DNA from: Siphonodentalium dalli
Taxonomy: Eukaryota; Mollusca; Scaphopoda; Gadilida; Siphonodentaliidae
DNA length: 64,000 nt
Direction: 5' to 3'
Assembly: GCA_032622095.1 (NCBI GenBank)
Contig: CP136067.1
Span: forward strand, 73,496,705-73,560,704
The position numbers were made by a program, and so were the translations under genes. The notes under the pieces were generated by a model. The model searched no databases, was not told the origin of the DNA, and was given only the letters and a program-made list of their open reading frames with translations. Shown here piece by piece: positions 1 to 64,000 of the stretch (positions are counted from its first letter, which is position 1; each line of letters starts with the position of its first letter).

Positions 1-384
1 TAACCCGATTTGATTTGCACTCAAGTATATAAACGCGCCTCATATACACACGCTCATTAATTATCAAGTTTCAACGTAAAGATAAATTACCATCGGTGCC
101 CGAGATATCGCCAAGACGTCTGAAACAGTCAAATGCATCGGCCGGTTAAGCGTTAACGTGATCTAACGTTATGACCTCTAACGACGTCATAGAAGTTACG
201 CATTGTTTTTATCCTGATGGAAGATAGTACCACTTCTTCTTGATAATTGAGGCAGATAACTAAAACGGATACATACGCATTATATATCGTTGGAAAGAGG
301 AAACACGAAAGATTCTCACAGTGTCATTATTATGACTGGCATTTTATTATTCGTGCTGTTTCGAATCGATTTGTAAGCACCGAA
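1..384. other. No recognisable feature
   Basis: No coding or repeat signature that I can name. It lies on the internal side of the minus-strand Helitron 5' end next to it, so it may be the body of that element, but no Helitron 3' hairpin with CTAG is visible here. Confidence 0.3.
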
Positions 385-598
385 CTCAAATGAAAGTCCC
401 GTAACACAGCGTAAAAACAGATTTGACCTCGGCACGTGAAAATTTGACCTCGGATCTGAAAATTAATAGGCCCATGCCCGTCCCCGGCCGAAAATACCCC
501 CACATACCAAGTTTCATCGAAATCGGGTCGGCCGTTTTCGAGTTCATCGCGAACACACAGACACACACACAAACAGATCTTCCAAAATATATAATAGA
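385..598 (-). mobile_element. Helitron 5'-terminal fragment
   Basis: Read on the minus strand from 598, the sequence starts with TC after an A, runs through an AT-rich stretch and a GTGTGTCTGTGTGTTCG tract, and then reaches a block containing CCGATTTCGATGAAACTTGG. Invertebrate Helitrons commonly have this order: TC start, CTGT/GTGT tract, then a CCGATTT..GAAATTTGG-like block. The start abuts the 42-bp minisatellite to the right, consistent with insertion into it. No Rep/helicase coding is visible. The inner boundary is approximate. Confidence 0.5.
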
Positions 599-635
599 TA
601 TATATATAAACACCACACACATGACAATATAGTCA
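599..635 (+). repeat. Minisatellite remnant left of a TIR transposon
   Basis: The words CACCACACACATGACAATA and ATATAGTCA belong to the 42-bp minisatellite that resumes at 2593. The array was therefore split by the insertion at 636-2592. Confidence 0.7.
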
Positions 636-2592
636 CCACTGGGGCTCAACGATTCCTCGAGGATCGGATCTAACAGGTTCAAAATCGGATCTAACAGGAC
701 TTCGATTCCGACTCAAACAAGATTTTAATGCCAAAATGGCGGCTTTTGTATGAAAATTTACAACAAATATCTGGAAATGGTAAGTATGAGCACTATATTG
801 CCTATTGGCCTGGCATATAATTAGTGAAAGTCGATTGTAGTAACCCGAAGAACCTGTATATGACGTCTGGCAAAGATCTATGCCATTTATGCACCTTAAT
901 TACGCTGAGATCAGTCAAAATCGATGGAGGAAAAACATAGCACCGAGGTTCAAGTCATATTGTTGAATGGGTATAAATATGTATGGTAATAAAGTCTTCG
1001 TGTTATTACTGTTCGAGTGCATATTGTAACAAAAATGAATTCAATTAGTCGTGAGTTTTTGTTTAAACACTAATTTTAAAAGTATAACATCGGCTCCGAA
1101 CCTAATTTTGATATATTCCGCATCCAATCTGTAGAAATTGATCGGCTCCGACTCTAACACACATTAGTCAATTCTTTTTTTGGAAATTGTTGAAATTGGT
1201 CATGGGTGTCAGATTCTTGCCGTTTTCATTTAAAATAAGACATTTTCTTGTCGCTAGAATACCTGACATGCACTATAAATAGTGTTTTTGATCACATTTA
1301 TCTTTAAGATAGTGTGTTCATAACTTGGAAGATCTGACATTTTTGTGGCTGGCCTATTAACCACGTAATCTAAGGATATCTAATGATACCATTGTACATA
1401 TGCGTGCCATTCATGCTATCATAGGTGGTGATTAACGAAGACTTGCCTATCTTCTGTTGGATGGTAGACATGTCCAAATAAGAGTGCATTTACCTAATAA
1501 TATAGTCAGTTTAAAATGTAAAATAAACCACACGAAAATGTCCGAAGTAATTTTAACCGGGGTATATATGCTGCACCACAAAATTGATTTTGGTAAAAAC
1601 TTATACTATTAATATATTCCGTGGTATTCCGAGGCAGCAAAAGGGACCGGGTTTGAAGAAATGTCACTCTCAATTTCTTCACGTTCAGCCGCATCCAATG
1701 ACACGGACAAGTCCAACAAAAGCAAGGAATCCTCGAAAGTTATTAGAGATCCCGTAATGCCTGGATCTATTCTGAAAGTATAAATAATTCAGTTTACATG
1801 TAACAATTTATAGTAAATACAGGCATATGCGTGTTGTGCAGAATTTTAATTAAAATTGGTCATTGCTTTTGTTGGACCCCCCAAATTGACTTCTATATTT
1901 ATGTTCATGACATATCAATTGGTATGTAGGCCTATATATGCACACATTTTCCCGAGAATTTTGACAACAAGTTATATAAGATCACGTATGCTATTGCGTA
2001 TAGTCATAGTTATACTGCACTGTGACATTGGGGTCGTAAACATAGTGCGAACGTATCTGGTGATCATGTAAGGGTCGGAGTTTTTGAAACCTGTTAGATC
2101 CTGATCCGAACCACCAAATCACCGATGAGTCTGAGTATTTTTCGTCATATTTCTTATACATCGTAATTACTGAGTCAATAACTAAAATTATGGGCTTATT
2201 TTGATATGTGATAAACACTAAATTCATTCAGAACCCATTCTGTGCGATTTGACATATATATACAAAGGTTAATAACAAGTCGGGAGATACACGTTAAATT
2301 ATCATGGGAAATGCATACAAAAAAAGCACGTGCTCGAGTTTGAAGTCAAACAACCATTTATAAATTTGTTTCGGGTCATTGTCATTGATTGTGTCGGTGT
2401 GTCATATCCTGTACCAAGATACATTGAAGTATCCACGTTATAACTCACCTTTCTGTCATTGTTCTTCTTCTTTTGCGGGTTAAAAACTTCTGGAAAATTA
2501 AAAAAGTCGGAATGGGGTCGGAGCCGATCAAATTAGGGCTGGAGTAAAAATCTGTTAGATCCGATCCTCGAGGAATCGTTGAGCCCCAGTGG
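636..2592. mobile_element. Non-autonomous TIR DNA transposon with TCA target duplication
   Basis: The ends are a perfect 41-bp terminal inverted repeat (636-676 and 2552-2592) starting CCACTGGGGCTCAACGATTC and containing the palindrome CCTCGAGG. TCA flanks both sides (633-635 and 2593-2595). Removing the element and one TCA restores a normal minisatellite unit, ATATAGTCA followed by CCCACTGTATAC, which supports the boundaries. The interior (about 1.96 kb) has no transposase-like frame. It repeats short words such as GATCGGATCTAACAG and GGCTCCGA near the ends. A 3-bp duplication and a CACTG-like end would fit a CACTA-type or Harbinger-type element, but the superfamily is not settled. Confidence 0.8.
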
Positions 2593-4180
2593 TCACCCAC
2601 TGTATACATGTACACCTGACACATGACCATACTTGGTTATACCCGTACATACCACAAATGACCATACAGCCATGAGTCACAATGCAGACACACCGGGTAT
2701 ACTCCTACACATGACCCATAACCATATAGTCACTCCCTGTATACATATTCACCACATTCATGATCATAAGAATCCTTGTATACCTATTCACCTCGCCATT
2801 GGCCATACGGTCATCCCCTGTATACCTATTCGCCACACCCATGGCCAAATAGACATTCAAGATATACATAAACATATCAAAAATGACCATATAGTCACTC
2901 CAGGTATACATATATGCGCCTCACCAATGGCCATATAGCCACTTGCTTCAAGCACAAACCCTCACCCATCACACCAGGTATACTCCTTCACCTGACCTAT
3001 GGCCATATATGACCTATGACCCCCTGTGTACTTATTCAAAACATTCATACATGATCATGATCAATCCTTGTATGCATATATTGACCTCACATTGGCCATA
3101 TTCCTGTAAACCTATTCGTCACACCATAGCCAAATAGCCATTCAATATATACCAATACACCAGGTATACTCCTACTCCTAACACATGGCTATATAGTCAC
3201 TCCCTGTATACATATTCACCACATTCAGGACCATCAGTCACTCATTGTATACCTATTCATCTCACCAATGACCATACAGGCACTACTTGTATACCTATGC
3301 GCCACACCCATAGTCATATAACCACTCGGTATATACATATGCAGCCCATAGAGTCACTCCAGGTATACATATACACCTCACAAATGGCCATTCATCCCTT
3401 CCAGATATACCCATACCCGCACACACGACCACTCATACCTTCCATACTTGCATATACACCTCACACATGACACTTCAGAAACTCACTGTATACTCATACA
3501 CGCCATCCATGAACATACAGCTAATCCCTATACACCCACCAATGATAATACATCCACAACATATATAAATATACATATACATTACCACAAGAGCACTCCA
3601 TAAAAACCACAAGAGCATATATACCCACCATATATACTCACCAATGACAATCCACTTACTACAGGCATGGAAGTACACTTCAATCATGACCGTGCAGTCA
3701 TTCCATGTATACGGTACCTATATACATTACCCATAGCCATCAAGTTCTCAAATCAAACTCCCTATTTATCCAGACAGCACAGTATACATTTCCACCACCT
3801 GTCACAATACAGCCACTCACTTTACACATGGACATCCCACCCATGACCTTAGTGTCACTCCATATACACATAAACAACACACAAATGACCATGTACATGT
3901 AGCTACTCTCGTTATATCCATACAACACATCAATGCCCATATAGCCACATCGGGTACACAAGAATTGGGTACACACAACCATACACAATACAGTCACTCC
4001 ATGCATACCATTTCACCTCACACATGACCATGACCACTCCTTGTATACCTATACGTCTTACCATGGACACCCCACTCATAACCATATAAAAGTTACTCCT
4101 TGTATACATATTCACATCATTCATGACATACTATAACTCCCTGTATACCTATTCACCTCACCTATGATCATACAGTAACA
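2593..4180 (+). repeat. Degenerate 42-bp minisatellite array
   Basis: About 38 diverged units run in tandem, each roughly TATACATATTCACCTCACCC then ATGACCATATAGTCACTCC. Unit length wanders between about 36 and 45 bp. Open frames here on both strands are products of the period being divisible by three and have no gene support. Related arrays lie at 16188-17610 (same orientation) and 10027-10480 (reverse). Confidence 0.85.
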
Positions 4181-4328
4181 CACTGGCTGTATCCAGTTGA
4201 TCAACTTTATGGTCCTGAATAGCCACATATTACGGTTTATCTCAGTTCCATCTCTGAAGTTCTGCCCATTTCCTTTCAATAATATGGCCGAATAAAAAAA
4301 GAGGTTCTCGGCAAAAGTCCATACTGCA
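4181..4328 (+). repeat. Conserved flank of the minisatellite family
   Basis: This stretch (AGTTGATCAA, AGCCACATA, CTCAGTTCC, TTCTGCCCATT, CGGCAAAA, CCATACTGCA) matches 17632-17785, which also directly follows a minisatellite array. The array and its flank therefore move or duplicate together. Confidence 0.7.
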
Positions 4329-5758
4329 ACCACTGTGGTGGATCTGCACCTCGAATTCTCATTCCGCCCGAGCAAAATTCCGATTCTTAGCGGTATATGA
4401 TCTGATTCCTTGAACGTTTTGCTCGATTTTCCACGACCATGTTTACTAATTTATGTATATCGAGGGAGCAACTCATGAGATGATACATTTAAATATTATA
4501 GGACTTGTTTCTGGGGTATTATACTCTTTACTTTACTTATTCTTTAGTCCCATATCTAGCACGCTGAACCAAATTACAAGGGTTTGCTCACACAAATCCA
4601 CACACAGAGAAGAAAAGTATGGTGTACAAATGTGAATTTCGAAGCGAAAGAGATAATGTTTTGTAGAACAAATTGCTTATGTGTATCCGCAAACAACCCG
4701 TCGTTACTTTAAAAATACAGTTGATCAAAATACACTATTTTAACTTGACATAATGCCTTCAAAGTAGCACTACCATACGTTCTGATTCTGTTTTCGGAGT
4801 GTTCCGATTCCCAACACGCACATTTTCAGCGTTCCGATTCCTGACATGGATAAATGTTTATCGTAATCCAGTTAATTGCTTCATATTGCTGACTTCACGA
4901 CCGTTCTACGCGACAGTAAATTGTCCTCTAATGATTGACTAAGTACAACTAATTAGTATCTTATACTACAACAGATCTTCAACGTCAATGGTGTTGATTT
5001 TGATGCGATGTTTTTATATTTTCCTATAATATCTTGAGGTACTTGATTGAAAACACCAAACATACATGTACATGTATGTGGGAATCCAAATTGACATTTA
5101 ATAAATAATTGAGCTTAAAGGTGCTCAATCCGATTCGATGGTCCCCATATTATCAGATTCCAAAAACAACTATTTTTTTTAAATGCTGCTCCAGTTATCA
5201 GAATCGATTATTAATTGGCCAAAAATAATGCTAACTACATGTACAGTACAAAATTGCCCAAAACCTGTTATTTATCAACATTTTGTTCAATGAAATTTTG
5301 CTGGTTTGTCAATTATTTGACATAAAAAGCCACTTGATTTCAGAGTTATCCATCTTCATCCGCAATTTGGTCCAAGACCCTCTTCTCGTCGACCTTTTAC
5401 TGGGCCACTAAAAATGATCGGTGGTGAACAATAATAGATTCCAAAAATCACTTTGAACTTGGATGAGTGGGCGATAACGGAATATACACTGGGCGGGAAT
5501 CGGAGCGAAAACATAAATCATCGATTACAGCATTTTGCTGGGCTTTTTTGGCAAGAAAATGATCGGGGAACATGTCCCGTTTGAGCTAGAGGTAAAAATT
5601 AACATAATATGTTATTAAACATAACTTATATCTGTCTTTATAAGTTTTTCTGCCAGTAAATTTGAAAATTGCTCGGTCAACAATCGGAAAAACTCGCAAT
5701 GGAATCGGACTTTGCTCGAGCGGAATGATAAATCGAGGAGCATATCATCCACAGTGAT
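4329..5758. mobile_element. Second non-autonomous TIR transposon
   Basis: Imperfect terminal inverted repeats of about 59 bp (4329-4387 and 5700-5758) begin ACCACTGTGG / ATCACTGTGG and share CCTCGA, CATTCCG and CGAGCAAA. TGCA flanks both sides (4325-4328, 5759-5762) and may be a 4-bp target duplication or the outermost TIR bases. The paralogous region at 17785 runs uninterrupted through this position, as expected for an empty site. Interior about 1.4 kb with no transposase frame. The CCACTGNGG start and CCTCGA word resemble the element at 636-2592. Confidence 0.65.
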
Positions 5759-5762
5759 TGCA

Positions 5763-6350
5763 ACTTTAAAATGAATTTTTCTTGCCCCATACGGAACCGG
5801 GACAACCATAATAGAACATGTAGTTGTTAGTTTATTAACTTACACGTATAATAACCAAGTGAGTCACAATTTGCTACATAGTGTTGACAGCCGGATTGGC
5901 CACTCGTCATTCGTCCATCTGTCTGTTTGTCTACCTGTCTGTCTGTCCATAGAGTCTTTATGCATGGTGCAATAACTGAAACATTTTCTTTTCGATCGTA
6001 ACCAAATTTTGTATATGATTTTCTCATGGGTTTGATCCGATTTCTTTTAACAGAGTTATGTCCCTTTTTCAATTTAGAATTTACACATGTTGGGATGACT
6101 CAAACATTTTTTATCAGATTGGAACAAAATTTGGTATGTGAATTTCTCAGCCCGCAATACAGATCAAGTTCAATTATGGGTTTATGGCCCTTTGACATAG
6201 AATTTATGCATGCCTCGATAAATTAACCGTTTTTCATCTGATCGGAACCAAATTTGGTATGTGAGTTTCTCAACTAAAAGTACAGATCGAGTTTGAACAT
6301 AGGTGTGATCCGATTATTTTATACCGGAGTTATAAATGAAATATTACATC
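5763..6350 (+). repeat. H3-type dispersed repeat, hairpin-less copy
   Basis: The start (GGGACAACCA .. AACCAAGTGAGTCACAAT) continues the 17.8-kb paralogue. The rest is the H3 body: GGATTGGCCACTCG, the CTGTCTGTCC tract, ACCAAATTTTGTATATGA, CAGATCRAGTT, and GAGTTATGNCCC. Two body units are seen in tandem. It is non-coding. Confidence 0.6.
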
Positions 6351-8529
6351 ATAAGGTGGATTATTCGGATACGAAAATCGTATCAAAAACTTGGTAGTAT
6401 GCGTTATTCGCATCCGATCAAATAATCGTTGTCGCAGGTATGTGTCCTGGTCATTTGATAATCATATGTTGGTAGTCGACAAAAACGGATGCGACTTACG
6501 CATATACCGGAAATCGTTTACGCAAGTATCTGTATAATAAACATCTTAAGAAGCGGGACCCACCCTATGAAATTGTGTTAAAAAAGAACAATTATTGGGT
6601 AAATATTGAAATTAAGAGCTCCCTTCTCTTGATTAATGCTCTATATTGTAGAGCTGAAACGGTTAGACGGTTAATCGGTTAGCACGAAGCAACATGGATT
6701 CAAATTGGAATCACACCACGACATACTACCGGTATATATAAAACTGTTTTACAGTGGGGTTTATAAAAACTATGTAAGTCGACAAAGTTTAAGGATTGAG
6801 ATCAGCTGCACAATGTCTTCACTCTTCCCGTTCTTCCTCCCTGTTGTGATTTAATATGATCAATTCAATTGAGTGACCAAACAGACATCGTAGTTGAAGC
6901 AACCCAAAACTTCTTCAATAATCTTCCCTTTTATCAAGGAAATTGATGCTCCATGCTACTCTGTAACTGGTTGTGCCTGTGGGACTAATTAACACTCAAT
7001 TTGGCAGTAATTGCTATATGTTAAGTGATTGCATACTAAAACCGAAACCGAGGTTTTTTTTTACTAAAAAAAAAGAAACCGAAACGTAAATTATATAACC
7101 TCCCAACACTAGTGTCCGCTATCATGATAACGACGAATAGCTCGAATACTGAATAGGACTGCGAGTCTGACCTAACTGAACTTCCTTTTTGTTCTATAGT
7201 TATTACTTTCTTGTCTTTATATATAATGCATTGGAGGATATACCAATGATGATAATGATATATTACAGATCTTTAATATATAGTTTTGTTACTTGTTTTA
7301 CCAATACCCATACTATTTTACTCGTTTTACAAATGCCCAAACATATGCTGATCACGGCAAATAAGCGATCTCCCCTGCCATTCACAAATTTCACTTGCTC
7401 ATTCCCCATCACGAGAGCCAGCAAAAGAACAGTGAATGCGTGTTTTTGAATATCGTTAAATGTCGTGAATAAGGTCTTTATTTCAGCTACTAGTTCTCAC
7501 CTAGTGGCTAGTGGCTAAAAAAAAGTGGCTTAAAGAATTTGGGTATGTGGCTCTTAAATTGACTGCCTTCCGACAAATTAAGTTTACAATCAGGCAAACT
7601 ATCCCGCCACGAGACAGTCTGAATGAAAGAACTCGCTAATTGATTCTCGGCTTATGCCACAGGGACTGGTTGAAATTGTATCACATACAGTGAATGGGTG
7701 TCCTAATTCTACTCGATACAAACACACATTCATTGTACTGCTTTCACATCGCAAACATCAGTGAAACAAAGAAAGGATACATATCATATAATATCAGACT
7801 TTGCATAAACACTATATTGTGTACCCGTGTCGACTGTGGAATGTGAGAGGGACTTCTTGTACCAACATTTAATCAAAGATAAACGGCAAAACAGACTTTC
7901 TGATCCACATTTAAACTTATTAAACATTTGGCGAGTAGAACGACATATATGTTGTCTATCGGTTGAGGAGTAGAACGACATATATGTCATTTCAGGAAGT
8001 GTTATTTTATGTAGACATAAGTTCAATAAATCATCATCTGATTTATAAATGATTTGTATAGGTGTTATTTTGATTAATATAATGTCCCGAATGTATAAGT
8101 GCAATCAATTATGATAACACACGATAACAAAAAATGCACATAAATTAAAACAAATTATTGGACCCTTTTGACCCGAGCTTGTTAATAATTATTGCTATGA
8201 TGTTGACGTTAAATTTACTCATGACGTCATGTATATGACGTTACAGATACTATCCAAATGGTTAATATTATTGTTTTACCTACCAGAACATGTTATATTA
8301 TATTATACTAAACATTTGAGTTAATTAGCTTGTAATGTTCTTTAATATGTTTAAATCAAAGTGGCTCCAAAAAATATTAGTTGAAAAAATGTGGCTCAAG
8401 TAAATGAAAAGTGGCTCAAAAATATTCACAAGTGGCTAAGGTGGTGGCTAAAGAAAGTTTTGGGCCAGTGTGGACACTGTTTACATGGCTTTGGAAAAAT
8501 CTGCTATCAGACGACACCGACCCACCCGG

Positions 8530-8530
<1 letters not shown>
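6351..8530. other. No gene recognised
   Basis: AT-rich sequence without a supported gene. Local features are a 20-bp word containing GAGTAGAACGACATATATGT repeated at about 7933 and 7968, and clusters of GTGGCT words at about 7500-7555 and 8360-8450. No TIR, RT or splice-bounded exon could be assigned. Confidence 0.4.

Positions 8531-8578
<48 letters not shown>
8531..8578. repeat. 48-bp poly(C) homopolymer
   Basis: An uninterrupted run of 48 C. The frame through it would encode polyproline but has no other gene support. Such runs are prone to length error in sequencing and to G-quadruplex or i-motif formation. Confidence 0.95.
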
Positions 8579-8579
<1 letters not shown>

Positions 8580-8905
8580 AAACTGCATGACCATGTAGAA
8601 TGTAGGCATATTTCAGACTTAAAGTTTAACCCACTGTAGAGTTATAATATTTTTCTTTCTACTGGCGAGTTTTGTTGTTTGCGATGTGCTGGTAAACAGA
8701 AATGCAATTGCGTTATAAATCACATCAAGTGTTCTGTCGCAAATTGCAACAAAGCCTATGTGTAATCGGAATATACGTACTGGTTCGATATTTTTTTAGG
8801 CTGGAGTTGCTGACCAATATGGTCAAGGGTGGAGTGTCCATGGTAAGATGTATCTATGTATATAAGGAGTGGCTGAATTGTCATGTGTGAGGCTACAGGC
8901 TACAG
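8579..8905. other. No gene recognised
   Basis: Short spacer between the poly(C) run and the ~165-bp repeat array. It contains GGAGTGTCCATGGTAAGATGTATCTATG, resembling decayed minisatellite words in reverse orientation. Nothing else is supportable. Confidence 0.35.
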
Positions 8906-10026
8906 GTTGTATCTTTGGTCTGATCTTTATGAAATTTGTCATTAATGTTGACATTGACATGTAGATGGGAACGAGTCATTTTGGGGTCATTCGGCCAAAA
9001 AACATGGCCGCTGGTGGCCATCTTGGATTTCAAAATTAAATCCATTGGCGCAGACTACAGGCCGTACTGTTTGTGTGATCATCATAACATTTGTCTTGAA
9101 TGTTGACATTTACATGTAGATGGGAACGAGTCATTTTAGGATCATTCGCCCAAAAAAACATGGCCGCTAGTGGCCATCTTGGATTTTATTCTTTGCATCA
9201 CTAAATCCTTTGACACATCCTACAGACCACATCTCTGATCCGATCATCACCAAACTTCATATGCATTATCGGGGTGACATCTAGTCTTCTCATACTAAAA
9301 CCAGCTAAGATATTTTGATGGTGAGATGCTGGCATTCATATGCATTATCGGGGTGACCTCTTGATGGGAACGAGTCATTTTGGGGTAATTCAGCAAAAAA
9401 ATATGGCCACCAATGGCCATTTTGGATTTTACTCTTTGTATGACTAAATATTTCTACAAAATCCATTAGCATGGGTTATAGACCGATCTGTTTGTTACAT
9501 CTTCATGAAATTCGTCATGGATGTTGACATTGACATGTAGATGGGAACGAGTCAATTTGGGGGTCATTCGGCAAAAAAACATGGCCGCCGGTGGCCATTT
9601 TAGAATTTACTCTTTGCATCACTAAATCCTTTGGCAAACCCTACAGACCACATCCCTAAACCGATCATTATGAAACTTGTCATGAATGTTGATATTGACA
9701 TGTAGATGGGAACGAGTAATTTTGGGGGTCATTCAGCCAAAAAACATGGCCGCTGGTGGCCATCTTGGATTTCTAAATTGAATCCGTTGACGCGGGCTAC
9801 GTACAGGCCGTACTGTTTATATGATCTTCATAAAAATTATCATGGATGTTGACATTGAGATGAAGATGGGAACGAGTCATTTTAGGGTCATTCGGCCAAA
9901 AAAACATGCCCGCCAGTGGCCATCTTGCATTTTACTCTTAGGATCACTAAATCCTTTGACACACCCTACAGACCATTAAATTATTCCCCCACCTAAGTTG
10001 AGCTATAGTGTCATTGACACTTTCAT
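8906..10026 (+). repeat. H2 repeat: ~165-bp tandem units and 3' hairpin
   Basis: GATGGGAACGAGTCATTTT recurs at about 8965, 9120, 9363, 9540, 9705 and 9866, mostly 155-177 bp apart. Each unit also carries CATGGCCGC(T/C)(A/G)GTGGCCAT followed by CTTGGATTT, and AAATCCTTTG. The block ends with AGCTATAGTGTCATTGACAC, where AGTGTC/GACACT forms a hairpin (10007-10021) followed by TTCAT. The same ending is present at 52727-52741 and 56311-56325. No coding potential. Confidence 0.75.
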
Positions 10027-10197
10027 GTATGGGTGTATAGGTATACCGGATGTGACTGTATGATCAGTGATGTGGTGTTTGAGTATAACTACCTACATGG
10101 CCATATGTGTGTTGTGTATGTATGTATGTATGCCTGACTGTATGGTCATGTGTAGGGTGTACATGTGTACCTTGGGTGGCTGCATTGTCACAGGTGG

Positions 10198-10233
<36 letters not shown>

Positions 10234-10480
10234 GTGTTGTCTGTATGATCATGGGTGGGGCATGTGGATATATAGGGAGTGGTTGTGTGGTTATGGGTAA
10301 TGTCACTATGTGTACATAGAATGAATGTACGGTCATGACATTAATTGTATATGCATACCTGAATAGCTGGATGATCATTGGTGGGTGTGTGGGTATATAA
10401 GGAGTGCCCTTGTGGTAATGTTTGGGATGTATATGTATATCTGTCGTGGATGTATTGTCATTGGTGGGTATGTATGTGCC
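10027..10480 (-). repeat. 42-bp minisatellite, reverse orientation
   Basis: Units such as GGTCATGTGTAGGGTGTACA, TGGGTGTGTATATA and GATCATGGGTGGGG are the reverse complement of the array at 2593-4180. It includes a (TA)n run at about 10202-10231. It joins directly to the 3' hairpin of the H2 repeat. Confidence 0.75.
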
Positions 10481-10612
10481 ATCTAAGTCAACTGAGGGGA
10501 TTAGTTGTGTTCCCTGTATGGGAGTAGTGTATGGCCACGCGGGCGGGCGGGCGAGGCTTGTGGTGATTGTGATGCTTGTATAAAGCGAACAAACAGTGGG
10601 GATCTGGATCTT

Positions 10613-10847
10613 TCACTGACTGCGTGTTCTTTTGTACCTTTTGGCATTGTTATGTACGGCGGTTGAATCGTCTATTGCAATGTTGGCAATGATGAAAGCC
10701 CGTTGCACGATGTCTAATGCGTATATGCCTGTGAAGGCATGAGGCATCGCTGCATGGGACACTCCGGACAAACGTGAATGTTGGACTGGACGCATGCCGT
10801 TCCCTCAGTCGGCGTTGCGTGTATATATAGTAGCGGACGTCTGTCAC
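10613..10847 (-). pseudogene. Possible decayed C2H2 zinc-finger fragment
   Basis: On the minus strand, adjacent frames read ...CLHRHIRIRHRATG and HHCQHCNRRFNRR. The second has C-x2-C followed by an aromatic/basic core as in C2H2 fingers, and a shifted frame upstream reads VCPEC. At least one frameshift separates the parts. Zinc fingers of this kind occur at the N-terminus of several retrotransposon proteins as well as in host factors. With no other domain nearby the identity stays open. The surrounding 10481-11230 shows no other recognisable feature. Confidence 0.25.
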
Positions 10848-11230
10848 GTCAGGTCACTATGAATAGGTGAGGCCGTTGTAGTAACAAGAAGAGTGAAGGG
10901 GGGATATATGGGAGGCGACTAATTAAAGTCCTTCTTGTTAGTGCCTACTAGTGGTAGGGTGCGCGGAGAGTGAAGATCCGCGCTATCTCTCTCTTTAATT
11001 GCGCGCTGAGGTGCTGTACTGAGGTTTATTGTTCCAGATTTGTACGTGTGCGTTTTGTTCCCCTTTGCGAGTTGGCATCGTGGATTACTTTGTAGTGAGG
11101 GACACGTTGGGTGTGGGGAAGTTGATGTCAACGGGTGTGACACTGGTGAGAGAGATGCTCGTGGTCATATTGCATGCGATTGAGTTGTGAGTAAATAAAA
11201 ATAGGCGAGGATGGTCCTCCAGGGAGGTAC

Positions 11231-11345
11231 TCAATCACTTGAATATCCTAAAAATGGTCTAGCGCTTTCGATAACTAGTGTATCTTCATCAGGACCAGGA
11301 TGGCGTGGGTAGATGTGGATTTTGCCTGTCCTTTTATACTCTAGG
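11231..11345 (-). mobile_element. Possible Penelope-like element terminus
   Basis: Read on the minus strand, a TATAAAAGG box is followed by TCCTGATGAAG, a short spacer and TCGAAAGCGCT. A GATGAAG..CGAAA(A/G)CGC motif downstream of a TATA box is typical of the terminal repeats of Penelope-like elements, some of which carry hammerhead ribozymes. Stem II pairing of a hammerhead is poor here, so no active ribozyme is claimed. No RT or GIY-YIG domain is visible nearby. Confidence 0.35.
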
Positions 11346-12190
11346 TTGGTTGAGCATGGATTTGATTGGTCAATGGGTAGATGTCGGGAGGTTATGGACA
11401 CAGAAGAGGTCTCGGGGTTGAGTGCGGGTATATTGCGGGTATGCTGTTTCTTGGTTCCCTTTAGTCTATGCGGGTAGTTTGTGCAGGTATATTGTTGCAG
11501 CCCAGTCACTGTAGTTTAGTGCGGGTAGTTGTAGCGGGTATATTGGATACAGTGATACTAATAACGTGGTGTGTCCATGAGTTAAAGTACAAACGGTTTT
11601 TGAGTGGGGAAATATTAACCCTTTTCTCCCATCTAAATGATCCCATGCATTTTTAATATGCAGCTAACACAAAACATAATAAACAAAAAATAACAATAAT
11701 AATAAAAAATCTATGTCTAACATTCCAATGTAATAATCAGATAAATGGAGTTGCTATGATGTTTATCTAATTAATTTCTTAACCATTTTATCAATATGGT
11801 GCTTCTCTCTGACTATGGTTTGAGCTTAATTAGATTTATCACTCTATAAGACATATCTGTGTTGGGGTGACCTAATAGGTTGAAATTGAATGCCACATCC
11901 GCGTTAATATTGTGTTTATGTGAGCAAGGTGCCCAATAAGTCTGATTCCACTTGTGAACTTAATAGTAAGGTGTGAATTGTTGAAAGTTTTGCGCTCATG
12001 AAAAGATTGGTGTAAGGATATATGAAAATAGCTAATCGCTATCGCCTAGGTATGATCGTGATCAGCCTCTCATTGTTTTATGTTGTCTTACAGTTATTAC
12101 CAAAATAAACAGTCTTAAAATCCGGCTGATTTTAAGTGTGATGAGATCGGACTTGGCACTTGGCAACATACCATCATGTCCGATGTTGAA
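11346..12190. other. No gene recognised; degenerate 3' hairpin inside
   Basis: AT-rich non-coding sequence. Around 12046-12070 it contains CCTAGGTATGATCGTGATCAGCCTCT, read as two parts (GTATGATCGTGATCA and GCCTCT). This resembles the H1/H3 3' hairpin CCGATCATGATCGG plus CCTCT, so a decayed H-type element probably ends here. Confidence 0.4.
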
Positions 12191-12990
12191 TATTTAGTTG
12201 TCAGTTGATTAAGTAACATTTTTAAAAACCAAATGAGTCACAATGTGCTACCTTTTCGGAACAGCAGAGAATAGTGTTTTGGTTGCCACTTTGGAAGCCA
12301 TCTTGAGCATTTTGGTCTAAAACACCTCAGTGTGACACATTTAAGACAAATCAAAACAATAACCACCTTTGATACCGAAGATAGTTCAATTTTGTGAGGG
12401 AGAAATATAATATTTTCTGGTAATGTCAGTGAATAAAATAGTAACAATTAACCAAGGTGCATCAGCAATGTTAGTATTTAATGTATAAAAGGCATATTAG
12501 TCAATTTTATTCATCAACCACATTTTGTAACCATTTGGTGTGCACACTGGGTCAATATCATTTTCCATAATTAGGCGGCCGTTTTGGAAGTCATTTTTAG
12601 CTAAAGTGACAATTTTGGTTCGATTGAGTTGGAATATTCATAAGTAATGGTATGCCTTTCTTACATTGCACAGTACATACTGCACATTTCTTTTTGAAAT
12701 ATGGCTAGAATTCCAATGGTGAGTTTTGGTGGAATTTATACCGCATTCTGTAAAATCTATTTTTTGAGGTATTGGAAGGGCATATTTCGTTGCTCCAATG
12801 ATCAGTTAACATGAAAAATACAAAATATATTCGCAATTCTCAACCAGTTCCAAACAGTAGAAACTAATCTAGATGATATTAGTGAAAAATAGTTATATTT
12901 TCCTCTTCCGGCAGACATTTTGGTGGCCATCTTGGACAGGGAGTTCCAATTTTGCCATAAAAAGGTAATATTATGTCTTTAATAGCTTCA
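12191..12990 (+). repeat. ~800-bp dispersed repeat (copy 1 of 2)
   Basis: This region aligns by eye along its length with 17831-18690: AAGTAACATTTTTAA, GAGTCACAAT(G/C)TGCTACC, AACACCTCAGTGTGACAC, CATTTTGTAACC-like words, AATTCTCAACCAGTTCCAAA and CAGTAGAAACT. It includes GGCCGTTTTGGAAG and GCCATCTTGGACAG motifs. No TIR or open frame was found. Confidence 0.75.
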
Positions 12991-13009
12991 CTACAATATA
13001 TACATTTTT

Positions 13010-14640
13010 AGCTCAACTTTACTTTGTAGTTTGAGCTATTGGCATGGCTTGGTATGTTGATGGGAACGTCATTTTGTAAAGTCATTTTGCAAAAAAACAT
13101 GGCCACTATTGGCCATCTTGGATTTCAAAATTCAATCCATTAGCACGGGCAACAGGTCATGCTGTTCGTCTGATGTTAGCATGGGCTTCAGGCCGGAGTG
13201 TTCGTCTGATCATCGTGAAATTAGTCGTGGATGTTAATATTGACATGTAGATGGGAACCAGTCATTTTGGGGTCTTTTGGCTATAAAACATGGCCAACGT
13301 CACCCATCTTGGATTTTACTCTGCATGACTAAATCCTTTGGCACGGGCTTCAGGTTGTACCTTTTGTCAGATCATCATGAAATTTAATTGTCATGGATGT
13401 TAATATTGACATGTAGATTCGGCCTTAAAACATGGCTGCCGGTAGCCATCTTGGATTTTACTCTTTGCATGACTAAATCCTTTGGCACAGGCTACAGGTC
13501 ATACCTTTGGTCAGATCATCATGAAATTTAATAGTCGTGGATGTGAATATTGACATGGAGATGGGAAACGAGTCATTTTGGGGTCTTTTGGCTATAAAAC
13601 ATGGCCGATGTCAGCCATCTTGGATTTTACTCTGCATGACTAAATCCTTTGGCATGAGCTTCAGGTCGTACCTTTTGTCGGATCATCATGAAATTTGTCA
13701 TGGATGTTAACATTGACATGTAGATGGGAACGAGTCATTTTGGTGTCATTCGACCTAAAAACATGGCTGCCGGTAGCCATCTTGGATTTTACTCTTTGCA
13801 TGACTAAATCCTTTGGCACAGACTACAGGTCATACCTTTGGTCGGATCATCATGAAATTTAATAGTTGTGGTTGTAAATATTGACATGTAGATGGGAACG
13901 AGTCGTTTTGGGGTCTTTTGGCTATAAAACATGGCCGATGTCAGCCATCTTGGATTTTACTCTGCATTACTAAATCCTTTGGCACGGGCTTCAGGTCGAA
14001 CCTTTTATCTGATCATCATGAAATTTGTCATGGATTTTAACATTGACATGTAAATGGGAACGAGTCAATTTTGGGGTTATTCAGCAATAAAGCATCGCCA
14101 ATGGCAGCCACCTTGGATTTTACTCTTTGCATGACTAAATCCTTTGGCATGGGCTATGAGTCGTGCCTTTGGTTGGATCATTATGAAATTTGTCACGGCT
14201 GTTGACATTGTAAATGTAAATGGGAACGAGTCATTTTGACGTCATTCGGAAGAAAAACTTGGCCACCAGCAGCCATCTTGGATTTCAAAATTCATTCAAT
14301 TAGCACGGGCTACAGGCCAGAGTGTTCATCTGATCATCAGCCAGCAGCCATCTTAGATTTTACTCTTTGCATGACTAAATCCTTTGGCACAGGCTACAAG
14401 TCGTATCTTTGGTCGGATCATTATGAACTTTGTCATGGCTGTTGACATTGATGTTTAGATGGGAAAGTGTCATTTTAGTGTCATTCGGCAAAAAAACATG
14501 GCTGCCAGTGGCCATCTTGGATTTCAAAATTCAATCCATTAGCACGTGCTACAGGCCGTAGAAGGGAAACGAGTCATTTTGGGGTCTCGGCCTTAAAACA
14601 TGGCCAACATCAGCCGTCATTTTCTCTTCAAACTGAAGCC
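13010..14640 (+). repeat. H2 repeat with 5' hairpin and ~165-bp tandem array
   Basis: It begins TTTTT (13005-13009) then a hairpin AGCTCAACTTTA .. AGTTTGAGCT (13010-13037), followed by TATTGGCATGG. About ten diverged 160-170-bp units follow, each with GATGGGAACGAGTCATTTT, a CATGGCYR..RGCCATCTTGG core and TTTACTCTTTGCATGACTAA. It is the same family as 8906-10026, but here the 5' hairpin is kept and the 3' hairpin is missing. Confidence 0.75.
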
Positions 14641-14902
14641 ATTGTTTTGCAGCAATAATGTCAATTGGTCAGTATAAATTGACCATCTCCTGTGAGCCCC
14701 ATGACTTTGTATTGCTCTGTTTTATCACATTGTGTTTATATCTTGTATTCAGAATTACAATGATATACATCTCACCTGTATATATTTTGGTAAATTTGAA
14801 CTTGTCAGAGTAACAATAATTAGTTGTTATATAGCTGTGCTGCATTCTCTTATATATGCGAGTCTCCCACATGGGGAGCCTTTGGATTTGTAACATGCTT
14901 TT

Positions 14903-15130
14903 TATGTTTACCCATACCATAGTATGGTAAACATAGTGTCGATGTCTGGATTGACCACTTGTTGTCCGTCCGGGCATCTATCTGTCCATCCTTAGACACT
15001 TTACGCATGGTTCGAATATCGGTTTGATCCAGTTGTTTTTACGGAGTTCCATGTATGACATTTTTGGTTTTTTTCAAGAAAAAAAAATTAAAATTCTTTA
15101 TTTTTTAATTTATTTTTGTATAGAATTCCT
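14903..15130 (+). repeat. H3 hairpin-headed repeat, short copy
   Basis: TTTTT is followed by a hairpin at 14903-14935: arms TATGTTTACC / GGTAAACATA plus ATAC / GTAT, with a one-base bulge and the loop CATA. Then come TGTCGATGTC, GGATTGACCACTTG and the CCGTCC tract that define H3. The copy degrades into A/T-rich sequence. Confidence 0.75.
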
Positions 15131-15537
15131 TGCTCATTTTGAATTTTTTTTTTTTAATTTAGTATTGAAAAAAAAAACATTTCTTCAATGAAATTACTGA
15201 GACTCACACCTTCTCGGGAACCACTCTGCTGATTAATCTGACATGTGGTGTGAAGGGGCCTTAGATGGTACATGTAGGTATTGTCCCCGACCTGTAAAAA
15301 AAAGCCAGAGCTTGTGTCACACTTTCCAAGTGACCCTTCTAACCACCCACTCGATTTGGAAAATATAAACTCCATTTTAATACCCATGCCATGTCTTTGT
15401 GAAACTTTTCCATTAAAATAACTATATTATTTAGATATCTCACATGGCAATTTGCAACAACATAAATAGAACTGCTTATGCTATGATAGTGTTGGCATGT
15501 TCTGTAGTTTAGATGTTATAATAAGTCTTCTCTTTTT
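15131..15537. other. No gene recognised
   Basis: AT-rich spacer between two hairpin-headed repeats. ATTAATCTGACATGTGG-like words at about 15231 recur at about 62716 inside an H1 copy, so part of it may be decayed H1. Confidence 0.35.
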
Positions 15538-15940
15538 AGCTCACCTGAGATGAAGTCTCAGGTGGAGCTATAGTCATCACTCCTCGTCCGTCTGTCCGTC
15601 CGTCTGTCCGTCCGTCAAGAATCATCTTCTCCTCCCGAACCGTAAAACGTAACGGGTTCATATTTGGTGTGGATGTTCCCTAGGTGAATCACATTCAGAT
15701 TTGTTCAAATGAGGTCATCAGGTCAATTAGTTGAGAAAGCAGGGCCACAATTCTATTCCTCCATAGTAATTCTTATAACGACTTCTTTTCCAGAACTATA
15801 AGGCCCAATGGGTTCAAATTTGGTGTGGATATTCCCTAGGTGACTCACATTCAGATTTGTTCAAATGAGGTCACCAGGTTGATTAGTTGAGAAACCAGGG
15901 CCATAACTCTATTCCTCCATAGTAATTCTTAGTATTGCAC
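15538..15940 (+). repeat. H1 hairpin-headed repeat
   Basis: TTTTT is followed by a hairpin at 15538-15569, arms AGCTCACCTGAGA and TCTCAGGTGGAGCT with a TGAAG loop. Then follow TATAGTCATCACTCCTCGTC, a CCGTCCGTC tract, and two tandem body units with GGTGTGGATNTTCCCTAGGT and CAGATTTGTTCAAATGAGGT. Non-coding. Other copies are at 20259, 34681, 43819, 48601 and 60676. Confidence 0.8.
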
Positions 15941-16187
15941 ATAGTCAGCGATCTGCAACTGATGTTGATCTTATCCAAACATTTTGGCATCTTTTAAACT
16001 CATTGGGAGTAATTTCCAAAAATGTCTAAACTCTACGTTTGGCATAAAATAAAATCTTGTTTTTGTGGGGTACGTTCCAAAACTATTTTCAAAATTCCAT
16101 TAAACTGCTCCAGAACCCAGCTTCCAAATCAACATTCATGTTATTAGAACCGGGATCAATTTGTCTGCGAGAAATGAGGGACCTTGG

Positions 16188-16503
16188 TGTATTCTTACAC
16201 ACCACATCCACGAGCATTCAGCTACTCACTGTATACCGCTACACAGCAGTGACAATACAGCCACAACAGATAAACATGTACATCCCACATGTACATACCG
16301 CTACACAGCAGTGACAATACAGCCACAACAGATAAACATGTACATCCCACCCATGACCATGATGTCACGATCTATATACACAAGCCCGCCAGTGACCATC
16401 AAACTGTACTCCAGGTATGCATATACACTTCAACAACATTGACCCTGCAGTCATTCCATGTACACATATACACATTGCCCATAACCATACAACCACTCCA
16501 TAT
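16188..16503 (+). repeat. Recent duplicate block, copy 1 (with extra 62-bp unit)
   Basis: Apart from an internal 62-bp tandem duplication (ACCGCTACACAGCAGTGACA repeated), the sequence is identical by eye to 16970-17223. From 16321 to 16503 the match is base for base at an offset of 720. The content is minisatellite-type. Confidence 0.9.
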
Positions 16504-16840
16504 GTAGCCTCGAATATTCTGTAGTATGCCTAACAGACATCCTCCCCTTTCTTTTGACATCCATACATTTATGTACCACTATCATTGTGTGGGGAATAGG
16601 ATAGGATATAAGCCATTATTTATTTCACTATGCTTATACTGACAAACGGAAAGGCCTTATGGTCCGTCAGCCAGTGCTCCATTCTGACTTGTTATTGTCC
16701 TTCTGGAGGGATAGGTGTGATTTTCGTTGACGCGGACAAATGTGTCACCTTGTCAGATACTCACTTACATATATTTGTTAGCCTATATTTACCTGTATTG
16801 GTTGGTTGTCTGTATTGGTTAACCTATGACCATAGTCACT
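16504..16840. other. No gene recognised
   Basis: Spacer between two minisatellite blocks; nothing supportable in it. Confidence 0.4.
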
Positions 16841-17610
16841 CCAGGTGTATATATACCTTATCAATTACCATACATTCCTTCTAGATATGCCTATACCCCA
16901 CACACACTGCCATTCGTACACTTCAGACTTGCAAAACTATAGCTCAACCATGATAATTCAGCCACTCGCTGTATTCTTACACACCACATCCACGAGCATT
17001 CAGCTACTCACTGTATACCGCTACACAGCAGTGACAATACAGCCACAACAGATAAACATGTACATCCCACCCATGACCATGATGTCACGATCTATATACA
17101 CAAGCCCGCCAGTGACCATCAAACTGTACTCCAGGTATGCATATACACTTCAACAACATTGACCCTGCAGTCATTCCATGTACACATATACACATTGCCC
17201 ATAACCATACAACCACTCCATATTTATCCATACACCCCATCCATTATCATACAGCAAACGCGTGTATACATATACACCCACCCATGACAATACAGCCACC
17301 CAATGTACACCTGTACACCCCACCCATGACCACACAGTCACTCCATATATACATACACAACAGAAAGATAGACAATGTAGCTAATCTAGCTATACACATA
17401 CACCACTTCAATGGCCAGACAACAACTCCCTGCATACATGTTCACCTCACACATGACGGTCATGACCATAATCTACTCCTTATATACATATACAACTCAA
17501 CGTGTCACCCCATACATGACCATATAGGCATACATTGTACAACTATTCATATCATTCATGAATACAATAACTCCCTGTATACATACTCACCTCACCTATA
17601 ACCATACATT
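16841..17610 (+). repeat. 42-bp minisatellite array containing duplicate copy 2
   Basis: Tandem units of the same family as 2593-4180 (CACCCATGACCATNNAGTCACTCC, TATACATATACAC). Copy 2 of the recent duplication occupies 16970-17223. The long forward frame 17137-17601 is a by-product of the repeat period. Confidence 0.85.
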
Positions 17611-17631
17611 CAACAGACATACACAATCTAT

Positions 17632-17830
17632 TAAGTTGATCAATGTTGATTACAATGGGCCAGAGTAGCCACATACTATGATCCCTCTCAGTTCCGTTTC
17701 AACTTTCTGCCCATTCCAGTTAAAAAAAAACATGGACAGAATCCCAAAAGAAATTTTCGGCAAAATCCATACTGCACCCCTTAAATGAACTTCCATGCAT
17801 ATTAAGGTTCTGGGACAACCAGAATATCAC
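17632..17830 (+). repeat. Conserved flank of the minisatellite (empty site)
   Basis: Matches 4186-4328 and, past the position of the 4329-5758 transposon, 5763-5860. It represents the uninterrupted form of that locus (CCATACTGCA followed by CCCCTTAAATGAA, then GGGACAACCA). Confidence 0.7.
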
Positions 17831-18690
17831 ATTTAGTTGACTAAGTAACATTTTTAATAACCAAGTGAGTCACAATCTGCTACCTTTTCTAACAGCAGTG
17901 AATAATGTTCGGAGTATATGTGACAAATCAACATTTTACCAAATTTGGTTGCCATTTTGCAAGCCATCTTGAGCAATATTGTCTAAAACACATCAGTGTG
18001 ACACAGTTAGCACATATTAAAATAATAAACATCGCTGATACCAAAGAAATTTCCATTTCCAAAAAATGTTTCAAACCTGAACAGTGATTTTTTTGCCGAT
18101 TTTGATGCAAAGTTTGTGACAGAAAAAAATTAATAATTCTGGTGATTTTGGTGGTTTCAATGGTAACAGTTAACAAAGGTGCATCAGAAATGTTGGTGTT
18201 CAATGTATATAAGACAGAATAGTCAACTGTGTGCATCAACAACTTATAAGCAGTTGCATGGCACACTGGGACAATATTGAGAATTTTCCATATTTTGGCC
18301 GCCATTTTGGAAGCCATTTTGATCCAAAGTGACGATTTTTGTAACATTGAGTTGGAATATCCATAAAAAGTAGAAAGCATTACTTACATTGCACAGCTCT
18401 TCCAATTTCTTGATGAAATATGACAAGAATCCCAATGGTGATATTTTGTGCTATGTTATACCGCATTCTGTAAAATCGAATTGTTTAGCGATCGGAAGGG
18501 GTTGGGAGCCCATGAATAGCATATTTCTTTGATCCAATGGTCAGTTAAGATGTTAAATACAAAATAAAGTCAAAATTCTCAACCAGTTCCAAACAGTAGA
18601 AACTTATCTTAAAGATATTAGTAAAAAACGTAAAAAAATCCACTTCTGGCCGCCATTTTGGCGGCCATTTATGACGGGGAGTTCCAATTT
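17831..18690 (+). repeat. ~800-bp dispersed repeat (copy 2 of 2)
   Basis: Paralogue of 12191-12990. It carries several GGCCGCCATTTTGG and GGAAGCCATTTTGATCC motifs. No coding support. Confidence 0.75.
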
Positions 18691-19232
18691 TGGAATACAA
18701 TGGTGGGGTTATGTCTTAGCTTCACAGAAATGTATACCAGTGTATGCATATGACAAGATTTTCTCACTATAATTGCGTAGAACTGATTTAACGGAAATGG
18801 CAGCCATCTTGGACGCCATCTTGAATTATAAAAATTGCTCAAAGCGGATTTTGGATATGTTATAGAGGATATATTTCTCTTCAAAATGGTATACAAACCA
18901 ATTTAGTCCAAATTTATTCTAGGTCAAACCTTTATTCGACCAGACTAAATACAAGCTCTGCTCTGAACCACCAGGCTGAGAATTGATAGACATGACACAT
19001 GTTGTTTATAAAACAGTGCCAGATAGATAGATAATAGAACTTCTGTGGCTATAGGCAGGGTCCCCAGGGAGTGTATTCATGTCATTCATAATTTAAATGA
19101 GATTAATAGTGTTGAACATTTGTTTTCTAAAGTTGTCAATGTAGCACCATCATTGTTTACAATACACTGGTCATTAATATCAGATTAAATTCCTCTTCTC
19201 CAAGCTTTAATTAAGTGTGTCTGGCATTTGTA
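18691..19232. other. No gene recognised
   Basis: Continuation of low-complexity repeat-like sequence with GGCAGCCATCTTGGACGCCATCTTG at 18799-18824 (two CCATCTTG sites). No supported gene. Confidence 0.35.
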
Positions 19233-19321
19233 GAATGAGGTTCCCAGAGGGTGAATTTAATTATGCTACCCTGCACGGCAGGCTAGAATTGCCAAATACA
19301 CCCTCTGAGGACCTCATTCTG
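19233..19321. repeat. 89-bp imperfect foldback
   Basis: Arms AGAATGAGGTTCCCAGAGGG and CCCTCTGAGGACCTCATTCT pair with two mismatches, and inner segments CTACCCTGC / GCAGGCTAG extend the stem. A related foldback (GGGTTCCCAGATGGTGAATT .. TTTTGGGACCTCAG) lies at about 19521-19601. It could be a foldback element or a small-RNA precursor; the sequence alone does not decide. Confidence 0.6.
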
Positions 19322-19669
19322 CTTTAATAGGCCTCATCTTCTGGGAAGTATCTAGAGTCTCAAATTGACATTTTTAGCAGCTTTTTTCCCTTCTGTTCAG
19401 ATTCTAAAATGCATAATTGAGGTGTCAAATTGGTGCGCATACTGTCAAAAGTCACCAACTTCAGCTGGAGAACTTCTGTCTGTCCCTAGGTCTCCCATAG
19501 CTGTTGAGGACTAAGTACAATTGGGTTCCCAGATGGTGAATTTGGTGACGCTAGCCCACCTTACAGAATAGCATCACTACATTCAACCTTTTGGGACCTC
19601 AGACACACTAAATTCACGCTTGGCTGTTCCAATGTTATTTTCTTAACCACTTATCTATGTGAACTCATT

Positions 19670-20731
19670 ATACCTTATTATGGACAAAAAAGTGGGGGGT
19701 ATATTGGATTAAAACTGTTGGTCTATCAGAGTGTCCTTCCATCCATTGTTCTGTCCATCCATCCATCAACAATTTTTTCTTCTCGAGATCTATATGAATT
19801 CCCTACCTGTATGTGACTCACATTCAGATTTGTTCAAATAAGTTCATCAGGTCAAATAGGAGGGATGCCAGGGCCATAACGTTTTCCCTCCATAGTAATT
19901 CTAACAACTATTACTTCTCAAGAACCATCAAGTCTATTTAGCTTATATTTGTTTATGCAGGGTCCTTGGGTGGCATGTTTAGATCTGTTCCATTGGGGTC
20001 CTTTTTGGAAAATCAATTAACTTTAACTCTTAAAAGAGAATGTTTAAAATTATTAGATGAATAGATATCAGAGATGGGGATTCATGTTTGTTCAAATAGG
20101 GGCAGAGGTAAGAGATTTAACTCTGCCCTACCCACACTACCTGTATCTATGCTGTACGCTACTGGTATAATAAGATAATGTCATATTCTTGCAGGGATGG
20201 CCCCACAGTGTTGGGGGGGGGGTGATTTACAGATTTGTTCAATCAAATGTAATTTTTAAGCTCACCTGAGACGAAGCTATAGTCATCACTTCTCATCTGT
20301 CACCTGTTCATTTTTCCGTCCGTCCATCCATCTGTCAACAATTCCCTAGGTGACTCACATTCAGATTTTGTTGGGGGGGGTAATCAGTAGTGTACAGTTG
20401 GTAAATTAAAAGTAGATATTCACTGATCTACATACATGAAGCCTCTCTATCCACATATCCTGTTTAGATCTACTTCTTTTAAAGTGATTATGAAAAGTTC
20501 TGACTGTTATGGTCTCCAGAGTCCCAGTCTTATCAGTCTTTGCAGTTTGGTGAGCGACCCCACAGTCTTTGACTGTCTTGTTACCCATAAATTCCAATAA
20601 TATGTGTTATTTATGTACATTTGATTTTACCACTTTATTACATATATTCAGTATACAATGATCCTGATCATAGCTATACATTTACTATCATCATGAATGT
20701 GTTAAACATCTGCCTATCATGATCGGCCTCT
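19670..20731 (+). repeat. H1-type repeats, including a copy with 3' hairpin
   Basis: Body words of H1 (GACTCACATTCAGATTTGTTC, CCAGGGCCATAAC, CCATAGTAATTCT) occur from about 19790. A second copy starts at 20259 after TTTTT with AGCTCACCTGAGACGAAGCT (right hairpin arm lost). It continues through GAGTCCCAGTCTTATCAGTC, GACCCCACAGTCTTTGACTG and CCATAAATTCCAATAAT, and ends in the hairpin CCTATCATGATCGG (20713-20726) plus CCTCT. This gives one short but two-ended copy. Confidence 0.7.
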
Positions 20732-20736
20732 CTTTA

Positions 20737-21010
20737 TATGTACCCATACCATAGTATGGCACACATACATGTAGTGTTGATGTCCGAATTGACCACTCAT
20801 CGTTCATCCAGCAATCTGTCTGTCTAGCCATTCATCTGTCCATAAACACTTTACGCATGTTGCAATAACTCAAACATTTTCTATCCGGCGATCGGACCCA
20901 AATTTTGTATATGAGTTGCTTAGTCATAAATGCAGATCGAGTTTGAATATGTTTTTGATCTCAGTTTTTTTTCCCACCTAAGAATATGAATCTTCAGCAG
21001 TTTTATTAAC
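20737..21010 (+). repeat. H3 hairpin-headed repeat
   Basis: Starts six bases after the preceding 3' hairpin with a degenerate copy of the H3 hairpin (TATGTACCCATACC .. AGTATGGCACACATA). It is followed by GTCCGAATTGACCACTC and the H3 body. Confidence 0.65.
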
Positions 21011-21163
21011 TTTTTGTCTACCTGTTGTTTGACTATAATTAACTGAATATCCCTCCAGACGAATAATAGACCATTCCAATGGATCCTGTTGTGTGGGAAG
21101 AAAGGGTTAATCTTTAATCTTGAAGATTGTAGATTGATTTAAGTAAATTTATTTACTTTTCAG

Positions 21164-21442
21164 GTGCACAAACTATTGATTATTTCGAGCATCGATTTTC
21201 GGATTACGATGACCAGAGAAATAAGGAGAATGCCTATAATGAATCAATGCACAGACCAACTCAGTCTCCCACATTCTCGGATGACGGCAATTTATTAAAC
21301 GACCTGAATAAGGCAGAACCACCTAAGTCCTTAGATGTTCGGCAGATTCCAAAATCAGTGCGCTCCCTTCAAACATCTGTAATAAGTTACACATCAGGGG
21401 ATGAGTCGATTGGAGATTGTTCACTTGATGCTAACCTCACTG
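21164..21442 (+). CDS. Internal exon of an unidentified Ser/Asn-rich protein gene
   Basis: A 279-bp frame is bounded by a good acceptor (TTTACTTTTCAG before 21164) and donor (GTGAGT at 21443). The first two bases complete a codon and the last base starts one (phase 1 at both ends), so this exon can be skipped without changing frame. It encodes about 92 residues beginning AQTIDYFEHR. The chain is hydrophilic and low-complexity, rich in Ser, Asp and Asn, with no transmembrane segment or named domain. It contains a K-E-N triplet near its start and acidic serine clusters (TSGDESIGD) that resemble casein-kinase sites. The last phase matches the exon at 59224. The upstream exon is not identified. 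I do not recognise the gene; a disordered region of a cytoskeletal or signalling protein is a guess. Confidence 0.7.
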
Positions 21443-23311
21443 GTGAGTTCTTGTTCTTAAAGTTTCATTTCAGTTAACAGAGTGTTCCTGTGCAGCCATG
21501 AAAATCTGGAATAACCTTGAATTCTAGAAATGAACATTCAATGCCTAGAAAGTGCTTAAATAATTTATTTGTAAATAGGGGCATTGAATAGCCTTTATTT
21601 TCAGTGCCATATGCAAACTTGCTGAAGATTAAATATCAGAAATTTATTGAATTTGATAGCTGCTGAGGTCCTAATTTTGAATTTTTAGCAAAGTGGGTTT
21701 ATCAAATTTAATTTAATAAATCATTGCAAATTCCCTATGGACTAATTAACTCACAAATTGTATACTCTTAATATAAAACTCAGTATGCTACATTGTATTG
21801 TACATAATAAACTATTCCCCACAGTCACTACCAGCATGACATCGCTATTAAAATATTCTGGTTGGCCTGGCAAAGTCACTAAAACTATGAAAAGCATTCC
21901 TCCCTATAATAGCTTCTAACTGAAGGTGTGTTTAAATGGCATATCAGTGTTGTCCTTGAAGAGTTGTAAATATCATTTATCAACTCTTTAACTGTTGTGT
22001 GTTTGTATTTATTGAGGTCCCACTAAAGTACTAAATTTGGGGTATATCTGTGGCTTTTTAAAAAAGTTTTATAAAAATAAGTTCATAGATGCGTATTCCC
22101 ATCAAATAAGATTCACTTTAATAGGCCTTATTTTGTGGGGGTGATTAAGATTAATTAGACTCCGGACACAAAGGTTCATCAAAAGAATGGGCCCAAATAG
22201 AAATTTTGTGTATAAATTAGGTCAGTCATACATCCGCGTATCTGAGAAATCCGAAATTCACAATGCAAACTAACTATGGGCTCACCAACTCACGGACTTA
22301 AAACGAAACAAAACCTTTACAAAAATTTCCTTTGGTACAAATTATTATAGAATATAAACTCTTTAACTTCAAAAATATTCAAAATTGAAAATAGTTGGTT
22401 GCTGTCAAGAGGGGAGTATTTTACTGAAATTAACTATTATATTCTTGATACTGGGTGAGTGGAATACTTGATGGAGAAGCTTGTCGATTTCATCATGTTC
22501 TTTTCATTTATAAAATGTCATTGTGTCAATTTCGACAAACAACTACATCATGTAGCCTTGCCCATTGATCAAATTCGCATGAGCCTGAATGTATCTTCTG
22601 CTTTGTTCATAATTATGTGTTCCTTGTCAATTCAGTAAAATAGAAGGGATATCTATAGATTATAAGATGCATGTATGTACTCTGTAGTCTTATAATAATT
22701 TAAACGCGAATTAATAAGATTTACATCCATCATGAATTTTGATAACAGTACTGTTGTCCCGCCCTGCCAGAATGATGGAGATTTTTACAATGCACTCATG
22801 TTTTATATTTTAGGCCACACCAATTTAAATCTTAGACTGTCGTTAATGTCATATTTTCTCAATAAAAGGCCAACCACTACCACTACGAATGACCGCGTAA
22901 TTCCCCTCATTTGGTATACCGGTAATCGGAAGAGACTGTAACAAGATTTTCTTCAACATTAATGCTTTAAGCCCACTATTTTACTGTGGGACAAATGTGC
23001 TCGCATCTCAAAGATTTACTTCTCACATTTTCTAAAAAATTGGTGACGTCACAAAGTCAGATTTGACTATCCATGAACCAAAGCTTTGGTTTGTTATTAT
23101 TGGTTTCATGCTGTTGGCAGAAGTTTACACACATTTAGTTACATGTAATTTACTTGGAATTTTGTTTGGAGGGCTGTGTGGGTCAAAGTTGTGTTTGGAT
23201 ATACTTGGCTGTCACTGAGTTCACTATTTCGTGATATGATAGTTGACAGTGTGAGAATCTTATAGTGATCTAAAGGATTGTTAATTTGTTCAATAACTGG
23301 GTTTTAACAAC
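21443..23311. other. Intron, no further feature recognised
   Basis: AT-rich sequence after the donor of the first exon. A 69-aa frame at 22732 lacks splice or homology support. No hairpin-headed repeat or TIR pair was recognised here. Confidence 0.45.
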
Positions 23312-23987
23312 ATGGAAGAGCTCACATTGAAAGGCCTGCTAGGCTTTCATGCATTCACGGGATGCGATACAGTCGAAGCATTTGTCAACAAGAGAAAAAT
23401 ACGACCATTCAATTTGATACAGAAACAACCAGATCATGCTGAAGTTCTCAGAAAACTTGGAGAATCTTTAGATACTGTGCAAATCAATGGTTTCCTGATC
23501 GACATATGCAATTTGTCTGTGCCATGTATGGTGATGAGAAGACATCGGATCTTGCCAACCTGCGATACAGACTGCTTGCTAAGAACCAGACAGCTAGCCA
23601 CTTACTACCTCTAACTGAAAACCAAGTTCTTTACCACACTCTTCGTGCAAATTATCAAACGTATTTGTGGAAATATTCTTTGGAAACACAAGATTATATT
23701 ACCTCGCCAGATGGCAATGGCTGGGTTATTAAACGGTGATGGCATTGACTGTGTGTGGACTGACCAGCGAATGGCCCCAGTCGAAATTATGGAAATGGTT
23801 TAATAGCTGTGTGTGCAGTACCAAGTCAGGTTGTCAACCAAAATCTTGTTCATGTCGACAACAAGGTCTTCCTTGTACCGATGCATGCAAATGTGACTCG
23901 TGCGAATATGTGTTTGAAATTGAGGCGGTTGATGGAGATGATTATGATGATGAAGATAGTGATGCTGACTTAAATGGACTGTGTTAA
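23312..23987 (+). pseudogene. Frameshifted copy of an uncharacterised HAFTGCDT / Cys-rich family
   Basis: Three overlapping + frames together cover one protein tail. Part 1 (from 23312) has LLGFHAFTGCDTVEAF. Part 2 (from 23506) has FVCAMYGDE, a conserved LRANYQTYLWK and TSPDGNGW. Part 3 (to 23987) has CVCSTKSGCQPKSCSCRQQG and CTDACKCDSC, a CXC-like cysteine-rich tail, followed by an acidic end. The frame changes near 23505-23515, 23725-23735 and 23790-23800, so this copy is broken or the assembly has indels. I recognise the H-A-x-T-G-C-D-T plus Cys-rich layout from many multi-copy invertebrate and fish predictions of unknown function. The GCD motif recalls the helix-hairpin region of FEN1/XPG-like PIN nucleases, but that link is inference. 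The N-terminal part is absent; it lies inside the host intron and may be a mobile-element or retrocopy remnant. Confidence 0.55.
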
Positions 23988-26099
23988 ATGATAACCAATT
24001 CCTATTGTGACACCATACTTAGTTTTCAATACAAATTCCTTATTCAGAAACCTATTGCTTCATACAGACAATCATAAGGTTCAGGTTTTACTATACCTAT
24101 AATGGCAATATAGTGGTATAGGCCTAGTTTCAGACTTTCTATTCATGGTTAATCCTGTGGTTGAAATCAGAATTATTTCAAGGAATAGTGTACCTAACAT
24201 ATTAGAACCAACTATCACATTTTTTTCATATTTTATTTGTAACATTCAGAGAAAAACTTTGAAAAAATAAAATCATTAAACGCTCTTTAAATATCAGTTT
24301 TTTATATATTTTTAATGGAAAAATATTAAACAAACTACATATTTATTTAACATAACATCATTCAAGCATGTTTTAATAATCAGAGTGGTGAATTGATGCA
24401 TTAATTTTATCTGCAGATGGAAAATCCAAGGTATACCTAAATTTAAGAATGGTGGCCATTTTGAACTCAAGATGGCGGCCATTTTGGACACTTTTCAGAG
24501 TTGGTAACAAGCTGATTCCTGACCCCCTAGGGGCACTCTACAAGATTAAACAATAAAACCAACAGCGTTTGGGGTGTCATGCTACGCCACCTGTAGCCGC
24601 GCTACTATAATTGTTACGTCAGAGCTTGACATGTCAGGTGGTTTTCACACGTTCTGCATGCCTGCTTTCTTTGTATTTTATACAGTACCGATCAGAACAA
24701 GTTGGTGTAAACTCAAAAGCCATTCCTCAGACCGAGATGACCACATGCTGGATTCATTTTGCATTTATTGGATAGGGAATAAATACACTGATAATAACTT
24801 TTATTATTATTTTTATTTTTTTTTGTGTTTTAGTGAGCCTAGATTTTGATATTGGTGTTTTAATAATATGTTTGTGGTCAGGTTTGTGAGCTGATTAGTT
24901 TATGATGTGTAATGATTTTACAAGGTTAGCAGGTTAGTAAGTTGTTTGAAGGAGATAATTACTCGATGGCTCATACTACGGGTATGCCAAGCATGTTCTA
25001 CTCCACCCGGGGACAGTCAACGACACCCCCTGAGCTATCTAGGGCATTAGCCCGCTACCCTAGGTTTTGATGTTATTGTTTAGTCTTGTTAGGTGGTCGA
25101 TATTGCAGATTTTGCATGTATGTACATGGTGACTTATTATACTCGGGTCTTAACATTGGGTTTTATTGAGGACTTGTACTACAGTGTGGTGTGGCCAATC
25201 CACTGTGTGGCCAATCCACTGTGTTTGAACACCTGTCTAGATCAGTACGCATCTAGAGCCCTTTTGATAAATTACCTGCAGGGATGTCTGGGGGAATTTA
25301 CATGTTTGGGTGTTATTCGGTGGGTTGCTGAAGTGAAATTTTGATTATTAGACTTACCATCCGTTAGTCTGGACAGTGTTAGTAACCTAATCGACCTTAC
25401 ATGTTTATTAAGTTTGTTTGTTGATTGTTGAGTACTTATTAAATTAGGATTATATTCATGCGACCATTGAGGGGGATTATCCAGGTGTAGCAGAAATATC
25501 CCTAATCTCGTTAGCCTGGTTTTCATGTTTTGTTTTTGATCAGTAGTGTTTTCCCAAGCTTGTGTTCATCAATTAAGTTGCTGTCTTGTAGTCTAATTAG
25601 AGTGTTTGCCGCTAGAGTTTGAAGTCTAATGTGGAGCGGGGATATATCGACTGTATTATGTATTATGCCCTGATGGGGGTTCATATATTTTCTTGCACTC
25701 CATTCTCAAGGTTTTGTTTTTTTCTTGGAGAAAGACTAAAAGGATATACAGTTGAACTTATTAAAGGTGAGAAATGCCAAGCTGAATTAACCAATGAGTA
25801 AAAGGTGACAAGTAAGACATGCTAATTGAATAAGAAGTGTTGACTGAGTGAATATGGCAATTAAGATTAATTAACTAGATAGCCAAGAGTCAACATGAAT
25901 TATGACCTGAAGGCAAGTAATGAAATTTAGCTAATGAGAAAAATTGTGACAATATATAATAAAAGATAATGGACCTTTTGTGATAAGTACTGGAGGCAGA
26001 TAATTATTGATGAAAGTGGAAATTGCAAAAAATTAGAAACCTTAATTCACAAACACACTATAATTATGGAGCAACAGAAACTGTTCTAAACTATTGTTG
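23988..26099. other. Intron, no gene recognised
   Basis: AT-rich. At 24449-24485 there is GGTGGCCATTTTGAACTCAA followed by GATGGCGGCCATTTTGGACA, a dense pair of YY1-like cores. A GC-richer stretch at 24993-25070 (CCGGGGACAG, CCCCCTGAGCTATCTAGGGC) is unassigned. Small frames at 24574, 25093 and 25272 have no support. Confidence 0.4.
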
Positions 26100-26525
26100 T
26101 TCACATATCTTGGTCGCTCAGCTAGATCACTACTAGCTCAATTTAGATGTGGGGTGCTTCCCCTACAAATTGAGACCAGGCTTTTCCAAAGGGAAAGTGC
26201 AAATTAACGCCTATGCACATTTTGTACTGATGCAGATCCTGAAGACGAAAAACACTGTAATTTATTTTTTAATTATATGACAACATAAGAGAAAACCTTT
26301 ACAAAAAAATTGATGATGATGATTTAAATGAAATTACAATATCAGAAGACAAAGCTATCACCATCAAACTAAACAATTAGTGTAAATGTATTTTATTCTA
26401 ATCATAATAACATATATAAACATTTAACAAAAGTTTTGACAGAAATAAATATAATAGTATAGATGGTTTGATTGGAAGGGGGATTAAACAATAGGCCCAA
26501 GGGTTTTTGTTAAGTTTTCTCCCCT
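26100..26525 (+). mobile_element. CR1/L2-like LINE, 3' terminal fragment
   Basis: From about 26110 one frame reads LAQFRCGVLPLQIETRLFQR, a stop, then RLCTFCTDADPEDEKHC. This is the characteristic end of the reverse-transcriptase ORF of CR1/L2/Daphne-type LINEs (RCG..PL.IE..R, RLC..C..EDE.HF). A 3' UTR follows to about 26525 (TTTTATTCTAATCATAATAA, GGGATTAAACAATAGGCCCA). The same UTR is found alone at 35741-35887. The copy is 5' truncated and has at least one in-frame stop. Confidence 0.65.
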
Positions 26526-26610
26526 TTTGTTTCGCATCCACTCTTCATTAAGTGTAGGGTGGGGGTCGGACTAAACAGAGATTGCTCAATATTCATACAA
26601 AATGCATATA

Positions 26611-26915
26611 AATTGAGTTCTTTTGTTAACAAAGGATGTAATTAACATAAGACTCAGGCAGTTCCTTTTGTTAGCCTTTTGTTTCCGATTACTTCTCTAT
26701 TTCATATGCTTGCCACCTCGCTTTTCTCTTTCATGAGCCTTAATCGCTTTTCATTGTTCACTACACGCCTTCTCGTGTTTACCTGTCAACTCACGTGCGT
26801 TCTTCTTGTTTACCTGGTTTCTCATTGGTTAAAAATTTAGACACACCTTTTTCGTATTTGCTTGCTGTAATTCTTCACTTTTGAATCGTCTTCATCAGAA
26901 CACATCCAACAAAAT
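26611..26915 (+). repeat. Split direct repeat A1
   Basis: About 305 bp nearly identical to 29660-29966, differing by a few substitutions (for example TTTCCGATTA against TTTCTGATTA) and a two-base difference near the end. It contains TTTGTTAACAAAGG. Confidence 0.9.
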
Positions 26916-26925
26916 TGTTTTTGTG

Positions 26926-28346
26926 TTTTTTTTAGAGAAAGAATTGAGTTATGCTTCTATTCTAGGGTCGTTTAAATCCAACCCTTTTTCAGTGGATATT
27001 AATATTAATCCATTGAATACCGTTCCAAAGAAAAACTCAGAGGAACGTCGGGTAATAATGGATTTGAGCTACCCAGAAGGCAACTCAATTAATGAATGCA
27101 TTTCAAAGTATCAGTATTTAGAAAATCAAATAAACTTAAAGTATCCCACAGTGGATATATAGTCTTGTCGAATTGGTCAAAATAAAAGGGCGAGGTTGTA
27201 AATTATTTCTTAGAGATATAGCAAGGTGTTATAGACAAAATTTTCTTAGACCCAGGTGACATTCATCTGGTGGCATTCAAATGGCATGGCAACATATATT
27301 GTGACATGGTACTAAGCATGGGTCTCAGGTCTGCTGCTTATGTTTGTCAAAGGGTGACCGACGCTGTTGCATATTCATGCAAGCAGGTTAATTGTGTCAT
27401 AGTAAACTATTTGGATGATCTGGCAGGGGCTGAATTCCCAGAATTAGCAGACTGTGCTTATGAAGCGCTTGGCAAAGTGCTCCATAATTGGGGTCTGGAA
27501 GAGGCAGTTAAAAAAGCCTGTCCTCCTTCAACAAGGATGGTTTTCTTAGGTATTCTTTTTGACACCATCAAATTAACATTGGAGATCACCTCGGAAAGGA
27601 TTATGGAAATTTTGTCATTAGTAAATAAATGGCAGGACAAACATACAGCCTCTTTAAAAGAAGTACAGTCTCTTGTAGGGAAGCTCAATTTTGTGTCGCA
27701 TTGCGTACGACCAGGTCGTATTTTCATATCAAGGATACTGTGCTGGTTAAGATCTTTTGATCAAAATAAAAAGACAATTTCTAACATTCCTAATCATGTT
27801 AAATTAGACTTAAAATGGTGGTCATTATTCTTAGTGCAGTACAATGGGATTTCCATGATGTCATTGGAGGAATGGTCCTTGCCAGATTGTACTATGTCTT
27901 CTGATGCTACTTTAAACAGTTGTGGTGGATTGTTTAAAGGAGAATATTTTCATGCTAATTTTCCAGATGAGGTCCGGGGCTACCACATTAATGAGTTAGA
28001 AATGTTAACAATTGTGGTATGTCTCAAATTGTGGGCACCCTGCCTCACAGGGCAGAGAATCGTGATTTATTGTGACAATTCAACTTCCGTCGCAGTCCTG
28101 AATAAAGGGGCGACTCGCAATGCTTATTTACAATCTTGTTTACGAGAAATTATGTACTTAGCTGCCATACACCAATTTGAGATTAGAGCAATTCACCTGC
28201 TTGGTAAGGACAACAGATTAGCAGACTGTCTCTCGAGATGGGACAATTTGCATTTAAGAAATGAATTTTTAAATTACGCAGAGAGCCACACTCTTAATGA
28301 AGTTTTAGTTTCTGTTCAGGAATTCAAATTCTCTCATTCTTGGTAA
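26926..28346 (+). pseudogene. Reverse transcriptase-RNase H, frameshifted
   Basis: Three frames are needed. 26926-27162 carries the RT finger region with ERRVIMDLSYPEGNSIN. A second frame covers about 27161-27258 and contains KLFLRDIARCYRQ. A third runs to 28346. In the third (numbered from 27270) Y47-L48-D49-D50 is the catalytic YxDD motif, FLGILFD lies near residue 92, and the RNase H acidic residues are D212 (SDATLNSCGG), E242/E244 (NELEML), D269 (CDNSTSVAVL) and D319 (LADCLSRW). The fused RT-RNase H of this sequence type is that of DIRS-order elements. Two frameshifts and the missing N-terminus make it non-functional as assembled. Homopolymer errors in the assembly are an alternative for the shifts. 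Confidence 0.85.
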
Positions 28347-28470
28347 ATAAATATATATTTTTTTTGTTTTCATATATTTGTTTTTTATTTTTTTTATAGA
28401 CTCCGAGATTCGCCTGCTCAAGACAGAAGCACACCACTCCAAGTCTAAAGCCTTCGCAGAAGGCACCTAA

Positions 28471-29391
28471 AAAAATCATTTAATTCAATGGAAATCTTAT
28501 TTCCTCTTTTGTTTTTATCATAAGTTAGAACCACTTCCTGCTAGCGTAGATATTTTGCAATTATACGCACAATTCCTAAGCAGATCTTTCAAATCCATTG
28601 ATTCCATTCGAAATTATCTCTCAGGTGTGCGTATTCTGCATATTAAATTTTCTATGGACTGCGAGTCCTTTGATTCTTATGAGTTGAAACTACTTCTTAA
28701 AGGGTTGGCTCGCCTTAATCCACATTGTGTGCATCAAGCGAGTCCCATGACTCCATTTTTATTGGAAAAAATTCATAATACTTTGGATCTTTCTAATCCA
28801 AAGCATGCAACTTTCTGGTGTATTTTGCTAACAGGTTTCTTTCTCATGTTGAGAAAATCTAACATGGTCCCAAATTCTAGTGATAGTTTTGATCCAGATA
28901 AACAGCTAACAAGGGAAAATTGTTATTATTCCGCAGATGTCATAATGGTAGTTATAAAATGGTCTAAAACAATTCAATTCGGACAACGGATATTAAAATT
29001 ACCTTTGCTTGCTATACATGACTCTTGTTTATGTCCAGTCAAAGCTTTTGCCAATATGGTTCGTATCAATTCAGCCCAACCTTTTGAACCCGCCTTTTCT
29101 TACAATGTTAAGGGTGTAGTTAAAGTCTTCACTTATCAGCATTTTCAACAATTACTAAAATCATCTGTAAGTTTAGCTGGAGAAGACCCTCTTTTGTATT
29201 CCTCTCATAGTTTAAGGAGAGGAGGAGCTTCCTGGGCCTTTCATTCTAAAGTTCCTGGTGAATTCGTGCAGATCATGGGAGACTGGTCCTCTGATTCGTA
29301 CAAACGCTACCTTACCTATTCTTTAAAAGATAGATTTCGAGTCGCTGATAGTATGCGTAATGCTATTACAATGAGTTTGCCTTACACCTAA
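28471..29391 (+). CDS. Tyrosine recombinase of the YR retrotransposon
   Basis: The frame is open from just after a stop at 28468 to the TAA at 29391; there is no ATG at its beginning, so the true start was probably lost or lay in an upstream frame. An N-terminal SAM-like DNA-binding part (YAQFLSRSFKSIDSIRNYLS) precedes the catalytic domain. Numbered from 28555, R100 (FFLMLRKSN), H218 and R221 (HSLRRGGA), W244 (GDW) and Y252 (SYKRYL; Y249 is the alternative nucleophile) give the R-H-R-(H/W)-Y set of tyrosine recombinases. In this class the enzyme would integrate a circular cDNA without target duplication. The catalytic frame itself is uninterrupted, unlike the RT. B1 starts 45 bp downstream, and a T-rich 120-bp spacer separates it from RNase H. 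Confidence 0.85.
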   Translation, partial: KNHLIQWKSYFLFCFYHKLEPLPASVDILQLYAQFLSRSFKSIDSIRNYLSGVRILHIKFSMDCESFDSYELKLLLKGLARLNPHCVHQASPMTPFLLEKIHNTLDLSNPKHATFWCILLTGFFLMLRKSNMVPNSSDSFDPDKQLTRENCYYSADVIMVVIKWSKTIQFGQRILKLPLLAIHDSCLCPVKAFANMVRINSAQPFEPAFSYNVKGVVKVFTYQHFQQLLKSSVSLAGEDPLLYSSHSLRRGGASWAFHSKVPGEFVQIMGDWSSDSYKRYLTYSLKDRFRVADSMRNAITMSLPYT

Positions 29392-29435
29392 ATTATTATA
29401 TTATACTATATACTGAAGCTTGGTGCCCTTAGGGC

Positions 29436-29666
29436 TTGGCAGTTTTTTGTATATATACATGGAATGTTCAATGTTTGTATGTCAATATATGTATGTGTGT
29501 ATTCATCCAGTTCATTTGGTGTGAATATTTATTAATGCATGTGCATGTTTTGTGTTCATTTGTGTGTTGTGTTTGTGACTATGTGTTCTGGTCAAATTCT
29601 ATTCTATGGCAATAAATAAATTAGTTCATTTACTTGTAAGTTAATACTGCCCTTATGCTAATTGAG
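29436..29666 (+). repeat. Split direct repeat B1
   Basis: 231 bp, identical or nearly so to 30066-30296; begins TTGGCAGTTTTTTGTATATA and ends CTAATTGAG. Confidence 0.9.
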
Positions 29667-29966
29667 TTCTTTTGTTAACAAAGGATGTAATTAACATAAG
29701 ACTCAGGCAGTTCCTTTTGTTAGCCTTTTGTTTCTGATTACTTCTCTATTTCATATGCTTGCCACCTCGCTTATCTCTTTCATGAGCCTTAATCGCTTTT
29801 CATTGTTCACTACACGCCTTCTCGTGTTTACCTGTCAACTCACGTGCGTTCTTCTTGTTTACCTGGTTTCTCATTGGTTAAAAATTTAGACACACCTTTT
29901 TCGTATTTGCTTGCTGTAATTCTTCACTTTTGAATCGTCTCTTGATCAGAACACATCCAACAAAAT
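29660..29966 (+). repeat. Split direct repeat A2
   Basis: Second copy of A1. Its first seven bases (AATTGAG) overlap the end of B1, forming the internal junction expected for Ngaro/PAT elements. Confidence 0.9.
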
Positions 29967-30065
29967 AGTTTTTTCCCTCCCTCCCACCCAAATTACTACT
30001 TGCATGTGTGCATTGAAATTCAACAATGATATACATTTTCAGAAGTTAGGGTCAGTTCAGAGCAG

Positions 30066-30296
30066 TTGGCAGTTTTTTGTATATATACATGGAATGTTCA
30101 ATGTTTGTATGTCAATATATGTATGTGTGTATTCATCCAGTTCATTTGGTGTGAATATTTATTAATGCATGTGCATGTTTTGTGTTCATTTGTGTGTTGT
30201 GTTTGTGACTATGTGTTCTGGTCAAATTCTATTCTATGGCAATAAATAAATTAGTTCATTTACTTGTAAGTTAATACTGCCCTTATGCTAATTGAG
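30066..30296 (+). repeat. Split direct repeat B2 and element 3' end
   Basis: Second copy of B1, ending CTAATTGAG at the outer boundary. The 99 bp between A2 and B2 (29967-30065) are unique and contain a CCCTCCCTCCCACCC tract. Confidence 0.9.
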
Positions 30297-30669
30297 AACC
30301 AATCAGATACACATGTCACATGTGCATATAAAGCGTGAAATAATACATTATATATAGTATTGATCAATAAATATTGCATGTGCAAAAAGTAGAATGTAAG
30401 AGATAGAATATGCAAGATGTGAGAGAAAGAAATGTATGTGAGGAGAGAGAAAGGTAAGAATGAAAGGCACGTGAGTATAATATCATATATCTATATCTAT
30501 ATTTGCGACTGTCTGTCTGTCTGTGTTCTATAGAAATTCACAGGGGACCATCTAGATGATGCCAAAGGGGTCTACTAGGAGTAGCTTTTTACGAGAAAGA
30601 TAATGGTCGGGGTTAGAATTTTCTAAAGTGACGCCGTTGTTGTCAGGGGCAGAAAAGGGCGAGGGGCAG

Positions 30670-31850
30670 AAAAAAAAGTTGTCGCCGATTGCCACCAAAC
30701 TTTATATATAATCATCCCCATAATATGAGGAATCTAATGGCGTGGTTTAAATATGGCAAAAGTCGCACCGTTCGCGTCAGGGGTGCCCGGAAGGGGGGGG
30801 CAGATTTTTTTTTTCTGTCGCCGATTGCCACGAAACTTACATATAATCATCCCCATGATATGAAGAATCCAACAGTGGTTTAAATATGTCAAAAGTGGCG
30901 TCGTTTGAGTCAGGGATGAATGGAAGGGGAGAGGGGCACCACAATTGATAAAACTAATTTTAGCGCCGATTTCCACCAAATTGATATATATTCTTCTTCA
31001 TGATACACGGAATCTAATTGTGCGATTTAACAACGCCAAATTGTTGTTTTTGGATGAGAGATTGGGAGGGGGGGCACTAAATTTGATAATAAGTCGCCGA
31101 TTGCCACCACACTTATACAAAATCATGCCCATGGTATGAGGAGTCTAATGGTGTGGCTTTTATCTGTCAAATGTGGCCTCATTCGAGTCAGGGTTGCATT
31201 GAAAGGGACAGGGGCACCAAAATTTGATGCACAATTGTTTTAGCGCCAATTTCCACCAAATTTATACACGTTCTTATCCATGATACGAGGAATCTAATCG
31301 TGATTTAAAGACCCCATAGTGGTGCTGTTTGGATGAGAGATGGAGAGGGGAGGGATTGGCACCAAATTTGATAAAAAAAATTGTTTAGTCGCCGATTATC
31401 ACCAAACTTATAAACAATCATCTCCATGATATCAGGATTGTAATCGTGTGGTTTAAGGATGTCACAAGTGGGGCCATTCGAGTCAGTGGTGTATAGAGAT
31501 GAGAGGGACACAAAAAATTATATCTATATGTTTAGTGCCGATTTCCACCAGATTGATACATATTCTTCTCCGTGATACGAGGAATCTTATCGTGTAGTTT
31601 AGATACACCAATTGGTGCCCTATGGGTGAGAGATATGGGGACCTTAAATTTGATACGAATTTGTATACTCGCCAATTTTCACCAATTTCATATATATGCA
31701 TCTCTAATCTCTAATGAGTCTTAGTGTGTGAAGCTTGAGTCCGAAATAGGGACGGGAGGGTCACCAAAACTGATACAAAATATATTTAGTACCAATTACC
31801 ATCAAATTCAGACACGTTCTTCTCAAATGATACAAGAAATAAAATCGTGC
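30670..31850 (+). repeat. ~140-bp tandem array inside the Helitron
   Basis: TCGCCGATTGCCACCAAACT-like words recur at about 30683, 30820, 30964, 31089, 31246, 31391, 31535, 31672 and 31790. Each is followed by an AATC..CCATGATATGAGGAATCTAAT block and then GTCAGGGGTG..GGGAGGGG. About nine diverged units with 120-155 bp spacing. Confidence 0.75.
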
Positions 31851-31851
31851 T

Positions 31852-32030
31852 GTCTGTCTGTCTTTTAGTCTGTCTGTGTGCGTTCTATATATAACTTCAC
31901 GCGGTACAATCGAGATGGCACCAAGGCGTTCTAAGAGGGGTAACTTTTTACAAGGAAGATAATGGTGCGGGGTTAAAATTTTCTAAAATGACGCTGTTGG
32001 TGGGAGGGGAAATTAAAAAAATATGGTGAA
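31852..32030 (+). repeat. Internal second copy of the Helitron 5' region
   Basis: CTGTCTGTCTGTC, GTTCTATA, GATGGCACCAAGGCGTTCTA, AACTTTTTACAAGGAAGATAATGG and ACTAAAATGACGC-like words repeat 30505-30640 in order. The nested H3 element follows about 125 bp later. Confidence 0.65.
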
Positions 32031-32155
32031 ATATTTTGTCGCTGATTTCCACCAAACGAATACATAATCACCTTCGCAATATGGCGTTGTTCGAGTCAGC
32101 GTTGCATCAACAATTGATTTAATTAACCAAATTCCACCAAATTCATACACGTTTT

Positions 32156-32223
32156 TATGTTTACCCATACCATAGTATGGTAAACATAGTGTCGTTGCCC
32201 GGATTGACCACTCGTCGTTCGTC

Positions 32224-32254
<31 letters not shown>

Positions 32255-33491
32255 AGACACTTTACGAGTAATGCGATAACTCAAACATTTTTTATCCGTT
32301 CGAAACCAAATTTTGTATATGGGTTTCTCAGCCCAAAATACAGATCGAGTTCGAATTTGGGTTTGATCCGAGATTTTGTTACAGAGTTATGGCCCTTTTT
32401 CAACTTAGAATTAATGCATTCTGCCATAACCCAAACATGTTTTATCTGATTGGAACCAAATTTGGTGTGTGAGTTTCACAGCCCAAAATACAGATCGAGT
32501 TTTAATATGGGTTTGATCCGATTAATTTTAAAGGAGTTATGACCCTTTTTCGAGAAAAAAAATTGAAAAAAAAGATCGATTTAAAAAAAAACTTTTTTTT
32601 AACTTTTATAATAATAATAAAAAAAATGTCATTGACATTGTCATTTGTTTTTATTTAGATATTAATGATTATGATAAAAGTTGATAAAAAGATTTCCAAT
32701 GTGTCCCTTTAATTTTTTTAAATAATTAAAAAAAAAAAAAAATTTAAGTTAAAAAATTTTGCAAAACTCACACCATTATAACTCTGCCAAGGGTACCCCG
32801 AATCACCACACCAAATTTGATTAAATCATTCCAAAATCTTGTGTTATGTACTCGTAAATCTGTTTGGAGCAACATTAAACCCGCCTTTGGACTACTTAGC
32901 TATTGATAAGGCTATATTATTTTCTGATGTCTCTTATGCCAATGTGCAAATAATCTGATAAAGAAGGCTATGGTATCTAATTTAAAATAAAGATTCAACA
33001 ATAAACATCACATGATATTAACAGTAGACTTGGACATCTGTGCTGCAGAGTTATATCTTCAGATGGTCTGATATCATTATAATTGTTATTGGTTTAATAG
33101 AGAGGTCAGTGTTCAACATAAACAATTCCTGTGATATTTTGACAGCTCTGCTATATAATTGATATTAATGGGTCAGTGGTGAGGTTGCTTATCTGTATAC
33201 TTAAATTGGACTCTCTTAATCCAAGTATTCCATGTCCAGGTCACACCTACACATTTAACCCATGGGCTTGCTGGCTGTGGCAGTTTAGAATTACAGATCC
33301 TGTACCATAGCATTCTCTTATATAAATGCCAGTGTCCCATAAATTCCAATAATTTGTGTTATGTACATTTGTCTATAATAGTACATAACAGTATACTCTA
33401 TAATTCAACACCAAAACTCTCATTTATCCGATCATATTAAATTTTTATCGCCAAGGGATGGGTTAACATCTGCCGATCGTGATCGGCCTCT
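32156..33491 (+). repeat. H3 hairpin-headed element, two-ended copy nested in the Helitron
   Basis: Starts after TTTTT with the full H3 hairpin (32156-32188), runs through the CTGTCTGTCTGTC tract and two body units (ACCAAATTTTGTATATGGG, CAGATCGAGTT, GGGTTTGATCCGA). It ends in the hairpin CCGATCGTGATCGG (33473-33486) plus CCTCT. It gives the best estimate of full H3 length, about 1.33 kb. Non-coding. Confidence 0.7.
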
Positions 33492-33938
33492 CGTTCTCTA
33501 ATGATATACCATGAATTAAATCACATTTGGTGTCGTTTGCTTCACGGATGGCGAGCGGATATGCACTATCATTGATAAGATTGCTATTCGCCGATATCCA
33601 CATATAAGTTATATACAGTCACCAGGCCATCTCCATATCATTTTAAGTAGTTGGGCGTTCACATTTCACAATCCCGACATATGGTGACCCACATAAGTCA
33701 CTTGAAGAATTATATCTTCTTAACAGTCATATGTATATGGGAATGGCAATCAAGGCATTCACACAATGAGCTAACAAAAAGAGATAACTAGAAGAAGCAT
33801 TAAACGTATATTTATCATTCTATTGAAGAGATACATATATTCGTGCAAACTGAGAGACCTCGAACCGTCAGAGGATTGCATATATAATAAAAAAATTTAG
33901 TCTGTTCCATTCAATACAGTTACATTTTGTCAAGAGAT

Positions 33939-34136
33939 ATGGAAGGCCTGTTCAAAAATAGTGGTCACAGTGTGCAGTCAAATATAGTTTCTTCTGATAT
34001 ACAAGAAAATGCAGTTAGTAGCACAAGACTTTTCAGGATCCTACCAATACTGACATCTGACAAGGGTTTTAGAACAGACTCATCGACTGACATAAACAAC
34101 TCAAAATCTCGCTCTGTGCCTGGCATATGTAGCTGA
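33939..34136 (+). CDS. Small ORF in the Helitron, unknown protein
   Basis: A 65-codon frame from ATG 33939 (GAGATATGG context) to TGA. The product starts MEGLFKNSGHSVQ and is polar and Ser-rich with no recognised domain. It has no stop within a serine-rich, balanced-codon stretch in otherwise AT-rich DNA. Helitrons often carry captured host exons, so this may be a captured fragment. No splice site of good quality flanks it. Chance ORF remains possible. Confidence 0.3.
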   Translation: MEGLFKNSGHSVQSNIVSSDIQENAVSSTRLFRILPILTSDKGFRTDSSTDINNSKSRSVPGICS

Positions 34137-34194
34137 TATATATGCGCAGCAACATTTCGTTTAAACTAAGAATATTTAGCCAATATATAGCACC

Positions 34195-34347
34195 ATGAAC
34201 AGAGGAGCACCTGGAAATTTCTTTGAAACATCTGTATCTTCATGGAGATATGATAGCCAGGTGTCCTCGAGATCTTTAGTCCAACCCACTAGATTGATTG
34301 ATACATCTCAATATGTAAAACCCAATTATCATCTTTTATCGAACTAA
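34195..34347 (+). CDS. Second small ORF in the Helitron, unknown protein
   Basis: A 50-codon frame starting MNRGAPGNFFETSVSSWR from ATG 34195 (CACCATGA context), ending TAA 34345-34347. An AATAAATAAATA run lies about 60 bp downstream and could serve as a polyadenylation signal. It is similar in style to the ORF 58 bp upstream but in another frame. No domain is recognised. It could be a second captured exon, since CCATGAACAG followed by AGGAGC resembles an acceptor. Confidence 0.3.
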   Translation: MNRGAPGNFFETSVSSWRYDSQVSSRSLVQPTRLIDTSQYVKPNYHLLSN

Positions 34348-34680
34348 TGTGTTTATAATGTTCATGTATCATATTATAACGTCTAATGTATACGCAGTTG
34401 TAAATAAATAAATACTTCATTATTGGTGGAACGGATTAATCGCTATAAACAGAATGACAATTGACAAGGTGAACCACTACTTATATTCCATGACTGTAAT
34501 AATCATGCTTTGTGATGCTATTTGAATATACAATTTATGAGAAAACGTATAACACTTTAAGCAAGAGCATTCTCTATTCCCAACAAATATCCACAGCATA
34601 AATTAACCTGGGCAACGCCGGGTAACCCTGCTAGTGTACAATATATTAGTAACATATGCCCAGGAGGCCGGATGCTTTTT

Positions 34681-36130
34681 AGCTCACCTGAGATGAAGTC
34701 TCTGGTGGAGCTATAGTCATCACTACTCGTCCGTCCGTCAACAATTCTTTGAACATCTTCTCCTCTGGAACCGTAAGACCGAATTGGTTCATATTTGGTG
34801 TGGATGTTCCCTAGGTGACTCTCATTCAGATTTGTTCAAATGAGGTCACTTGGTCAAATAGTTGCGAAACCAGGGCCATAACTCTATTCCTCCATAGTAA
34901 TTCTTACAACGACTTCTTGTCCAGAACCATTGGGCCGATTTAGCTAATATTTGGTATGGAGGGTCCTTGGGTGACTGATGTTCAGATTTGTTCAAATGAG
35001 GTCACTCTGTCAAATGGTTGTGAAGCCAGGGCCATAACTCTTGCCCTCCATAGTAATTCTTTAAAATGACTTCTCATGTACCATCAGGTTGAATGGGTTC
35101 ATATTTGGTATGAAGGGTCCTTTGGTGACTGTAGTTCAGATTTGTTCAAATGGGGTCATCTGGTAAAATAGGGGCCAAGCAAAGGACAGTTTTCCTCTTA
35201 ATATGCTTTCTTCACACGGACCGTCAGGGTTTATTTTCCTGATATTTAGTATGAAGGGCTCTTTGGTGTCTGGGATTCAAACTTATTCAGATGGGGTCAC
35301 CAGGTTAAATGGGGTGGGACCAGGGACATAACTGTCAGATTAATCAGTCAGGTAGTTCCAAGGTAGATGTTTTAATGAATTTTGTATTTTAATGATTTTA
35401 TTAGACACAAAAGTCTTAAGTCCCCATAGCCCCGTCATTTCTTAACGGGTTGACTTCATGTTAACAAATCTGAATCTCAGTCACTAAAGGATCCTCGATA
35501 CTATATGTAAGATAAATAGTCCAACCTCTCTTGAGAAGACATTTTAAGTATTAATACTATAGAGACATACATATAGTGTTTTTGGGTCCATGGATAATTG
35601 GGCTTTAAACATGTCTAAATGGTTTTATAAAAAGGCGCTTGTGAGATTGTAAATTTCCAACAATTGAGAAAGTTTGAGATGTCGGTTGTGAAATTCCAAC
35701 CTAAGACTTGGGAGTCTGGAGCCCGGTCGGGAGGGGACTTAGTGTAAACATATTTTATTCCAATCATAATAACATATATACATTTGACAAAGTGTTGACA
35801 ATAAAACAGAATAGGATAAATGATTGTTGGATTGGAAAAGGGATTAAACAACAACCCCAAGGGCTTTTGTTAAGTTTGCTCCCTTAAGGGAGGGGACTTG
35901 TTGAGCTGGAGGATGGGGGTGATCAGTAGTGTACAGTTGGCAATTTAAAGGTAGATATTCACTGATCTACATACATGAAGCCTCTCTAGCCACATATCCT
36001 GTTTAGATCTAATTCTTTTAAAGTGATTATGAAAAGTTCTGACTGTTGTGGTCTCCAGAGTCCCAGTCTTATCAGTCTTTGCAGTCTGGTGAGCGACCCC
36101 ACAGTCTTTGACTGTCTTGTTATAACACAT
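34681..36130 (+). repeat. H1 hairpin-headed repeat, long copy
   Basis: TTTTT, then hairpin 34681-34712 (AGCTCACCTGAGA / TCTCTGGTGGAGCT), TATAGTCATCACTACTCGTC, several body units, and near the end GAGTCCCAGTCTTATCAGTC and GACCCCACAGTCTTTGACTG. The 3' hairpin is absent. A LINE 3' tail is inserted at 35741-35887. Confidence 0.75.
35741..35887 (+). mobile_element. 5'-truncated LINE tail with 12-bp target duplication
   Basis: 147 bp matching the 3' UTR at about 26380-26525 (TTTTATTCCAATCATAATAA, GGGATTAAACAACAACCCCA). It is flanked by the direct repeat GGGAGGGGACTT (35729-35740 and 35888-35899). This is target-primed insertion of a CR1/L2-like LINE into the H1 repeat. Confidence 0.75.
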
Positions 36131-37458
36131 TTGTGATATTCATTTTTGTAATTTTTGTATTGTATGTTTATATATCACATGTCACTTTAATCAATGATCA
36201 AACACATATATACATGTAGCTAACTTAGAAACTGTTCTAAGTTTGTATATGGCAAATATTGCCCGGTTATAGCTAGGGCCTTGGAACATGGGGGACATGT
36301 CATATAGGTAGTTCTGGTCCCTTTCCCCTCAGTCAGTGCCTGCATGCATGTACATATTAGCACTGAGAAAGGTGCCCCTCTAGATGTTGTGCCCCTACTT
36401 CCAGCATGCCTGGTGGTCACCGTCATTGTGCTGAACTGTCAAATAAATAACAAAAAGTGCCCTAAAGTACTTGTTGTACATTCTAAGAATAGCCTCTGGT
36501 AACTGTACTGCTATAGTTGGCATAACAAATTTAGATAAATTGACATTTACAAATGAGGCCAACAACAGATCCCTTCATTTGCAAAATACACCCTTTTAAT
36601 GTCAATGCTAGTCTGTACACTTCAGCATTGTATTGTCCGAAATAATCATGCTAATGTGTTGCCATTATATTTCTAATTGATCTTTTCTGTCCCAGAAGAC
36701 AGCTTCCCTTTAATGGCAATATTGACTTTTACACCAGCCCATTTCTGAATGAATGAGTCACAAACATTCTACAAAATGTAGAATAGAGTTTCTCCCCTTG
36801 TACCGCAGACCAGTTTTGAACTCTGATATGAGCATTGGAATGTTGAGAGAAGTCCTCAGTTTGAGTTGTACCTAGTGTTGTACATGCTTGACTGGATTAT
36901 AGCTTATTTCATTCAGGCTGTACTGATTGTCAGTCATCCAGGTCAAACTTATCAAACTTATAGGCTTGAGGATTGGCAGGCATATCCTGAACCAGTCATC
37001 AGTCTGGTGTCTGTCAATGTGCTTGCACAAAAGTCTATCTGTGCAGACCTTGGTGTAATTCATACAGTGAATTGATTTTTGCTATGATACAGTGTATGAT
37101 ATGGAAAATTTTAATGTTCTGCATATAGTTTTCTGTGTGTGGCTTAATTTGATGGATGATGTGGTTGCACTGGGCTGTGTGTTGTGACTGAGGTTCTGCT
37201 TAACATGTGGGTTGACATTTCTCTGTTTAATATACATGTAGGAGGATCACTTCAGTGAATTCACAAGGGTGTTGTGTTTATTTTGAGATTCCCATCAATT
37301 ATTATTGACATATTGATGGGACAGATACCCATCTTGCATCTGCCCCTTGGTGCACTTGTTTATGCTGGACTGATCAGTCTAACTGATAACTGCTTCAACA
37401 TTTAGTGCAATATTTAGTACAGTTCTGTTTGTAATTAGCTGTTTTCCCAAAGTTGGAA
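36131..37458. other. Low-repeat stretch upstream of a candidate first exon
   Basis: No hairpin-headed repeat, TIR pair or array was recognised in this stretch, which is unusual for the window. CCCATCAATTATTATTGACA with ATATTGATGGG at 37290-37320 forms a small hairpin. It would hold the promoter and 5' UTR if the ATG exon at 37459 is real. Confidence 0.4.
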
Positions 37459-37471
37459 ATGGCTGCTAAAG
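37459..37471 (+). CDS. Candidate alternative first coding exon (M-A-A-K)
   Basis: ATG GCT GCT AAA G is followed immediately by GTGAGT (37472). The ATG has G at -3 and G at +4. The donor is phase 1, exactly what the exon at 59224 needs; G plus GC gives Gly and the product would start MAAKG-SDPSLL. No transcript evidence is available, and a 13-base match of this kind can arise by chance. The low-repeat upstream region and the phase match are the only support. Confidence 0.35.
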
Positions 37472-38160
37472 GTGAGTAAATAATTGTACTTGGAAAATGT
37501 GAGTGCATGTTGTTTTGGTTATATGATCTTTTGGGGGAATGGGGGGGGCATGCAGATCGAGGCTCCATTACCCTCGCCCTTGGCTGATGCCCGTATTTTC
37601 CTCTTGATAAGTTGCCTTCCGAAGGTTATGCATTCTTTGCCCTAGCTTTCACAAATTCTTTTGAAATGATGATTTCCATGACGCTGATAATGGCGATGAT
37701 GATGGCGGCAATTACAATTGATGATAATGATGATTTAATTAATTAAGTGAAGAAACTGTGTCGATTGGAAGGTCATTGTATATTTTCTGGATACATGTAT
37801 TTTCTTCCAACATTGTTCACAATCATGTGATTGGTGTATGGGTTAGATACCTCCGGATTTGATGTAAACAAATACATTCGGTATCTGTGTGGTTCAATAT
37901 TTCCAAAAAATATATTACAATATGCGTTCTATTTCTATCAAACAACACAACACTGAGGTTCTCCAAATGCCAGGCATTATTAATTTAGATAATTGCGATG
38001 TTAAATTAAAATATTTGTTGCATTACACCTGATTCTGACAATTGTCACTATATTTTGGTGTTAATTCACATGTCTCTGGCCAGAACATTGCTTGCCTAGT
38101 TTATATTTTCATGATTTTTTGTCACAAAAATTTGACCTGATTTTTCCGAAGATGATTTTT
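37472..38160. other. Intron, no feature recognised
   Basis: Contains a GATGATGATGG-type imperfect trinucleotide stretch at about 37690-37735. Nothing else is supportable. Confidence 0.4.
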
Positions 38161-38350
38161 AGCTCAACTTGACTAAGTCAAGTTTGAGCTATTGCCATGT
38201 CGGTATATCGATTGTCGGTAACTCAAATACCCCACATAAGTCGAAGCCATTACCTGGTCTATTTGATCGGACATAAAGATTTTTGAAATTCGTCACTAAA
38301 TGTGGTGATGGTATATATGCTCAGATATTGCAAGAAGTATTTAAATATAC
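38161..38350 (+). repeat. H2 5' hairpin copy
   Basis: TTTTT is followed by AGCTCAACTTGAC-TAA-GTCAAGTTTGAGCT (hairpin 38161-38190, one bulged T), then TATTGCCATG. It is the cleanest H2 5' end in the window; the body is short and degraded. Confidence 0.75.
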
Positions 38351-38594
38351 AACGTGGTTTCCGATTGGTCGTGAATTCAGTTGTTAATCTGATTGCTTAA
38401 AATGAGTATGTTACTATAAATAGAAAAAAATGATCAGTATATAAATAAGGAGATCATACTGTATGTCATACCTGTATTTGAGGCAATCAAGTTGAGATAA
38501 ATAAAATTTCCACATATAGAAACTGTATCTGTATAAAAATGCTATTATAACCAATGAATGTTCCTAGAGTTTAAATGTTCAAATAGATTGTTAA

Positions 38595-39326
38595 CCCTTT
38601 GAACCCTGACGTCCTGAACATTATATGGCCCCAACCCGAGGCACCTGACGTTATATACAGTGTTCCGATGATGTAACTCATAATGCTCTTAACTGGGACA
38701 TATATATGTATACATGCTCAACTATACGGCAATCAACTACGCTATTACTGAACTAATTTGCGATGCAATATGTCGCAAGATAGTTCAACGAGACAGTCTA
38801 TTCCACGTTCAATATACATGTAGATTATATTGCCGCTTCCTTTGGTCGCACTATATATTTATAACGAAATTCTTATCCTTTGCCTACAATAAAAGGCATT
38901 TCTCAAATGCACCTGTTTGCATGCACCATTGGAAATAGACCCCCTTGTTTCCAATTTAGCTGCTAAAGTCAGAGGTATGAACATGATTGTGACCCATTCG
39001 CGCAAAGTAGAAGCACAATTCTAGTTAATTTGGGCTTTGATCGCGAAATGTCTAACGAAATACTTCTATTTTTCCGACGATAAAAAGCTATTTTTTTCTC
39101 TCAAAATAGTCCTCTTCGCATAAGCGAAGAAACAGACCCTCTATCATCAGTTTGTCTATCAAAGTCACGTGGGTAAACATGTTACGCGTGTGTGCAAAGT
39201 AGAAGTACAACTCTAGTTGATGTGCTGTATGTGCTGTAATTTCGTGTCAAATATCGTCTGATTTCCGGACCGGGATATAGGAATATAAGGATTGGACCGG
39301 TATTCCGGTCTCTCGGGTTCAAAGGG
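38595..39326. mobile_element. piggyBac-like non-autonomous element
   Basis: Terminal inverted repeats CCCTTTGAACCC / GGGTTCAAAGGG are flanked on both sides by TTAA (38591-38594, 39327-39330). TTAA target plus CCC..GGG ends is the piggyBac signature. The 732-bp interior has no transposase frame. It has two related segments, GCGCAAAGTAGAAGCACAAT near 39000 and GTGCAAAGTAGAAGTACAAC near 39194. Confidence 0.75.
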
Positions 39327-39330
39327 TTAA

Positions 39331-41033
39331 ACAGATCCAAGTTCAAACTTCTTCTGATATGTATGTTTGGAGAAATATTTTAAAGATCCTCTGACATATG
39401 TATTTTTTGAGAATTAAAATCCCCCAATGAATGAGCACTAGCCCCCAGTATCTGTTAGCTGTCATTTGCCACCAGAGATATATTTATTTGGCCTTCCCAG
39501 CAGGCATTGTCCCAGTGTTTAGTACAAGCCATTACACCATTACACGACTCAACATCTATAGAAATTCATGTCAAATTATTTGGCAAAGAAAGGGTAGTAC
39601 CACATGCTAGCTTTAATAAGTGCATTGTATCAGTATAGTTGTGCTTTATCTTTTGTATCTTGGCATGCCTTTATTTGTGAAGTATGTAAAGGTCTTCCTC
39701 TGGGCTGCGAGATCACCAAGATTGACGAGAGTTTTCTTTAATCTTTAATAAAATATGTGTCGATCACGACCACACAGGCCTCAGGCTAGGGGTTCAGAAC
39801 AGGGAGACTTCAAGTCTCCCTCCAGGAAATTTAGGGAGACTTCAGGAAATTTAGGGAGACTTCAGGGAGAAATATTCAAAATTTGCTTTATTTATGACAT
39901 TAATAAATAAGATAAAACAACAAGATAAAACATATTTTGCAAGTTACAACACAAGTATAGCACCTGCATAGATCGATAATCTGAAATTTTAACTAAATTT
40001 ATAACTTTAATTTTTTTTAAACTGTTGTCAGTGTTGACTTTATCTGAAGAAATTATTAATATTGACTTCATAACTTTTAATATCTGAATTGTTATTATAA
40101 ATTTTTATTTTTTGGAAATGGCTTTTGGCCACTGCTGTAATGTGGGTCTGTTAAAATAAACAATAAGGACTAATTAAGGAGGTGTAAAAGCTTTTAATTT
40201 TGTTTCGAACGAGTTTATTGTTGAGTAGCATCATCAGGACCCTATGCCATCAGTGATGTCTGATGATAAATCCGATTAAAGCAATAAACTTGACAAGTTT
40301 GATAGCTGTGTCAGAAAAAGGTGTTGATTACTAGTAATGTGTTCTTAACAGAGACCAGTTGAGCTTATAATATACACCAGCAGGTTAATTAAATACCTGC
40401 ATTGTACCAAAGTAGGCCAACATGCAATTAATTTGAAACCGTTGACAGACGTATATTGCGCACGTGGCCTGAGCGATAGATTGACAACAATATTATTGTA
40501 ATTTGCAAACACATAGTTTTGACACAAATTAATCCTTTTAAATGAGTTTGGATAGTAATAGTTTATTATGTAGATGTTTTATTTAACTAAGAACATTAAA
40601 AGTACTTCCAATGCACATTCAAACATCTGTGTTTAATAAAGCAAACATGTGTTCTTGTTTGTAAACATAATAAATATCCAATTCCAAAAAGTAAAAAAGT
40701 TGGATTGGGAAACGGAGTCCGACACAAAATACTTTTGTAAAATTGAAAATTGATAGATATGTTTTAGTTTAAATTCAAAGACAGTATTAGTTGTTCACAT
40801 TGGCTACTGCATGAGTGGTGGTGACCATGTATGGCTATACAATTTGCGGTTACAAAATGACCGACGGAACAAAGTAAGGTCTAAATTCCAGTCTCCTTAA
40901 AACGAACCAGTAGCTCATCATAAACTTCGTTGGTCAGAACAATTTGCCATTTCCAAAAGCACACAACCTGATTAGAATATGTGGATAGGGTACACCATGT
41001 ATAATTGATAAATAAAATGCCTCGACAGTTAAG
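39331..41033. other. Intron, mostly unassigned; short tandem and PLE-like motif
   Basis: At 39802-39868 the word AGGGAGACTTCAGG recurs with AAATTT spacers. On the minus strand at about 40205-40245, GGTCCTGATGATGCTACTCA precedes TCGTTCGAAAC, similar to the Penelope-like motif at 11231-11345. No gene found. Confidence 0.35.
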
Positions 41034-41190
41034 TCGATCTAGATATATTTTTTTTTTTGGCAAAACGAGTCAGATTTTCACCGGTAAAATTACCGTAAAT
41101 CCTAAGCTAGTTTTGTTAAATTTTGAAGTCGCCAGCCCAAGGGCGAGAATTTCGCCCGAGTCGCCTCCTAGCTTGGTCGGACCACATTGT
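41034..41190 (+). repeat. Dispersed repeat paired with 52115-52280
   Basis: Shares ATATATT..TTTTGGCAAAACGAGTCA, ACCGGTAAA, AAGTCGCC and CCTCCTAGCTTGG with 52115-52280, in which CCTTCTAGCTTGG ends the match. It may be one end of an unclassified transposon; the other end is not identified. Confidence 0.5.
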
Positions 41191-41798
41191 CACTGTACAA
41201 AATGCAATATGACAAATATCCTAGAAATAAGAAATGCACAAATATACTGACAATAATAAGATTTGGACAGAAAACTATACTTACCTCAAAAACGCTATAT
41301 AGAATTACCCTCCTTGACGTTTTTTCAACTCACCCAGTTCCGAGTTGTGATTTTATAAACCAGTAAACGGTTATAAACTGGCAACCCACTTCAGAGGTCT
41401 TGAGGCACTGAAAGCCCCAAGAAACATGATCAATGGGAGGTGGTTCTGAATGTTTGATATATTTCTATTGATCTGCTTAGAAATAAACATTAACCAAGGA
41501 TTTCATAGATACATGCTGTACATGGGCTCTTCCTCATATTTCTTATCTTGGTGTACTTTTGCACATTCTTCACCTGTATTGATTGATTAATTGATTTAAA
41601 AAAAATTATTAACCCTTCACACCCACCCCATAGACACATGCTATCAATATTACTAGTATATTAAAATATTGGCTGCTAGCCAATATGAATTATCTGTGCA
41701 ATGAGTATACACAAGCAGATTAATCTACATGGCTTGTTTCAACTATGCATACAAATATTAAATCAACTCTTCCCCTTTGAAGCAGGTTCATTAATTAA

Positions 41799-42013
41799 CT
41801 CTTTCAGTGCCAGGGGCCGATGAGATCAGCCCTATTATTTTTGGGTATGCTTAAGCATGCTATAGCGAATTTAAAAACAAACTGGATAAGTCCTTAGGAC
41901 CATGTAAAAACTCAAAACTATCACCAAGTATTCATAGTAATAATTTTGATGCCCATGAAAAACGTAAGATTCCCTGGCATTAAACCTACAAAATAAGCCT
42001 GGCACTGAAAGAG
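41799..42013. mobile_element. TTAA-flanked MITE
   Basis: A perfect 16-bp inverted repeat CTCTTTCAGTGCCAGG / CCTGGCACTGAAAGAG, 215 bp apart end to end, is flanked by TTAA on both sides (41795-41798, 42014-42017). It probably belongs to a piggyBac-type family different from the one at 38595. Non-coding. Confidence 0.75.
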
Positions 42014-42017
42014 TTAA

Positions 42018-43818
42018 TGAACAGGTTCATTAATTGATGAACACTCAATAAGACACCTATTGAATATTCTTATAGATTTTAGGCAATGCCCTGTTTTGAA
42101 AATCCCTCAAGTGCCTGTACTTTTAATGTCAATAAATGAATAAGATTCAAACCTTGTGTTTAGACAAGGGATGTATCATATTTGTAGCAGTATAGTTGAC
42201 ATCTTTTGTAAACACAGGGTATTCCACATGTATGGCATTGATAATTCACTTCATTCACCATTAGAAGATTAGTAAAAGAATTTGTGAACAATTGCCTTGA
42301 AAATTTGACTTAATCTACTCCACTAATATTAATTAACCATATGAACCAATTTTAAAGAGTCTATACAAGTTGCACAACAGTCTTTAACTTTTCAAAAGAC
42401 GTAAAATAGTTTGTTCTGGGGGGTTCTGAATTCACAATGAAATGTGTTGACTTGGCTTAATGTGATGTGAAACACCCTGGTAGGGTGATCAAATAGAAAT
42501 GGAGAATAATCTTGTTCAAGGTAGTTATTTAAAAAATATATTATATCTAAATTGACAACACACACCATCATTATTATATATTAATTCAATGCAGTGACTC
42601 TTGATGGCGAAAACCTTTTTGTTATTTTGTCGCCAATATATGCATCCTGAATCGATTAGTAAATGTTTAAAATTGAACGTGTTTCAGACTATATTTTCCA
42701 TGGAGTGTTACGGTCGATTTGTTTCATATTTTCATCGATGTTAGTAGAATGTTATATTCCTCCAGTTTGCGTAGCGCCTGAATACTAACTTTTCAGTTTC
42801 ACGCACCTGAGCAAGTACATAATATGTCTTTAATGTGTTGACATTTGTAGACTGGTCTTGCAGATATATGGCACACAGTGTAACATTTTACCTCTATGCA
42901 TGTACATATTGCAGTTAGTGAAGTAGTAAACATATTATACTAGTATTAAACAATGGGGCTTGAGCAACAGAGATCCGCATTCGAAAATAGTTCTCTGTTG
43001 CGCTTCCGGTTAACACAAGTTGTTTTCATGTGAAAATAGAGAAGAACCCTACACGATTACATAGAGAGTAATCAATTGGTTCCGAGAATTAAGTTAAATA
43101 ATTCACGAAAAGCGAGAGACGTCGGCAAGAAACGAGTGGGCGTTAGATCAGTATAAAGTGACATAACGTCAATGACATCATGATAAATTACATAATTTAC
43201 TAGTGACATTACCACTTTTAATTAACGGTGTTTTCAATGGAAATCGCACATAGGACAGCATAGGAGTGTAATAAATTGATATAATATATTATATGCATTT
43301 TGATACATTCTTGACCCAGAATAATCCCCGTTTAGCCCGATGGCAGAACAGGATCCATTCGAAGTGTATTTTCAGTGGAAAATTCTTGAGTGTTTACAAG
43401 TAACTATAGAATATATTTGTAAGTGAAAAATGAATGATCTACAATCAATATCCACCTGTTAACAATCCCCATTAGTTTTTGTGTATGTTGCTTTCTGTAA
43501 ATAGCATTGGGAGGCAATTAAAAGAGACAACAAACTGCTCATTACACACGTGGTGTGCTCTCGATAAATAATATGCCAGTTTGTAATTGGTTTACATTAC
43601 AATTGTTCCTGTTTTCAGTGCGGTTTTGAATGTTTTCGAAACACGCAACTCCCATTTGCAGCATGCATTAGTTATAATTTTTTTTAGCAAAGGCGTGATA
43701 AGGAACCCAGTTTTATAGGGGTCTGTTTCGTTGTGATTTTTTGTGTATTGTTCATTCAAATTTGATCCATCAATTAGATCATGACACACTATGCCTGGTG
43801 GCTTTGTCACTGGTTTTG
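42018..43818. other. Intron, no gene recognised
   Basis: AT-rich. A small inverted pair CAACAGAGA / TCTCTGTTG at 42966-42999 is present. The 83-aa minus frame at 43592-43843 has no support. Confidence 0.4.
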
Positions 43819-45707
43819 ATCTCACCTGAGTTATAGTCATCACTCCTCGCCCGTCGTCTGTCCATCAGTCCATCAATCCGTCCGTCTAGCCATCCATCCG
43901 TCATCAACATATACAGAACACAACGCACATCTTAATCGAGAATCTTTTATCTTTGGTGTGGAGGATCCTTGGGTGATTGGGGTTCAGATTTATAAAAATT
44001 GGGTAACTGAGTCAAATATGGGCAGATCCAGGGACATATCTCTTAAAAAACAAAATGATAGACCATTTATCAAGCGAAGGGGGCTCCCAGTTTTAATATT
44101 TACCCTATATTTAATATTTTATTTTATAAACAAAGTTGATTTAAAGTGTAATTAAGCTAGCTTACATGATTGGTATGGTTGTTTAAAACCTTTCATATCT
44201 TTTGTCTGTTTTATCCTACTATTTTAACATTTAAATGTGGCTATGAACTACCTGTAGAATTAAGTTCCTGATAACATACACTTTTCAGATTAAAAAAAAT
44301 CTTCTCATGTATGTTTATATAATACAATTTTTTGTCTTCCAACACAAGTACTGACTGTTGTAGTCTTCAGTGAGAGTCCCAGTCTTCTCAGTCTTTACAG
44401 TCAGGTGAGCTACCCCAGTCATTGACTGTCTTGTTATGTGTACAATCATCAGTCTTCCATCCGTCTGTCTGTCTGTAGACACTTGCTATCTGACATGATT
44501 ACTAAATTTTTATCGGATTGTGTTCAAATTTTATGTCCATGTCCAGGTATTTTTTTGTCCGATTGTGTTCATATTTTATATGCAGGTTTATGATGATTGG
44601 GTCATCAGTTTAGAAATAATTAACCCTTTCACACACATGGCGTCCGATTCAATAAGACCAATACTTTTCTTCTGACTAACCTCATATTTCTTACCTGGGT
44701 TTTCCTTTATAGCATGCGCTTCATCTGTATGAATTTTGGTTTTGCTTAATCAACGCTTTAATATACTCTTAACCAGGGTTATTAATGAACACTCTATTTG
44801 AAAGTTTTATACCATTAATTAGGTGTGATGTTCTGTTTTGTAAATATGAAGATTTTATTGCAATAGTCGCATGTAATATAATGATATCAATAAATTAACA
44901 TGTGAATGAGAGTATGGTACATTAATTATACATAACGGTATAAGTCCAGAGCCACTTTAAAATCTATATGGTGGAGTGATGGACAACTCTATTAGAAATT
45001 TAATGATAGAATTCTCTCTTGATATCATTTGACATGAAAATCATGAAGATGGAGGAAGACAAAGAACATTGGGGATAATTTGTTTATCTGTTAAGTTTTG
45101 AAAATGGCCATCCAGGAGATTTTTGCGGGAGGTACATGTATGCCCAAATATGCTCATGAGTGGCATATTAAAAAAACATTTAATTGATTTTCATCTTTTT
45201 ATATAATGATGAAGATTATGTAATAATGCCCATACACATGCCATCAAATGGTGTTTATGTTTCATGGCAAAGTTTATTATGACCACACCCCTAACCTGTA
45301 TTGTTGGTGTCATTTGGTTAATTTGCCTCAAATTATTAAATCCATACACACACATTAACCCCATTCGAAGACACATACTATTCAATCTGATAAGTCAAAT
45401 ATTTTTCACCCGATCACTCTCATAATTCACATCCTAATTAATCATGCACACTCTTAATAACCTGTATAGACCTTTGTATTGATTTATCTGTTTTAACCCT
45501 ACCTATAACCATAACATGAACATTCTATCCAAAGTAATACTTTATCTGATCAGTCTCATTTTATACACATACTAGAAAATGATGGAAACCCCATAATATA
45601 TAATTCCAATCATCTCCATGTGATGTGTACAGGTGTATATTTGGTCCAGATCGAGTTGGTATGGTTGAAGGTATGGGTTCAACATCTGCCGATCATGATC
45701 GGCCTCT
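43819..45707 (+). repeat. H1 repeat, longest copy with 3' hairpin
   Basis: Starts TCTCACCTGAGTTATAGTCA (right hairpin arm lost), then CACTCCTCGCCCGTCG. It continues through GAGAGTCCCAGTCTTCTCAG, CAGTCATTGACTGTCTTG and ATAATTCCAATCATC, and ends in hairpin CCGATCATGATCGG (45689-45702) plus CCTCT. Length about 1.9 kb suggests the full size of H1. Inside are H3-like CTGTCTGTCTGTAGACAC words, so H1 and H3 share body parts. Confidence 0.6.
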
Positions 45708-46425
45708 GCTTTTTTTTGTGGTAGAAATTTTATAGCTGCACGATGGTGCAATACAGGCCAGTACATACACAAAAAATATCTAGCCCAAAAGAACCAACTA
45801 GTTTGACAGTATATATTTAAAGCTTGTTCGTGTAAATTAAAGATCATTGATTTGATATTTATCCAGTGTATATATAGAACTAATTGAGTGATTCAATTTG
45901 CAATTTTATAGTTAAAGTGGTAAATATAACAACCAAGTTCCCATCCTATGTAAAACTGTTTAGAAACAAAGTCTTCAGCTGGTTCGAAATAATAGGTTCA
46001 AAAATGAAAGAAATTTATATGTCCGATATTCCAAAGTCCACAGGGTTGATGGCGAAATACACTGACTTGAATTGTCTCTTTCCTTGTTTATCTGCTCTCT
46101 GGTGGTGTATAATAGAGCCATCTCCAGGTCTGGATGACATTCCCAGAGATGATGGAGTGCAACCTGTGCATCATTCTGCCTCTCTTTTATACAGTGGTAG
46201 CATCTACTAGTAAATGTCTACAAGAAGAAAATATCTGCATCAGTTGGTGTAATACTACAAAAACTATTCAATTGCGGTCAGGGACTTTAATAGTGGAATA
46301 AGCTATAATAATGTCATAAAAGTATGTGGGAATCAAACTTCTGATTCCTGTATTACCAGAGTCTGTTTTAAAATGTGCACTGGAGCGGTTGTGTTTTGTG
46401 GGTGTACGAACTTGCACTTATGAAG
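45708..46425. other. Intron, no gene supported
   Basis: A 108-aa + frame at 45884 covers 46020-46200, but it has no domain and its boundaries are not splice sites. Unassigned. Confidence 0.35.
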
Positions 46426-46433
46426 ATGAGCAC

Positions 46434-47239
46434 CAGACCTGTTAACCTCACAAAATATTTTCCGGGAGATTGGTCACGATTTTCCGTGAAATCGTGGTCA
46501 TCATCCGGGAGATTTAAAAAAAATTTATTCCTTTTGCATTTTCATAATTTTGACAACAAAAATAAAAATAATATGATCAGCTATAACACATATTAACAGG
46601 CAAATTAACAAGTATTCTTAAGAAAAACATTTACTGTGTAGTTTTTACTTTTATCGTCTAATTTATAGAGGAAATATCGTAAGCTACCGGATTACGTATA
46701 TCAATATTAAACTGTAAACTATTTTCGATTTGATTTATATCTCGCGAGATTTCAAATGTCACATTAAAAAGTACAACTCAGGAACGGATTCCGAAAGTTT
46801 AAAGCCAGAACATATATGTGCTTCTTTTGAATTTTATCAGACCAATAAACTTTAATGGTAGTTTCAAATAACCTCAGGGCTTATCTCTAGTGGGTTGCCA
46901 ATTGAGAACAGGTCACCTTTGTTCTGTATGGTGATCCTGTTCAATAGAACTTAGAAGGTGTTTGTTGTTTTATTGTCCTGTGCCCCTGCTGTGCGAACAA
47001 TGTTGATTTTATGACCCCAGATTAATCATGGGTGTTAATTGATACAATGATGTTGCAATCCAATATCAGGGATGTGTTGATAGCCTGTCTACTGGTCAAA
47101 TAGATAAAATAAAGAGATTATTTTTTGTGATTTTCTACAGTAGCTGAATCCGGGAGATTGTCATGCCTGTCCGGGAGTGCGGGAGATCGTGCTCAAATCC
47201 GGGAGTCTCCCGCACAATCCGGGAGGGTTAACAGGTCTG
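46434..47239. mobile_element. hAT-like non-autonomous transposon
   Basis: Perfect 14-bp inverted repeats CAGACCTGTTAACC / GGTTAACAGGTCTG are flanked by a perfect 8-bp duplication ATGAGCAC (46426-46433, 47240-47247). The CAG..CTG ends and 8-bp duplication are diagnostic of hAT elements. The interior (806 bp) has CCGGGAG repeated several times near both ends (subterminal repeats, as hAT transposases bind) and no transposase frame. Confidence 0.9.
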
Positions 47240-47463
47240 ATGAGCACTGGAGCACCCATGCGACAAAACCCATGTGCAATTTCCACTCACATGAGCGGTG
47301 TCAAGGGGTGTGGTTTTGCGGTCTGCCAAGGATTATTTCCACCCCCAGAAAAACATTTGTAAACGTCTCATTCATTTATTGATATTTATCAGATTTATCA
47401 TCTGTATCCATGTAATTTCTCCTTGTATATTATAAAATAGTTTTTAGTCTGTTAATAGACTCA

Positions 47464-47534
47464 CTACTGGACATTCGTAAACTAAATGGACTCAGGCTAT
47501 GCCCTCGACCATCTAGTTCACGAATGTCCAGTAG
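47464..47534. repeat. 71-bp near-perfect hairpin, miRNA-precursor-like
   Basis: Arms of 26 bp (47464-47489 and 47509-47534) differ at two positions; they start CTACTGGACATTCGT. The loop is 19 nt. Stem and loop size are within the range of animal pre-miRNAs, but there is no expression or conservation evidence. Confidence 0.6.
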
Positions 47535-48377
47535 CTTGTCATTAACCCTGACTTAATTTACACCTGTCAGTGAGGTCTCTGTGATTTCTATTGTGGTTTA
47601 GTTGATCCTGAATGTGCTGTGTTATTGATTCTTACCAGTCATTTATCATGTGAATAGGTGAGAGGATTATTGATGTTGGGATGGAACGGCCACTGACTTG
47701 TGAATTAAAGGTCACTGACTTGTGATTTGATGAATTAGAATGATGCCTCAAACCTGGAATCGATATTGTAATTGTGTTACCTTTTTGAAATTGATGTGAC
47801 CACATGTTAAAGTGGAAGACATGTTTAATATCTATGGTTTATGCAAATATAAATGGGCATTCTTTAATGGAAGCATACTACCTTATTGGCCCAAAAGCTA
47901 CAGTACTCAGGTTAAATGTCAGGGTCAAGAATTTCAGTCCAACAGAGGAGACAGTGTTTAATGTGGAAGATATGTTTATCTTTACATTTGAATATTGTTA
48001 ATCTTGAATTTCCACCAAGCATAGCTGGCAGGCAGTAGATTTGAATAGCCTGGAAACATAAATTAGAAGGGTTGTGACAATTGATACATTCCCAAGATAA
48101 CTTTCTGTATCATGAAATTCAACCAATGCGGGAATCACAACATCCCGCTTTGCAACTTCAACTTGATTCTTGCATTTGTGGTGGGGGCATTTCACACCCA
48201 GCTTTGCATGGTTAAAATTTTCAATAATTGAAGCCTTCATGTCTGACACATAAGTTGGAATTTTTAGACCAGAAAGAATTTGACATTCTTATATTAAAGT
48301 GTGATCCAGAGGGACCTTTTCTGCAATGGAGGAATTAGAACACTCTTCGCAAGAAATTTAGCCTCATGGCCTTCGTC
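47535..48377. other. Intron, no gene supported
   Basis: A minus-strand 83-aa frame (48249 to 47998) reads VKCPHHKCKNQVEVAK in a protein-like way but has no recognised family or splice sites. It is otherwise unassigned. Confidence 0.3.
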
Positions 48378-48532
48378 AGCTTTATGTATAAGCAGTTGGT
48401 TACATTTTAGGAGGCCATCGTATTAACCACAGCGAGACTATGAATAACCATATTATAAATTCTCTAGCTGTGTTTACGATGTCTTCCAGGCTCCTAAAAT
48501 GTAACCAACTTCTTTATAATATACATAAAGCT
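48378..48532. repeat. 155-bp long foldback
   Basis: Arms of about 60 bp: AGCTTTATGTAT, CAGTTGGTTACATTTTAGGA and CATCGT..ACCACAGC on the left pair with GCTGTGTTTACGATG, TCCTAAAATGTAACCAACTT and ATACATAAAGCT on the right, with a few bulges. The loop is AT-rich. No TIR-type target duplication is obvious. Confidence 0.65.
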
Positions 48533-48600
48533 CACAACAGTGAAAATGTCTTGCAAAGAGTATTCTGATACCTCCATTGTTCATATTATACCCCCTTTTT

Positions 48601-49590
48601 AGCTCACTTGAGATGAAGTCTCAGGTGGAGTATAGTCATCACTCCTTGTCCTTCGTCCGTCCATCCGACAAATAGTTGCGAAGCCAGGGCCAGCCGTAAC
48701 TCTTTCCCTCCATAGTAATTCTTAAAATAACTTCTCAAGTCTCACCAGGCCTACTAGTATTTAGCTTATATTTGGTATGGAAGGTACTAAAATGAATATA
48801 AAATAATAGACCGCTGATCAAGAGTAGGGGGTTACTTGTTTTAATATTTACCCAATATTTATTATTTTATACCAAGATATCATGGGGTGGGTCCGACTTC
48901 TTATTAGGAAATTGCACTGAAAAAACTGTTTTGATTATTAAGCTTTATGTGATTGGTGTAGTTATTTAAAACCTTTCATTCCTTTTGTCTGTTTTATCCT
49001 ACTGTTTTAACATATAAATTTGAGTATGAACTACTTATAGAATCAGTTCCTGATAACATACACTTTTCAGATTTAAAAATATGTGCTGATGTATGTTATT
49101 GTAATACAATTTTTTGTCATCCAACACATATGGTGAACATAATGTCAACATCTGAATCTCGTACCAGTATCGGGTTTGCTCAAATGGGATTGGTTATTCA
49201 TGAAGGGGCAGACATCTCGGATTTAATACTCTGCTCTCAAATTAATTGAGAATGTGTATGTATGTCAATGTGAACACTTTTATTTCTAAGCTGAGTGTAT
49301 ACAGTTCTAACAACTTATTTTGAAGTAAATTTGACAAGTGCTGACTCTTGTAGGTAGTCTCTGGAGTCCCAGTCTTCTCTGTCTTTACAGTCAGGCGAGA
49401 CAGGGACGCCGGAAGCACCAAAGGCCAGGGGGGGGCAAACCAGTCAGGAGGGCACTTTTCGGGTACCCACTGGACTCCCCTGGGTCAGGGCCAGGGGGGG
49501 GGGGGGGGGGGGGGGGGCAAGTGCCCCTGCATGCCCCCTTCTCCCGCGTCCCTGAGGCAGGCCACTCCACAGTCATTGTCTGTCTTGTTT
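48601..49590 (+). repeat. H1 hairpin-headed repeat interrupted by a hAT MITE
   Basis: TTTTT then AGCTCACTTGAGATGAAGTC / TCAGGTGGAG hairpin, H1 body, GAGTCCCAGTCTTCTCTGTC near 49367 and CCACAGTCATTGTCTGTCTTG at 49567. The MITE at 49401-49554 splits the terminal segment. Confidence 0.75.
49401..49554. mobile_element. hAT-type MITE (deleted copy) with 24-bp poly(G)
   Basis: Ends CAGGGACGCCGGAAGCAC and CTCCCGCGTCCCTG are diverged forms of the CAGGGGCGCCGGAAG inverted repeat at 53231-53615. Flanks AGGCGAGA / AGGCAGGC are compatible with a decayed 8-bp duplication. The internal poly(G) run is 49494-49517. Confidence 0.65.
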
Positions 49591-50420
49591 TAAAATGGAG
49601 TGGGGGGGGTATACTGTTTTTGCTTCTGTCCGTGCTTCATGTAAATTTTTGTTTTAGGCCAAAAGTAGAATATTTTAGAGCAGTTTGGCAGAAGGGTGGG
49701 TTGCGATCAACTTGCTGTGGCATTTATTGTACACACAATGCTGACACACCCCTCACCTTTATAGTTTTTAGTATCGATCAGTTGATCGGTTTGGAATTGT
49801 ATATTGACTTCTTTCAAAGCGGACGAAGACAAAACACTCAAAATCTATTCAAATGACAACAAACTTCATCTGTTTGGAAAAAGTATAACTTAATCCTTTG
49901 GGACACCCTACATGCCACCTGCCTCATCCGATCATCACCAAATTTCATATAGATCTTTGGAGTGACCTTAGATGGGAGCGAGCCATCTCTTTTTCCCCGA
50001 AATTAATTAAAAACTTGGCCGCCAACAGTATGACTAAATCCTTTGGCACACCCTAAAGGAATCAGAGAGCTATAAAATGTGTTCCAGAGTTGGGGAGCGA
50101 GTGCACTGTGGAATGATAGAGATGAAGGTAACTTAACTGGTTCAGTGCTGAAAGCCCATATTTGGACCCTATGCAAGAGTGCTGGAAGCCCAGATATGGG
50201 CTTTGGCAATGACACTGTCTTGTTTTGTCAACTCTTGTTTAGTTTAATCATTTAAATAGCCTTTGTCAGGTAATATTTCATAAATATTGTTAGATATATA
50301 ATTAAATTGGGACATTGTGAAGTTTGAATGAATGCCGACCAATAAAATTGTCAGAAAAGGTACTTATATCGTGAAAAGTTTGAGAAAAATTACAAATGTT
50401 TTGCCCTAAGGGCGACCGAC
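49591..50420 (+). repeat. H2 body fragment and unassigned spacer
   Basis: From about 49887 the H2 words AATCCTTTGGGACACCCTAC, CCGATCATCACCAAATTTCA and GATGGGAGCGAGCCAT are seen, with a TATGACTAAATCCTTTGGCA echo at 50030. CAGTGCTGAAAGCCCATATT and CCCAGATATGGGCTTT (50139-50210) form a small inverted pair. No gene. Confidence 0.5.
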
Positions 50421-50757
50421 AACCAAGCTCATAACCATAACCTAATCAGACAGCCAGGCTCATATCGATAACCTACTTTGACAAACAGACAACTAGGCTC
50501 ATAACCATAGCCTAATGAGACATCCAGGCCCATAACCATTGTCTAATGAGACATCCAGACTCATAATCATTGCCTAGTGAGACACCGAGACCCATAACCA
50601 TAGTCTAATGAGACATCAAGGCTCATAACCATAGCCTAATGAGACATCCAGGCCCATGGGCATAGCCTAATGAGACAAACAGACTCATAACCATAGCCTA
50701 TTGAGACATCCAAGCTCATAACCATAGCCTAGTGAGACATCCAGGCTCATAACATAA
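50421..50757 (+). repeat. 31-bp tandem array, about 11 copies
   Basis: Consensus unit AGGCTCATAACCATAGCC followed by TAATGAGACATCC. Units are contiguous with scattered substitutions and no intervening spacers. Confidence 0.9.
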
Positions 50758-51070
50758 TCACAAATGTATATATATGGGGGTCAAATTTGAGAAAATAGTG
50801 CAAATTATCAACTCCGAGCATAAAATTCAATAATTTTCTGTTTGTTGAAATATATATACGCATTTTAATACGTGTATGTAGGATATTTAGCAGCGAACCA
50901 GTTAAGAATGGCCTTAATCACCTGATACATGTGACACGTTATTAAAGGATGAAATCTTATTCATTTGAATTGTATATCATTTCTAAATCAAATAAACTGG
51001 TGAATTAATGGGGGAATGGATTTTTGTGATTGGGAAATTTATTTAACTAGCTGCTGTTGTTCTGGGTTTT
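50758..51070. other. No feature recognised
   Basis: AT-rich spacer between the 31-bp array and an H3 element. Confidence 0.4.
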
Positions 51071-51400
51071 TATGTTTACCCATACCATAGTATGGTAAAC
51101 ATAATGTCGACGTCCCGATTGACCACTCGTCGTGCGTCCGTCCGTCTGTCTGTCTGTCTGTCCGTAGACACTTTACGCATGGTGCGATAACTCAAATATT
51201 TTCTATCTGATCGGAACTAAATTTTGTATATGATTTTTTCAGACCGAAAAACAGATCAAGTTCGAATATGGGTTTGATCCGAGTTTTTTTTACGGAGTTA
51301 TGGCCCTTTTTCGACTTCGAATTCACACATGCTGTCATAACTCAAACAATTTTTATCTGATCGGAACCAAATTTGGTATGCGAGTTTCAGGACTTGCGCA
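51071..51400 (+). repeat. H3 hairpin-headed repeat
   Basis: TTTTT then the intact H3 hairpin (51071-51103), TGTCGACGTCC, GATTGACCACTCGTCG, the CCGTCCGTCTGTCTG tract and two body units. Confidence 0.75.
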
Positions 51401-51559
51401 GGATTGACTTAATACATCATCGGGTTTCAATATGAAGAGAAATTGTTCCTATTAACTTTTGGCAAGGGTGCTATTGGGTATTTTGGGCTGATCTTGTCAC
51501 GATACACTTTTCGATTTAAATATATTTACAAAAGTGGCTTTCTCGCTAAATGTATATAA

Positions 51560-51724
51560 ATATAAGGATTAACTGTCATGTGGACTATTTTGATGGAGAT
51601 GTAACGGTGAGGTAAGTGGACATAACTTGTATGTAAAACCCTTCGGGTTTTACACAAGTTATGTCCACGTACCTCGCCGTTACATCTCCATAAAAACAGT
51701 CCACATGACAGTTAATCCTTATAT
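51560..51724. repeat. 165-bp near-perfect palindrome
   Basis: Left arm ATAAGGATTAACTGTCATGT, GATGGAGATGTAACGG and GTGGACATAACTTGTNTGTAAAACCC meets its reverse complement across a TTC loop centred at about 51643. Only a handful of mismatches occur over about 78 bp per arm. No target duplication is evident. Confidence 0.85.
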
Positions 51725-52114
51725 AACAGCAGGTGACATGATGTAACACTGCATTGGTTTACTGCTAGATTAAAGTACATTGACACTGATAGTGACAAGT
51801 GTTTTTTTGTCCACAGAGGTAATAATCTCATTGATGTCAGCTGATAGATACAATGTCATTGAAGCTTGTAGCTGCACCGGAATCAAGGGGTTTCAATGAC
51901 AATGTGAATAGTTGAACAGTTGTTGTTGATTAATGAATAATGGGGATGTTGTAAACCCATTTTATGCTATATATAATTGGTCTCCCTGCTATTTTACATA
52001 ATCATTTCATTTGATATCATAATAACTGTTACTTGATATTCTTAAGACTTCAAATAGATCGGGCCCGTATTGGAGAGATAGACAAGATAGAACAACATTA
52101 TGACAGATATATTC
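51725..52114. other. No feature recognised
   Basis: Intron spacer. Nothing assigned. Confidence 0.4.
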
Positions 52115-52745
52115 TAATATATTGTTTTGCAAAACAAGTCAAATTTCTACCAGTAAATCCCAGGCAAGTTTGGTCAAATTTGGAAGGCGACTTCGTTTTC
52201 GCCTTGCAGACATTCGAGGGCGAAGCTTAGTCCCCGACTTGAAGGCGAGATCTTGGCCCCAGTCTCCTTCTAGCTTGGGGCCTGATTTTAGTGCAGTGAT
52301 TCCTACAGACCACATCCCTCATCTGATCATCACCAAACTTTATATGGAACTTTTTATGGAAGCCATACAATTTTTCCGAACTTCATTAACATGGCTACCA
52401 GTGGCCATCTTGGATTTTACTTTTTGTATGACTAAATCCTTTGGCCCACATCAGACTAGAGACTAACTCCCTCATCCGATCATCACCACACTTTTATGTC
52501 GATGTCCGGAGTGTACTGAGAGCCATCTCGGATTTTACTCTTTCTATTAGTATTACTTCATCTTTTGGCACTCCCTACAGCCAAACTTTTTTCATCTGGT
52601 TAATCCCAAACTGTTTATGCACCTTCAGGGTAACCTCTAGTTACTTAAGCATATAACCTGTCCAAGTTCCCTTATTGTCCTATGGACTGTAATATATGGC
52701 ATGATCCCATTTCCAAGTTGACCTATAGTGTCTTTGACACTTTCA
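52115..52745 (+). repeat. Dispersed repeat and H2 3' end
   Basis: 52115-52280 pairs with 41034-41190. From 52290 the H2 words ACAGACCACATCCCTCATCT, CAGTGGCCATCTTGGATTTT and CTAAATCCTTTGGC follow, ending in hairpin AGTGTCTTTGACACT (52727-52741) plus TTCAT. Confidence 0.6.
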
Positions 52746-52784
52746 TTTATGTGCAGGTTTATGATGACACACCCCTCACCTAAT

Positions 52785-54077
52785 AGGGATGCAGACCAGA
52801 CTGCCAGTTGTGGCCTGGTCCAGTGAAGAGGCAGTCCTGAGTCCGGTCCAGTCCAGCTCTTGGTGGTCCAGTATTCTCGCCTGGACCAGTTCAATCATTT
52901 TAAAATACCTTAAATGGAGGGAAATGTGTTAAATCTTAATTTGGTATACGCGTTTGTGTACAGAAAGCATCCAGTTACTGCCAGGCAAGCTTGCATTAAA
53001 CTATTGAGTGCAAATGCTCCAAGTGTTTCAGCACTCATAACATTTTGTTCTTAGCATTAATTGCCAACTGATATTTTCCGGATAGAACAGGATAGAATGG
53101 TCAATTTTTGACATGCAGGTATGCGTACCGCGGTATCGGTATTTGATTTACAGTTAGATATTGCCAACGATAGGCTAGTATATCGCGATTCTCGACTGAC
53201 ATGTATGACAAGTATATTGATTATAAATGACAGGGGCGCCGGAAGCATCCAAGGGCAGGGGGGCAGAGTCTACAAAAAGGGCACTTTTCCGCAAAAAAGG
53301 GCATTTTCTCCGCAAACTCGGGAAAACAACCATAAATTCATTGTGGCAAAAATCCCTATTTTAAAGGTATTTGTCGGTTTTTATGGCCGTTTTGTGATAA
53401 AATTGACAACAAATTAATATTCCTTGTGAAATTGGTGGTATTTGGACCAAAAAAGTCACATTTTGCTATAAAAACACGAGATTTTAAAATACACAAAAAG
53501 CATTTTCTGTCTCCAGAAAAAGGGCAAGTCCTGCCCCCGCTCGCCCCCCTTGGTCAAGAGCAGGGGGGGGCAGCTGCCCCCTCTGCCCCCCCCCCCCCCT
53601 CTTCCGGCGCCCCTGGTAAATGAGGGTTATTTAACATGGTATTGATGGTAATTCGCTATCTTGTCTGATGTCAATCATTGTCATCAGCAATATGCATACC
53701 CAATGTGTCAGATATAGGCCAAAAAGTCAAGAACATGGCGGTTTTGTAATTTTAGACATTGTCATTTCAGAGATCAAATGTTATACGGAATATTACTGTA
53801 AAATGCTTGAAAAGAGCTCATGAATATTTAATGTGTTTGTTTCATGAATGATCATTATTTTTGTCCTGGATGCAAGCTGTAAAGTTTTAGAGATGATGTC
53901 TGTTTAATATACGCATGTTAGAAAGTGCATGTCCATCAAAATGTCTTACCTCTAAAGTTTAACTCCAGTAGGGCCAGTACTTCAATAGGCTGGCATACAT
54001 CTATAAAGTTCACAAGCTGGTAAAATACTGGACCACCATGGATGGACCGTTTTGTTTTGGTCCGGTCCGCATCCCTA
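52785..54077. mobile_element. hAT-like transposon hosting a nested MITE
   Basis: Ends TAGGGATGCAGACCAGAC and GTCCGGTCCGCATCCCTA are inverted repeats (two mismatches) flanked by an 8-bp direct repeat CCTCACCT (52775-52782, 54078-54085); two extra A lie at the left end. The flanking sequence rejoins to ACACCCCTCACCTGTATA, which matches the related uninterrupted site at about 49744. TAGGGATG ends occur in known hAT families. Subterminal GGTCCAGT / CTGGACCA words are repeated. No transposase frame. Confidence 0.8.
53231..53615. mobile_element. hAT MITE nested in a hAT element
   Basis: A 15-bp perfect inverted repeat CAGGGGCGCCGGAAG / CTTCCGGCGCCCCTG is flanked by 8-bp ATAAATGA / GTAAATGA (53223-53230, 53616-53623). 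Non-coding; has G- and C-runs near the right end. Confidence 0.9.
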
Positions 54078-54085
54078 CCTCACCT

Positions 54086-56130
54086 GTATACTTTTTACTA
54101 TCGATCAGTTAATTGGTTGAAAATATTAACATTTTCCTTCCATCCCATTGACACATGCAATGACTCAATTATTTCTAATCTGATCATCCTCATATTCTAG
54201 CTGTATATTTATCATGGCACATTCTTCAGCTGTATGGATTTTAGTATTGATTGATTAATTAGTTTTGAGACATTAACTCTTTGCATCCAACCAGAGACAC
54301 ATCCTATCAATAACTCAGAAGTGATTTATTATCGGAAGTCATTTCCTATTTTGAATACCAATCCTTCATTAGATCAATTTATTCTAATGACGAGCAATCA
54401 GAGCCATTGGAACACATTAAGTTTATATTTCTACCAGATATAGAGTGCTTTGCCATTATCCCCATTTTTCGACTGAGAATTTTTCACAACATCCAGAATT
54501 TTATCCGAGCTTCTATTCCTTAAAATTTTTATTTTTTTTTAACAAATACTTTAATATGGCTACCCTTCATGTAGCCCAATTGCACTGTGGGGGTATCTTT
54601 AGTCCCACTGGGACAGTCCCACCTCTAATTTGTCATCCTGATTGAATATTAGCAGATGTCAATGTTTCCCTAACATTTACGAGAAAAAGAATTTTATTTT
54701 TAAAATAGTGAAGAAAAAGTTTAAATGTGAAATGAATATGGCATTTGTTATTAATATAAAAACTAACTTTGAAAGAGTTTCAATTTTTGCTGCCTTAATT
54801 GATGACACATAACTTTGCTTTGGCATGTTATGTGCGTTAAGATATCTTTACTTATTTAAATGATAAAATTCCTTGTTGACACGAACATTGTCTCGATGAC
54901 CTGATGATAATATAAGAATTTAATGAATTCAACCACTTAGAATAAGAGCTGTGATTGATAAGTCATACACAGTGGGATAGTGCCCATATTGATTCAGTAC
55001 ACAAAGGCCGAGCCGATATCATGACTGTGCTAACATGCCATGGATTCCCCGGAAAATCAAAAATAGCCTTGGTTAATCAATCTGTATGACATCATTGGGA
55101 GCCAGTGAAAAGTAAGCATGTGATTGATCGAGTATTGATCCTACTCTAAACACTGCAGTATGTATAGCAGAGTAAATATAGAAGATACAAATCATGACCA
55201 GCTATGATGATGTATCGCTCTTATTCACTGCTTGAAAGACTCTTTATGCCCTGTGATAGTTCTGTCATTGAAATTACATCTATTCACCTGGATTCACTGT
55301 TTCCCAGGTTGTGGTGATTTATGGCCACAAATTTTCTTTCACTTGGGAGTATTTATAAATTATCCTCTGCTTGTGTTGTGTTGTTATGCGTTGACAACTT
55401 GACATGAGTGGTACGTGTTCATTCACTAGGAACATTTAATAGTGACGTAAGGAGACTTGAATCTCAAACAGTTTCGTTTATTCGTTTAAGTGGATTCTGC
55501 ATAATTTGGATGCCAGTCTAAATGTCAAGTGACTAAGGTGATAGGATTGTGTTTTACTGGTTAAAACTGTAGCCAAGCCATCAGTTGTTATTGCTACAAT
55601 AACTAACTGTTTATGTATAGGAAGTACAGAATGAAACTGCTTGCAGGTAAGGCTAGGCATATTTTGATTGTCCTCTCACTCAAAGTTAGCTGGCAGTTTT
55701 AAGCGAATACTGGATAATTATTTATAAAATCAGGGGGAAATTTCAGTTTCATTCTCAATAGTTGTCATTGACTCATTGAGATTTGAGCCATTCCTAGGCC
55801 ATATCATGACTTAAGTTTTGGTGAATGAAAAATCACTCCACTTACACATAAAAACCACCTACTGCATAAGCAACTGACAAACTTGCCCTGGTACGGACAC
55901 TAACTCTTTGCATGGATCACAAATATGAGACAATTGGAAATGAACCAGCTTCAACATCATCACTAGACATATCCCCCAACATTATTATAGTGCTAAAATA
56001 AGTAGGCTTGTTCTGACTTTCTGCTGAACAACGGGCATAACCACTTAACAAACAAAAATTGTTGTACCAACCACAACCATAACCGGAAATCTACTCTTAT
56101 TGCCAAACTGAAACAGGATCCAAATACAAA
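54086..56130. other. Repeat remnants, then unassigned intron
   Basis: To about 54320 the sequence carries H-body words also found near 49742 and 44628 (CTATCGATCAGTTAAT, CCCATTGACACATGCAAT). From 54330 to 56130 I see no gene, TIR pair or array. Confidence 0.4.
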
Positions 56131-56330
56131 TATTCATCTTATTTGAACTTCTTCGGCATGCCCTACAGGCAACATTTTTCATCCGATTGATCCCAAACTT
56201 CATAATGGCTCTCCGGGTTGACCTCTTGTTTTACTTAAACATTTAAACTTTCCGCATTCGTTATCGCTCCATTCACTGTATGACATTATCTCCTCTCCAA
56301 GTTGAGCTACAGTGTCATTGATACTTTCAT
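56131..56330 (+). repeat. H2 3' end copy
   Basis: GGCATGCCCTACAGGCAACA, CATCCGATTGATCCCAAACT and GTTGAGCTACAGTGTCATTG with a degenerate final hairpin (56311-56325) and TTTCAT. Confidence 0.6.
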
Positions 56331-56399
56331 TTTCTATTAAAACGTACATGTACTCTCATGAACATTCAGGGATTTGAGTTGAAACATTTGTTTAACCTT

Positions 56400-56688
56400 T
56401 TATACGCCCGTTTGAAAAAATGGCCGTTTTATATGATTGGTCCAGCCGTCCGTCTGTCTGTCCATTTAGCTGTATGTCTGTCGATCCTTCTGTCCATTAG
56501 CAGTTTTGGTTTCGGGATGATAACTTTAGTTTGGGTTATTTAAAATTTGGTATGTGAGTTTTCCAGACAAATTTCAGATCAAGTTCGAATTTGGGTTCGT
56601 CCCGATTATTTTGTACTGACTTGTGGCTCTTTTCGACTTAGAATTTTCAATATTTGAGGTTTCCGGATGATAACTTTAGTTTGGGCAA
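56400..56688 (+). repeat. H3 body fragment
   Basis: CCGTCCGTCTGTCTGTCC, AAATTTGGTATGTGAG, CAGATCAAGTTCGAATTTGG. The phrase GGATGATAACTTTAGTTTGGG occurs twice, as GGATGATAACTTTAGTTTGG at about 56516 and 56667. The LINE begins at the end of the second. Confidence 0.6.
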
Positions 56689-57791
56689 TGTCAAATGGCA
56701 ACTACACCTCAATATACAAAAAACAAAATGTATGGTATTCACCACGGGACCACAGATAAACCCAGTCATAACTTACGACAACCAAGTGATAGAGTCAGTT
56801 TCATTGTACATCTACCTGGGACTACAAATCGACTACAAGGGCTCGTTTGAACTCGCGCGTGGTGACCTCATCAAGAAGAGCCTTAAGTCGTTTTTCCACA
56901 TTACAAAAACCTTACCGGCAAAACAATTGCCACAGCATCTCAATATTAAGTTACTGCAAAGCCTAGTCATCCCTATTTTGAAATATAACTGTGAACTCTG
57001 GGGCCCAGATGTTATCAATAAAATATACAACTCATTCCACAGAGCAAAAACCAAAGGTTCCGTCTTCAACATTATGACAGTATTAAATTGAAAATATTAA
57101 CTTCGAAAAAGCCCAGACAAAATTCTGTAGATTTCTCCTGAATATGCCACAAAGGGCTAGTAGTATATTGCATGCAGACTTGAACTGGGAATTTCCCCAT
57201 TGACAAAACACACAATAGCTATGTTATGTAAATACGAACAGTACCTAACTCAATTACCACAAGAGCGACTTTTAAAGGAAGCATTTATGACCGACAACTA
57301 TTTGAATCTAATCTGGATTCTGGAGCATGTCGCTGTCACAATGTCAACAATTAGTCACATCCATGTCCCCAAGTCACGGTATTAATGACGTCTTCGATAT
57401 AAACTCAATACAGAAACAAATATTTAATGATAATATTCGCACCAAACTTCCCAAAAATAGCAATCGACGTGATCCTCCAAGGAACAAACTTAGAACGTAT
57501 AGAACATTCAAAACGATGACTTCTTTGGAAAAATATCTCAACGTCATTTCCGTCCCAAAACAGCGTGAATCCCTGACAAAATTAAGAATAAGTTGCCACA
57601 CCTTGGGCATCGAGCACGCCCTATTCTACGAGAACATATCACCCAATCTGTTAAACATCCCCAACGAGAAACTATTTAAACAAATAATGATCAGCAGCGA
57701 CTCAAAAACTATGCAGGATTTGACACACTTCGTCCACTGTGGAATGAAAAAGAAAGGGGTTTGGCAACCGAGTAACGAACTCTTAAATTGA
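56689..57791 (+). pseudogene. CR1/L2-like LINE reverse transcriptase, C-terminal part, multiply frameshifted
   Basis: The frame starts abruptly inside the RT palm/thumb: WQLHLNIQKTKCMVF is the conserved N..KT..M.F motif, then IYLGLQI (the YLG motif) and the thumb with IPILKYNCELWGP. After a stop at 57089 another frame gives EKAQTKFCRFLL and ILHADLNWEFP, a third (from about 57185) KHTIAMLCKYEQYL, and a fourth (57327-57791) RTYRTFKTMTSLEKYL and LTKLRISCHTLGIEHA. This is the usual end of the ORF2 of these LINEs. RT catalytic motifs and the endonuclease are missing because of 5' truncation. At least four reading-frame breaks occur. Confidence 0.75.
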
Positions 57792-58108
57792 GTACAACTA
57801 AAAAGGAACAAAGATTCTTCGACTTGAGACCATGTCAGTGTTGCCAGTATCAACTCTGAATGGTATGTTTGCCAATCATCTACATATATTATCTGAACTT
57901 ATGATAGGCATATACCGGTATAACATATATATATTGTCATATATATATATATATATAATCATATACCGCCATATATCATTGTTGTTACATTGTACTTAAC
58001 TTTGTTTCATGTAATCCGTCCATTTTGTCTTGTTATTCTGTGTTCATGTACATTTGACCATATATGGTGTAACTTACAAATAAACATGATTGATTGATTG
58101 ATCTATTT
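57792..58108 (+). mobile_element. LINE 3' UTR with (GATT)n tail
   Basis: Continues from the RT remnant to AATAAACATGATTGATTGATTGATC at about 58079-58102, given here as AATAAACATG plus (ATTG)n. Short ATTG-type tandem tails are characteristic of CR1/L2 LINEs. A (TA)n run lies at about 57936-57957. Confidence 0.7.
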
Positions 58109-58618
58109 CATTGTTACAAGAATGACACATACTAGTTGATAGGATGTTACATTTTTCTATACATTTGTTACCAAGGTATTGTGATTTATTTGGAATTGGA
58201 ATGCTTGCAATTTCGTAATTTTTGTAATTTTGAAACACCTCCTACATATGTGTTTTTGTCTCTTGCACCATCCAATTTGTAATATTAATGAAATTCCAAT
58301 GGGGGGTATTTGTATAACATTTTCCTCTTCTTGATATAATGGTTTAACAAACTTGGAATGATTTTTCAACTGTAATGATCACGAACACCTTCCATATCTT
58401 TATTTTAAACTTGAATATTCCGCAAATATGAGTATCTGAACTCTTTATGGAATATGCTTTATATGTTATTGTCATAACAAGTATTTTGTGATAATTGTGG
58501 ATTATACATTCAAAACAGATGCAGATTATATTCAATTGTAATTCAATTGAGTATTTGTCACTAAAAACAAGCATTCTGATTGGCCGAGAGCGGCTAACTT
58601 TAGTTTTCGATTCACAGA
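58109..58618. other. No feature recognised
   Basis: AT-rich intron; minus-strand frames at 58157 and 58344 lack support. Confidence 0.4.
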
Positions 58619-58790
58619 CATCTGAATTTAGCACGGTAAAATTTCATCGGCGCAAAATGGAGTAGCGAAACGAGCACACCTGCGCGTTGTTGTCTATAGA
58701 AACCATTCATCGGCCGGTTCAGCGTGCATCAAATCTGAATGTAGCATGGTAAAATTTCATCGGCACAGAACAGGGTAGCGAAACGAGCCA
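58619..58790 (+). repeat. 113-bp-offset direct repeat
   Basis: ATCTGAATTTAGCACGGTAA .. TAGCGAAACGAGC at 58620 recurs at 58733 (ATCTGAATGTAGCATGGTAA). Each contains AAATTTCATCGGC. Confidence 0.75.
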
Positions 58791-58954
58791 ACCCGCCGCA
58801 CAGGAAATTGTTACGGAGCAGTGTTCCGATAACGCAATGAACAATCCCGACGATTTGTGCACGGCGACAACAGCAAAATGAAAGTCTCGATTCGTGTCAT
58901 GAAAATGACTAAATGATACTTTTTATACAGCTTTTTTGCAAATTCCTTGCTAGA

Positions 58955-59122
58955 TTGAATTACAATGGAGATAAACGTACCCTGTTTCATTGTACATTCT
59001 GGGATTCGAGCATGAAAACAGTTTGTGAATTCGCCAGCAAACCGACTCGTTCACAAACTGTTTTCATGCTCGAATCCCAGAATATACAACTCATCAGGGT
59101 ACGTTTATCTCCTAATTAAATT
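58955..59122. repeat. ~168-bp near-perfect palindrome
   Basis: Arms GGAGATAAACGTACCCTG, ACATTCTGGGATTCGAGCAT and GAAAACAGTTTGTGAA are repeated in reverse complement on the right. The loop is about 20 bp (TCGCCAGCAAACCGACTCG). The outer arms decay after about 75 bp. It ends 101 bp before the exon at 59224. Confidence 0.85.
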
Positions 59123-59223
59123 CCAAATACCTCATACTATGCCACTGTCTAATAAATTTTGATTTATCAATCTAGTTCCAGCATGTAATTTTGTGTTTCA
59201 TGTCTCTTTGTTTTTACTTGCAG

Positions 59224-59804
59224 GCAGTGACCCGTCGCTGCTTAGTGGCATCAGTCAGACCAGCTCCAAAACTGCCATACTCAGTCAGGACCTGGACAAC
59301 ATTAATTCCTCTTGCAGCCCTGTCCGCTCATATACCTCAAACACAATACACAGAGAAATTGGTGAGGCTACGAATCGGACTGCAACCCCACATAGTTCCA
59401 GTATGCCAAAACTTGCCAACCGAGAGGACATTGTGATCGAAGATGTTACACGGAATCCTTCATACCTTAAACTGAGCTGTTCTTTGAGTGGTTATGGCAG
59501 ATACTGCAGTTATAATTCATACAAGAACATTGAAAAGCGGTCTCCCTACAATAGCAGTCTCTCATTAAAATCTGGAGATTACCCGATTTCGCCAACAAGG
59601 CCATCAGACAGTGTTATCAATTCTGAAGAGCAGTCGGCAAGACTTGGACAAAATGATTGTGTGGTTAATTCTCAAAACTTGACTTCTCAGAATGGCACTG
59701 GTGTTACTAATGGGATTAACGGGCTTTCTATTGTGAATTTAAATGGACATTCTAAACACTATCTAATGACTGATCCAAACTTTCCAACTGGTGATACTAA
59801 AAAG
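59224..59804 (+). CDS. Internal exon of the same Ser/Asn-rich protein gene
   Basis: 581 bp bounded by acceptor TGTTTTTACTTGCAG and donor GTGAGT (59805). The first two bases complete the codon begun in the previous exon (phase 1), and the exon ends on a whole codon (phase 0). It encodes about 193 residues beginning SDPSLLSGISQTSSK. The chain is hydrophilic, Ser/Asn/Thr-rich, with a more conserved-looking core EDVTRNPSYLKLSCSLSGYG, then NSYKNIEKRSPYNSSL. It has no membrane segment, no catalytic motif and no named domain that I recognise. Clean frame over 193 codons and good splice sites make it a real exon. Upstream partner is the exon at 21164, or alternatively the ATG exon at 37459. Confidence 0.85.
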
Positions 59805-60400
59805 GTGAGTATCTAGAAATGTTTGGTCCAGATTCTTTTTTCAGAAACTTAACCTGTGGCTTTGGGAGGTTGGTTCACCGGATAATAGGCCAAGTTCTAC
59901 ACATGGTTATAACTTGAATAGATGGAATAAAAAAAAATTGTGTTTATAATACCTCCATAAAACCAGCCATGAAATCAGCTTTGTTGTGCAGTTTCTACCA
60001 AGAGTTATTTCCCTTTATAAAATTAAGTCTACACTCAGCAATCTCTTCTCTAACTATCATCATATCATGAACCCCTGATGAAAAGTTGCTGCCTTGTGTA
60101 TGGATAACAATTTATCAAAAGTCACAATGACTACTTGTTAATACAATGATGATTATTAGAGTTTAATATGTTTCTTTATAAAATTGAACAATTGGGTTGC
60201 TTGACAGCATGCAACTTGATCAAATGTCAACTGATTATTATGATATATTAATTATATGAGACTTTAATAATCAAAGCATTTGAGATAAAGTTTGAAATCC
60301 GAGCTAATCCACCTTTTTTAGGCTGAGATAAGTGCTCGTAATTATCTAATTTTCAGTTTCAGGGTTTATGCTGTTTGTGGTCAATTGGCTAATGGCCCAT
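59805..60400. other. Intron, no feature recognised
   Basis: AT-rich sequence after the donor; nothing assigned. Confidence 0.4.
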
Positions 60401-60405
60401 TTTTT

Positions 60406-60515
60406 GCTCAACTTTGTTAAGTTTGAGCTATTGCCATGGCTTTGTATCCATTGTCAACGTGTGTGTGTTTGTATGTGTGTGTGAGGGTGTGTGTGTGTGA
60501 GGGTGTGTGTCACAG
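60406..60515 (+). repeat. H2 5' hairpin with (GT)n
   Basis: TTTTT then GCTCAACTT / AAGTTTGAGC hairpin (60406-60428), TATTGCCATGG and a GTGTGTGAGGGTGTGTG tract. Confidence 0.7.
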
Positions 60516-60675
60516 TGTGCAGTGTGCATTCTGTCATTGCTTCACAACAATTTATACATTTGTATACATTTGTAAAGAATTTCTCTCTATAATTTGCATC
60601 AAACTGACTTATAGTGCCTTGTCTTTAAAAACAGTGGCCATGTTGGATGCCATCTTGTTTTGTGGCCACATTTTT

Positions 60676-61030
60676 AGCTCACCTGAGACAGTCTCCAGTG
60701 GAGCTATAGTCATCACTCCTCGTCCATCCATCTGTCCGTCCATCCGCCCATCCATCTATCCATCCGTCAATAATTCTTTAAACATCTTCTCCTGAACCGT
60801 AAGACCAAATGGGTTCATATTTGGTGTGGATGTTCCCCAGGTGATACAGATTTGTGGTCAAATAGTAATTCTTAAAACGACTTCTTCTCTTGTACCATCG
60901 GGTCAAATGGGTTCATATTTGGTGGTATGAAGGGTCCTTGGGTGACTGGGGTTCAGATTTGTTCAAATGAGGTCACTGGGGCAAATGTGGCCAGAGCCAG
61001 GGACATAACTCAAAAACAATTTTTTTTAGA
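60676..61030 (+). repeat. H1 hairpin-headed repeat
   Basis: TTTTT then AGCTCACCTGAGAC-AGTC-TCCAGTGGAGCT-type hairpin (60676-60705), TATAGTCATCACTCCTCGTC and the CCATCCGTC tract, followed by body units with GGTTCATATTTGGTG. Confidence 0.75.
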
Positions 61031-61548
61031 TTGAACTCCTTTTAACCAAAAAAGATATATTTAGTAAAACAAAAACAAAAAGAATATTTAAAAACAACAT
61101 GAATTTTTTTATTTTTGAATATTTAAACAAATTTTTTTTATTTAAATTCAGATATAACTCCATGGTCAATTAGTTTTGTTTTGTTTTAACATGTTATACA
61201 AATTGAAAAGCTAATGCCATTACCATTCTGAAGGTTGTGCCCCCTGGCCGTTCACTCAAGTTCACTGCTTGTGCTATCTCTGGTCCCAAAAATAATATTT
61301 TACTCCAATTCTTGATAGAGAATGGTTAATAAGAAGCATTACTTTGGTTCCAACTGTACATGTCAAGTGAAATCAGACATCTATAAACATTCCCTGGAGA
61401 TCTGCTAGAGGTCATTAACTCCTAATTACAACAACAATCTATCATATGTATGTGTTCAAATATCTCAATAGGACATTTAACACTCCCACACCCACCACCT
61501 CACAAGAGAACACATTTGACACTGCCAGCTATACTATTGCAGTTTTGT
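61031..61548. other. A-rich spacer, no gene
   Basis: AT-rich tracts to about 61200, then unassigned sequence. Confidence 0.4.
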
Positions 61549-61732
61549 TCAGATAGGGTCACCAGGCCAAATAGGAGAAATGCCAGGGGCATGCTTTCCC
61601 TCTATAGTAACCCTTGAAAAGTCTTCTTTGAAAGAATCACCACTCACCAGGTCTATATATAGGCCTATAGTAATGGGTTCCGTCCGTCCATCCGTCTGTC
61701 CGTCCATCCTGAATTTGTAAGAGTCATAACTT
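61549..61732 (+). repeat. H1 body fragment
   Basis: GGGTCACCAGGCCAAATAGG and CTCTATAGTAACCCTTGAAA, then a CCGTCCGTCCATCCGTC tract. Confidence 0.6.
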
Positions 61733-62265
61733 GAACAAATGTTAATGGATTTCAAAGATTTGTGGTATATGAGTTCACCTGACCATTACCTAGAATGAGT
61801 TCGCAAGCCAGGTCTGGCCAGATATTTTTACCAGAGTTATTGGACTGTTTATTATTTTTGTTGAATTTACAAATAGCAAATAGACGACGTCACAGGGCTC
61901 ATTTCCACAAATCTCAACAGATTTCAAAGATATTTGGTATATGAGTTCACCTGACCATTACCTAGAATGAGTTCGCAAGCCAGGTCCGGCCGGTTATTTT
62001 TACCGGAGTTATTGGACTTTGTTTATTATTTTTGTCGAATTTACCAAATAGCAAATGGACGATGTCACAGGGCTCATTTCCACAAATGTCAACGGATTTC
62101 AAAGATTTTTGGTATATGAGTTCACATGACCAGTATCTAGAACGAGTTCGGAAACCAGGTCCGGCCGGATATTTTCAGCAGAGTTATTGGACTTGCAAAT
62201 GGACGACGTCACATGGCTAGTACCTAAAATGAGTTCGCAAGCCAGGCTTTTTGACAAAATCCCAC
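61733..62265 (+). repeat. ~173-bp tandem repeat, three copies
   Basis: ATTTCAAAGAT occurs at 61749, 61921 and 62096. Each copy has GGTATATGAGTTCAC, GAGTTCGCAAGCCAGGTC-like words, GAGTTATTGGACTT and GACGACGTCAC. The last copy is shortened. Confidence 0.85.
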
Positions 62266-62359
62266 AGGTCTTGTTTAGCACATACTGAGAACGCAAACAT
62301 TATTGAGAATGCACTTCCGCAACTGCACATTTTGGCAGGGGATACCGCCGTCTGCGACT

Positions 62360-63052
62360 GCTTGTAATTCTTAATATACTTCCTTCACAAGAACCATCAG
62401 GTCTATTTTACTGATATTTAGTATGAAGGGTTCTTTGGTGACTGGGATACAAATTTATTCAGATGGGTTCTCCAGGTCAAATAGGGTTGGACCAGGGACA
62501 TAACTATTTGTCTCTATAGTAATTCTTAAAATGTCTTCTCAAGAGAGGTTGGACTATTTAGCTTACATATAGTATGGATGGTCCTTTGGTAACTGAGATT
62601 CAGATTTATTAAAATGAGGTCAACCTGTCAAGAAATGGCGGGGCTATGGGGACTTACCACTTTTCTGTCTAATAAAATCATTAATATATCAAACTCATTG
62701 GAACCGCCTGACTGATTAATCTGACATGGTGTTTAGTGTCCATGGATAATTGGGCTTCAGATATGTCTAAATGGTTTTAAAAAAAGGAAATTTCCAACAA
62801 TTGAGAAAGTTTTAAGTGTCGGTTGTTAAATTCCAACCTAAGGGAGGTGCACAAAAGGATTTATGAACTTGTGAGTCCTGATGGGAGGGCACTTGTTATG
62901 AGCTGGACGTGGGGATGATCAGTAGTGTACAGTTGGTAATTTCACGGGGATAGTCACTGATCTACATACATGAAGCCTCTCTAGCCACATGTCCTGTTTA
63001 GAACTACTTCCTTTAAAGTGATTATGACAAGTTCTGACTGTTGTGGTCTCCA
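62360..63052 (+). repeat. H1 repeat, 3' portion
   Basis: Body units (CAGGTCTATTTTACTGATAT, GAGATTCAGATTTATT) run to GATCTACATACATGAAGCCT and GTTCTGACTGTTGTGGTCTC, as in 20402-20520 and 35940-36060. It is cut off by the minisatellite that follows. Confidence 0.65.
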
Positions 63053-63830
63053 GACCCATATAAAAATGAACCTGGGTAAATCCACCCAGGTTTTTTGTGC
63101 CGAAACCCAGGTAAATCTATCTACCAAGATATCCACCAACCATCAAGACCCCCTGAAACCTGGGTTTTACCATGATTTACCCACCTGAAACTGGATAAAA
63201 ACCCTGGTATGGATAAACCTGGGTGTATTTACCCAGGTGACCACACCCAGGTGTACCCTACCTGGGTGTTTCCCACCCAGGTGTACCCTGGTGTTTCCTA
63301 CCTGTGTGTTTCCCCCACCCAGGTGTACCATGTTGTTATTCACCCAGGTGTTTCCCCCACCCAGGTGTACCATGGTGTTATTCACCCAGGTGTACCCTGA
63401 TGTTTCCTACCTGGGTGTTTCCCACCCAGGTGTACCTTGGTGTTATTCACCCAGGTGAACCCTGATGTTTCCTACCTGGGTGTTCCCCACCCAGGTGTAC
63501 CTTGATGTTTCCAACCCAGATGTACCTTGGTGTTTTCTTACGCCGGTGTACCTTGGTGTTTTCTTACCCAGGTGGATTTCCCACTGAGATGCACCTGGTT
63601 AGAAAACACCAAGGTACACCCAGGTAAGGAAACACCAAGGTACACCTGGGCAGGAAAACACCAAGGTACACCTGGGTAAGAAAACACCAAGGTACACCTG
63701 GGTAAGAAAACACCAAGGTAAAACTAGGTGGGAAACACCAAGGTACACATGGGTAGAAAACACCAAGGAACACCTGGGTGAATAACACCAAGGTACACCT
63801 GGGTGGGGATCCAAAGTGAAATGTTGAGGA
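63053..63830. repeat. CACCCAGGTGTACC minisatellite in both orientations (large inverted repeat)
   Basis: From about 63200 to 63585 units of roughly CACCCAGGTGTACCTTGGTG plus TTTCCTAC run forward. From about 63597 to 63806 the reverse complement (AACACCAAGGTACACCTGGG plus TA(A/G)GA) is repeated. The two arms meet at about 63585-63597. The leader 63053-63200 holds scattered ACCCAGGT words. Unit length is about 20-25 bp. Open frames on both strands are repeat artefacts. Confidence 0.85.
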
Positions 63831-64000
63831 TGGCAATGAAGTAGATTTGGATGGGATGCAGGGGTATTGTTATCAATGGAGTTGTTTTAGTATAATAGAA
63901 CATTAAGGAAACTGATTGTGAAGCAATACAAGTTTATTCAAGATAAAATACATGTATAGAAACACATGTAATACATAAATATATAAACTCATTAAACTGC
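63831..64000. other. No feature recognised
   Basis: Short unassigned end of the window. Confidence 0.4.

Follow-up and report, generated by a model that had tools for sequence, protein, structure and literature searches.

Invariant AATT at the 3′ End and Variable Letters at the 5′ End of a Ngaro-Type Retrotransposon Family in the Scaphopod Siphonodentalium dalli

Introduction

The stretch of Siphonodentalium dalli DNA analysed here (the window; 64,000 nucleotides of contig CP136067.1 in assembly GCA_032622095.1, positions 73,496,705 to 73,560,704) holds two pairs of direct repeats, A and B, around a coding region at 26,611 to 30,296, and the letters AATTGAG stand at both outer ends and at an internal repeat junction (26611, 29660 and 30290). 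The question raised by this locus is what kind of element it is, and which of these letters belong to the element and which to its host. Intact elements of DIRS/Ngaro families encode Gag, RT-RNase H and a tyrosine recombinase (YR), and the established model has their RNA copied into a circle. We consider it very probable that the locus represents a single insertion from a low-copy family of Ngaro type (DIRS order), whose YR joins a circle joint to a host site resembling NATT.

Results

Repeat architecture of the window copy

A sequence-only reading of the locus had described the order A1-coding-B1-A2-B2 and had proposed that A1 be aligned with A2 and B1 with B2. Both alignments were performed, and the order was borne out as A1-coding-B1-A2-spacer-B2 on the + strand. 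A1 (26611-26915) and A2 (29660-29966) differed at 3 of 305 aligned positions and by one 2-nt indel, while B1 (29436-29666) and B2 (30066-30296) were identical at 231 of 231 positions; the similarity of the A pair extended over about 312 nt, beyond the roughly 305 nt first described. The length and identity of these direct repeats are far beyond chance. In a non-overlapping comparison the repeats differed at 3 of 529 positions, and the window copy therefore appears to be a fairly young insertion, which agrees with the recent insertion claimed earlier. The features of the window copy are as follows.

26611..26614, + strand: 4-nt 5′ outer core AATT, read as the target's letters by analogy with L030, L031, L036, L037, L038 and L039
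26615..26922, + strand: A1 repeat, the element starting with GAG
26923..26928, + strand: internal deletion junction (approximate), about 2.0 kb of L036 being absent here
26929..27162, + strand: coding remnant of the RT N-terminal region (fingers); frame 26833-27162 matches the frame of the longer L036
27163..27221, + strand: stretch of broken RT frame
27222..28346, + strand: RT palm to RNase H ORF, 374 aa, by Pfam and homologues
28471..29391, + strand: tyrosine recombinase ORF, 306 aa, by homologues, residues and predicted fold
29436..29659, + strand: B1 repeat, by alignment with B2
29660..29663, + strand: core AATT of the internal B1/A2 junction, AATT in every one of the 13 junctions that were read by position
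29664..29966, + strand: A2 repeat, by alignment with A1
29967..30065, + strand: A2-B2 spacer, 96.9-100% identical where found at other loci
30066..30289, + strand: B2 repeat, by alignment with B1
30290..30293, + strand: element-borne AATT of the 3′ outer end, host DNA following from 30294

Split direct repeats (A1 ... B1 A2 B2), as in Ngaro elements, were found in the window copy and in its relatives, with the internal repeats 3′ of the YR and the YR in the same orientation as the RT. The inverted terminal repeats with internal complementary regions that characterise DIRS1-like elements were absent from the window element, in which four inverted pairs of 20-22 nt (73-81% complementary) were found, none of them joining both ends. 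An Rfam scan of the window at the gathering threshold gave no match.

RT-RNase H and tyrosine recombinase

The RT palm to RNase H ORF matched Pfam RT_RNaseH at 3.6e-06, above the cut-off, and RVT_1 at 5.1e-05, below the cut-off; RVT_1 passed it in the relatives L030 (E 4.5e-10) and L032 (E 3.3e-10). The RT finger motifs lay in a separate frame (26833-27162), and this frame was broken before the palm ORF. Homologues at E<=0.001 numbered 590 for the RT-RNase H ORF and 602 for the YR ORF (the best 120 of the 602 were listed), and the animal names among the matches listed for both ORFs were those of bivalves.

For the YR, the Pfam Phage_integrase match fell below the cut-off, which counts against the assignment, and a PDB sequence search gave four weak matches with no recombinase among them. 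On the other side, R117, K155, H235, R238, W261 and Y269 (codons starting at 28852, 28966, 29206, 29215, 29284 and 29308) were invariant in 23 aligned sequences, the window's included. We take these six to be the candidate catalytic residues; their RHRWY type upholds the earlier claim of a YR with RHR(H/W)Y residues. An AlphaFold2 model of the window YR was obtained with a mean pLDDT of 84.5, and all 50 of its Foldseek matches with E<=0.001 were tyrosine recombinases, including Cre, XerH, Flp, archaeal Xer, Tn1549 integrase and lambda integrase. From this model the enzyme is predicted to be a Cre-fold tyrosine recombinase.

Related copies in the same genome

A genome search with the repeats had also been proposed by the sequence-only reading, and it was run on the 2.23-Gb assembly of 9 contigs. 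There were 40 listed matches for the A repeat and 44 for the B repeat, and related copies carried the same repeats in the same order. Twenty loci were fetched first for their architecture. The A-coding-B-A-spacer-B order, with various lesions, was seen in L030, L031, L033, L034, L035, L037, L038 and L039, and L036 was A-coding-B without A2-spacer-B2. Solo A-spacer-B copies were found at L041-L047 (L045, L046 and L047 truncated); L032 started with A-spacer-B(partial), which overlapped by 13 nt with the coding DNA fused to it; L040 and L049 held A alone, and L048 was a 3′ part. The A1 and A2 repeats of one copy shared variants, which fits replication and fits gene conversion too.

When the genome was searched with the YR (133 of 1598 candidates scored), twelve matches of at least 93% identity led the list; the more damaged L031 stood at 85% and the next family at 58%. 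In the 3′ stretches of two other YR families of the same genome (L079-L082), no B repeats were found within 1.3-1.4 kb. Scans of genome contigs gave one locus, 31% identical, and scans of viral contigs gave none.

Internal deletion of the window copy

Compared with the longer L036, the window copy was found to lack a stretch of about 2.0 kb that there separates A1 from the RT N-terminal region, and the earlier claim of an internally deleted copy, with gag and the RT N-terminus missing, held. With these parts missing and the RT frame broken, the window copy is non-autonomous. A spliced-out GT-AG intron was considered for the missing stretch and was rejected, as the junction does not fit. The coding DNA common to the window copy, L030, L032 and L039 was 99.4-100% identical, and the internal breakpoints of these copies differed; near-identical copies with different breakpoints suggest, from these four copies, that the deletions arose around retrotransposition.

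AATT is constant at the 3′ ends and varies at the 5′ ends

With 17 occurrences on the + strand of the window, the 7-mer AATTGAG means little by itself. When the ends of related copies were read by position (17 5′ and 15 3′ ends), the letters before GAG varied at the 5′ ends, and AATT was constant at the 3′ ends. The addition of L060-L067 gave 23 5′ ends and 18 3′ ends; after L066 (same site as L035) was dropped, and L062 at its 5′ side (same site as L049), 21 and 17 distinct ends were left. The 21 5′ cores comprised 11 AATT, 3 CATT, 2 AATG and one each of TATT, GAAT, CATA, GATG and GAGT, some used cores thus sharing two of four letters with AATT. By position, A was found at -3 in 21/21, T at -2 in 19/21, T at -1 in 17/21 and A at -4 in 13/21.

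At the other end, all 18 of the 3′ ends that were found (17 of them distinct) carried AATT, followed by variable letters. The 3′ search pattern itself contained AATT, with 3 substitutions allowed, and reading by position gave AATT in 15/15. Non-AATT cores were thus present at 10/21 5′ ends versus 0/17 3′ ends (Fisher p=0.0008). For the letters after the 3′ AATT, agreement with GAG did not exceed chance at +1 and +2 (p 0.20 and 0.26) and exceeded it weakly at +3 (p 0.03). The solo copies L041-L044, as well as L036, followed the same core rule.

Uninterrupted target sites

Of 12 sequences built by joining the flanks of copies, 10 were used in a first genome search and 7 of those again in a second, L036 and L044 being left out as neighbours of tandem arrays; scoring was confined to the best 40 candidates in each search. 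Full-length matches were obtained in the first search for 3 of the 10 (L030, 7 rows; L031, 9; L039, 24), together with one partial match at 80% for L037. The second search gave at least 40 full-length or near full-length matches for L038 and two partial ones for L037 (109 nt at 97%, 75 nt at 83%). The empty site of the window copy itself was not found among the best 40 candidates scored in these searches.

We read 4 uninterrupted sites for L030, 3 for L031, 4 for L039, 3 for L038 and 2 for L037. The target core was GAAT in 4/4 for L030, AATT in 3/3 for L031 and GATG in 4/4 for L039; for L038 it was CATA in 2/3 and CGTA in 1/3. The close site of L037 (L086) held AATT, reading AATT-GAGAGG, while a diverged relative of this site, L087, read CATT followed by other letters; this and the CGTA of one L038 site count against our reading. 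The insertion L036 lies within a tandem array of roughly 34-bp units, and in the units beside it GTATAAC was followed by AATT in 5/6 and by AATC in 1/6.

At these six related insertions, neither duplication nor loss of target letters was seen: the 5′ end carried the target's four letters and the 3′ end AATT. The target-site duplication expected of an LTR element was thus absent from the six, which are relatives of the window copy. Apart from the window copy, L037 alone had GAG behind its 3′ AATT, and since the uninterrupted L086 reads AATT-GAGAGG, this GAG is host DNA. By analogy, we infer that the GAG after B2 of the window copy is host DNA as well. AATTGAG had been taken as shared by both outer ends and the internal junction; it does stand at all three positions, but not as a terminal repeat, its GAG coming from the 5′ side and its AATT from the 3′ side. 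An intrinsic terminal repeat AATTGAG was rejected on the variable letters after the 3′ AATT and on the host origin of the GAG in L037. The element body is best read as 26615-30293, with a putatively target-derived AATT at 26611 and a host flank, GAG, at 30294-30296.

Discussion

A model for the integration of the element

In the reading that we prefer, a circle would form with the joint ...ATGCT-AATT-GAGTTC..., which is preserved as the internal B1-A2 junction (AATT in all 13 read by position), and the YR would recombine this joint with a host site resembling NATT. As seen at the six related insertions, exactly GAG...AATT is added, with the target's four letters at the 5′ side and AATT at the 3′ side; the joint and the target would not need exactly the same core. 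YR-mediated integration of a circle fits, because no target duplication was found. As the 5′ core of a copy may be foreign, the B1-A2 junction would serve as the natural store of AATT and reset the joint to it in each cycle. The window copy would have been mobilised in trans with its deletion already present.

A polar mode of DIRS-order integration, in which effectively a one-strand crossover is inherited and the B1-A2 junction stores the joint, is a possible extension of this model that we put forward tentatively, by analogy with known systems. If it is true, the target core and the element core would come to lie on opposite sides, and B1-A2 would restore AATT every cycle despite the foreign letters at the 5′ end.

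Alternative explanations

A one-sided core might also result from decay or truncation of the 5′ ends rather than from integration, and small 5′ lesions were indeed seen in A1 of L033, L037 and L038. However, the odd 5′ cores of L030, L038 (2/3 sites) and L039 match uninterrupted host letters with GAG directly next to them, and the non-AATT cores are confined to 5′ ends although the repeats of the family copies are mostly 94-100% alike, which leaves decay extremely improbable. Tyrosine recombinases usually cleave with a stagger, and a symmetric two-strand exchange of the Tn916-like kind, with a heteroduplex core of which either version is inherited at random, would be in keeping with this. Against such an exchange, 7 of the 13 two-ended copies have a non-AATT 5′ core and all 7 have AATT at the 3′ side (0.5^7=0.008), and for 3 of the 7 (L030, L038 and L039) uninterrupted sites showed directly that the 5′ core came from the target; we regard such an exchange as highly improbable.

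For the solo A-spacer-B copies and L036, separate insertions of mini-circles resolved by the YR, instead of intrachromosomal recombination, would explain why L041-L044 and L036 obey the core rule and why L032 begins with A-spacer-B fused to coding DNA. Recombination between A1 and A2 or between B1 and B2 yields an identical end product, though, and solo AB repeats in Cafeteria are read as recombination products (PMC8547959, in part); mini-circles seem unlikely on balance. The class of the element could be questioned too, in that a PAT-type element of the echinoderm form that had lost its methyltransferase would show the same repeat arrangement. In echinoderm PAT the internal repeats are positioned downstream of the YR. 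Methyltransferase loss from the PAT lineage is reported in C. briggsae (PMC4157794, in part). No methyltransferase was found in Pfam scans of four ORFs from L030, L032 and L036, and with the RT-RNase H and YR ORFs 124 nt apart there is no room for one in the window; the spacing in L036 is equally close. Together these observations show the absence of the methyltransferase and not which lineage lost it. We judge a PAT origin improbable.

Comparison with known systems

The sequence-only reading had placed the element with Ngaro/PAT. A YR retrotransposon with split direct repeats stood, and PAT did not, because of the 124-nt spacing and the methyltransferase sought without success in the window spacing and the scanned ORFs of L030, L032 and L036. 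By its repeat layout and domains the element would be an ordinary Ngaro member. Ngaro are defined by split direct repeats, internal repeats after the YR and no methyltransferase (PMC4157794, in part), and those of zebrafish, sea urchin, Xenopus and Cafeteria share A1-ORFs-B1A2B2, RT-RH, YR and the lack of a methyltransferase with it. Isolated AB repeats and ORF1 deletions of roughly 2 kb are likewise described in Cafeteria (PMC8547959, in part), whereas the SGNH-hydrolase ORF that follows the YR in amphibian Ngaro (PMC9210276, in part) was not seen here. PAT of the echinoderm form resemble it in their split direct repeats with internal repeats 3′ of the YR (PMC4157794, in part) and differ in encoding a methyltransferase.

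The portions of the Ngaro literature compared (PMC8547959 and PMC9210276) made no mention of the core rule. Likewise, no statement of a one-sided core in DIRS/Ngaro elements was met in the portions of the literature searched, which included PMC3783388, PMC3212892, PMC5633606 and PMC6681497, a scope that did not reach Goodwin and Poulter's original papers or the review of 2015. The one-sided core, which resembles the Tn554/SE footprint, is the part worth following, and priority is not claimed. The empty sites give a base-level view of the insertion of a YR retrotransposon (no duplication, an NATT-like core, and the element core always on the same side) and suggest a use for the internal B1-A2 junction.

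In the DIRS1 model the circle joint recombines with an identical genomic sequence without target duplication, the joints of DIRS1-like elements being mostly NTT/ATT (PMC3266345, in part). Circle-joint recombination without duplication is common to both systems, but DIRS1-like elements have inverted terminal repeats and a methyltransferase, both absent from the element here, and their model specifies an identical genomic 3-mer, whereas GAAT, GATG and CATA were used here; our data thus refine the wording available in that source. Our recount of its Table 3 found unequal ends in 10/28 rows, 8 of the 10 with a 3-nt joint, and among these 8 the joint matches the start in 7 and the end in 1 (AcasDIRS1). 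The recount is weakly concordant with a fixed side, which would be opposite to that seen here, where the element core is at the 3′ end.

In the strand-biased integrative elements (SE) and Tn554 of bacteria, too, the circle spacer always comes to lie at the same end, with target letters at the opposite one, a footprint explained by a proposed one-strand exchange (PMC10214605, in part). They differ in being DNA elements with several recombinases, and they derive their circle spacer from the previous host site; in the family described here the spacer matches the internal junction instead.

Lesions in related copies

Comparison of the related copies in the same genome revealed two distinct lesions. 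In one copy (L031), about 180 nt (60 codons) were cleanly absent near the start of the reverse transcriptase (RT) region, a stretch present in all seven copies with which it was compared (L030, L032, L033 and L035-L038). The other lesion, a gap of nearly 150 nt within the A1 repeat, was common to L037 and L038, and A2 was of full length in both. The insertion sites of L037 and L038 were different despite this common gap. The two copies were not sisters in the coding tree; it is thus possible that the gap arose independently in each of them. If the gap was instead inherited, A2 does not restore A1 past about nt 121 in each cycle.

Start of the tyrosine recombinase ORF

The tyrosine recombinase (YR) ORF of the window, which begins at 28471, carried no in-frame ATG in approximately its first 60 codons, and that of the longer copy L036 likewise had none ahead of the same point.

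Repeated copies and neighbouring features

Three similar element copies, L035 and L066 among them, were located at 271.94-272.10 Mb of C1, apparently as a segmental duplication. The 7-mer AATTGAG, found at the outer ends and internal junction of the element, was regularly spaced in three regions on C1 of G000, at intervals of about 1.57 kb within 648-656 kb, about 14.6 kb within 737-772 kb and about 11.2 kb within 835-917 kb, pointing to large tandem arrays. The window itself contained three tandem arrays with periods of 133-331 bp, together with a short ORF:

9363-9975, tandem array
13304-14285, tandem array
30680-31594, tandem array, beginning 0.4 kb past the element end
56642-57091, ORF of 149 aa

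By eye, this ORF looks like the end of a LINE-type reverse transcriptase; a Pfam scan of it at E 0.01 returned zero matches.

A distant relative in a bacterial bin

A scan of other genome contigs yielded a distant YR retrotransposon (L009), 31% identical, on a 5234-base contig labelled as a bacterial metagenome-assembled genome (JAAETJ010000066.1), which is probably eukaryotic DNA placed in a bacterial bin. Upstream of its gag lay a second YR end, slightly different from the first, an arrangement like that of a head-to-tail tandem.
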